A DNA stretch of 35,667 nucleotides from NCBI GenBank assembly GCA_016936215.1, contig JAFGPL010000066.1:1-35667 (forward strand), in the 5' to 3' direction. How positions within the stretch are numbered: the stretch's first letter is position 1; each line of letters starts with the position of its first letter. Positions 1 through 35,667 of this stretch are shown here, piece by piece. Both the position numbers and the translations under genes were made by a program. This DNA is from Bacteroidales bacterium (lineage in GTDB: Bacteria; Bacteroidota; Bacteroidia; Bacteroidales; UBA10428). Below the pieces are notes generated by a model that saw only the letters and a list, made by a program, of their open reading frames with translations, made no database searches and was not told the DNA's origin.

Positions 1-86
1 ATAGTAGCATTTAAAGCTTTTTCACTTGCAGCTTTTGTCAAACCTGACTTGCTGGCAATAGCATCAATTAATTGTCCTTTGTTCAT
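1..86 (-). CDS. HU-family DNA-binding protein, N-terminus only
   Basis: The minus strand reads from an ATG at 86-84 leftwards out of the window and gives about 28 residues beginning MNKGQLIDAIASKSGLTKAA. This is the characteristic N-terminal helix-turn-helix of the HU/IHF histone-like family, which bends and compacts DNA as a dimer. The beta-arm part lies outside the window, so HU cannot be separated from IHF-like or longer Bacteroidota HU variants. It is too short to be seen as a normal open frame here. The nearest perfect minus-strand TAnnTTTG box is far upstream, at 264-271, so the promoter is uncertain. Confidence 0.85.
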   Translation of the reverse strand, partial: MNKGQLIDAIASKSGLTKAASEKALNAT

Positions 87-478
87 AATTCTATAAGTTT
101 TATTAATACTCTGGTTAAAAATAGAAAATTGTATGAATTATTAAAAGTATTTCACTATGAAATAATTAACCAAAAACCTAAAGTTATTAACCGTTTCAGG
201 GAATTATTGTTAATAAGTCACGGTTTGAAACCGTTGATAATACTGAAATCCGTACGGTTTATTCAAAAATATTTTATGTAAAATATTAAATATCAGTATA
301 ATAAAAAACATTATTTGAGAGATTGCTGTACATGAAGCCTTTATATAAAATAGAAATACGGCAGATGCATTTTTACCGTTTTTTTACTTTTTAGGCAAAA
401 AATCATTCAATTTAAGCCTGCTATACGCTTTTTTGAATTTTTTATTGAATAATTTTAGCCACCTGCAATTACTGCCTT
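87..478. other. Intergenic region between divergent hup-like and mnmD genes
   Basis: About 390 AT-rich bases with no convincing gene. It contains a 15-base perfect palindrome at 220-234 (ACGGTTT-G-AAACCGT), a minus-strand TAnnTTTG-like box at 264-271 that could serve the HU-family gene, and a weak TTTG/TAATTTTA pair before mnmD at 432-457 whose 14-base spacing is too short for a normal promoter. No tRNA-like or riboswitch-like fold was recognised. Confidence 0.6.
220..234. promoter_or_regulatory. Perfect 15-base palindrome, operator-like
   Basis: ACGGTTT, a single central G, then AAACCGT. The symmetry stops abruptly at both ends. It lies in the shared upstream region of the divergent HU-family and mnmD genes, on the far side of the hup start. 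The size and odd-length symmetry suit a dimeric regulator, but no regulator for it is encoded nearby, so the role is unknown. Confidence 0.3.
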
Positions 479-1141
479 ATGAAACTGGTTCAAACACACG
501 ATGGGTCATTTACAATTTACTCAAACCGGATGGGTGAATGTTTTCATTCAATCAATGGTGCCGTTACCGAGTCAATGCATGTTTTTATTAACGCGGGTTT
601 TAAATATTCAGGGGAAGGACCGGTTAACATACTTGAGGCAGGGTTTGGCACAGGTTTGAACACTTGGCTTACATTGCTTGAGAGCCTCAAATCTGGCAGG
701 AGCGTAAAGTATTATACAATAGAATTATTCCCTGTAGATTCTCAACTGCTTAAAGATCTTAATTATCATAATTTTTCTGTTACCCGGGGGCAGGATAAAG
801 ACTTATTTTATTCCCTGCATAATTGCGATTGGGGAAAGGATATAAAAATCACAGAAAATTTCGTCCTCCATAAGATTAATGAAGATATTAAATCCACAAT
901 ATTCCCCCAAGACATAGGGGTCGTCTATTATGACGCATTTTCACCAGCCACACAGCCTGAGCTTTGGAGCTTTGATATCTTTGAAAGATTGCATCAAAAA
1001 ATGCAGCCTGGCGCATTACTCACAACTTATTGCGTAAAGGGGGAGATTAAACGCATACTCAGATCGGTGGGGTTTAAAATTGAGAAACTGCCTGGCCCGC
1101 CCGGTAAAAGGGAGATATTAAGGGCCCAAAAAAGCTGTTGA
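479..1141 (+). CDS. mnmD: tRNA 5-methylaminomethyl-2-thiouridine methyltransferase, stand-alone MnmD domain
   Basis: This 220-residue protein matches the DUF752/MnmD methyltransferase family. A SAM-binding glycine motif, LEAGFGTGLN, lies at residues 52-61. The family signature YYDAFSPATQPELW is near 147-160, and the C-terminal LPGPPGKREIL segment is also typical. In enterobacteria this domain is fused to the FAD-dependent MnmC1 domain and performs the last step of mnm5s2U34 synthesis in tRNA anticodons. Here it stands alone, as is common in Bacteroidota, so it would act on nm5s2U made by the MnmE/MnmG route without an oxidase partner. The ATG at 479 is the only sensible start. It is a single gene, divergent from the HU-family gene. 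Confidence 0.9.
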   Translation: MKLVQTHDGSFTIYSNRMGECFHSINGAVTESMHVFINAGFKYSGEGPVNILEAGFGTGLNTWLTLLESLKSGRSVKYYTIELFPVDSQLLKDLNYHNFSVTRGQDKDLFYSLHNCDWGKDIKITENFVLHKINEDIKSTIFPQDIGVVYYDAFSPATQPELWSFDIFERLHQKMQPGALLTTYCVKGEIKRILRSVGFKIEKLPGPPGKREILRAQKSC

Positions 1142-1227
1142 TTTTTGTTTAAGGAAAGGTATATTAAATATGAACAATTACAGCATAGGGAGTGTTAATA
1201 AATGAATTGAAAAGAACTGTTTTCTTT

Positions 1228-1259
1228 TCTGTTAAATTAACTCAATTATTGTATTTTTA
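1228..1259 (+). promoter_or_regulatory. Candidate Bacteroidota promoter for bcp-recA
   Basis: TCTG at 1228-1231, 20 bases of spacer, then TATTTTTA at 1252-1259. Each element has one mismatch to TTTG / TAnnTTTG and the spacing is correct. Transcription would start near 1266, about ten bases before the bcp ATG. Confidence 0.4.
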
Positions 1260-1275
1260 CTAAATCTGAATCAAT

Positions 1276-1740
1276 ATGAAAGAATTAAAAAAAGGAGATA
1301 AAGCACCTCTTTTCGAGGGAGTTGACCAGGATGGCAAAGTCATAAGACTTGAAGATTTAAAGGGCAGTAACGTTATACTGTATTTTTATCCTAAAGATGA
1401 CACCCCGGGTTGTACCGCCGAAGCATGTAACCTTCGCGACAATTATGAAAAATGGATTTCCAGGGGGTATCAAATTATTGGCATAAGTCCCGACAACGAA
1501 AAATCGCACAAAAAATTCAGGGAAAAATATCAATTGCCCTTCAGCCTCATTGCCGATACCGAAGCCAGTATATTGAAATCATACGGTGCTTGGGGAATGA
1601 AGCAGATGTACGGGAAATCTTATGAAGGGGTATTAAGGACTACCTTTATTATTAATAAAGAAGGAATCATTGAAGAGGTGATAAAAAAAGTAGATACAAA
1701 AGATCATACAACCCAGATTATTAACGAATTAAAACTCTGA
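1276..1740 (+). CDS. bcp: Thiol peroxidase Bcp / peroxiredoxin Q
   Basis: This 154-residue protein is an AhpC/TSA-fold peroxiredoxin of the Bcp/PrxQ class. The peroxidatic cysteine C46 sits in DDTPGCTAEAC and the resolving cysteine C51 is five residues later, the intramolecular disulfide arrangement of this subfamily. It reduces hydrogen peroxide and organic hydroperoxides in the cytoplasm with thioredoxin as electron donor. There is no signal peptide. The length is normal and the ATG start is clear. The recA start is only 24 bases after the stop codon, so the two are probably co-transcribed, linking peroxide defence with DNA repair. Confidence 0.95.
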   Translation: MKELKKGDKAPLFEGVDQDGKVIRLEDLKGSNVILYFYPKDDTPGCTAEACNLRDNYEKWISRGYQIIGISPDNEKSHKKFREKYQLPFSLIADTEASILKSYGAWGMKQMYGKSYEGVLRTTFIINKEGIIEEVIKKVDTKDHTTQIINELKL

Positions 1741-1764
1741 AATACATAATAATAATTTATTGAG

Positions 1765-2784
1765 ATGACAAAAGAACAACCAAACGACAACCTTCGGCAA
1801 CAAAAACTCAAAGCGCTTGAGCTTACTTTAGGCAAGATAGAAAAAGACTATGGCAAAGGTGCCATTATGAAAATGGGCGACCATGCCATTGTGAATGTAC
1901 CTTCCATTCCCTCGGGCTCCGTTGCGCTTGACCTGGCACTTGGTGTCGGGGGATATCCAAGGGGTAGGGTAATTGAAGTCTTCGGGCCTGAATCTTCAGG
2001 TAAGACTACACTCACGATTCACGCAATAGCCGAAGCTCAAAAAGCCGGCGGCATTGCAGCTTTTATTGATGCTGAGCATGCTTTCGACCGTTTTTATGCC
2101 CAAAAACTTGGGGTGGATGTTGAAAACCTTTTCATTTCGCAGCCCGATGATGGTGAGCAGGCACTTGAGATTACCGATCATCTTATTCGTTCCGGGGCTA
2201 TTGATATAATTGTTATTGATTCGGTGGCTGCCCTTACACCCCGTGCTGAAATTGAAGGAGAAATGGGCGATTCGAAACTCGGGTTGCAGGCCCGGTTAAT
2301 GTCACAGGCTTTGCGAAAATTAACTGCCAACATCAGCAAAACGAATACATGCTGCATTTTTATCAACCAGTTACGCGAGAAGATCGGGGTAATGTTTGGT
2401 AACCCTGAGACAACCACTGGGGGAAACGCCCTGAAGTTTTATGCATCGGTGCGTATTGATATACGAAAAATGAACCAGATAAAAGAAGGTGAAGAGGTGC
2501 TGGGAAACCGTACCAGGGTTAAAATTGTTAAAAACAAGCTGGCGCCGCCATTCAGAAAAGCAGAGTTCGATATTATGTACGGCGAAGGTATTTCAAAAAT
2601 TGGAGAAATTATTGATCTGGGCGTGGAATGCAATATCGTTAAAAAAAGCGGGTCGTGGTTTAGCTATGGCGATACCAAACTGGGACAGGGCAGGGATGCT
2701 GTAAAAGCTTTACTGGCAGATAACCCTGAACTTTGTGATGAACTGGAAACAAAAATTAAGGATGTTTTAAAGCCGCCGCAATAG
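1765..2784 (+). CDS. recA: Recombinase RecA
   Basis: This 339-residue protein is a full-length RecA. It has Walker A GPESSGKT at residues 74-81, the DAEHAFD segment, the Walker B-like [22 protein letters not shown], the L1/L2 DNA-binding loops with [10 protein letters not shown] and NPETTTGG, and a C-terminal domain. It forms ATP-dependent filaments on single-stranded DNA, drives strand exchange and, where LexA exists, co-cleavage. No SOS-box-like palindrome was seen upstream. It follows bcp by 24 bases and is followed by a non-coding repeat element before the convergent rpoD. Confidence 0.98.
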
Positions 2785-2815
2785 TATTCTGTAGAGTTCT
2801 AAGTATTGGTTACAT

Positions 2816-3110
2816 AAATGAGGCTGTGTAAAAAGTCACTTCTTTTTCATTCTGAATCCCGACGAATCGGGATGAAGAACCTTTTCTCACAGCCTGTTCC
2901 GCAAATGCGGGAACCGAAGGGAGTAACTTTTCTCACGACTGAAAGGAGTAATCTATATTACAAAATATGAGATGTTTATTACATGAGCTCGTCTGCCTGG
3001 ATGAACCAGTCAGACAGGCCTGCCTGGTTTGGCAGACAGGCTTCGCTAAGTTCGCTATTGCTCAACATGACAAATCGTGTTAAAAAAAGGCTTTTTACAC
3101 AGCCTCATTT
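2816..3110. mobile_element. MITE-like non-coding element with 20-bp perfect terminal inverted repeats
   Basis: The 20 bases at 2816-2835 (core ATGAGGCTGTGTAAAAAG) are the exact reverse complement of 3091-3110. They bound about 295 bases without a credible gene. Inside are several fold-back units: ATCCCGA-cgaa-TCGGGAT near 2857, GTTCCGCA/TGCGGGAAC near 2896, and GCCTGCC/GGCAGACAGGC near 3018-3041. The 10-base word CTTTTCTCAC is repeated directly at 2881 and 2927. Clear target-site duplications are not visible; TA dinucleotides flank it only with a one-base asymmetry. The right end reaches the last base of the rpoD stop codon. Short terminal repeats, no coding capacity and stacked hairpins suggest a non-autonomous transposable element or composite intergenic repeat. 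Confidence 0.65.
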
Positions 3111-3970
3111 TATCCCAAATAGGGTTTCAGTAACTTACTTCTTGAAGTGTGACGAAGCCTGCGTATGGCTTTTTCTTTAATCTGCCTTACCCTTTCGCGG
3201 GTTAAACCAAATTGTTCACCTATCTCTTCGAGGGTTTTCTCCTGGCAGTTAATCCCAAAAAAGAACCGGATGATATCGCGTTCCCTTTCGGTTAGCGTGG
3301 CCAAAGCCCTTTCAATTTCTTTCATCAGCGATTCACCTATCAGTTTGTTGTCGGCTTTTGGCGAGTCACTGTTAATTAATATATCGAGCAGACTATTTTC
3401 TTCGCCTTCCTGAAACGGGGCATCAACAGAAACATGACGGCCTGAAACACGAAGCGTATCTGAAATCTTTTCCTTGGGAAGCTCAAGCGTGTCGGCGAGT
3501 TCTTCGGGAGTCGGGATTCTTTCGTACTGCTGTTCGAATTTATTAAAAGCTTTATTAATCTTATTCAGCGAACCTACCTGGTTTAGCGGCAGCCTTACTA
3601 TTCTCGACTGCTCTGCCAAAGCCTGTAAAATAGACTGGCGTATCCACCAGACAGCATAAGAGATAAATTTGAAACCTCTTGTTTCATCAAATTTCTCAGC
3701 AGCTTTAATAAGGCCAAGGTTTCCTTCGTTGATTAAGTCAGGAAGGCTTAATCCCTGGTTCTGATATTGTTTTGCAACAGATACCACAAACCTAAGGTTT
3801 GCCCTTGTGAGTTTTTCAAGGGCAGTTTTATCACCCTTTTTTATCCTTTGAGCGAGTTCAACCTCTTCCTCTACGGTTATAAGTTCCTCTTTACCAATCT
3901 CTTGCAAATACTTATCAAGCGATGCGCTTTCTCTGTTGGTAATTGATTTTGTGATCTTAAGCTGTCTCAT
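3110..3970 (-). CDS. rpoD: Primary RNA polymerase sigma factor (sigma-70/RpoD family)
   Basis: This 286-residue protein is the short Bacteroidota type of housekeeping sigma factor, lacking the long region 1.1 and non-conserved insert of E. coli RpoD. Region 1.2 is about residues 17-50. Region 2, with [32 protein letters not shown] and the promoter-melting segment [14 protein letters not shown], spans about 56-125. Regions 3 and 4 follow, with the helix-turn-helix [28 protein letters not shown]. It directs core polymerase to the TTTG / TAnnTTTG promoters found throughout this window. It converges on recA; its stop codon at 3110-3112 abuts the inverted-repeat element. Confidence 0.96.
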
Positions 3971-3993
3971 GTGTACCTTTCAAAAAATTTCTG

Positions 3994-4026
3994 CGAATTT
4001 AGACTATTTTTAAATATAATATCAAA
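3994..4026 (-). promoter_or_regulatory. Candidate rpoD promoter
   Basis: Read on the minus strand, TTTG (4026-4023) is followed by 21 bases and TAAATTCG (4001-3994), six of eight matches counting the two free positions. Transcription would begin near 3987, giving a leader of about 17 bases before the ATG at 3970. Confidence 0.45.
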
Positions 4027-4043
4027 ATGAATTATTTTCTGTA

Positions 4044-4074
4044 AATAAAAAAGGCCTGCAAGTTGCAAGCCTTT
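4044..4074 (-). terminator. Intrinsic terminator after htrA
   Basis: The arms AAAGGCCTGC (4050-4059) and GCAAGCCTTT (4065-4074) pair with one mismatch around a five-base loop. On the minus strand the stem is followed by a run of T residues. It lies 27 bases beyond the htrA stop codon and separates htrA from the rpoD promoter. Confidence 0.75.
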
Positions 4075-4100
4075 AATTTATTTTTGAAAGGTATGCCGCT

Positions 4101-5531
4101 TTACAGTCCGAATGCATAATACGCCACTACACCATCAGGATAAATACCTTCAATGAAGACACCACCCCTTGTGCTGTCAATGATCTTCTTAAACGTCTCA
4201 ATGGTTTCAACGGATTTGTTGTTGACTTTTGTAATAATGAACCCTTCCTTTATTCCTGCAGAACGAAGCTTGCCTGCTGAGAGTTCTGTAATCTTAACCC
4301 CATTGGCTAAGCCAAGTTCTTTCTTTTCATTACTACCTAATTCAACCAATTTTGCTCCAAGTACGGTTTCGTAGGTTCCCGGTTTTACAATTTTTGTATC
4401 TCCTTGCAGGTTACGTAAAGTTACATCAAATTGTTTCGTTTTACCTTTTCTTTTCGTCAATACAGTTATTTTATCCCCTGGCCTGTAACGGTTTACCTGT
4501 TCGGTGAGTTCTGCAGGACTCGATACATTTACATCATTAATCTTTAATATCAGGTCGCCGGCTTCGATACCGGCATCTTTGGCTGCGCCACCATCGCGCA
4601 CTTCGGCTACATAAACCCCTTCTATTTTATCCAATCCTTGTTCTTTTATGAGGTCGGCTGTAACATCTGAAATTGTAACACCCAGGAAAGCTCTCTGAAC
4701 TGAGCCGTATTCAATAAGGTCTGCAATAACTTTCTGAACAATACTTACCGGTATCGCAAATGATATGCCGGCATAACCTCCCGACGGTGATACAATGGCG
4801 GTATTAATCCCTACCAGTTCACCTCTTTTGTTGACCAATGCACCACCTGAATTTCCCCGGTTTACTGCAGCATCTGTCTGGATAAATGACTCTATCCTGT
4901 AATTATCCTGTATAATGCCAAGATTTTTACCTTTGGCGCTTACTATACCCGCTGTGACAGTTGATGCAATGTTAAAAGGATTACCGACAGCCAACACCCA
5001 TTCTCCCACTTTAAGGTCGTCTGAATTTCCATACCTGATGTAAGGCAGGTCTTTGGCATTTACTTTTATTAATGCCAGATCGGTGCTTGGGTCGGCCCCG
5101 ACAAGTTCGGCACTGAATTCTCTTTTGTCGTTGAGCGTAATTTTAATTTTCTGGGATTTCTCCACCACATGGTTATTTGTTACAATATATCCATCGTCTG
5201 AAACGATTACCCCCGAACCAAATCCGAGCACCGGTTCAGGTTCCTGGTAACGGTCTCCGTAAAAAAACTCGTAGATCGGATTGCGATAGGTCGTAGCAGT
5301 CATTTCTGTAGTAACATGCACCACTGTGTGAACCGACTGCTCTGCAGCATAGGTGAAGTCAAGCGTGGTTTCATTAAATTCTCCCGGCAGGTTTACATAC
5401 CTGACAGGGGTTTCTACCCTTGCTGATAGAATTCTTTTCTCCTTATCAAAAAAAACTGAATATGAAAAAAGGGCTACCAAACCTCCGGCAATGGCAATCG
5501 CAAAAATTAAAATGATATGTTTTGCTTTCAT
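4101..5531 (-). CDS. htrA: Periplasmic serine protease HtrA/DegP-like (Do family)
   Basis: This 476-residue protein begins with an N-terminal hydrophobic segment (about 5-27) that acts as a signal peptide or membrane anchor. A trypsin-like protease domain has the triad H121 (VTNNHVVE), D151 (STDLALIKV) and S228 (NRGNSGGAL). PDZ1 covers about 281-370 and a more divergent second PDZ covers about 385-476. Family members degrade or refold damaged envelope proteins and respond to envelope stress. The 45-residue stretch between anchor and protease resembles the regulatory N-terminal segment of the family. It is a monocistronic gene with its own terminator, divergent from the acyl-CoA synthetase gene. 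Confidence 0.95.
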   Translation of the reverse strand: MKAKHIILIFAIAIAGGLVALFSYSVFFDKEKRILSARVETPVRYVNLPGEFNETTLDFTYAAEQSVHTVVHVTTEMTATTYRNPIYEFFYGDRYQEPEPVLGFGSGVIVSDDGYIVTNNHVVEKSQKIKITLNDKREFSAELVGADPSTDLALIKVNAKDLPYIRYGNSDDLKVGEWVLAVGNPFNIASTVTAGIVSAKGKNLGIIQDNYRIESFIQTDAAVNRGNSGGALVNKRGELVGINTAIVSPSGGYAGISFAIPVSIVQKVIADLIEYGSVQRAFLGVTISDVTADLIKEQGLDKIEGVYVAEVRDGGAAKDAGIEAGDLILKINDVNVSSPAELTEQVNRYRPGDKITVLTKRKGKTKQFDVTLRNLQGDTKIVKPGTYETVLGAKLVELGSNEKKELGLANGVKITELSAGKLRSAGIKEGFIITKVNNKSVETIETFKKIIDSTRGGVFIEGIYPDGVVAYYAFGL

Positions 5532-5570
5532 AACTGTTTTGTTTATTTCATTTCAACAATTTGTAACTGT

Positions 5571-5578
5571 CAAATCTA
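5571..5578 (-). promoter_or_regulatory. Perfect -7 box for htrA
   Basis: The minus strand reads TAGATTTG, a full match to TAnnTTTG, 40 bases before the htrA ATG. The best upstream partner, ATTG at 5597-5594, is only 15 bases away, so the -33 element is not convincing. Confidence 0.45.
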
Positions 5579-5709
5579 ACGCCAAAGTTAAAACAATGTT
5601 CTTTTAGCATTACTGAATTAACATTATTTAACCAATTTCAAGAGAAAGCATGACAAAATTTCATGTTTGATAGTAAAACTGTTTTTAATGTGAATAATTA
5701 CAAAATATG

Positions 5710-5717
5710 TATATTTG
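5710..5717 (+). promoter_or_regulatory. Perfect -7 box that decides the start of the acyl-CoA synthetase gene
   Basis: TATATTTG matches TAnnTTTG fully. The upstream in-frame TTG at 5715 lies inside it, so that codon is not in the transcript. Transcription should start near 5724 and translation at the ATG at 5739. The -33 element is weak (AATG, 19 bases upstream). Confidence 0.5.
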
Positions 5718-5738
5718 AGAAAATTAAAACAAGCTTTC

Positions 5739-7535
5739 ATGGAACCAAAACGTACATTCGACCTGCTTGAAGACTATCGTACAAAGTATGCTTATAAACA
5801 GGATGCAATTGTGGCAAAAGAAAAAGGGGAGTGGGCGAAATACAGCGCGGGTGATTACGTAAACCATTCAAATTATATTAGTTACGGACTTTTAGCCTTG
5901 GGGCTGAAAAAAGGGGATAAAATAGCCACCATTTCAAATAACAGGCCTGAATGGAATTTTATTGACATGGGAATGGCCCAGGCCGGTATTGTGCATGTGC
6001 CTATTTATCCTACAATTAGCAGTGAGGATTATGAATATATTCTCAACCATTCACGGCCAGCATTGGTAATTCTTTCAGATAAGTCGCTATGCGATAAAAT
6101 ATGTCCTGTGGCCAAGAAAGTTGATTCTGTAAAAGATGTATACAGTTTTAATGAAGTGGATGGGATTAAAAACTGGAGAGAAATAGTGGACCTTGGTATT
6201 AAAAGTGCAGGTAAATTTAAATCAGAACTCGAAAAAATCAAAAACAGTATCAAAGAGGAAGAACTTGCTACAATCATCTATACTTCTGGTACTACAGGTA
6301 ATCCTAAAGGAGTTATGCTGTCGCACAAAAATATCATGAGTAATGTTCATTCAATTTCACAGGTTTTTGATTTTAACGATACCCACAGGATTTTAAGTTT
6401 TCTGCCAATAAGTCATGTTTTTGAGCGTACCATCAATTATTATTTTCAGCGGGTCGGCATCAGTATATTTTATGCCGAAAACATGGGAACAATTACCGAT
6501 AACCTGAAAGATGTGAAACCCCATGTTTTTATTGCTGTTCCGAGGGTGCTTGAAAAAGTTTATGATAAAATCATTGGTAAAGGAAAAGACCTGAAAGGGA
6601 TTAAAAAGCAGATATTTTTCTGGGCAGTGAAACTTGGAGCAAAATACAAATTCAATAACGGTAACAGTAAGTTTTATAACCTCAGGTTAAAATTAGCCAG
6701 GAAACTTATATTCAGCAAATGGAGTGAAGCCCTTGGCGGACAATTAGAGGTTGTTGTCGCAGGCGGTGCTGCCTTGCAGCCAAGGCTGGCTATTATATTT
6801 AATGCCGCGGGGATTCCTGTGGTAGAAGGATACGGCATGACCGAAGCTTCACCGGTGATCGCCACCAACCGGCCACCTGACAAGAATGAAGTCTGCGTAG
6901 GCACTGTTGGGCCTGCAATTCCCGGTGTGCATGTGAAAATCGCTGACGACGGCGAAATATTGTGTAAAGGCGATAATGTGATGATGGGCTATTATAATGA
7001 ACCTGAACTAACCGCCGAAGTTATTGATGCTGACGGTTGGCTGCACACCGGTGATATCGGGGAACTGGTGAAAGGGAAATTTTTAAAAATCACCGACCGA
7101 AAGAAGGAGATGTTTAAACTTTCAAGTGGAAAATACATAGCCCCGCAACCCATCGAAAATAAGCTTAAAGAATCGTTTTTTATTGAACAGGCTATGGTGA
7201 TCGGTGAAAATGAGAAATTTGCCAGCGCACTGATTTCCCCGAATTTCCCTTTTTTACATAACTGGTGTTCGCTGCATGATGTAAAATACCGCGATAACCC
7301 CGAACTTATTCAGCACCCAAAGGTTGTTGCACGATTTCAGCGTGAAGTGAATGAGATTAATAAACAAATCGGGGCAACAGAACAAATTAAACGTTTCAGG
7401 CTTATTAACGAAGAATGGACCCCGCAAACCGGGGAGTTATCACCCACTTTAAAACTAAAGCGCAAATACCTTACAAACAAATACAAAGAGGTGATTGACG
7501 AGATTTATTCAGTTCAGAAAAACGGTAACCTTTAA
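5739..7535 (+). CDS. Long-chain fatty acid-CoA ligase (AMP-forming)
   Basis: This 598-residue member of the ANL superfamily is close to FadD/FAA-type long-chain acyl-CoA synthetases. The ATP/AMP-binding P-loop is at residues 181-190 (YTSGTTGNPK). Later motifs are EGYGMTEASP, the hinge-proximal GWLHTGDIGE, and TDRKKEMFKLSSGKYIAPQPIEN near the domain swivel. It activates fatty acids via acyl-AMP to acyl-CoA for lipid synthesis or degradation. No signal peptide is seen. The ATG at 5739 is chosen over an in-frame TTG at 5715, because the TTG falls inside a perfect TAnnTTTG promoter box. It stands alone and converges on the hybrid kinase with a 41-base gap. Confidence 0.92.
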   Translation: MEPKRTFDLLEDYRTKYAYKQDAIVAKEKGEWAKYSAGDYVNHSNYISYGLLALGLKKGDKIATISNNRPEWNFIDMGMAQAGIVHVPIYPTISSEDYEYILNHSRPALVILSDKSLCDKICPVAKKVDSVKDVYSFNEVDGIKNWREIVDLGIKSAGKFKSELEKIKNSIKEEELATIIYTSGTTGNPKGVMLSHKNIMSNVHSISQVFDFNDTHRILSFLPISHVFERTINYYFQRVGISIFYAENMGTITDNLKDVKPHVFIAVPRVLEKVYDKIIGKGKDLKGIKKQIFFWAVKLGAKYKFNNGNSKFYNLRLKLARKLIFSKWSEALGGQLEVVVAGGAALQPRLAIIFNAAGIPVVEGYGMTEASPVIATNRPPDKNEVCVGTVGPAIPGVHVKIADDGEILCKGDNVMMGYYNEPELTAEVIDADGWLHTGDIGELVKGKFLKITDRKKEMFKLSSGKYIAPQPIENKLKESFFIEQAMVIGENEKFASALISPNFPFLHNWCSLHDVKYRDNPELIQHPKVVARFQREVNEINKQIGATEQIKRFRLINEEWTPQTGELSPTLKLKRKYLTNKYKEVIDEIYSVQKNGNL

Positions 7536-7576
7536 TGCCGGTGTTTTTGCGCTTCAGCCTTGGTGTTCGTTGTAGT

Positions 7577-9289
7577 TTAGTTCAGATACTTCTTAAGCAG
7601 GTCTAATGCTTTAGTGGCGTCTATTGGTTTGCAAATGTATTCGTTACATCCTGCTTCAATGCATTTTTGCTTGTCATTTTCAAATGCATGGGCAGTTTGT
7701 GCGATGATGGGTATCGCCTGATTGAATCCCCTTATGATCCTGGTGGCCTCCAATCCATTAATGTTGGGCATTTTTATGTCCATCAGGATGAGGTCGGGCT
7801 TAGATACCCTGGTAATCTCAATGGCCTCATTGCCGTTTTTTGCCCATTCAATTCGAATTTTTGTGCCGTCAAGCAACTCTTTCAGGTACTCGAAATTCGA
7901 TTCTTCATCTTCAGCTATAAGTATCATTTTGCCAGACCAGTTTAAGTTACTTGCGGATTCTTTTGTTGTTTCATGAAATGAAATGGTGGCTTTTACTTCT
8001 TTATAAGGTATTGTAAAACTAAATACCGATCCTTCGCCATATTTCGATTCTGCCCAGATTGTTCCGCCAAGCAGCCTCACAAGGTCTTTGCACAAAGAAA
8101 GTCCAATCCCGGCGCCACGAAAAACTACCCTGTAATTTTCATCTTCAATTTTCATAAACCGGTTAAATATTTCTTTCAGGTGCTTGTTTTTTATGCCAAT
8201 ACCTGTATCGCTAACAAAGAAATACAGCTTATCTTTAATCAAACGGTATCCAAATTTTATTTCACCGCGATGGGTGAACTTTACAGAATTGAACAATATG
8301 TTTCTGAGTACCTGCTCAAGCCGTACCTCATCGGTTTCTGTAACAAGGCTTTCTTCAGGTATTTCCAGCGACAGTTTTATCTGGTGTTTGTCCATGTCGT
8401 CAAGTACTTGCCTGAAATTGACATACAACTTATTCAGAAGCATAGAAAGGTTTGTATGCTTACTTGCCAGTTTTATTTGCTGTGAGTCAATTATTGAAAT
8501 ATCTATGATATCCTCGATCAGTTGCAGCAGGTATTTGCTGTTCTCGTTAAGTAATTTCAGGTAACGTTCCCTTTTTTCTTTGGCAAGTTCTTGTTTTTGC
8601 AAGAGTTGAGAGAACCCGATAATTGAGTTCATCGGTGTTCGTATTTCGTGCGAAAGATTGGCCAGGAAAGAAGATTTCAGCCTGTCGGAGTTTTCAGCTT
8701 TATTCTTTTCCCTGGTGTAGTTCAATTTGGCAAAAAAGATAATGACCCCTCCCACGACAAAAAACATAACCGTGCCAAAATAAAGATCGAATATGCGGGC
8801 AAACTCGGTGTCATAACCGGTTACCCAATCGGGATGATAATATTCCACCACATAAAGGGCTGTTATGTTAAGGGCTATCAGCGTCAGCAGCAAAAGCAGC
8901 GCTTTACCCTTCATTACAAACAGCACATATAAAAAGAATACAAAAAACAGGAAAATTACCGGTCCTTTCGATCCGGCATTGAAAAACCAGAACATGCTGA
9001 AGGCCACACATGCAATAATGATCGCGATTATTCTTGTTCTGTCGAGGTCACTTCCCCATCTTATTGCATAATAAATACCCAGAAAAACCATTGCAGAAAT
9101 CCCGGTTGACAATGTAATCGGGGTATTTAATTTTAAAATGATGTTGATTACAGTAGCATATATTGAAACTAAAAATGTAATAAAGACTATCGCACTAAAG
9201 AAGCGTCTGTCAAATTCAGTTTCTTCGTATTTTCCAAGGAGAAGGTTTGAAATGGCTTGCCCCGTTTCTTTTAATTTTCTAAACTGCAC
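7577..9289 (-). CDS. Membrane hybrid sensor histidine kinase with C-terminal receiver domain
   Basis: This 570-residue protein starts at a GTG; the next methionine is about 67 codons in. About six transmembrane segments fill residues 32-188, with no sizeable periplasmic domain, so the sensor is probably the membrane bundle itself. HisKA carries H214 in FLANLSHEIRTPM. HATPase_c shows the N box (NILFNSVKFTH), DTGIGI and GAGIGLSL. A receiver domain from about 455 has the acidic pair in AEDEE, phospho-acceptor D504 (LMDIKMP) and K554 (ICKPID). There is no output domain and no neighbouring response regulator or Hpt gene, so it is an orphan whose phosphate acceptor must be encoded elsewhere. The signal sensed is unknown. 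Confidence 0.9.
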   Translation of the reverse strand: MQFRKLKETGQAISNLLLGKYEETEFDRRFFSAIVFITFLVSIYATVINIILKLNTPITLSTGISAMVFLGIYYAIRWGSDLDRTRIIAIIIACVAFSMFWFFNAGSKGPVIFLFFVFFLYVLFVMKGKALLLLLTLIALNITALYVVEYYHPDWVTGYDTEFARIFDLYFGTVMFFVVGGVIIFFAKLNYTREKNKAENSDRLKSSFLANLSHEIRTPMNSIIGFSQLLQKQELAKEKRERYLKLLNENSKYLLQLIEDIIDISIIDSQQIKLASKHTNLSMLLNKLYVNFRQVLDDMDKHQIKLSLEIPEESLVTETDEVRLEQVLRNILFNSVKFTHRGEIKFGYRLIKDKLYFFVSDTGIGIKNKHLKEIFNRFMKIEDENYRVVFRGAGIGLSLCKDLVRLLGGTIWAESKYGEGSVFSFTIPYKEVKATISFHETTKESASNLNWSGKMILIAEDEESNFEYLKELLDGTKIRIEWAKNGNEAIEITRVSKPDLILMDIKMPNINGLEATRIIRGFNQAIPIIAQTAHAFENDKQKCIEAGCNEYICKPIDATKALDLLKKYLN

Positions 9290-9324
9290 TGCCTGATTTT
9301 TATAATGTTAATAGCCAATTCGAT

Positions 9325-9356
9325 ATTGAATAGATCAATAAAAATAGTTAAATTTA
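9325..9356 (+). promoter_or_regulatory. Candidate promoter of the E1-like/amidohydrolase/PaaK-like operon
   Basis: ATTG at 9325-9328, a 20-base spacer, then TAAATTTA at 9349-9356, one mismatch in each element. It would give a leader of about 47 bases. The leader ends in an unusually G-rich AGAGGGGAAT just before the ATG, resembling a Shine-Dalgarno sequence, which is rare in this phylum. Confidence 0.3.
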
Positions 9357-9409
9357 AATCTAATATCGCGAAAAAAATTAATAATTAGGCATTTAAGAGA
9401 GGGGAATAT

Positions 9410-10210
9410 ATGAAAAGCATTTACAATGATATATTTAACAGGAATATCGGCCTTATAACCCCTGAGAATCAGCAAAGGTTGAAAAATTCGAAAGTAGCGG
9501 TATTTGGGGTTGGCGGACTGGGAGGGGTCATTGCAGAAGTTCTTGTGCGAAGTGGTATTGGAAGCATAATCCTGGCAGACTGCGACAAGTTTGAAACATC
9601 TAACCTTAACCGGCAGGTTTTTGCTTATTCAGACACAATAGGAGACTACAAGGTAGATGTAGCCGAACTTTTTCTGAAAAAGATAAACCCGGAATTAAAG
9701 GTCAAAAAATACCTCCGGATTTCTTCTTCAAATATTTCCGAAATGATGGGTTCAACTGATGTTGCATTGCTGGCACTCGATGATGTTGTGCCTGTTATAG
9801 TCATCAGCAGGTACGCGCAGCAGCACAATGTGCCACTCGTTGAAGGATGGGCCTTGCCCTTTGGTAACGTAAGGGTTTTTACCGGGAATACCCCTTCGCT
9901 GGAACAGGTTTATCATCTCGATGACCTTGCTGACGACCCCGAAAGGATTTCCCCCGATGAACGCAAAGCGCTGAATCTAAAAATGTTATTTGAACTTAAA
10001 AAGATTAGCGGAATTGAAGGGTATTACCCTGAAGAGGCGATGCAGCGAATAAGCAGGGGACAGGTACCGTCTTTTGCCCCGATGGTTTGGTTCACCTCTG
10101 TACTAATGGGTTTTGAAGCTATTAAAATAATATTGAGCCTCGGCCAGATAGCTTATGCACCAGGATTTGCACTTTACGATCCCTTCAATCACAAACAATT
10201 ACATAAATAG
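9410..10210 (+). CDS. ThiF/MoeB/HesA-family (E1-like) adenylyltransferase, no active-site cysteine
   Basis: This 266-residue Rossmann-fold protein has the nucleotide motif GVGGLG at 33-38, acidic D57/D59, the SNLNRQ signature at 64-69, K81 and the D123-D124 pair. These are the ATP/Mg-binding set of E1-like adenylyltransferases. Members activate ubiquitin-like C-termini (ThiS, MoaD) or, in TcdA, a tRNA carboxylate. Only one cysteine exists (C58, inside the nucleotide fold). Both the zinc-binding CxxC pairs and a catalytic cysteine are therefore absent, as in adenylation-only members. No ThiS/MoaD-like gene is adjacent. It heads a tight operon with an amidohydrolase four bases downstream. The family is certain, the substrate unknown. 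Confidence 0.85.
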   Translation: MKSIYNDIFNRNIGLITPENQQRLKNSKVAVFGVGGLGGVIAEVLVRSGIGSIILADCDKFETSNLNRQVFAYSDTIGDYKVDVAELFLKKINPELKVKKYLRISSSNISEMMGSTDVALLALDDVVPVIVISRYAQQHNVPLVEGWALPFGNVRVFTGNTPSLEQVYHLDDLADDPERISPDERKALNLKMLFELKKISGIEGYYPEEAMQRISRGQVPSFAPMVWFTSVLMGFEAIKIILSLGQIAYAPGFALYDPFNHKQLHK

Positions 10211-10214
10211 CACC

Positions 10215-11063
10215 ATGAAAATAATCAACACACACGCACATGTTATCGAAACAGGAAAGGCTTTTGCACAAGAGGGTAATGACTATCTGAAATACATCAG
10301 GGGTATTACAGCTTTTGAGCAGGCAGACAAAGTACTGGATATGCTTTCGGCAGAGAACCTGCTCAGGCAAATGGACGAAGCAGGAATTGAACAATCGGTT
10401 GTTTTTGCCATGTACGCACCATTGCTGTTTGCTTCAAACGAATTTGTGGCTGAGTTGTGCCAAAAATATCACGGAAGGTTTACAGGATTTGCTTCTGTTG
10501 ATATAAAAGCACCCGATGCAGCAGGTATGCTTGAGCATGCTGTTAAAAACCTGGGTTTAAAAGGCCTCAAGCTTCATCCGCCGCTTCAGAATTTTTTCCC
10601 CAACGACAGAAAACTCTGGCCTCTGTACCAAAAAGCACATGATCTCAATATCCCTGTTGTATTTCATGTCGGTACCACTCCTTTTGGCAGTCTGGTAAAA
10701 CTCTCGCAGGCAAATCCTATTCTGATTGATGATGTTGCGAACGATTTTCCCGGCCTTAAAATCATACTTACCCACCTGGGTACCTTGTGGCATAACGAAT
10801 CTTTTATGGTCGTTGAAAAGCACCCCAACCTTTATATTGACACAGCCGCCTATCCGTACGAGATTTCTGACCTGCTTACATTGAACCTGGTTAAGAGGGT
10901 AGGAGAGGACAAATTCATATTTGGTACCGATTTTCCTATGCCTTATGAAGGTAAGATGCACCGTCTTGCCGATTTTACCGAAATCTTCGGCAGACTGCAG
11001 ATACCGGATTACCTGAAGGAAAAAATTTTTTCCGGGAATTTTCTTAAAATGATGCATGGATGA
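10215..11063 (+). CDS. Amidohydrolase (PF04909-type TIM-barrel metal-dependent hydrolase/decarboxylase)
   Basis: This 282-residue protein has the amidohydrolase-2 metal centre. H7 and H9 lie in INTHAHV at the end of strand 1, with H151 in VVFHVG, H187 in ILTHLG and D239 in FGTDFPMP. GLKGLKLHPP is also typical of the ACMSD/gamma-resorcylate decarboxylase group, so the reaction may be a hydrolysis or a non-oxidative decarboxylation. An earlier in-frame ATG at 10155 would overlap the E1-like gene by 56 bases. The ATG at 10215, four bases after that gene's stop, gives the canonical N-terminal MKIINTHAH and is preferred. It overlaps the next gene by four bases (ATGA), so the two are likely translationally coupled. 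Confidence 0.87.
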   Translation: MKIINTHAHVIETGKAFAQEGNDYLKYIRGITAFEQADKVLDMLSAENLLRQMDEAGIEQSVVFAMYAPLLFASNEFVAELCQKYHGRFTGFASVDIKAPDAAGMLEHAVKNLGLKGLKLHPPLQNFFPNDRKLWPLYQKAHDLNIPVVFHVGTTPFGSLVKLSQANPILIDDVANDFPGLKIILTHLGTLWHNESFMVVEKHPNLYIDTAAYPYEISDLLTLNLVKRVGEDKFIFGTDFPMPYEGKMHRLADFTEIFGRLQIPDYLKEKIFSGNFLKMMHG

Positions 11064-12487
11064 TGAATATTAGAAAGGGTTTTACAAAGTTGAAACACAG
11101 GCAGCTTAAAAATTTCTTAACAAAGGCACATCCTGATAAATTTGTGAAGGACAAGGGAAAATGGGCCTTATCTGCATTTAAATCCGCAGCCTCCGGTATT
11201 CCGGCATATAAAGAATTATTATTAAAGTACGGGTTAAACCACAATGATGTTAGAACCCTGGATGATTTTCAGGAAAAGGTTCCGGTCATATCCAAGAAAG
11301 ATTTTTTTGTGCCATTTGAAGCAAAAGCATGGTTTAAAAAGGGAAAATTTTCCCGGGTTAAAAACTTCATGGTAAGCTCTGGTTTTTCGGGCACTTTTGC
11401 ATTTGGCGCCGATGCCGGTATAACCCGAAGAATAAAAAGGGGTGTGGACTTTACCCTCGATTACCTTTTTAATACTTCCGAAAAAAAAACATTCCTGATA
11501 AATTGTGTCCCGATGGGGGTACATGTGATCACATCACTTCCCCTGGCAGAAACCAGCGTAAGGGACGATATGGTTTTAGCCCTGGTAAAAAAAATATCTC
11601 CTGAATTTGACCAGACCATAATTGTTGGCGATCCGCATTTTTTAAAGAAATTCATTGAAAAAGGTGTCGAAAATGGTGTTGACTGGAAACAAGCTAACGT
11701 GAGCCTTATATGCGGACAGGACTGGTTTCCCGAGTCTTTTCGTGGGTACCTGGCCCATATTATGCAGATGGATATATACCATGACGGTTCCAGAAAAATA
11801 ATTGCCACTATGGGAATGACCGAACTGGGGCTGAACATTTTTCATGAATCGTCAGATACCATAAAAATAAGGTACCAGATAAGTCAAAATGCAGGATTCA
11901 GGCACCATTTAACAGGCGATGAAAACCTGCCTGCACCATTGTTGTTCCATTATTATCCTATGCGCACATTTGTGGAGGAAAAAAAAGATGGACATGACGA
12001 TACGTCGTTGCTTTTTACTGTTACCGACCGGCACTCCTTGATGCCTTTAATGCGCTACGATACAGGCGATTCAGGTAACTTATTATCCTATAAAAATTTG
12101 TCGGGTGCACTTGAATTGCACAACCTTCAATCACTTTCCCCGGAACTGAAACTTCCTCTTGCATTAATTCACGGGCGAAGAAATAATTATATTATTTATG
12201 GGGGCAAACGTGTATATGCATCGCAATTGAAAAATGGATTATACGAAGATTTTAACCTCGCCGGGAAAACAACAGGTTATATCAGGATCAGCATGGTAAA
12301 TGGCAGCCCGCAAATCGAACTGCAGTTAAAACCAGGCTTCAAATCCAATAAATCATTGACATCAGCATTTGCATATGCACTTTTAAAATACGCGGGTGCG
12401 GATATCGGGGTTAAATGCTATGAATACCGTGAATTTCCATATAACATGGAATTAAGCTATGAGCACAAGTTTATAAATATCAGATAG
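11060..12487 (+). CDS. PaaK/CapK-like adenylate-forming enzyme
   Basis: This 475-residue protein resembles phenylacetate-CoA ligase relatives. It has a P-loop-like VSSGFSGTFAFG near residues 105-116, ATMGMTELGLN in the position of the aryl-binding/A5 motif, and LMRYDTGDSGNL matching the Y-x-T-G-D (A7) motif. The N-terminal helical part (PAYKELLLKYGL, VPVISKKDFF) is typical of PaaK-family proteins. It would adenylate a carboxylate, possibly followed by thioester formation. Divergence from catabolic PaaK is considerable, so the substrate cannot be named. Its ATGA start overlap with the amidohydrolase makes it the third gene of one operon with the E1-like gene. Confidence 0.75.
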   Translation: MMNIRKGFTKLKHRQLKNFLTKAHPDKFVKDKGKWALSAFKSAASGIPAYKELLLKYGLNHNDVRTLDDFQEKVPVISKKDFFVPFEAKAWFKKGKFSRVKNFMVSSGFSGTFAFGADAGITRRIKRGVDFTLDYLFNTSEKKTFLINCVPMGVHVITSLPLAETSVRDDMVLALVKKISPEFDQTIIVGDPHFLKKFIEKGVENGVDWKQANVSLICGQDWFPESFRGYLAHIMQMDIYHDGSRKIIATMGMTELGLNIFHESSDTIKIRYQISQNAGFRHHLTGDENLPAPLLFHYYPMRTFVEEKKDGHDDTSLLFTVTDRHSLMPLMRYDTGDSGNLLSYKNLSGALELHNLQSLSPELKLPLALIHGRRNNYIIYGGKRVYASQLKNGLYEDFNLAGKTTGYIRISMVNGSPQIELQLKPGFKSNKSLTSAFAYALLKYAGADIGVKCYEYREFPYNMELSYEHKFINIR

Positions 12488-12584
12488 GTTACAGCTTTGA
12501 ATATACCCCGGGTTTTATATTACCGGAAAAACGGCCATAAATGCCGGAATAGTGGCTGATTGGGCAGACAAAATGAAAAAAATA

Positions 12585-12616
12585 CTTGATAGGTTTGTAA
12601 AAATTTTGTAAATTTT
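12585..12616 (+). promoter_or_regulatory. Candidate promoter for the universal stress protein gene
   Basis: CTTG at 12585-12588, a 20-base spacer, then TAAATTTT at 12609-12616. Each element differs from consensus at one position. The ATG follows 35 bases later at 12652. Confidence 0.4.
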
Positions 12617-12651
12617 AGAGCAATTTCGTTTCACACCTAATTTGAACCATT

Positions 12652-13557
12652 ATGAGCAAACCACAAAAACATCAGCATAAAGAGCAGATCAAGAAGATAC
12701 TTGTCCCTGTGGATTATTCTGAATGTTCTGAATTCGCGTGCCGCTATGCTTTAAAGCTTGCATGTGTGCTCGGCGCCGAAATAAAACTCCTGCACGCTTT
12801 TTATACCCCTGCCTTTGACCTGATAGAACTCTCAGGAACAGTGCAGATTCAAAGCCAGTTAAAAGATGAGGTTTCGGCCAATCTTGAGGCAACGGAAAAA
12901 GAAACAGCAGAAAAATTTATATCGGATTTAAGGAGATTTATCACAGGTTGCAAAAAGGAGGATATTTTAATTACTTACGACATTGCCCCCGGTATGCCCG
13001 AAGATGTGATTCTTAATTACAGCATGGAATATAAACCCGACCTTGTGCTGATGGGCACTCAGGGTAAAAGTAAGGCCAATACCATTATGGGCAGCGTTAC
13101 CGAAACAATGATACGTAAATTGAAATGCCCGGTAATGGCTGTTCCAGAAAAATACTCGTTTGTCGGGGAAAAGAATGTTAAAAACCTGATGTATGTTACC
13201 GACTTCGACGAATCTGACTTCGTTTCCATTAAAAAACTTATGGACCTTACACAAATGCTCAATCTTAAAATATTTTGCGTGCATATTTCGCATGATGAGG
13301 GTGAATGGGACAAGATTAAATTGAACGGATTGAAAGAGTATTTCAGGAGTGTTTATGACAAACCAGATGTGGAATGCGGAAGGGTGGATTCAAAAAATAT
13401 ACTGAAAGAAATAGACATGTTTGTTCAAAAGAACCATATCAATATAATTTCTTTAACTACAAGGCAAAGAGGAATAATTGAAAAACTCTTTAAGTCAGAT
13501 TTAACCGGGAAACTGTTTTACCATACAAGTATACCATTACTTGTATTTCACTCTTAA
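12652..13557 (+). CDS. Tandem-domain universal stress protein (UspA family)
   Basis: This 301-residue protein has two Usp domains. The first, about residues 12-168, starts KKILVPVDYSECSEFA and carries the ATP-binding signature G135-x2-G138-x8-G147-S148 (GTQGKS...GSVT). The second, about 172-301, keeps the fold pattern (NLMYVTDFDESD, ending IPLLVFHS) but lacks the glycine-rich nucleotide motif and is probably non-binding. Such double Usp proteins are cytoplasmic and act in stress or growth-arrest physiology by unclear mechanisms. Its TAA stop overlaps the stop of the convergent membrane-protein gene within the palindrome TTAA. Confidence 0.92.
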   Translation: MSKPQKHQHKEQIKKILVPVDYSECSEFACRYALKLACVLGAEIKLLHAFYTPAFDLIELSGTVQIQSQLKDEVSANLEATEKETAEKFISDLRRFITGCKKEDILITYDIAPGMPEDVILNYSMEYKPDLVLMGTQGKSKANTIMGSVTETMIRKLKCPVMAVPEKYSFVGEKNVKNLMYVTDFDESDFVSIKKLMDLTQMLNLKIFCVHISHDEGEWDKIKLNGLKEYFRSVYDKPDVECGRVDSKNILKEIDMFVQKNHINIISLTTRQRGIIEKLFKSDLTGKLFYHTSIPLLVFHS

Positions 13558-14132
13558 ATCATATTGGCTTCCCAGATAAACCATGAGTAAGTCCAAAACC
13601 GTAGAAACCTTGTAAGTGAATATAAAAGGTATTTCTTAAACGAGTAACGTATCGAACCCACAAGCATGCTTACTCCCGAAAAAGGCAAAGGCGTGAAGGC
13701 TGCGACAATTATAAGGTATGGGCCATAGGTATGAAGGTGTTTTTCGGCTTTTCCAAGAAATTTTGCTTTCAGGTATTGAAAAAACAGGGTTCGTTGAAGA
13801 TATAATCCAATAAAATATCCTGTAATTCCTGCCAGGTAAGATATTATAGCGAGAACCGTGATGATAACAGCATAATCTGAAACGCTGCCGTTTCTGAGGG
13901 CCCAGATAAAAAAAACTTCAGGAGGAACGATACCTACAATAACCTCAGATGCAAGAAAAACCAGGTAAACAACGGTTGGATTGTCGTATACCGGTTCAAG
14001 CCAGGTAAGGTAATTAGGACTTACAAATTTTTTGAACAGGATAAAAATAATGATAATGACGCAAAGCCAAATGAGGCCCCGCAGTAGGTTGCGCAAAAAA
14101 AATGAACTCTTTTTTAATTCAGTATCAGTCAT
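13554..14132 (-). CDS. VTT/DedA-like integral membrane protein
   Basis: This 192-residue protein has about five hydrophobic segments and the VTT-domain (SNARE-associated/DedA) pattern. A re-entrant loop with ASEVIVGIVPPEVFFIWAL is followed by YLAGITGYFIGLYLQRTLF, GPYLIIVAAFTPLPFSGVSMLVG and RYSFKKYLLYSLTRFLRF. DedA-superfamily proteins include lipid scramblases and undecaprenyl-phosphate translocases, so a lipid-flipping role is a reasonable inference. The ATG at 14132 is chosen; a TTG at 14153 would add only seven residues. The gene converges on the Usp gene with overlapping stop codons and follows the CoA-binding gene after 127 bases, so it may or may not belong to that operon. Confidence 0.8.
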   Translation of the reverse strand: MTDTELKKSSFFLRNLLRGLIWLCVIIIIFILFKKFVSPNYLTWLEPVYDNPTVVYLVFLASEVIVGIVPPEVFFIWALRNGSVSDYAVIITVLAIISYLAGITGYFIGLYLQRTLFFQYLKAKFLGKAEKHLHTYGPYLIIVAAFTPLPFSGVSMLVGSIRYSFKKYLLYSLTRFLRFWTYSWFIWEANMI

Positions 14133-14259
14133 AAATATGCTTAATTTCTCCAAAAATAGTTATTTTCAAATATTGACCTGTGATATTCTGTGTGAATATT
14201 TTTCCGGTGGGGCGATAAGCTCTGAAGTAAAAATGAAAACTGCAGTTTTTCAGGGATAT

Positions 14260-14619
14260 TCAGAAAGTTTTTGTGTTCAGCATGATAAGTGCACAGTCGA
14301 ACACGCATTCTATGTTGTTTTTAGAGGCTTTTAATCCCAACTCATAGTTTTCTGTACCCGGGTTAAAAACAATACGTTTAGGTTGAAGCTGAAAAATATA
14401 ATCATAATATTCACGTTGGTTGGTTGGCGAAATGTACATTAATACCGTGTGTACATTTTTAATATCAGGTTTGCCGGTAATAATGGGCAGGTTTTCAATC
14501 TTTCCTTCTTTTCGGCCGAGAGGAATAACATGATAACCCCGCTTGAGCAAACTTCTTACTGCTTTATTGGAATATCTGTCAGGATTAGGGCTTGCTCCAA
14601 TAACGACGACATTTTCCAT
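14260..14619 (-). CDS. CoA-binding domain protein (YccU-like)
   Basis: This 119-residue single-domain Rossmann protein fits the CoA_binding_2 family. It has VVVIGASPNPDRYSNKAVRSLLKRGYHVIPL at the N-terminus and RIVFNPGTENYEL and ECVFDCALIML toward the end. Members bind CoA through the GASxxxxxxS loop, but no reaction is established for the stand-alone form. It starts 15 bases after ispF and is very likely co-transcribed with ispF and porV. Confidence 0.87.
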   Translation of the reverse strand: MENVVVIGASPNPDRYSNKAVRSLLKRGYHVIPLGRKEGKIENLPIITGKPDIKNVHTVLMYISPTNQREYYDYIFQLQPKRIVFNPGTENYELGLKASKNNIECVFDCALIMLNTKTF

Positions 14620-14634
14620 AGCCGCTTGTTTAGG

Positions 14635-15138
14635 TTATATTTTTCTGGCAGGGCTTTTTTTCTTTTTCCCGATAAGCGCAACTGCATATGCGGCAATACC
14701 TTTCTCATTGCCGATAAACCCAAGTTTTTCGGTAGTAGTAGCTTTGAGTGAAACATTCCCGGGGTCGGTATCAATAACATGCGAAAGGATACGCTGCATT
14801 TCGGGTATGTATTCTTTAATTTTCGGTTTCTGCAGGCATACTGTACAGTCTATATTGCCTATTTCAAATCCTTGTTCTTTAAGCAGGTTAACGGTTTTCT
14901 TTAAAAGCACCTTGCTGTCTATACCTTTGAATTCATCAGAGGTATCGGGAAAATGAAAGCCTATGTCCCTTAGATTTGCGGCACCCAAAAGCGCATCGCA
15001 TATGGCATGTATCAAAACATCTCCGTCTGAATGCCCTACAGGGCCTTTTTTATGGGGAATGATAATTCCGCCGAGGACTAATTTATTGCCTGTTTTTAAC
15101 TGGTGTACGTCATAACCGAAACCTACTCTTATATCCAT
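14635..15138 (-). CDS. ispF: 2-C-methyl-D-erythritol 2,4-cyclodiphosphate synthase
   Basis: This 167-residue IspF of the non-mevalonate (MEP) isoprenoid pathway converts CDP-methylerythritol 2-phosphate to the cyclic diphosphate with release of CMP. The metal ligands D10 and H12 (GYDVH) and H44 (LIHAICDAL) are present, as are HSDGD at 36-40 and the FPDT loop at 63-66. The C-terminal TTEKLGFIGNEKGIAAYA of the trimer interface is also intact. It begins three bases after the porV stop codon, so a housekeeping isoprenoid enzyme is embedded in the secretion operon. Confidence 0.96.
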   Translation of the reverse strand: MDIRVGFGYDVHQLKTGNKLVLGGIIIPHKKGPVGHSDGDVLIHAICDALLGAANLRDIGFHFPDTSDEFKGIDSKVLLKKTVNLLKEQGFEIGNIDCTVCLQKPKIKEYIPEMQRILSHVIDTDPGNVSLKATTTEKLGFIGNEKGIAAYAVALIGKKKKSPARKI

Positions 15139-15141
15139 ACT

Positions 15142-16308
15142 CTATCTAAACTCTCTGAATTTGTCAAAATCAAGGCCCAGGGTAAACCTCATGGTATTGG
15201 CAAGCGGGTTGGCCCTGCCTGAGGTTGGTATAAGGTATGAAAAATCAAGCGAGAATACGTTTAGTTTCAGGCCAACACCTGCGGTAAAATATTTCCTGTT
15301 GCCTTTTTTCTGATGTTCATGAAAATACCCGGCCCTTATGGCAAACTGGTCGCGGTACCAGTATTCCGCACCAACAGAGATCATGATCTCTTGTATTTCC
15401 TCACTGAACCCGTTTGGTGCATCATAGAAAGACTGTATCCAACTCATCGGGAGGGATTTTGGTGCTTCAAGCCCGAAAACAACCGAATCAACAGTCATTT
15501 GGGGCGATGGCACAAGCAGTTTGTTAAAGTCTGTCGCAAAGCTGATGTTATTATAATCATCAAGGTCAAGTGTCAATCGTCCTCCTACTCTAAGGTTGGC
15601 AGGGATAAACTGTTTTTCCGAATCATCGGTGTAAGAGATCGGGGTACCGAGGTTTGAAAGGCTCACTCCCCATGCATACTGGCTTGGTTTGCCATCAATT
15701 TCTATATCTTTCTGGTAATAAACGGCAAGGTCGGCAGCAAATGAAATGCCGGCATTGTATTCCTGTCCCAAAACCGATCCTCCGCCAGTAATGTCGGAAC
15801 GTATAAATCTTAATGTAAGGGCACTTGAAAGATTATCAGTAAATAATCTTGAATAAGCAGCATCTAATGTAAATTCATTTGGCCGGTAGGTGTTAATGTA
15901 ACCACCGAAGTTGTCGGTGAAAACGATATCGCCCAGGGAGAAATATAGCAATGATGCGCTAAGTACCTGCTTGTCGTCGAACCGCTTGTAAAAATTCAAA
16001 TATGCCAGGTTAATATCGTTAACAAGGTTTCTCAGCCAGGGTGTATAAGATAACGAGAGTCCCATTTCACCCGGGAGAAAAACATATTTGGCAGCATTCC
16101 AGTGTTGCGAACCGGCATCCGGTTTGGTGGCGACACCAACATCGCCCATTGCCCCTGCCCTTGAATCAGGTGCAATAGAAAGAAAAGGAACTGTGGAATG
16201 GATAGGATTGGCTTCTCCTCCCAATAATTCACTGGTACTGGATTGGGAGAAACCATTTAATGCTATGATAACAATGATAAATGAGAATGCAAATCTTTTT
16301 AAAATCAT
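15142..16308 (-). CDS. porV: Type IX secretion outer-membrane protein PorV (LptO)
   Basis: This 388-residue protein has a signal peptide (about 1-22, ending GFSQ), then the family N-terminus SSTSELLGGEANPIHSTVPFLSIAPDSRAGAMGDVG and alternating amphipathic strands of a FadL-like outer-membrane beta barrel. PorV shuttles cargo carrying C-terminal sorting domains from the SprA translocon to the PorU sortase complex. The ATG at 16308 is chosen over 16344, because the upstream extension is charged and would precede the signal peptide. It lies 61 bases downstream of porU and three bases upstream of ispF, giving a porU-porV-ispF operon. Confidence 0.93.
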   Translation of the reverse strand: MILKRFAFSFIIVIIALNGFSQSSTSELLGGEANPIHSTVPFLSIAPDSRAGAMGDVGVATKPDAGSQHWNAAKYVFLPGEMGLSLSYTPWLRNLVNDINLAYLNFYKRFDDKQVLSASLLYFSLGDIVFTDNFGGYINTYRPNEFTLDAAYSRLFTDNLSSALTLRFIRSDITGGGSVLGQEYNAGISFAADLAVYYQKDIEIDGKPSQYAWGVSLSNLGTPISYTDDSEKQFIPANLRVGGRLTLDLDDYNNISFATDFNKLLVPSPQMTVDSVVFGLEAPKSLPMSWIQSFYDAPNGFSEEIQEIMISVGAEYWYRDQFAIRAGYFHEHQKKGNRKYFTAGVGLKLNVFSLDFSYLIPTSGRANPLANTMRFTLGLDFDKFREFR

Positions 16309-16369
16309 TACTTTTTTAATTTTTGTGGAGCAAATATAAAACATAATATTACAATATGAAATTGAGAAA

Positions 16370-19300
16370 CTATTTTAATATCATTAACTTTTCAAATTTT
16401 ACGGCAAGCAGCCCATCAGAATTTCCGACAGTTACACGATACGGGTAAACGCCATTCGGCAATATGTTGCCATATTGATCTGTACCATCCCATTCAATTG
16501 GTTCCGACCTGTACCCCGATGCATACGAATTAAGGTTTATTATACGAACAGCCTTTCCTGAAAAATCAAAAATTTCTATCTTAATAAACAAATCATCATC
16601 CGGTTTATTGTGCTCAAACTGAAAAAAAGTTTGTTCGCCAAACGGATTAGGATAATTGTAAACTTTGTCAAGTACCAGTGCATTTGCATCTATTACCCTG
16701 AAGGTGATCATTTTTTCGGAAGAATTATTGAAAATATCCCAAACTTTAACATTGATGGTATGTAACCCGGGTTCAATGTCGTTCAACTGGTACATCACTT
16801 CACCGCTGCGGTAATCATTTGCCTGTGACTGATAATAGTCGTTCATAACAAACGGATTGGAGGTGTTTTTATCAAGCACGGCTACAATGTCGTGCCCTAT
16901 TCCGGTGCCAGTTGTGTTAATGCCATATTCATCAAAAACTTTAACATATACCCTGGGGTCTTTATCAGAAATCCCCCCATCCCTGAAATTTTCATCATTC
17001 AGGTAAACCTCAAGTTCGGGGCCTGTATTGTCCCCGAATAACTGATCTGAAGTGCCACCGATTAGAAAATTACTGAAATAACCGTTTGCATCAAGTGAAT
17101 CGTTGTATGCATAATAGTTAATTTTACCCTTCCCAATGGTATAGGAAATGTCTTTCGGAACTATAAATGTAAATTTAAACTTTCCGTTTGTGACACTTGC
17201 TTTTCCCCTGAAAAGCAGGTTTTCCTGCACTTCGAAACTTAGGGGACTGGTGTTTGCATCGTTTTGCAGCGTGGTTACCTGTTGTACTTTATCAAAAATT
17301 GTGGGGATGATTGTTCCGTTGAAATTATCATAAGGCACACTGTCTTTGTTCTGGACGTGGCCGGTGACAGTGAGTTCCGTAAATGCCTTTATCGTGTCGT
17401 TTAAACTGTTCACATCATTTCCGTTGATAGAGTCGGTAACTATATTGAAATCAGCATAGGCAAGGTCCATTGCAGGGTCTCCCAAAAGTGTAAAATTCAT
17501 TTTATTGTTATCGCTCCCGATGGCAATTTTTGAAAACCTCACTATGTCGCCAAGTCTTCGGCGGCTGCCATCTTCATTGGTTTTAAAAGCATTGTAATAG
17601 AAATGGCGGTTGAGGTAATGATTGCTGTGCGAGTATACAACCCTGGTAGTCGTAAACAGTGCAATAGCGCCGCCTTCTGGGTTTAAAAGGGCTACCTCTC
17701 CGGCAGAAGTCATTTCTTCGGGCTTTCCGTTTTCGCTGTTTATAGCCATGTCGTCCCAACGGCTGAATTCACAGGTGGCAGTGATAAACAGCGGGTACTT
17801 GTTCTTGTTCCTGAGTTTTTCCAGGTCTTGTTTAATCAATATTTGTTCTTCAGATATTGCATTTTCGTTTCCATGTCCAGTATAATTGAAAATCAGTAAT
17901 CCTTTGTTAAAGTTGTCAAGTATAGCCCTGTTTACATCGGGATACCTGTTGCCGGTAGAAGATGTAACCTGTTTGTAGGCATCAAGCAGAATCTTTTTCA
18001 CCACAAACTCGGGATGGCTTGTCCTAATATAATCTGCCAGTTGGTTTGCCTGTTCCATGTGGTCGTTTCCATCCTGGTCATCGCCGACAAAAAGCAGCGT
18101 GTTTCTCCAGTCCTGTTTTGCTTCGGGCGTATTGTACGCGAGTATTTTATCAACCATGCCTTTTGCTTCAATGGTATCGCTTGCAGGCAGGCGCCCGATT
18201 CCGATATCAAGGTAATAATAGTGCATCGAATCGCTTCCTCCTTCATTTTTATCGAGAAATCCGAAGAAATCGTCCGATACATATGAGGTTGTATGCCCCA
18301 GCGATGTAGATGACTGATAGGTAGGGATATAGTTCGGGTTACCATCAGCATTTGATATGTTGTTATACGAGCCGTCGCCAAAAAGCAAAAGATATCTCAG
18401 GCTGTTCCCGCCCGATTGCGACCTTTCGTAAATCATCCTTGCAAAATCCCTTATGGCGCTGACATCGGGCATTCCAGAAGAAAACTCATTATAAACTTTT
18501 TCAGTTGTGGTGGTAATAACGCTAAAATTATCCTTTTGCCTGTGATATTCAGCTATTCTTTCAGCCTGATGTGTAAAAAGCGGATGGGTTACGATGATCA
18601 TTTTATGTGCCCCCAGGCCATGAAGGTTTTGGTTTTCCAACAGGTTATTATCGAAATTAATAACAGGCTTCAGAAAAGTTGTTTGCAGGTCGAATGCAAC
18701 AAATTCCCTTAAGACAGAGGTTTCGGCCCTGAAGGTTACTTCCTGGCCCGATTGGGTGGCTGGAACAGATTTAATATTGTACATATCGGTAATATCCCAT
18801 ACTATTGTCTGGTTGTCAGTGTTTTGAATCCTGAATTCGGCAATGTTTCCTTCTGCCACCGATCGGGTGTCCCTGAAAAATAATGGCTTTTCGGAAATGG
18901 CAAGCGACCTGCGGGCATTTACTGTAATGTAGTCGAGCCAACCTTCATCTGATTCTTCTGTTTTATTGTATGAAATTTTCACGGCAATATTGTCCCCGCT
19001 GGAATTGAACCGCATAGTTTTTTGGCTTTGTACAGCATATGTGCCTACATTGTAGTTTATATTTACGCTGCCAACATTTATAATTTCTGTATGCTGGTTA
19101 TTGAAAATGAAGGTAAAGGTGCGTTGTTTGGCCGAACGGTTGATAACGTTTGATTTTACAACTACTTCAGAGCCCGGTACCAGGTTTGGAAACCTGAAAG
19201 TGGTGTCATAAGTTTTTCCATAGATAAATTTCTCACCAAACCATTGCCTTCCTGACTTTATATCATTATAAAGGTTTCTTTCGTGATAATCGTATGCATC

Positions 19301-20227
19301 AAAAGAGGTTACTGTTGTATTTGGAGGGGAAGTGACAATTCCGGCTTCGGTAATTCTTTTACCGGGCCCCAGCGACGAGGTGAGAAAATAACAGGCATAT
19401 TGGGAATAATCGTTGAGTGAATGCAGAAAAATTGAATCAGCTTTGTTATAGTTCCATGCAACCATACCGTGGGCATAAAACAATATATAATCGCCCTGGT
19501 TAAAAATACCATCGCTTCCTTTTTCCATAAATATTGCATTTTCTGCCAGGTCGTCCACGCGCGGCTCACGGTTCATTAAGGGCACTGCTTTGCCTCCGTT
19601 ACCATATACCCTCACATCAGCAGGGTTTGAAATACCCATGTTCTGAAGGTCTGAAAAGGTGAGTTTGTATATTCCGGTTTGGGTTATTTTTATTTTATGC
19701 CAGGTGCCTGATGCAAGTACCGATTCCGTGGCAAATTCTTCAGCTACGTTCATAAGTTTTGAAACTGCCATGCGATTTTTATCAGACTGAACCTCGACCG
19801 AAAATGAAACCAGTTTTTCAACCTGTCCGGTTCCGGGGTTTCTTCTTAAGGGTAAAATACTTATTAGCGCCTGTTCCCCGGTTTTATTATAAACCCTGTT
19901 TACATTCACTTTAATCTCGGAAGGAAGCTCCCCGATCATTTGTATGTTCTCCAAATCTTCAACAGAAACTTGCTGATATACAGGATTTGTAATATTTATT
20001 TTTTGAACATTATAATATTTTTCAGTTGTTAACAGTTCATTATAATATGGAAAGAGGGTATTCGGATTTTCATATACTGCACCTTCAAAAAAGAGATATT
20101 TTCTTGAAATATCGGAGTTGGAAAAAACTTTTTTGCTGTTGCGCCAATCCAGTGATCTTTCCATAACCGGTTTCTGACCAAAGAGTGGGACAGTGAATAA
20201 TGTTAATAAAATAAATAGGTTCTTCAT
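16370..20227 (-). CDS. porU: Type IX secretion sortase PorU (C25 gingipain-like peptidase)
   Basis: This 1285-residue secreted protein has a signal peptide (about 1-17). A long N-terminal region precedes the C25 cysteine-peptidase domain with H785 in NYTGHGNENAIS and C819 in FITATCEFSRWDD, the expected His-Cys spacing. Ig-like segments follow, then a C-terminal sorting domain that begins near YNYPNPFGEQTFFQF and ends PNGVYPYRVTV...MILK. PorU removes the C-terminal domain of type IX cargo at the cell surface and attaches A-LPS. Both catalytic residues are present, so it is expected to be active. It is the promoter-proximal gene of the porU-porV-ispF unit and diverges from the PorP/SprF gene; no good minus-strand promoter was found in the 117-base gap. 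Confidence 0.95.
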   Translation of the reverse strand: MKNLFILLTLFTVPLFGQKPVMERSLDWRNSKKVFSNSDISRKYLFFEGAVYENPNTLFPYYNELLTTEKYYNVQKINITNPVYQQVSVEDLENIQMIGELPSEIKVNVNRVYNKTGEQALISILPLRRNPGTGQVEKLVSFSVEVQSDKNRMAVSKLMNVAEEFATESVLASGTWHKIKITQTGIYKLTFSDLQNMGISNPADVRVYGNGGKAVPLMNREPRVDDLAENAIFMEKGSDGIFNQGDYILFYAHGMVAWNYNKADSIFLHSLNDYSQYACYFLTSSLGPGKRITEAGIVTSPPNTTVTSFDAYDYHERNLYNDIKSGRQWFGEKFIYGKTYDTTFRFPNLVPGSEVVVKSNVINRSAKQRTFTFIFNNQHTEIINVGSVNINYNVGTYAVQSQKTMRFNSSGDNIAVKISYNKTEESDEGWLDYITVNARRSLAISEKPLFFRDTRSVAEGNIAEFRIQNTDNQTIVWDITDMYNIKSVPATQSGQEVTFRAETSVLREFVAFDLQTTFLKPVINFDNNLLENQNLHGLGAHKMIIVTHPLFTHQAERIAEYHRQKDNFSVITTTTEKVYNEFSSGMPDVSAIRDFARMIYERSQSGGNSLRYLLLFGDGSYNNISNADGNPNYIPTYQSSTSLGHTTSYVSDDFFGFLDKNEGGSDSMHYYYLDIGIGRLPASDTIEAKGMVDKILAYNTPEAKQDWRNTLLFVGDDQDGNDHMEQANQLADYIRTSHPEFVVKKILLDAYKQVTSSTGNRYPDVNRAILDNFNKGLLIFNYTGHGNENAISEEQILIKQDLEKLRNKNKYPLFITATCEFSRWDDMAINSENGKPEEMTSAGEVALLNPEGGAIALFTTTRVVYSHSNHYLNRHFYYNAFKTNEDGSRRRLGDIVRFSKIAIGSDNNKMNFTLLGDPAMDLAYADFNIVTDSINGNDVNSLNDTIKAFTELTVTGHVQNKDSVPYDNFNGTIIPTIFDKVQQVTTLQNDANTSPLSFEVQENLLFRGKASVTNGKFKFTFIVPKDISYTIGKGKINYYAYNDSLDANGYFSNFLIGGTSDQLFGDNTGPELEVYLNDENFRDGGISDKDPRVYVKVFDEYGINTTGTGIGHDIVAVLDKNTSNPFVMNDYYQSQANDYRSGEVMYQLNDIEPGLHTINVKVWDIFNNSSEKMITFRVIDANALVLDKVYNYPNPFGEQTFFQFEHNKPDDDLFIKIEIFDFSGKAVRIINLNSYASGYRSEPIEWDGTDQYGNILPNGVYPYRVTVGNSDGLLAVKFEKLMILK

Positions 20228-20344
20228 GGAATTATTTATATTTTTTCACGAAAATAATAAAATTAAATACTATCGGATAAACGATTATATTAAACGAACA
20301 ACAATAGTAATTATTGTATAACAACAAACCGGAAAAAGAGTTAA

Positions 20345-21319
20345 TTGAAAAAGATAAGCTTCATATTGATTTTTATGGCTGTTTTTATGCAACAACATGC
20401 CCAGGACCAGCATTATTCGGGGTTTTTACCTACACTTGTTTACACAAACCCATCCTCTGCAGCAGCAGCAGGCAGTATGCAGTTTGGGGCTACATACAGA
20501 AACCAGTGGCCCGGGCTTAAAAATGTTTATTCCACATACAGTACCGTCTTTATCCTGCCGGTTGAAAACCTTAGAAGTTCATTTGGTTTGAGCCTTGTTC
20601 ACGATAATCAGGCACAGGGGGCTATCCTGAGATCAGCAGTAAACGGAATATATGCTTATTCTGTCGAAGTGTCTGATAATTTTAATATCTCAGCAGGTTT
20701 GGGTTTGGCTTATGTTTTCAGGAGTGTAAGCGGCAGGAACCTTATATTTGAATCCGATCTTACAGGAAATCCAATAATTTCAGAACCAATTGATTACGGA
20801 AATTTAAAGTCGGGTTATGGTGACTTTTCACTTGGTTTATCAGCATTTTATGATGATGTGTTTTTTTCGGGCATTTCTGTCAACCATTTTACCAGCCCCG
20901 ATGAACACGAGGGGACTTCAGGTTTAACCCCTCTTGCAAGAAGATACTCTTTTTATGCCGGTGGTATGATTGATATGGTAAAAGGAAGGAACAGCCGTGA
21001 TATTTTTTTACTGCCAGGAATTATTTTTCAACAACAGAAAAACCTTCAGGAAATTTACTATGGCGCAAATTTCATGATAGAGCCTTTTATTTTTGGTTTG
21101 TGGGCAAGACAAGACCTTAAATTCCATTTTGATGCCATTGTACTGAATACCGGATTTACCTGGCAACAATACAATATTTATTATAGTTATGACGTTAATG
21201 TTCAAAATATGAAATTTTTTTCTGAAGGAATGGGCGCTCATGAAGTAACTTTTTTAATCAATTTTCAGTATAATGTGAAAAGAAAAAAAAGAGGGGCAAT
21301 AAAATGCCCGAAGATTTAG
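20345..21319 (+). CDS. PorP/SprF-family type IX secretion outer-membrane protein, TTG start
   Basis: This 324-residue protein has a signal peptide (KKISFILIFMAVFMQQHAQ) followed by the hallmark family N-terminus DQHYSGFLPTLVYTNPSSAAAAG and the pattern of a beta barrel. Some PorP/SprF proteins anchor particular adhesins or gliding structures; others belong to the core ring. An in-frame TAA lies immediately before the TTG at 20345, and the first ATG, at 20375, would cut the signal peptide. TTG is therefore the likely initiator. Its position between porU and gldJ suggests a role with this secretion machine rather than with one adhesin. A basic C-terminus (KRKKRG) is unusual for a barrel end. Confidence 0.88.
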   Translation: MKKISFILIFMAVFMQQHAQDQHYSGFLPTLVYTNPSSAAAAGSMQFGATYRNQWPGLKNVYSTYSTVFILPVENLRSSFGLSLVHDNQAQGAILRSAVNGIYAYSVEVSDNFNISAGLGLAYVFRSVSGRNLIFESDLTGNPIISEPIDYGNLKSGYGDFSLGLSAFYDDVFFSGISVNHFTSPDEHEGTSGLTPLARRYSFYAGGMIDMVKGRNSRDIFLLPGIIFQQQKNLQEIYYGANFMIEPFIFGLWARQDLKFHFDAIVLNTGFTWQQYNIYYSYDVNVQNMKFFSEGMGAHEVTFLINFQYNVKRKKRGAIKCPKI

Positions 21320-21320
21320 T

Positions 21321-21368
21321 TATATTTGGGGAATTATTGTAAATTAGATATAAATATTATTATATTTG
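21321..21368 (+). promoter_or_regulatory. Two tandem perfect -7 boxes before gldJ
   Basis: TATATTTG occurs at 21321-21328, two bases after the preceding stop codon, and again at 21361-21368. The second has a fair -33 partner, ATTG at 21336-21339, with a 21-base spacer. It also contains the TTG at 21366 that would otherwise be read as an early gldJ start. Transcription from the second box would begin near 21375. Confidence 0.5.
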
Positions 21369-21389
21369 AATAATAAAAACCGTAATACC

Positions 21390-22886
21390 ATGAACATCAA
21401 GTATTCTGCCTTTGTGAAATGTATAATATTGATTTTAATAATTTCAGCTTGTGGCGGAGGTGGAGCAAGGAAAGTATCTACCACTACCGGTTGGAATTAC
21501 AATGACCCTGAGTCCGGAGGTTTTGAAGTGAAATTCGGATATGACCAGGAAACCGGTCCCGGGCTTGTTTTTATTGAAGGTGGTACGTTTGCTATGGGCA
21601 GGGTTGAACAAGACCTGCTTTACCAATGGAACAATGTACCCAGGAGGGTAACCGTTACATCGTTCTATATGGACCAGACTGAAGTTAGAAATGTTGATTA
21701 CAGGGAATACCTCTGGTGGATACAAAGGGTATTTGTTGATTATCCCGAAGTATATAATAAGGCTTTGCCTGACACGCTTGTCTGGAGAAGGCCTATGGCA
21801 TACAACGAACCTTATGTGCTTTACTATTTCAGGCACCCTGCCTATAACGATTATCCTGTTGTTGGTGTAAACTGGTTGCAGTCTACCGACTATTGTGCAT
21901 GGAGAACCGACAGGGTGAATGAAGGAATACTCATAAGAGAAGGTATCCTTAACCCTGATCCGAACCAATTAGGCGAAGAAAACTTTAATACCGATGCTTA
22001 TCTTGTCGGTCAATATGAAGGCTTGGTTAACAAAAACTTACCATCCCTTGATCCCAATAAAGAGTTTAGAAGGGTACAACTTGAAGACGGGATACTTCTG
22101 CCTAAATACAGGCTCCCGACAGAAGCAGAATGGGAATTTGCAGCGCTTTCTTTATTAGGTAATTCATACGAGGAAAGAATTTATGAGAGAAGGATTTATC
22201 CCTGGGATGGACATAATGTAAGAAATGATGTTAAGAAATACAGGGGGCAGATCAGGGCAAACTTTGTTCGTGGAAGAGGCGACTACATGGGTGTGGCAGG
22301 AGACCTGAACGACAATGCACCAATACCTTCCCCGGTTGAATCATACTGGCCGAACGATTATGGCCTCTATTGCATGGCCGGTAACGTGAACGAATGGGTA
22401 GAAGATGTTTACAGACCTCTTACATTCGAAGATTTTGACGAATTGAATCCTTTTCGTGGAAATGTATTCATGACTCTTGAAACCGATGAGGAAGGCAACC
22501 TTGCAGAAAAAGATAGTCTCGGCCGCCTGAAGTACCGCCAGGTTACAGAAGAAGAAGCTATTAACAGGTGGAATTATAAAAAGGCATATTACAAGAACTA
22601 TAAAGATGGTGACTATGAGTCGAGCGTAATAGACGGTGAAAACTGGGCTATGGATTCGAAGGCTCAAACAAGCGATTCAAGAAGGATGTATGTACGCGAT
22701 ATCGAAGGTCAGGAAGCTGCTTCTTTGATTACAGACAGGTCGCGTGTATATAAAGGCGGATCATGGCGCGACAGGGCTTACTGGTTAAGCCCCGGTACCC
22801 GAAGATTTCTTGATGAAAGCCAGTCACGTGACGACCTTGGTTTCCGCTGTGCAATGACAAGGGTTGGTACACCTGTTGGCTTCTAA
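21390..22886 (+). CDS. gldJ: Gliding motility/type IX secretion lipoprotein GldJ
   Basis: This 498-residue lipoprotein has its signal peptide ending in the lipobox ISAC with C21, then a glycine-rich linker. A formylglycine-generating-enzyme-like (sulfatase-modifying) fold follows, with GLVFIEGGTFAMGRVEQD, FYMDQTEVRNVDYREY, RLPTEAEWEFAAL, CMAGNVNEWVEDVYRP and a C-terminal YKGGSWRDRAYWLSPGTRRF...DDLGFRCAM. GldJ stabilises GldK and is needed for gliding and type IX secretion. The TGWNYNDPESGGFEV segment is typical of GldJ rather than GldK. The ATG at 21390 is preferred over a TTG at 21366 inside a promoter box. A strong terminator follows. Confidence 0.92.
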   Translation: MNIKYSAFVKCIILILIISACGGGGARKVSTTTGWNYNDPESGGFEVKFGYDQETGPGLVFIEGGTFAMGRVEQDLLYQWNNVPRRVTVTSFYMDQTEVRNVDYREYLWWIQRVFVDYPEVYNKALPDTLVWRRPMAYNEPYVLYYFRHPAYNDYPVVGVNWLQSTDYCAWRTDRVNEGILIREGILNPDPNQLGEENFNTDAYLVGQYEGLVNKNLPSLDPNKEFRRVQLEDGILLPKYRLPTEAEWEFAALSLLGNSYEERIYERRIYPWDGHNVRNDVKKYRGQIRANFVRGRGDYMGVAGDLNDNAPIPSPVESYWPNDYGLYCMAGNVNEWVEDVYRPLTFEDFDELNPFRGNVFMTLETDEEGNLAEKDSLGRLKYRQVTEEEAINRWNYKKAYYKNYKDGDYESSVIDGENWAMDSKAQTSDSRRMYVRDIEGQEAASLITDRSRVYKGGSWRDRAYWLSPGTRRFLDESQSRDDLGFRCAMTRVGTPVGF

Positions 22887-22906
22887 ATAATATTATTTTA
22901 AATAGG

Positions 22907-22937
22907 AAAACCTCATTAGCAATAATGAGGTTTTTTT
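22907..22937 (+). terminator. Strong intrinsic terminator after gldJ with GCAA tetraloop
   Basis: A perfect 12-base stem, AAAACCTCATTA / TAATGAGGTTTT, encloses the GNRA-type loop GCAA and runs into seven T residues. It separates gldJ from murF although they are only 68 bases apart, and rules out the in-frame ATG at 22925 as the murF start because it lies inside the stem. Confidence 0.9.
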
Positions 22938-22954
22938 ATATCAATTTTGCATCT

Positions 22955-24241
22955 ATGACAAATATTGGGGAATTATATAAAATATTTTGTGAAAATCCCA
23001 TAATAACAACCGATTCGAGGAACATTTCAAAGGGATCAATATTTTTTGCAATTAAAGGGCCGCATTTTGATGGCAATGATTTTGCCAGTGAAGCAATTAA
23101 AAAGGGTGCAGCCTATGCTGTTATTGACAAACCGGTAAATTTTAAATCGCAACAACTGATAAAAGTTAATGATTCATTAACTGTTTTACAGCAATTGGCC
23201 GGTTATCACCGTAAAATTCTGGGGGCTAAAATTTTAGCCATAACAGGATCGAACGGAAAAACCACTACAAAAGAGCTTTGCAAATGGGTATTGCAAAAGA
23301 AGTATAATGTTTTTGCCACCGCAGGTAACCTGAATAACCATCTTGGGGTGCCCCTGTCATTGTTGTCGCTTACTAAAGAAACAGACATCGGTATCATTGA
23401 GATGGGGGCAAATCATCCGGGTGAAATTGCCGGGCTTTGTAATATTGCCATGCCAGACTACGGACTGATCACCAATATCGGGAAAGCCCACCTCGAAGGC
23501 TTCGGCGGTATAGAGGGCGTAAAGGCAGCCAAAGGGGAATTATTTGCCCATCTTATTAAAAATGGCAAAACCATATTTGTGAACAACGGTAATGAATATG
23601 TGAGGTCTGTTGCTCAAAAGAACTATGAAAAGAGGGTGGATTATAACAATGACAAGTTGTATGGTGAGTTTATCACCTGTGAACCGTTTCTAAAAGTGAA
23701 GGTAGTATGTTACAATGAAGAAATTATTATAAATACCAAACTGGTTGGAAAATATAACATTGAAAATGTGGTTGCTGCAACTGCAGTCGGTCAATTTTTT
23801 CATGTACCCGCACCTTTGATAAAAGAGGCAATTGAAGACTATGTTCCGGATAATTTCAGGTCGCAGTTTATAGACACCGGAAAAAACAAAGTTATTATGG
23901 ATGCTTACAATGCCAATCCATCAAGCATGAAAACAGCAATTGAGAATTTCATGGAAATTGAAGCTGATAGCAAGCTTCTGATATTGGGAGAGATGCTTGA
24001 GCTGGGTGAAGCTTCCGAGAATGAACATAAAAAAATTATCAACCTTCTTCATGATAAAAAGGCTGGTGAAGTAATCTTAGTTGGAGATGCTTTTTCCCAA
24101 CTAACTGATAGACGGTTTAGGTTTTTCTCTTCTATAGACGAACTTATAAAGAATATAAGTCCCGGTGAAATAAAATCAAAATACATCCTAATAAAAGGCT
24201 CCAGGGGCAATAGACTTGAAAGGCTGCTTGCTTTGCTTTGA
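22955..24241 (+). CDS. murF: UDP-N-acetylmuramoyl-tripeptide--D-alanyl-D-alanine ligase
   Basis: This 428-residue Mur ligase carries the N-terminal MurF domain that binds the UDP moiety (TTDSRNISKGSIFFAIKGPHFDGNDFA). The P-loop GSNGKTTT is at 98-105, followed by NLNNHLGVPLSLL, EMGANHPGEI, ITNIGKAHLEGFGG and the C-terminal DAYNANPSSM and LILGEMLELGEAS. It adds D-Ala-D-Ala to the peptidoglycan precursor in the cytoplasm. The ATG at 22955 gives the family N-terminus; an earlier ATG is in the preceding terminator. The gldJ-murF adjacency is also known from Flavobacterium, but here the terminator implies a separate murF transcript. Confidence 0.96.
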   Translation: MTNIGELYKIFCENPIITTDSRNISKGSIFFAIKGPHFDGNDFASEAIKKGAAYAVIDKPVNFKSQQLIKVNDSLTVLQQLAGYHRKILGAKILAITGSNGKTTTKELCKWVLQKKYNVFATAGNLNNHLGVPLSLLSLTKETDIGIIEMGANHPGEIAGLCNIAMPDYGLITNIGKAHLEGFGGIEGVKAAKGELFAHLIKNGKTIFVNNGNEYVRSVAQKNYEKRVDYNNDKLYGEFITCEPFLKVKVVCYNEEIIINTKLVGKYNIENVVAATAVGQFFHVPAPLIKEAIEDYVPDNFRSQFIDTGKNKVIMDAYNANPSSMKTAIENFMEIEADSKLLILGEMLELGEASENEHKKIINLLHDKKAGEVILVGDAFSQLTDRRFRFFSSIDELIKNISPGEIKSKYILIKGSRGNRLERLLALL

Positions 24242-24637
24242 AAATCATGGTGTTAAATGATATCCGAAGCGAATGAATTGTAAGCTTTTTCCCAAACGAA
24301 TTCATCACCAAATCAGGTATTTTGAGTGAAATGATTTAACCCGAATCTTCTTTAGAACAATCCCAATCTTCGACTGTGCAGCAATGTATTTAGCGAAAAA
24401 AGATGAATCATTCGGGCCAACTATATTTTTGTTATTTTAAAAATTAGTTCGCTGAATCAACCTGCAAGGATTTGTGAAGAGAGTTTCCTGTATTATAGTA
24501 TTTACCTGAAAAATGGCATGAATAGTACATGCCAATATCACTTATTCAATGTTATACAAAATAAAATTCCCTGTTTCTGATTATTCATGCATTTACAAGG
24601 CATTTTATGATTATTCGGTAAAAGCCCGGAAAACAGA
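24242..24637. other. Intergenic region between convergent murF and the susD-like gene
   Basis: About 400 AT-rich bases with no open frame of note on either strand, no obvious repeat, and no terminator directly after murF. Nothing convincing was recognised apart from the terminator of the susD-like gene at its right edge. Confidence 0.5.
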
Positions 24638-24665
24638 AAAAGCGCCATATGTTTATGGCGCTTTT
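24638..24665. terminator. Bidirectional intrinsic terminator after the susCD operon
   Basis: A perfect 12-base stem, AAAAGCGCCATA / TATGGCGCTTTT, encloses the loop TGTT. Both strands have T-rich exits. It lies 58 bases past the susD-like stop codon and should end that minus-strand transcript; it could also stop read-through from murF. Confidence 0.88.
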
Positions 24666-24723
24666 GCAAAAAAGGATAATCTTTTTATTATTTACTAAAA
24701 AATATTACTATCAGTTTATCAGG

Positions 24724-26571
24724 CTAATAGCCTGGGTTTTGATAGGCTTCTTTTTCCTCGTCTGTATTGTCCATATTGTCAAACTGACTTGCAGGAATTG
24801 GCCGGAGATAGTGTTTGGTTTCAATGGGACGGGTATGTGTAACTGCGACAAAACTATTTGCCTCGCACATGGTATATGTTCCTGCATATTCCTCAAGTTT
24901 TCCTGTACGTGTAAGATCGTACCAACGAAGGTTCTCTGCATAAAGTTCGCGGGAACGTTCCATAAGGATAAAGTCAATATCAATGGTTGCAGGTGTTGCA
25001 GCTACCATTTCAGCGCCATGGCCGGGCATTCCTGCCCTTTCACGAATTACGTTCACAAGGTCTCTTGCAGTGTATCCTCCCTGTGTTGCAGCCCCTTTAA
25101 CAGCAGCTTCTGCAGCAACCAGGTAAGTTTCAGAAAGCTTGGCAATGGGAAAGGGCCGGGTAGAGGCATCGTTTTTCAGAGGGCCGTCAGGGGTCTTTTC
25201 ATCCCTGTTGGGGCCGAATTTCCAGACTGAAGGATAGCTATGTCTTGTAATCAGGGATGGTGACCAGACACCATATGCCCTGTCAGCATAGTACCTGAAT
25301 TTACCGGATGATTCGCGCAACAGGTTAGCAGTGTCTGCATCCGTAGGCGGGAAGTAGAAAACTGTATCGTCATTGTTTATATCAATACCATTCATTCCCT
25401 TTAATACTGTTCCGTCCCAACTGGTCCTTCCCTGGTAGTTTGCCCGGAAAACTGTAACAAAGGTGCCGTCGAACCTTGTATCTAATGCCCTGTCTGCTAA
25501 CGGAAATGTTTTGGTAAAAACTTCGTGGGTAGGGGTAAGCAGCCTCCATGGGCGTCCAACATCTTGAATAGCCTGGCGATAGATAAATTTATTTCCATTT
25601 ACAGACATTTCAAAGTCCATATTCATGGCAAAAGATGAACGGTTAGATTTCAAATTATTACTTGCATTGGAACCCCAGCTATTTGCTGTACTCTCGTCAT
25701 AAAGGTAGCTGCTGGCTGTATGGTCGGCACATAGCAAAATTTCGCTGTTGTAATCGTTTTCGGCCAGGTTAACTTCCCTAAATGTAGGTTGGAGTCCAAA
25801 AGGGGCTGGATTTTTCAATGCTTCAACAGCTACATCATATGCCAATTGATAATACTGCGCCGGTGATTTGCCATTGGGGTCTGTCTTGCTGTTTCGTTCC
25901 AGCCACCATGCATACGTAAGATAAGCTTTTGCCAAAAAATGTTGCGCAGCAATTTTGTTTGTTGCACTGGTTGTGCGGGGTGTGGCCGGAAGTTCATCAA
26001 CTGCATCTTCCAGGTCGGGTAAAATGGTTTTCGTATAAACATCTTCCACCACATCACGGGCAGATAAACGCGACGGAGTGGTGTTGAATTTCAATTCCCC
26101 GGAACCTAAATCAAGCGGGGCATCACCAAAGGTGGTTACAAGCAGGAAATAATTAAATGCACGAAAGAATTTTGCTTCGGCAACAAGCGAAGCTTCTACG
26201 CCTGCCTCGGTGCCTTTCTCGATTATCCCATTGCATGTATTGATAGCGGGAAATGTATTATTCCAGATAGTTGTAAGGCCGCCATTACCGGCAAGAATGT
26301 TGTATGAATCCAGATCTAATCCATAGCCATCTTTATTATCGCCATAGGTAGCCTCATCGGTACCTCCAACAGCAAGGTACATCATACCTGCAGGACCATA
26401 TATCCATCGCAGTTGAGAGTATACAGACGTAAGCCCTGATTCTATGCCCTGCTCTGTAAGGAAGAAATCCGGGGTCATTATTGAGCGGGGTTGTTCCTCT
26501 AAAATATCTGAGCAGGAAGGGATAAGAAACAATGCAACTGCTGCAAATATTGAAAATAGTATATTTTTCAT
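24724..26571 (-). CDS. SusD/RagB-family nutrient-binding surface lipoprotein
   Basis: This 615-residue protein has a lipoprotein signal peptide with lipobox LIPSC (C20), then the family start SDILEEQPRSIMTPDFFLTEQG, helical TPR-like repeats, and the C-terminal SusD signature (LVNVIRERAGMPG, DFILMERSRELYAENLRWYDLTRTGKLEEYA, HYLRPIPASQFD). SusD lids SusC and captures glycan or other oligomers at the cell surface. It follows the susC-like gene after 22 bases and ends the operon. The ligand cannot be read from the sequence. The partner genes suggest an acetylated glycan. Confidence 0.95.
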   Translation of the reverse strand: MKNILFSIFAAVALFLIPSCSDILEEQPRSIMTPDFFLTEQGIESGLTSVYSQLRWIYGPAGMMYLAVGGTDEATYGDNKDGYGLDLDSYNILAGNGGLTTIWNNTFPAINTCNGIIEKGTEAGVEASLVAEAKFFRAFNYFLLVTTFGDAPLDLGSGELKFNTTPSRLSARDVVEDVYTKTILPDLEDAVDELPATPRTTSATNKIAAQHFLAKAYLTYAWWLERNSKTDPNGKSPAQYYQLAYDVAVEALKNPAPFGLQPTFREVNLAENDYNSEILLCADHTASSYLYDESTANSWGSNASNNLKSNRSSFAMNMDFEMSVNGNKFIYRQAIQDVGRPWRLLTPTHEVFTKTFPLADRALDTRFDGTFVTVFRANYQGRTSWDGTVLKGMNGIDINNDDTVFYFPPTDADTANLLRESSGKFRYYADRAYGVWSPSLITRHSYPSVWKFGPNRDEKTPDGPLKNDASTRPFPIAKLSETYLVAAEAAVKGAATQGGYTARDLVNVIRERAGMPGHGAEMVAATPATIDIDFILMERSRELYAENLRWYDLTRTGKLEEYAGTYTMCEANSFVAVTHTRPIETKHYLRPIPASQFDNMDNTDEEKEAYQNPGY

Positions 26572-26593
26572 AATTACTTTTTTAAAGGGTTAA

Positions 26594-29500
26594 TTAAAAT
26601 GTTACGTTAATTCCAAAAAGGAAATTGCGAGTAGCAGGAGTATTGTAACCCACAACATAAACGCGGTCTTTAACAACCCCGTTGTTGTTACTTGGAGCCA
26701 CAGCCTGATTATGGATATCATCACTGGTTGAATTAGGTTGTGGGTCTAACCCTGTTTCAGAATAATAATCAGATGCAAATACTAAAGGATTTTGTGCCGT
26801 AACATATAATCTCAATTTATCTATTTTAGCCCTTGACAGTAGTTCTGTTTTGAAATTGTATGCCAGGGTAATGTTGGATATCTTAATATATGAAGCATCA
26901 AAATAAGCCAGGGTACTTCCGTATTTCGGATGATTTGTTACTTCCGGACCGTAAGGTTTGGGATAAGCATTGGTTGGATTGTCTAAAGTCCAGTAGTCAA
27001 TTTCTAATTGTCCGCGACGACCGTTATTCATGTTTAAATAACTTGTTGGAGAGTGAATAGCGCTTACAAGAATCCCCCCGCTTTTGAAATATCCAATAAC
27101 CGAAAGATCCAGTCCTTTGTAGCCAACCCTTGTATTGAAGCCACCCTGAAAGTCGGGTTCAATTGAGCCAAGAATCTGGCGATCATCGTCTTCGAGCGTC
27201 TGGCCTGTACCAATTTGTCTTACGGGGTCTCCATTTACATCGTATTCGCCGGTATACTCTACTTTAATCATTCCAACCTCACCGGTAGAACCTTCGTATT
27301 TAACGACTTCAGACTCTTCACCAAGCTGCCATATACCAATTTTGTTGAAGTCATATATTACATCAATAGGGTGTCCTACAAACCATCCATTGCCTTTGTC
27401 ATATTCCTGTCCGCTTGCAAGGGCAACAATTTTATTGCGGTTGGCATAAAAATTGAACCCAAGGTCCCATGACCAACCGTTGTTATCTTTTATAATTGCT
27501 GCATTAAGGGATAGTTCCACACCTTTGTTTTCAGTTTTGCCAATATTTGTCATAAATGATTCGGTTACACCTGATGTCCTTGGTAAACTTTGAGCTACAA
27601 GTACGTCTTCTGTTTTCTGTGAATAATATTCAAAGGTACCCATTAAACGGTTGGAGAAAAGGCCAAAGTCTATTCCGTAGTTCCAGGTCGTTGAATACTC
27701 CCATCCTAAATTTAAATTTGGGGACTGTGAAACATAGTAACCGCTTACATTACTGTTACCGAAGTTATAATAGTTGGTAGATAACTTGCCCATGGTCTGG
27801 TATGGCATAATTGCCTGGTTGGATGTTTGCCCGTAACCTAACCTCAGTTTCAGATAACTAAGCCAGGTAACAGGTTTCAGAAACTCTTCATTTGTAGCAT
27901 TCCATCCAAGCGAAAGTGCCGGGTATGTATGCCATTTATGGCCATCTGCCAAAACTGAAGAACCATCTGAACGAATGGTAGCAGTAAGTAAATATTTATC
28001 GTCAAAGGCATAATTGGCACGAAACATGGCAGAAGTTAAACCTCTTTTATAATAATCCTGTTCTTCAGGGTCTACAATAATTTTACCATCATCGGTCAAC
28101 AAACCGAAATTAAAGTACTGAAGATATTCGGCGGTAACATTTTCGGCTTTAATCCTTGACACACTGCTTTCAGTCTGTTCATTTGAATACATGGCCACAA
28201 GGTTGACACGGTGCTTTTGGGCAAATGTTTTGTCGTAATATAAAAGGTTTTCGACCACCCAGTTTTTAATCAGGTCGTTTTCAATAGTTGCATATGATCT
28301 TTCATCACCGTTGTAAGGGGTCTTTTCTCCTCGGAAATTACCATAATTGCCTTGCCGGTAATTAAGCCCTACATTTATATGGTATTTAAGGCCTTCAATT
28401 ATTTGAAGTTCGCCATAAATGTTATTATACGAGGCAGTTGTTTTTCTTTCGTCTATCCATTTGTCACCCAGGCTGTTTATCATTAAAGGGTTATAGTAGG
28501 TATCCATGTTGTTAATGTACATCTGTTCGGTTTTTATTGAACCGTCTGCATTATATGGATTGGTGACGGGGGTTAGGGAAAGAATGGTACCCAGCGGATT
28601 ACTTTCTTCCCCACCAATTGTTCCGAATGAATTTATTGAACTGATCCCGATTTTTATCCTGTTGCCAATTTTCTGGTCAAAACTTCCCCGAATTGAATAT
28701 CTTTCGAAATCTTGTCCGGGCAATACGGTAGTCTCATTGTAATATCCTGCCCCGAAACTATAACCGCCGCCTTCTGTTTTGCCGGCAACACTTAAATCAT
28801 GGCTGTTCACTTTACCTTGTTCAAACATCAGATCCTGCCAGTCGGTATTCAGCGTTGAGTCCTCATCGGCCCCGTATGTCCAGCTTGCCCCATTGTTAAT
28901 AGCTTCCCGGCGCCAGCTAACAAATTCATCAGCCTCCATCATCGGATACCTGTTCATAAGATTTTTAATGCCGTAATACCCGTTATAATTTACCACTGGT
29001 TTTGATAAAGCGTAGGATTCACCTTTAAAAGTAGTAACCAAGATGACACCATTTGCCCCACGTGAACCATATATTGCAGTAGCTGAAGCATCTTTCAATA
29101 TGTCTACACTCCTTATATCGTTAGGGTTTATATCATTGAGTGAACCGGCAAACGGAATACCGTCAAGAACAATAAGGGGGTCATTACTTGCTGTAAGCGA
29201 ACGTGTGCCACGAATGCGAATTTGCATGTTAGAACCTGGCCGTGAGGAAGTTTGTGTCATTTCTACACCGGCAACCCTTCCTTGCAATGCTTGTGAAAGA
29301 TTAGAAGAAGCATTTTCTCGAATGCCTTCGCTGTTTACCGAGACTATTGACCCGGTAACATCTACCCTGCGTTGTGTGCCATAACCAACCACTACAACCT
29401 CTTCAAGTGCCTCAAGGCTTTCTGAAAGGGTGATGCTGATGGTGGTCTGGGAACCAACTTCAACTTCCTCGTTAAGGTAACCGATAAATGAAAAGACAAT

Positions 29501-30025
29501 TACAGATTGCGGTGAGCCTACTGTTAGAGAATAATTACCGTCTGTATCTGTAACTGCCCCGTTGGTGGTACCTTTCTCTACTATATTTACACCGGGCAAG
29601 GGATTGTTTTCAGAGTCAATAACCCTTCCGGTAACCACTATGCCCTGCGATGCATTGCTTTTAGGCACAATCACTACAAAATTATTTTCGAGAATTTTAT
29701 AATCAAGCGAGGTGTTTTCTAACAAAAGAGCAAGAACGCTTTCAATTTTCTCGTCTTTTGTTTTGAGGGTAACAAGATTCTCAAGATCGGCATACCGGTC
29801 GTTGAAGAAAAAAGCATATTCGGTTTTGTTTTCAATTTCGCGAAACAGGTCGCGCAACTGAATATTCTCTACCTGTATGCTCAGCTTCTTGTTTTGTGAG
29901 TAAACATTTGCTGTTACATTCAGAACAGCTAACAAACTAATTAAAACAGATAGTTTCATAGTTAATAATAGTCTTTTAGGTAAGGTTCCTGTTATTAAGG
30001 AGCCAATAATTAGGATTAATTTCAT
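26594..30025 (-). CDS. SusC/RagA-family TonB-dependent transporter with STN signalling domain
   Basis: This 1143-residue outer-membrane protein starts with an extended N-terminus and a signal peptide ending VTANVYSQ near residue 44. An STN domain (about 48-120) is followed by a carboxypeptidase-D-regulatory-like domain (about 129-203, GRVIDSENNPLPGVNI). The EEVVVVGYGTQRR TonB-box/plug region (about 208-335) with LQGRVAGVEMTQ and YGSRGANGVILVTT comes next, then a 22-strand barrel to the C-terminal FLFGINVTF. The STN domain is the hallmark of transporters that signal to a FecR anti-sigma when substrate binds, matching the fecR and ECF sigma genes upstream. The leader holds a candidate antisense RNA. 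Confidence 0.96.
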   Translation of the reverse strand: MKLILIIGSLITGTLPKRLLLTMKLSVLISLLAVLNVTANVYSQNKKLSIQVENIQLRDLFREIENKTEYAFFFNDRYADLENLVTLKTKDEKIESVLALLLENTSLDYKILENNFVVIVPKSNASQGIVVTGRVIDSENNPLPGVNIVEKGTTNGAVTDTDGNYSLTVGSPQSVIVFSFIGYLNEEVEVGSQTTISITLSESLEALEEVVVVGYGTQRRVDVTGSIVSVNSEGIRENASSNLSQALQGRVAGVEMTQTSSRPGSNMQIRIRGTRSLTASNDPLIVLDGIPFAGSLNDINPNDIRSVDILKDASATAIYGSRGANGVILVTTFKGESYALSKPVVNYNGYYGIKNLMNRYPMMEADEFVSWRREAINNGASWTYGADEDSTLNTDWQDLMFEQGKVNSHDLSVAGKTEGGGYSFGAGYYNETTVLPGQDFERYSIRGSFDQKIGNRIKIGISSINSFGTIGGEESNPLGTILSLTPVTNPYNADGSIKTEQMYINNMDTYYNPLMINSLGDKWIDERKTTASYNNIYGELQIIEGLKYHINVGLNYRQGNYGNFRGEKTPYNGDERSYATIENDLIKNWVVENLLYYDKTFAQKHRVNLVAMYSNEQTESSVSRIKAENVTAEYLQYFNFGLLTDDGKIIVDPEEQDYYKRGLTSAMFRANYAFDDKYLLTATIRSDGSSVLADGHKWHTYPALSLGWNATNEEFLKPVTWLSYLKLRLGYGQTSNQAIMPYQTMGKLSTNYYNFGNSNVSGYYVSQSPNLNLGWEYSTTWNYGIDFGLFSNRLMGTFEYYSQKTEDVLVAQSLPRTSGVTESFMTNIGKTENKGVELSLNAAIIKDNNGWSWDLGFNFYANRNKIVALASGQEYDKGNGWFVGHPIDVIYDFNKIGIWQLGEESEVVKYEGSTGEVGMIKVEYTGEYDVNGDPVRQIGTGQTLEDDDRQILGSIEPDFQGGFNTRVGYKGLDLSVIGYFKSGGILVSAIHSPTSYLNMNNGRRGQLEIDYWTLDNPTNAYPKPYGPEVTNHPKYGSTLAYFDASYIKISNITLAYNFKTELLSRAKIDKLRLYVTAQNPLVFASDYYSETGLDPQPNSTSDDIHNQAVAPSNNNGVVKDRVYVVGYNTPATRNFLFGINVTF

Positions 30026-30032
30026 AAATTTG
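30025..30032 (+). promoter_or_regulatory. Perfect plus-strand -7 box opposite the susC-like start codon
   Basis: TAAATTTG fully matches TAnnTTTG on the strand opposite susC and overlaps the first base of its start codon. A TTTG element at the expected distance (about 30001-30005) is absent. It would start transcription near 30039, toward the terminator at 30082-30116. Confidence 0.4.
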
Positions 30033-30038
30033 ATTGTT

Positions 30039-30116
30039 TTAGTTCAACATTAGTTTCTAATCGTTGGAATAATTCTTTCTGAATCGGAAAATGTTGCCGC
30101 ATTTTCCGATTTTTTT
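30039..30116 (+). ncRNA. Putative cis-antisense small RNA against the susC-like leader
   Basis: Nothing codes on the plus strand here. A perfect TAnnTTTG box (30025-30032) and an intrinsic terminator with a T-run only on the plus strand (30082-30116) would produce an RNA of about 78 bases. It would be complementary to the susC messenger just upstream of its start codon, between fecR and susC. Cis-encoded antisense RNAs at this position, such as DonS, repress susC homologues in Bacteroides glycan loci regulated by ECF sigma/anti-sigma pairs. The analogy is strong by position and orientation, but the -33 element is missing and expression is unproven. Confidence 0.45.
30082..30116 (+). terminator. 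Plus-strand intrinsic terminator inside the susC-like leader
   Basis: A perfect 12-base stem, AATCGGAAAATG / CATTTTCCGATT, with loop TTGCCG is followed on the plus strand by five T residues, G and four more T. On the minus strand it is followed by CAGAAAG, so it would not terminate the fecR-susC transcript. No protein gene on the plus strand needs it. Confidence 0.75.
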
Positions 30117-30182
30117 GTTTTGTTCTTGGTTATGTCATGGTTTTTAAAATTTAAGGTTAATAATTAAGGTTCAGATAAAAGG

Positions 30183-31316
30183 TTAAGATTTTTCACCATT
30201 TTTGAAGTTTTTATTAAAATGCAGCCGTACTTTTTTACCTTCAATGGTGTAGTTGATCGGCGATGTAAGTTTAAGCGCATGCAATACCTGTTCAAGCGGG
30301 AAGTCCCGTAAAGTTCCCGAGTAGGAGTAAGACTTCAGGTTTTCATTTTCAAAAACAAAAACCACATCGAATTTTCTTTCAAGTTTTTTGGCGAGGCTCT
30401 CCAGCGATTCTTTATTTATGATAAGTGTGCCGCTCGTCCACGATACAGATTCCTGTGTGTCAACATTTTGTTTTAGTTCAATCTCTTTATTCAATTCTAC
30501 AGCCTTTACCTGCCTGGTTTGTTCAACTGTTTTTGACTCTTTTCCACCTTCATCTGCCGGTGCTACAACAGAACCGGCATCTATTTTACGATAGGTGAGC
30601 TTTTCTTTAGGCTTTAATAAAATTGTTTTTTTCTCCTTAGAGGTCTCAATTTTTATGGCACCCTCAACCAATGTTGTTTCAATGTTTTCGTCATCGGGAT
30701 ATGATTTTACGTTAAAAACTGTCCCCAGCACTTCAACATCCAGGTGTGATGTATGAACTACGAAAGGATATTTTTTCTTCTCCACATCAAAGTATGCTTC
30801 TCCTTCAAGGTAAACATCCCGTGAAATGATGTCGAAATTTCTGTTGTATCGAATTTTGCTCCCGGCATTCAGCCATACCTTACTGCCATCGGGCAAAATA
30901 ATATTTGATCTTCCCCCGTAAGGAACAACAATTTCACAAACGGCATTGTCTATTTTATTTTTTTTGCCTTTGCCGGCAAAAAATGCAGTAGTGCCTATGA
31001 TAACCAGTAATATTGCTGCCGCCGAATATTTAATGATTACATGGCGTAGTTTCAGGACTTTTTGTTTTCTTTTGGTTTTCGTCTTTTCTTCAGCTTCTGA
31101 AATATTTCTTCTAAATCTTTCAATGGCTTTTTCCAGCGAATTGTCTTCCCCGGTAATACCTGCCAGTGATTCAATATACTCTTTTTTTAACCTGATAAAA
31201 TACTCCCTGTTATGGACATTTTCATCCAACCATTTGGTTAGGTGTTCAATCTCATTGTCAGATGCATTTCCGCTAAAATACCTGAACAAAAAATTTTTGT
31301 CTGCAATAAAATTCAT
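30183..31316 (-). CDS. FecR-family anti-sigma factor
   Basis: This 377-residue inner-membrane protein has an N-terminal cytoplasmic sigma-binding part (FLFRYFSGNASDNEIEHLTKWL), one transmembrane helix at about 96-115, and a periplasmic FecR domain (VPYGGRSNIILPDGSKVWLNAGSKIRY, DVYLEGEAYFDV, VLGTVFNVKSYPDDENIETTLVEG). A linker of about 45 mostly charged residues leads to the C-terminal DUF4974-like domain (SLESLAKKLERKFDVVFVFEN, GTLRDFPLEQVLHALKLT). It holds the ECF sigma inactive until contact with the SusC STN domain. It starts 130 bases after the sigma gene and may have its own sigma-dependent promoter. Confidence 0.95.
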   Translation of the reverse strand: MNFIADKNFLFRYFSGNASDNEIEHLTKWLDENVHNREYFIRLKKEYIESLAGITGEDNSLEKAIERFRRNISEAEEKTKTKRKQKVLKLRHVIIKYSAAAILLVIIGTTAFFAGKGKKNKIDNAVCEIVVPYGGRSNIILPDGSKVWLNAGSKIRYNRNFDIISRDVYLEGEAYFDVEKKKYPFVVHTSHLDVEVLGTVFNVKSYPDDENIETTLVEGAIKIETSKEKKTILLKPKEKLTYRKIDAGSVVAPADEGGKESKTVEQTRQVKAVELNKEIELKQNVDTQESVSWTSGTLIINKESLESLAKKLERKFDVVFVFENENLKSYSYSGTLRDFPLEQVLHALKLTSPINYTIEGKKVRLHFNKNFKNGEKS

Positions 31317-31347
31317 TTCAGTAAATCTGTTTTCCGTGTATAATAAT

Positions 31348-31370
31348 GACGTTTTCCTTCAAGGTTACCC
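31348..31370 (-). promoter_or_regulatory. Candidate ECF-sigma promoter before fecR
   Basis: On the minus strand GGGTAACC (31370-31363) is followed 11 bases later by CGTC (31351-31348), preceded by T-rich sequence and followed by ATTATTATA. GTAAC-like -35 and CGTC-like -10 elements are typical for ECF sigma factors. No second copy was found ahead of susC, so the assignment rests on one site. Confidence 0.3.
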
Positions 31371-31446
31371 TAAAAAAGAAACAAAAAAATAATACAATCT
31401 TCATAAGAAGCTTGTGTACCAGGTTATTTAAAAAAAATTGAAAGGT

Positions 31447-32016
31447 CTAAAAGGTGAAAAAATCGTTGAGGGCGGTCCGCAAAACTTTAAGTGTTTTGGT
31501 GATATGATATTCAACGGTTTTGATGTTGATATTCAGCAATTCAGCTATCTTCCTGTTGCTGTTATCCTTTTCTTTGCTTAGCAGGAAAATCTGTCGTGTT
31601 TTTTCAGGAAGCAATTGATAGGACTCGTTCAGGATTCTTTGTATTTCGGTTAGCTGTAATTCAGAAAAATTAAAGTCGCCTGATGAATTGTAGAGTAATT
31701 CTGCTTCCTTGAGTTTCAGGCGGTGCCTTTCCTCATATGCAGCAGTAACTTTCATATGGCGCAGATGCTGGATACACTTGTTGTGCACCGCGCGAAAAAG
31801 GTACGATGATACCGATGTGGTTATGAATGTTTCTTTTCTTTTATTCCAAAGGTGTAGAAAAATATCCTGCACAATATCTTCTGCCGTGTCCCTGTCTGAA
31901 ATGTAGCTTCCGGCATAAAGTACCATACGGCTGTAAAAACATCTGAACAGCTTGTCGAAAACAACCTTATCTCCTTGTTTTAACCGGTTTATGATATGTC
32001 TTTCATCCTTGTCCAT
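31447..32016 (-). CDS. ECF-type RNA polymerase sigma factor (FecI-like)
   Basis: This 189-residue protein has sigma region 2 (VFDKLFRCFYSRMVLYAGSYI, DTAEDIVQDIFLHLWNKRK) and region 4 with a helix-turn-helix (LPEKTRQIFLLSKEKDNSNRKIAELLNINIKTVEYHITKTLKVL), with neither region 1 nor 3. Paired with the downstream fecR and STN-type susC, it should activate the susCD genes on substrate sensing. Its ATG lies 28 bases inside the 3' end of the lacI-like gene in another frame, so translation may be coupled to, and transcription shared with, the LacI regulator. That is an unusual arrangement. Confidence 0.94.
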   Translation of the reverse strand: MDKDERHIINRLKQGDKVVFDKLFRCFYSRMVLYAGSYISDRDTAEDIVQDIFLHLWNKRKETFITTSVSSYLFRAVHNKCIQHLRHMKVTAAYEERHRLKLKEAELLYNSSGDFNFSELQLTEIQRILNESYQLLPEKTRQIFLLSKEKDNSNRKIAELLNINIKTVEYHITKTLKVLRTALNDFFTF

Positions 32017-33038
32017 GTTGCATTTGAAGACTCCCTGATTATTAATTCATGTCTTAATACTACCGATTTTGTAAGGTTGATATCATGGGTATGGTTAAGG
32101 TGGCCAATAAGCGTTTTGGCCGCAATTTCACCCATCTCAAATCCTCTGTAATCAATGGTGGTGAGGTTTGGTTCTACTATTTTGGAAATTGGGTCGTTAT
32201 TAAACCCGGCAAAAAGCATATCACCGGGAATTTTTACACCTCTTTTTTTGAGTTCGAGCATGCAGCTTGCAGCGCAGGTATCGTTTGCCACAAAAATGCC
32301 TTCTGGTATTTCATCCATTTTCAAAATTCTGTCGGCCAGGTCAATACCTGCTTCAAAACTCAGGTTACTCACGATTATTTCCGAAGAGTTGATTTTCAAG
32401 TTGTTGTCTGAAAGAGCTTTCTTAAAACCATTCATCCTTTCAAGATAAACATTGCACAAGGTATTGCCTGTTATATGCATAAGCTTTTTACACCCACGGG
32501 TTATTAAGTGTGAGGTAATTTCGTAAGCTGCCTTGAAATTATCTATCGTGATAGAAGAACACAGATCGCTGGTAAGCACCCTGTCAAAAAAAATAACCGG
32601 TATATTTTTTTTCAGGAATGGCTCAAAATGTGAAATATTTTTCGAATCATAAGCAGCCGATACCAAAAGGCCGTCTACCATGTTGTTATACATGGTGACA
32701 GCATTAAGGGCTTCTTTCTTTTCGGTTTCGAGCGACTGGCTGATAATTGCATTATAACCTGCTTCACTTACAGTTTTTTCAATTCCCGCAATAATGTCTG
32801 ACATGAAATTGCTGTTAAGCCTTGGAACAATAACGCCAATGGTGTTGGAGCATTTTTTACGAAGATTGCTGGCAAAAGCATTCGAGCGGTAACCAAGTTC
32901 TTTTGCACACTCCTTAATTTTTCTTTTGGTTTTCAGGCTGATGGAAGGATGCCCGTTTAATCCCCTGCTAACTGTGGCAGGGGAAATGTGCAGCCTGGCA
33001 GCAATATCATAAATGGTAATATCCTTGATGCTGTTCAT
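31989..33038 (-). CDS. LacI-family transcriptional regulator
   Basis: This 349-residue protein has an N-terminal LacI helix-turn-helix and hinge (ITIYDIAARLHISPATVSRGLNGHPSISLKTKRKIKECAKELGYRSN, residues 7-53). The periplasmic-binding-protein-like effector domain includes TIGVIVPRLNSNFMSDIIAGIE, DGLLVSAAYDSKN, PVIFFDRVL, GIFVANDTCAASCMLELKKRG and the C-terminal FEMGEIAAKTLIGHLN. Members bind a sugar or sugar phosphate in the cytoplasm. Two matching operator-like palindromes lie upstream, one near its own start and one before the divergent esterase. It overlaps the ECF sigma gene by 28 bases and is first in a lacI-sigma-fecR-susC-susD order. Confidence 0.95.
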   Translation of the reverse strand: MNSIKDITIYDIAARLHISPATVSRGLNGHPSISLKTKRKIKECAKELGYRSNAFASNLRKKCSNTIGVIVPRLNSNFMSDIIAGIEKTVSEAGYNAIISQSLETEKKEALNAVTMYNNMVDGLLVSAAYDSKNISHFEPFLKKNIPVIFFDRVLTSDLCSSITIDNFKAAYEITSHLITRGCKKLMHITGNTLCNVYLERMNGFKKALSDNNLKINSSEIIVSNLSFEAGIDLADRILKMDEIPEGIFVANDTCAASCMLELKKRGVKIPGDMLFAGFNNDPISKIVEPNLTTIDYRGFEMGEIAAKTLIGHLNHTHDINLTKSVVLRHELIIRESSNATWTRMKDIS

Positions 33039-33080
33039 AGGGTTAAAAGGTGAGATAAAAATATAAACATATTCTGATTA

Positions 33081-33096
33081 ATGCAATCAGTTGCAT
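33081..33096. promoter_or_regulatory. LacI-type operator O1, in front of the lacI-like gene
   Basis: ATGCAATCAGTTGCAT has perfect six-base arms (ATGCAA / TTGCAT) around a four-base centre. The symmetry continues beyond a mismatch (TTA / GAA edges). It lies 43-58 bases before the lacI-like ATG, suggesting autoregulation. It shares the half-site ATGCAATC and the 16-base layout with the site at 33267-33282. Confidence 0.6.
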
Positions 33097-33266
33097 GAAT
33101 TATATTTTATAACAGTTATTTAAAAAAAGATTTGGCAGGAACCTAAAAAATAATGTAGTAATCATTAAATCAAACATTAATCGTATTAGCCTAACAAAAA
33201 TGAAATTATGGTTATTTGTAATCTGTTTATGAATAATTATAATATTTTTTTAATTTTGAAAAATCA

Positions 33267-33282
33267 ATGCAATCGGTTGACT
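33267..33282. promoter_or_regulatory. LacI-type operator O2, in front of the esterase gene
   Basis: ATGCAATCGGTTGACT has the CG-centred CAATCGGTTG core expected for LacI-family sites. Its left half is identical to the site at 33081 and its right half is degenerate. It lies just upstream of the -7 box TATTTTTG (33304-33311), where a bound repressor would occlude the -33 region. Centre-to-centre distance to the other site is 186 bases, compatible with looping. Confidence 0.55.
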
Positions 33283-33303
33283 AAACTTGATTGGTCTATT
33301 AGT

Positions 33304-33311
33304 TATTTTTG
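33304..33311 (+). promoter_or_regulatory. Perfect -7 box for the esterase gene
   Basis: TATTTTTG fully matches TAnnTTTG. No TTTG at 19-21 bases upstream is seen; the nearest are GTTG 24 bases and CTTG 14 bases away. A poor -33 element beside an operator suits a regulated promoter. The leader to the ATG at 33353 would be about 35 bases. Confidence 0.45.
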
Positions 33312-33352
33312 TAATTAAAGTTGAATTTATTTCTGGTTTAATGGAAGTGAAT

Positions 33353-35308
33353 ATGAAAAATAAAGTTTTTGGGGTATTAATCATTTTGTTATTTGTTTTA
33401 TCAGCTCATGGCTTTGGTGCGGTAAGGTTACCCCGTCTTATCAGTAACGGCATGGTATTGCAGCGGGATACGGAGATAAAAATATGGGGATGGGCAGATA
33501 GTTCAGAGATGGTTACTGTAGAATTTCTCGGTTCAACATACCAGACCGTGGCAAACGGGAAAGGTGAATGGTATGTTACACTGCCACAGTTAAAAGCTGG
33601 TGGCCCATACTCGATGCAGTTACAGGCCAGCAATACCCTTCATATTGAAAATATTCTGATTGGCGATGTCTGGGTGTGTTCCGGCCAGTCAAATATGGAA
33701 ATTCCCATGCGAAGAGTAAGCTGGATTTATGAAAAAGAGGTTGCTGAGGCCGATGATGAAATGATAAGACAATTTTATGTGCCGCGTAACTGCAATTTTT
33801 CAGGACCTCTGCATGATTTGAATTCCGGAAGCTGGAAAGCTGCCAATGCTGAAAATATTTACGATTTTTCTGCAGTAGCCTATTTTTTTGCAAAAAATTT
33901 ATATGGCCAGTACAAAGTGCCTGTCGGGCTTATTAACTCAGCCCTTGGCGGTTCTCCTGCCGAAGCCTGGATAAGTGAAGAATCGCTTAAGCAGTTTCCG
34001 TATCATTACAATGAACTTCAGCGTTTTAAGGATAAATCATTGATAGAGGAAATTGAAAAAAACGACAGAATAAAGATTCAGAATTGGTACACCCTCATTG
34101 GCAATAATGACGAGGGGTATAAAAACACACACAAACCATGGTATGATCCGTCAACAGATATCACCGACTGGAAAACAATGAAAATACCAGGTTATTGGGC
34201 AGATGAGGAACCGGGGAAAATTAATGGCGTAATATGGTTTGGAAAAAAAGCTGTTATTCCTTCTTCAATGGCCGGAAAAGAAGCATTATTAATTTTAGGC
34301 AGGATTATTGACTCCGATTCGGTATTTGTAAATGGTGTTTTGGTAGGTACAACCGGGTATCAGTATCCGCCCCGAAGGTACATTGTACCTGCCGGTTTGC
34401 TTAAGAAAGGAGAAAATACCATCGTGGCGAGGGTTATCAGCAATTCGGGCAAAGGTGGTTTTGTGCCGGACAAACCATACGAAATTGTCTGTGGTGACGA
34501 TAAAATTGACCTTAAAGGAGACTGGCATTATAAAGTTGGAGCCATTGCTGAACCCATGCCACCACAGACATTCATAAGGGGCAAACCTGCAGGGCTTTTT
34601 AATGCTATGATTGCGCCTTTGCTGAATTATTCAATAAAAGGTGTAATATGGTACCAGGGTGAATCGAATGCAGAAAGGCCGGGTGAATATTGTAAATTAT
34701 TTTCCGCACTTATATCAGATTGGCGAAAAGTATGGGAGCAGGGCGATTTTCCTTTTCTTTATGTGCAACTTCCAAATTTCATGGAACCAAGGGACCACCC
34801 TTCTGAGAGTAACTGGGCGCTTTTAAGGGAAGCACAGTCAAAGGCTTTGGCATTGCCAAACACCGCTATGGCTGTTGCTATTGATGTTGGGGAATGGAAC
34901 GATATTCACCCACTCAGGAAAAAAGAGGTTGGCGACCGTCTTGCCCTTGCTGCCCGGAATATTGCCTATGGTGAGAAAAACATTGTCTTTTCAGGGCCTG
35001 TCTTCAAGTCAATGGAGATTAAAAAAGGAAAGGCAATACTGAGTTTCGAACATACAGGCAGCGGGCTTATTGCAAAAGATGGTGGTGAGCTCAGGCATTT
35101 TGCCATTGCAGGGACCGACAAAAAATTTGTTTGGGCAAAGGCCGTTTTCAAAAATAATACAGTTGTGGTATGGGCCCCTGGCATTAAAAATCCTGTGGCA
35201 GTAAGATATGCATGGGCAGATAATCCTGAAGGGGTTAACTTCTTCAACAAAGAAGGATTGCCTGCACAGCCCTTCAGAACAGACGATTGGAACAACGAAG
35301 GAAAGTAG
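33353..35308 (+). CDS. Secreted sialate O-acetylesterase-like SGNH carbohydrate esterase
   Basis: This 651-residue protein has a signal peptide (KNKVFGVLIILLFVLSAHGFG). An N-terminal beta domain (VRLPRLISNGMVLQRD, IKIWGWADSSEMVTVEF) precedes an SGNH esterase domain. Its nucleophile is S113 in CSGQSNMEIP, block III is GVIWYQGESNAERP, and the catalytic D517/H519 lie in DIHPLRKKEVGDRLA. A jelly-roll insert of roughly 150 residues (DITDWKTMKIPGYW to FVPDKPYEIV) splits the SGNH fold, as in the sialate O-acetylesterase/CE20-like group. It removes acetyl groups from sialic acid or xylan-type sugars. The ATG at 33353 is chosen as it begins the signal peptide; ATGs at 33341 and 33287 are alternatives. 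Confidence 0.92.
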   Translation: MKNKVFGVLIILLFVLSAHGFGAVRLPRLISNGMVLQRDTEIKIWGWADSSEMVTVEFLGSTYQTVANGKGEWYVTLPQLKAGGPYSMQLQASNTLHIENILIGDVWVCSGQSNMEIPMRRVSWIYEKEVAEADDEMIRQFYVPRNCNFSGPLHDLNSGSWKAANAENIYDFSAVAYFFAKNLYGQYKVPVGLINSALGGSPAEAWISEESLKQFPYHYNELQRFKDKSLIEEIEKNDRIKIQNWYTLIGNNDEGYKNTHKPWYDPSTDITDWKTMKIPGYWADEEPGKINGVIWFGKKAVIPSSMAGKEALLILGRIIDSDSVFVNGVLVGTTGYQYPPRRYIVPAGLLKKGENTIVARVISNSGKGGFVPDKPYEIVCGDDKIDLKGDWHYKVGAIAEPMPPQTFIRGKPAGLFNAMIAPLLNYSIKGVIWYQGESNAERPGEYCKLFSALISDWRKVWEQGDFPFLYVQLPNFMEPRDHPSESNWALLREAQSKALALPNTAMAVAIDVGEWNDIHPLRKKEVGDRLALAARNIAYGEKNIVFSGPVFKSMEIKKGKAILSFEHTGSGLIAKDGGELRHFAIAGTDKKFVWAKAVFKNNTVVVWAPGIKNPVAVRYAWADNPEGVNFFNKEGLPAQPFRTDDWNNEGK

Positions 35309-35667
35309 CACAAAATTATCCTTCCGGCTTCCATAAATATCCAATTAAAACATACAAACTAATTCTTAGTTATTAAAGCTGTTCAGCAAAATGCCTTCGG
35401 CAAGAGCTCAGACCTCCGAAGTCAGAGGTGTTGCGAATTTGTACCTTTGTAGTCTGAAAACCATAACAAATACCTCAAATCAAAAATCATCTGTTTTATT
35501 TGGGCATCATACTGCGATTGGTGAATTCATTGCCAATAGCATATAGGAATTTTATCTCTTTGCCCAAGATAATATGATTAAAAATACTAGGGTATTTACT
35601 TCTTGCCACATGATTAAAACACTTACTATACCTTATTTGTAAGGACATTCTTTGATAAAATAGGTTC
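35309..35667. other. Non-coding right edge with palindromes and a possible promoter
   Basis: No open frame of length is present in these 359 bases. TGCCTTCGGCA near 35390 and the imperfect 18-base palindrome ACCTC-CGAAGTCA-GAGGT at 35412-35429 sit side by side. A perfect TAnnTTTG box, TACCTTTG, follows at 35442-35449 on the plus strand, but only very short frames follow before the window ends. The block could be the edge of a dispersed repeat or insertion sequence, or the leader of a gene outside the window. Confidence 0.4.

Follow-up and report, generated by a model that had tools for sequence, protein, structure and literature searches.

What is encoded on the plus strand opposite the start of susC in this Bacteroidales locus? 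The window (the whole 35,667-nt stretch of DNA that we analysed, which is one contig of a 5.3-Mb assembly) carries on its minus strand, in this order, genes for LacI, an ECF sigma factor and FecR, a gap of 157 nt, susC and susD. Comparison with relatives strongly supports the presence of a gene for an antisense RNA opposite the susC leader, and we think it likely that its product is a cis-antisense RNA, about 80 nt long, which pairs with the leader and lowers the expression of susC. The features concerned are as follows.

24724–26571, minus strand: susD
26594–30025, minus strand: susC, the presumed target, assigned by domain content (STN, CarbopepD_reg_2, Plug, TonB-dependent barrel)
30025–30032, plus strand: candidate −7 box of an antisense promoter, TAAATTTG, which overlaps the start codon of susC (from the sequence and the recurrence of its position)
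30036–30117, plus strand: predicted antisense RNA of about 80 nt (5′ end predicted from the box, at the G opposite susC −11; 3′ end predicted within the T-run)
30039–30072, plus strand: predicted 5′ stem-loop of the antisense RNA (computed fold)
30081–30116, plus strand: intrinsic terminator with a perfect 12-bp stem, the loop TTGCCG and a T-run (from the sequence, the fold and a match to covariance model R1)
30136–30140, minus strand: candidate element of the susC ECF promoter, with the sense-strand sequence CCATG (CTATG in relatives) 29 nt upstream of the hairpin
30183–31316, minus strand: FecR-type anti-sigma factor
31447–32016, minus strand: ECF sigma factor

Elsewhere in the window (15142–21319), a Peptidase C25 gene adjoins PorV and PorP/SprF genes in a type IX secretion cluster. 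A gene set with susC, susD, PorV and PorP/SprF points to Bacteroidota as the source.

The box and the hairpin opposite the susC leader

The box TAAATTTG matches TAnnTTTG perfectly and begins with the base opposite the A of the susC ATG (minus strand, 30025–30023). About 50 nt further along the plus strand is a hairpin (30082–30111) that reads AATCGGAAAATG-TTGCCG-CATTTTCCGATT, has 12 Watson-Crick pairs (14 when the outer ones are counted) and leads into TTTTTTGTTTTG. Read on the minus strand, the same stem leads into CAGAAAG, so the T-run belongs to the plus strand alone. The preliminary description had reported the box, the 12-bp hairpin with its plus-only T-run, and an absence of plus-strand protein genes, and direct reading of the sequence bears it out on each point, with correct coordinates and no plus-strand ORF of at least 20 aa overlapping 29980–30140.

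The computed plus-strand RNA fold of 30078–30116 has a free energy of −16.7 kcal/mol (z −6.04), and that of 30038–30116 has −23.6 kcal/mol (z −6.23). Between 20001 and 35667 there are 19 terminator-like sites (shuffle mean 13.7, s.d. 3.8), with the hairpin listed second among them; R1, of which the hairpin is a training sequence, gives it 52.3 bits. TAnnTTTG by itself is no commoner than chance (36 occurrences in the window against 46.7 expected), so that the case for the box rests on its position, strand and recurrence. No TTTG is present 19–21 nt upstream of the box at 30025, and a −33 element is thus not seen there; in related gaps an informal count found few CAA or CAAA at the expected place. 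In F. johnsoniae, too, the −33 box escaped identification (PMC7366714).

An RNA delimited by the box and the T-run is predicted to be about 80 nt long, close to the 78 bases proposed in the preliminary description, and would leave the susC start codon itself uncovered. Applied to 45 related gaps with terminators, the same assumed rule for the 5′ end gives lengths of 46–169 nt (median 102). The predicted length is 70–83 nt, a range that is partly set by the pattern, for 66 of the 67 loci that are SusC-like among the first 80 matches listed from a pattern scan (see below). In 21 of 42 gaps, sense-strand CTATG is found 24–38 nt upstream of the hairpin, compared with a mean of 0.34 and a maximum of 3 in shuffles, and the CTATG/CCATG site may be part of the ECF promoter of susC. 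A two-block motif, TTAAY-N10–18-YTATG, was rejected as a promoter signature; it is found in only 13 of 64 gaps, and the promoter argument therefore rests on CTATG at its set distance.

Recurrence of the unit in related fecR–susC gaps

A FecR search of 60 relatives gave 73 matches that were parsed, from which 64 gaps preceding a SusC-like gene were kept. Nine were left out, either for too little sequence (L014, L082, L083 and L087), for a run of N (L042), or with another FecR as the next gene (L040, L041, L044 and L052); L010 was retained despite a susC cut by the contig end, and the susC start was moved by hand in L019, L028 and L085. An antisense terminator (score of at least 12) is present in 45 of the 64 gaps and a sense-strand terminator in two, and in 20 sets of dinucleotide shuffles of these gaps the mean number with a terminator is 0.05 (maximum 1 of 64). 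TAnnTTTG is found at the identical place over the start codon in 38 of the 64; a perfect box is missing from 26 gaps and the terminator from 19. The two elements occur together, with the box in 34 of the 45 gaps that have a terminator versus 4 of the 19 that do not (Fisher p 7e-5), which argues that the box is not explained by mere start-codon context. Among 180 control ORFs, drawn from thirteen 20-kb stretches of five related genomes and from the window, CAAANNT directly precedes the ATG in one, and that one is the window susC itself; each control ORF was assigned its first ATG as its start, which blurs the start context. The gaps include paralogues and loci of sister species, and this kinship makes p-values such as these too small.

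Conservation of the fecR–susC gap, which the preliminary description had put forward as a check, gave a divided answer. Many of the more distant paralogues keep the box and the hairpin, whereas the three nearest orthologues (L010, L011 and L012, with FecR proteins 54, 50 and 47% identical to that of the window) have neither TAnnTTTG at the start codon nor a terminator over the threshold, with a degenerate stem retained in L010. In the genome from which the window comes, seven of the eight loci in which a gap separates fecR from a clear susC carry the unit (L009, L037, L039, L060, L070, L079 and L102, the last judged by eye from the sequence and the others by score), the exception being L080. 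In five further loci of this genome (L103, L104, L105, L107 and L108), where the next gene is weakly SusC-like (49–110 bits) and the gap is short, no unit was seen; in L106 the next gene is of another kind, and in L041 it is a second FecR. A FecR search of named genome contigs gave no close relatives. The state of the three nearest orthologues speaks against strict conservation; individual loci appear to acquire or lose the unit one by one.

Structure, strand and proposed mechanism

R1 was built from an alignment that began with 26 hairpins having six-base loops, of which five of another shape (L023, L025, L027, L043 and L069) were left out. The remaining 21 align without gaps, with 97.8% of cells paired. 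In these 21 hairpins, nine of the 11 stem pairs have changed on both sides, a result matched by none of 500 shuffles, and slid pairings reach 42–47%. The 21 were picked by shape, with a ranking that favours a TG...CA apex, so that conservation of the apex within the alignment is partly a matter of selection. When antisense terminators are picked regardless of apex, however, ATG-loop-CAT is found in 28 of 45, while the outer stem varies. In the window this apex occupies 30091–30102, and it is more than a terminator alone needs; it may be a contact site for a protein or for a loop–loop interaction.

We propose that a housekeeping-sigma promoter (TAnnTTTG) over the susC start codon would direct synthesis of an RNA that starts near 30036 and is complementary to the greater part of the susC leader. 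The terminator (30082–30116) would end this RNA before it reaches the presumed ECF promoter for susC. Pairing of this RNA with the leader would reduce the output of susC, and of susD downstream, for as long as FecR holds the ECF sigma factor, the simplest mechanism being a loss of susC mRNA or of its translation. With the ECF promoter switched on, the antisense promoter would in turn be silenced by sense transcription running across it. The analysis shows the anatomy of the DNA, its recurrence by strand and its covariation; transcription, pairing, repression, the site of the ECF promoter and mutual exclusion are all steps that we infer.

The main rival to this proposal is transcription interference in which the RNA plays no part: the promoter and terminator would act through transcription itself, with colliding polymerases holding susC down, and the terminator would serve only to keep antisense read-through away from fecR and the susC promoter. 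It predicts the same anatomy, with a promoter over the start codon and a terminator short of the presumed susC promoter, and it sits well with the finding that the sequences of the RNA body differ between paralogues. Against it, folding of the 5′ part in 44 family members is better than in mononucleotide shuffles (mean z −2.57 for the antisense strand and −1.88 for the sense strand), and this, like the recurrent apex of hairpins that were chosen blind to it, suggests that the RNA is selected as such, short of proving it. We regard interference alone as unlikely. That the antisense 5′ part has the lower free energy (−14.4, compared with −9.4 for the sense strand) was discarded as an argument, the difference being largely an effect of composition.

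A second alternative assigns the hairpin to the other strand, as a sense element in the susC leader that affects mRNA stability or translation, and takes the box for start-codon context. The hairpin does fold on the minus strand (−14.3 kcal/mol), where it would lie in the susC leader, and A at −14 and −13 and C at −12 are found in some gaps that have no terminator as well. We consider this reading improbable given the T-run, which follows the stem on the antisense strand in 45 of the 64 gaps and on the sense strand in two, and given that CAAANNT before ATG is tied to the terminator and met just once among the controls. The wobble pairs point in the same direction. In a strand-neutral search for stems, G-U pairs permitted on the antisense strand outnumber those permitted on the sense strand by 54 to 8; in 32 distinct stems of named records, found with a pattern that leaves the seven outer pairs free, the ratio is 31:3 among the matches listed, and in 37 stems from all 119 matches listed it is 35:3. 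The antisense strand is rich in T and G, so that shuffles are already skewed (419:163, a ratio of 2.57), and the excess that remains over this composition null is moderate (p 0.010 for 54:8 and 0.015 for 31:3). This control weakens the asymmetry as a decisive proof of strand, and the one-sided T-run is the stronger evidence. In the 5′ part of the RNA the wobbles give no strand signal (26:10, p 1.0).

It is very improbable that box and hairpin came together by chance at this one locus, or that they are a decayed remnant that is no longer expressed. TAnnTTTG is not enriched in the window and the nearest orthologues have lost the unit, as such an origin would lead one to expect; yet the stem, T-run and box of the window are all intact in their conserved positions, and the unit is retained by paralogous loci elsewhere in this genome. 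Finally, the idea that the ATG of the hairpin opens a leader peptide is hardly credible: the minus-strand ORF in question (30022–30102, 26 codons, its stop overlapping the susC ATG) is a chance one by comparison with 101 relatives, in which the median is 10 codons, as it is with shuffled downstream sequence, and at least 20 codons are reached in 17 of 101, compared with 22% of shuffles.

Breadth in Bacteroidota and comparison with known systems

R1 takes no account of FecR; searched against 296 genomes from the phylum, it has a match at E ≤ 0.1 in 75 of them. A SusC-like frame starts opposite the match in 9 of 9 cases at E ≤ 1e-5, 18 of 20 at 1e-4, 27 of 36 at 1e-3 and 38 of 65 at 1e-2; matches between 1e-3 and 1e-2 lie at SusC starts in just 11 of 29 cases, and the weaker ones are largely other terminators. 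These counts derive from 68 matches at E ≤ 0.01, of which 65 were classified, three of them from the window's own genome; the others are two opposite-strand matches of palindromes and one from the own genome (C181, the same as L060). A search of 296 genomes from the order gave matches at E ≤ 0.01 in 74, and among the matches listed a SusC-like frame lies opposite in 28 of 29, three of which are training sequences.

Scanning named genome contigs with a pattern that combines the hairpin and the start codon identified at least 119 stretches; this set and the sample of phylum genomes overlap in part (the contigs of G080:C11 and L290 are of equal length). Among the matches listed, SusC-like starts account for 98 of 119, and all 82 of these SusC-like loci that have at least 1000 nt of sequence show a FecR-like gene upstream. 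The base that decides TTTG is C in 57 and T in 41 of the 98 listed SusC-like loci and never A or G, while A and G together make up 45% at the same place in control genes. By title, 116 of the 119 listed loci are from Bacteroidota (the exceptions are L195, L254 and L272). The listed SusC-like loci are mostly from Flavobacteriaceae, with others from Echinicola, Draconibacterium, Sunxiuqinia, Plebeiobacterium and two MAGs titled Prevotella. Named carriers include Flavobacterium hungaricum (L182), Zobellia russellii (L210) and species of Maribacter and Arenibacter, and one of the SusC-like loci (L265) is in a record with the title Flavobacterium johnsoniae CI04. L254, on a contig titled as a Chlorobiota MAG, has the element at a SusC-type receptor, through either a mis-binned contig or transfer. 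In a family of 101 genomes around one pattern locus, 73 have matches, irrespective of context.

Thirteen of the 21 loci that are not SusC-like have N-termini of the isocitrate-lyase type, two are cut by the end of the locus (L181 and L270), and the others are L186, L195, L211, L229, L269 and L272. A similar antisense hairpin lies opposite the isocitrate lyase start in several flavobacteria, as identified by Pfam ICL (L187, L135 and L234) or by shared N-termini of two kinds, judged by eye (L190, L197, L213, L217, L224, L257, L276, L284, L280, L287 and L295). This gene of the glyoxylate shunt may carry the same antisense device.

Relatives also show an enrichment of hairpins inside the susC frame, at codons of about +16 to +50 (for example L078, L022 and L231), that is weak in the window. 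Such hairpins with a score of at least 8 are present in 38 of 63 loci (codon-shuffle mean 15.5, maximum 20) and with a score of at least 9 in 25 of 65 named loci among the matches listed (6.95, maximum 12), and their wobbles have no clear strand preference (14:12 and 9:5).

Taken together, the same layout before many susC genes across Bacteroidota makes the antisense unit probably a widespread brake on sugar uptake. We lean somewhat towards the broader view that it represents a phylum-wide family of structured antisense RNAs, with a promoter at the susC start codon and, at the other end, a covarying hairpin whose apex is often ATG-loop-CAT, that forms a regular third part of ECF/FecR SusCD loci from Flavobacteriaceae to Bacteroidales, a device that in some flavobacteria is also fitted to isocitrate lyase. 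If so, many ECF/FecR sugar-uptake loci of the phylum would carry an antisense layer that has a computable signature.

Several known RNAs and motifs invite comparison. FopS binds the start regions of susC genes and represses them (PMC11697453). Like GibS, it is a small RNA of Bacteroidales, as the RNA of the window would be; FopS differs in acting in trans through a seed. The RNA of the window is not FopS: the FopS model (RF04319) gives the window 18 bits against a cut-off of 56 and has no match in the window's own genome at E ≤ 1e-5. FopS is found in 83 of 393 genomes of the order and is absent from the seven genomes of the same family among those listed. In ten FopS-bearing genomes, an antisense terminator is present at 10 of 28 SusC loci (22 of which have a gap of at least 30 nt) and a sense terminator at none, with the box at seven of the 28, six of these together with a terminator. 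Rfam 15 yields no match at gathering score in the window or in 18 of the 119 named loci, and no credible match at permissive thresholds. HMP2_1032, a palindromic motif of 106 bp found only in Bacteroidetes and most often near a TonB gene, is presented in the available text of its report as terminator-like, with a predicted Rho-independent terminator, rather than as an antisense RNA (PMC8040213); judging by that description, it might be part of the same family.

The closest parallel is with the DonS type. The preliminary description places such RNAs between an anti-sigma gene and susC. DonS-type RNAs measure 78–128 nt and are antisense and divergent to susC homologues (PMC7366714), and in B. 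thetaiotaomicron 32 antisense RNAs associated with PULs have been annotated, with repression shown for one PUL antisense RNA in B. fragilis (PMC10994844). The RNA of the window would likewise be encoded in cis opposite the 5′ end of a susC homologue, and its predicted length of about 80 nt, with an assumed 5′ end, would fall within the DonS range (PMC7366714). The preliminary description had assigned it to this class in a different lineage; the terminators, box, covariation and recurrence strongly support a gene for an antisense RNA opposite the susC leader, and that it works like DonS of Bacteroides is, by likeness of layout, the best reading. PUL-associated antisense RNAs have been reported in Bacteroides, and in the literature searched we found no report of antisense RNAs opposite susC elsewhere in the phylum. 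The family described here is from other lineages than the DonS type, and it is characterised by a shared covarying hairpin and a candidate promoter box fixed on the start codon. The layout and the probable DonS-like function are familiar, and what would be new is the wider structured family to which the RNA of this locus would belong.
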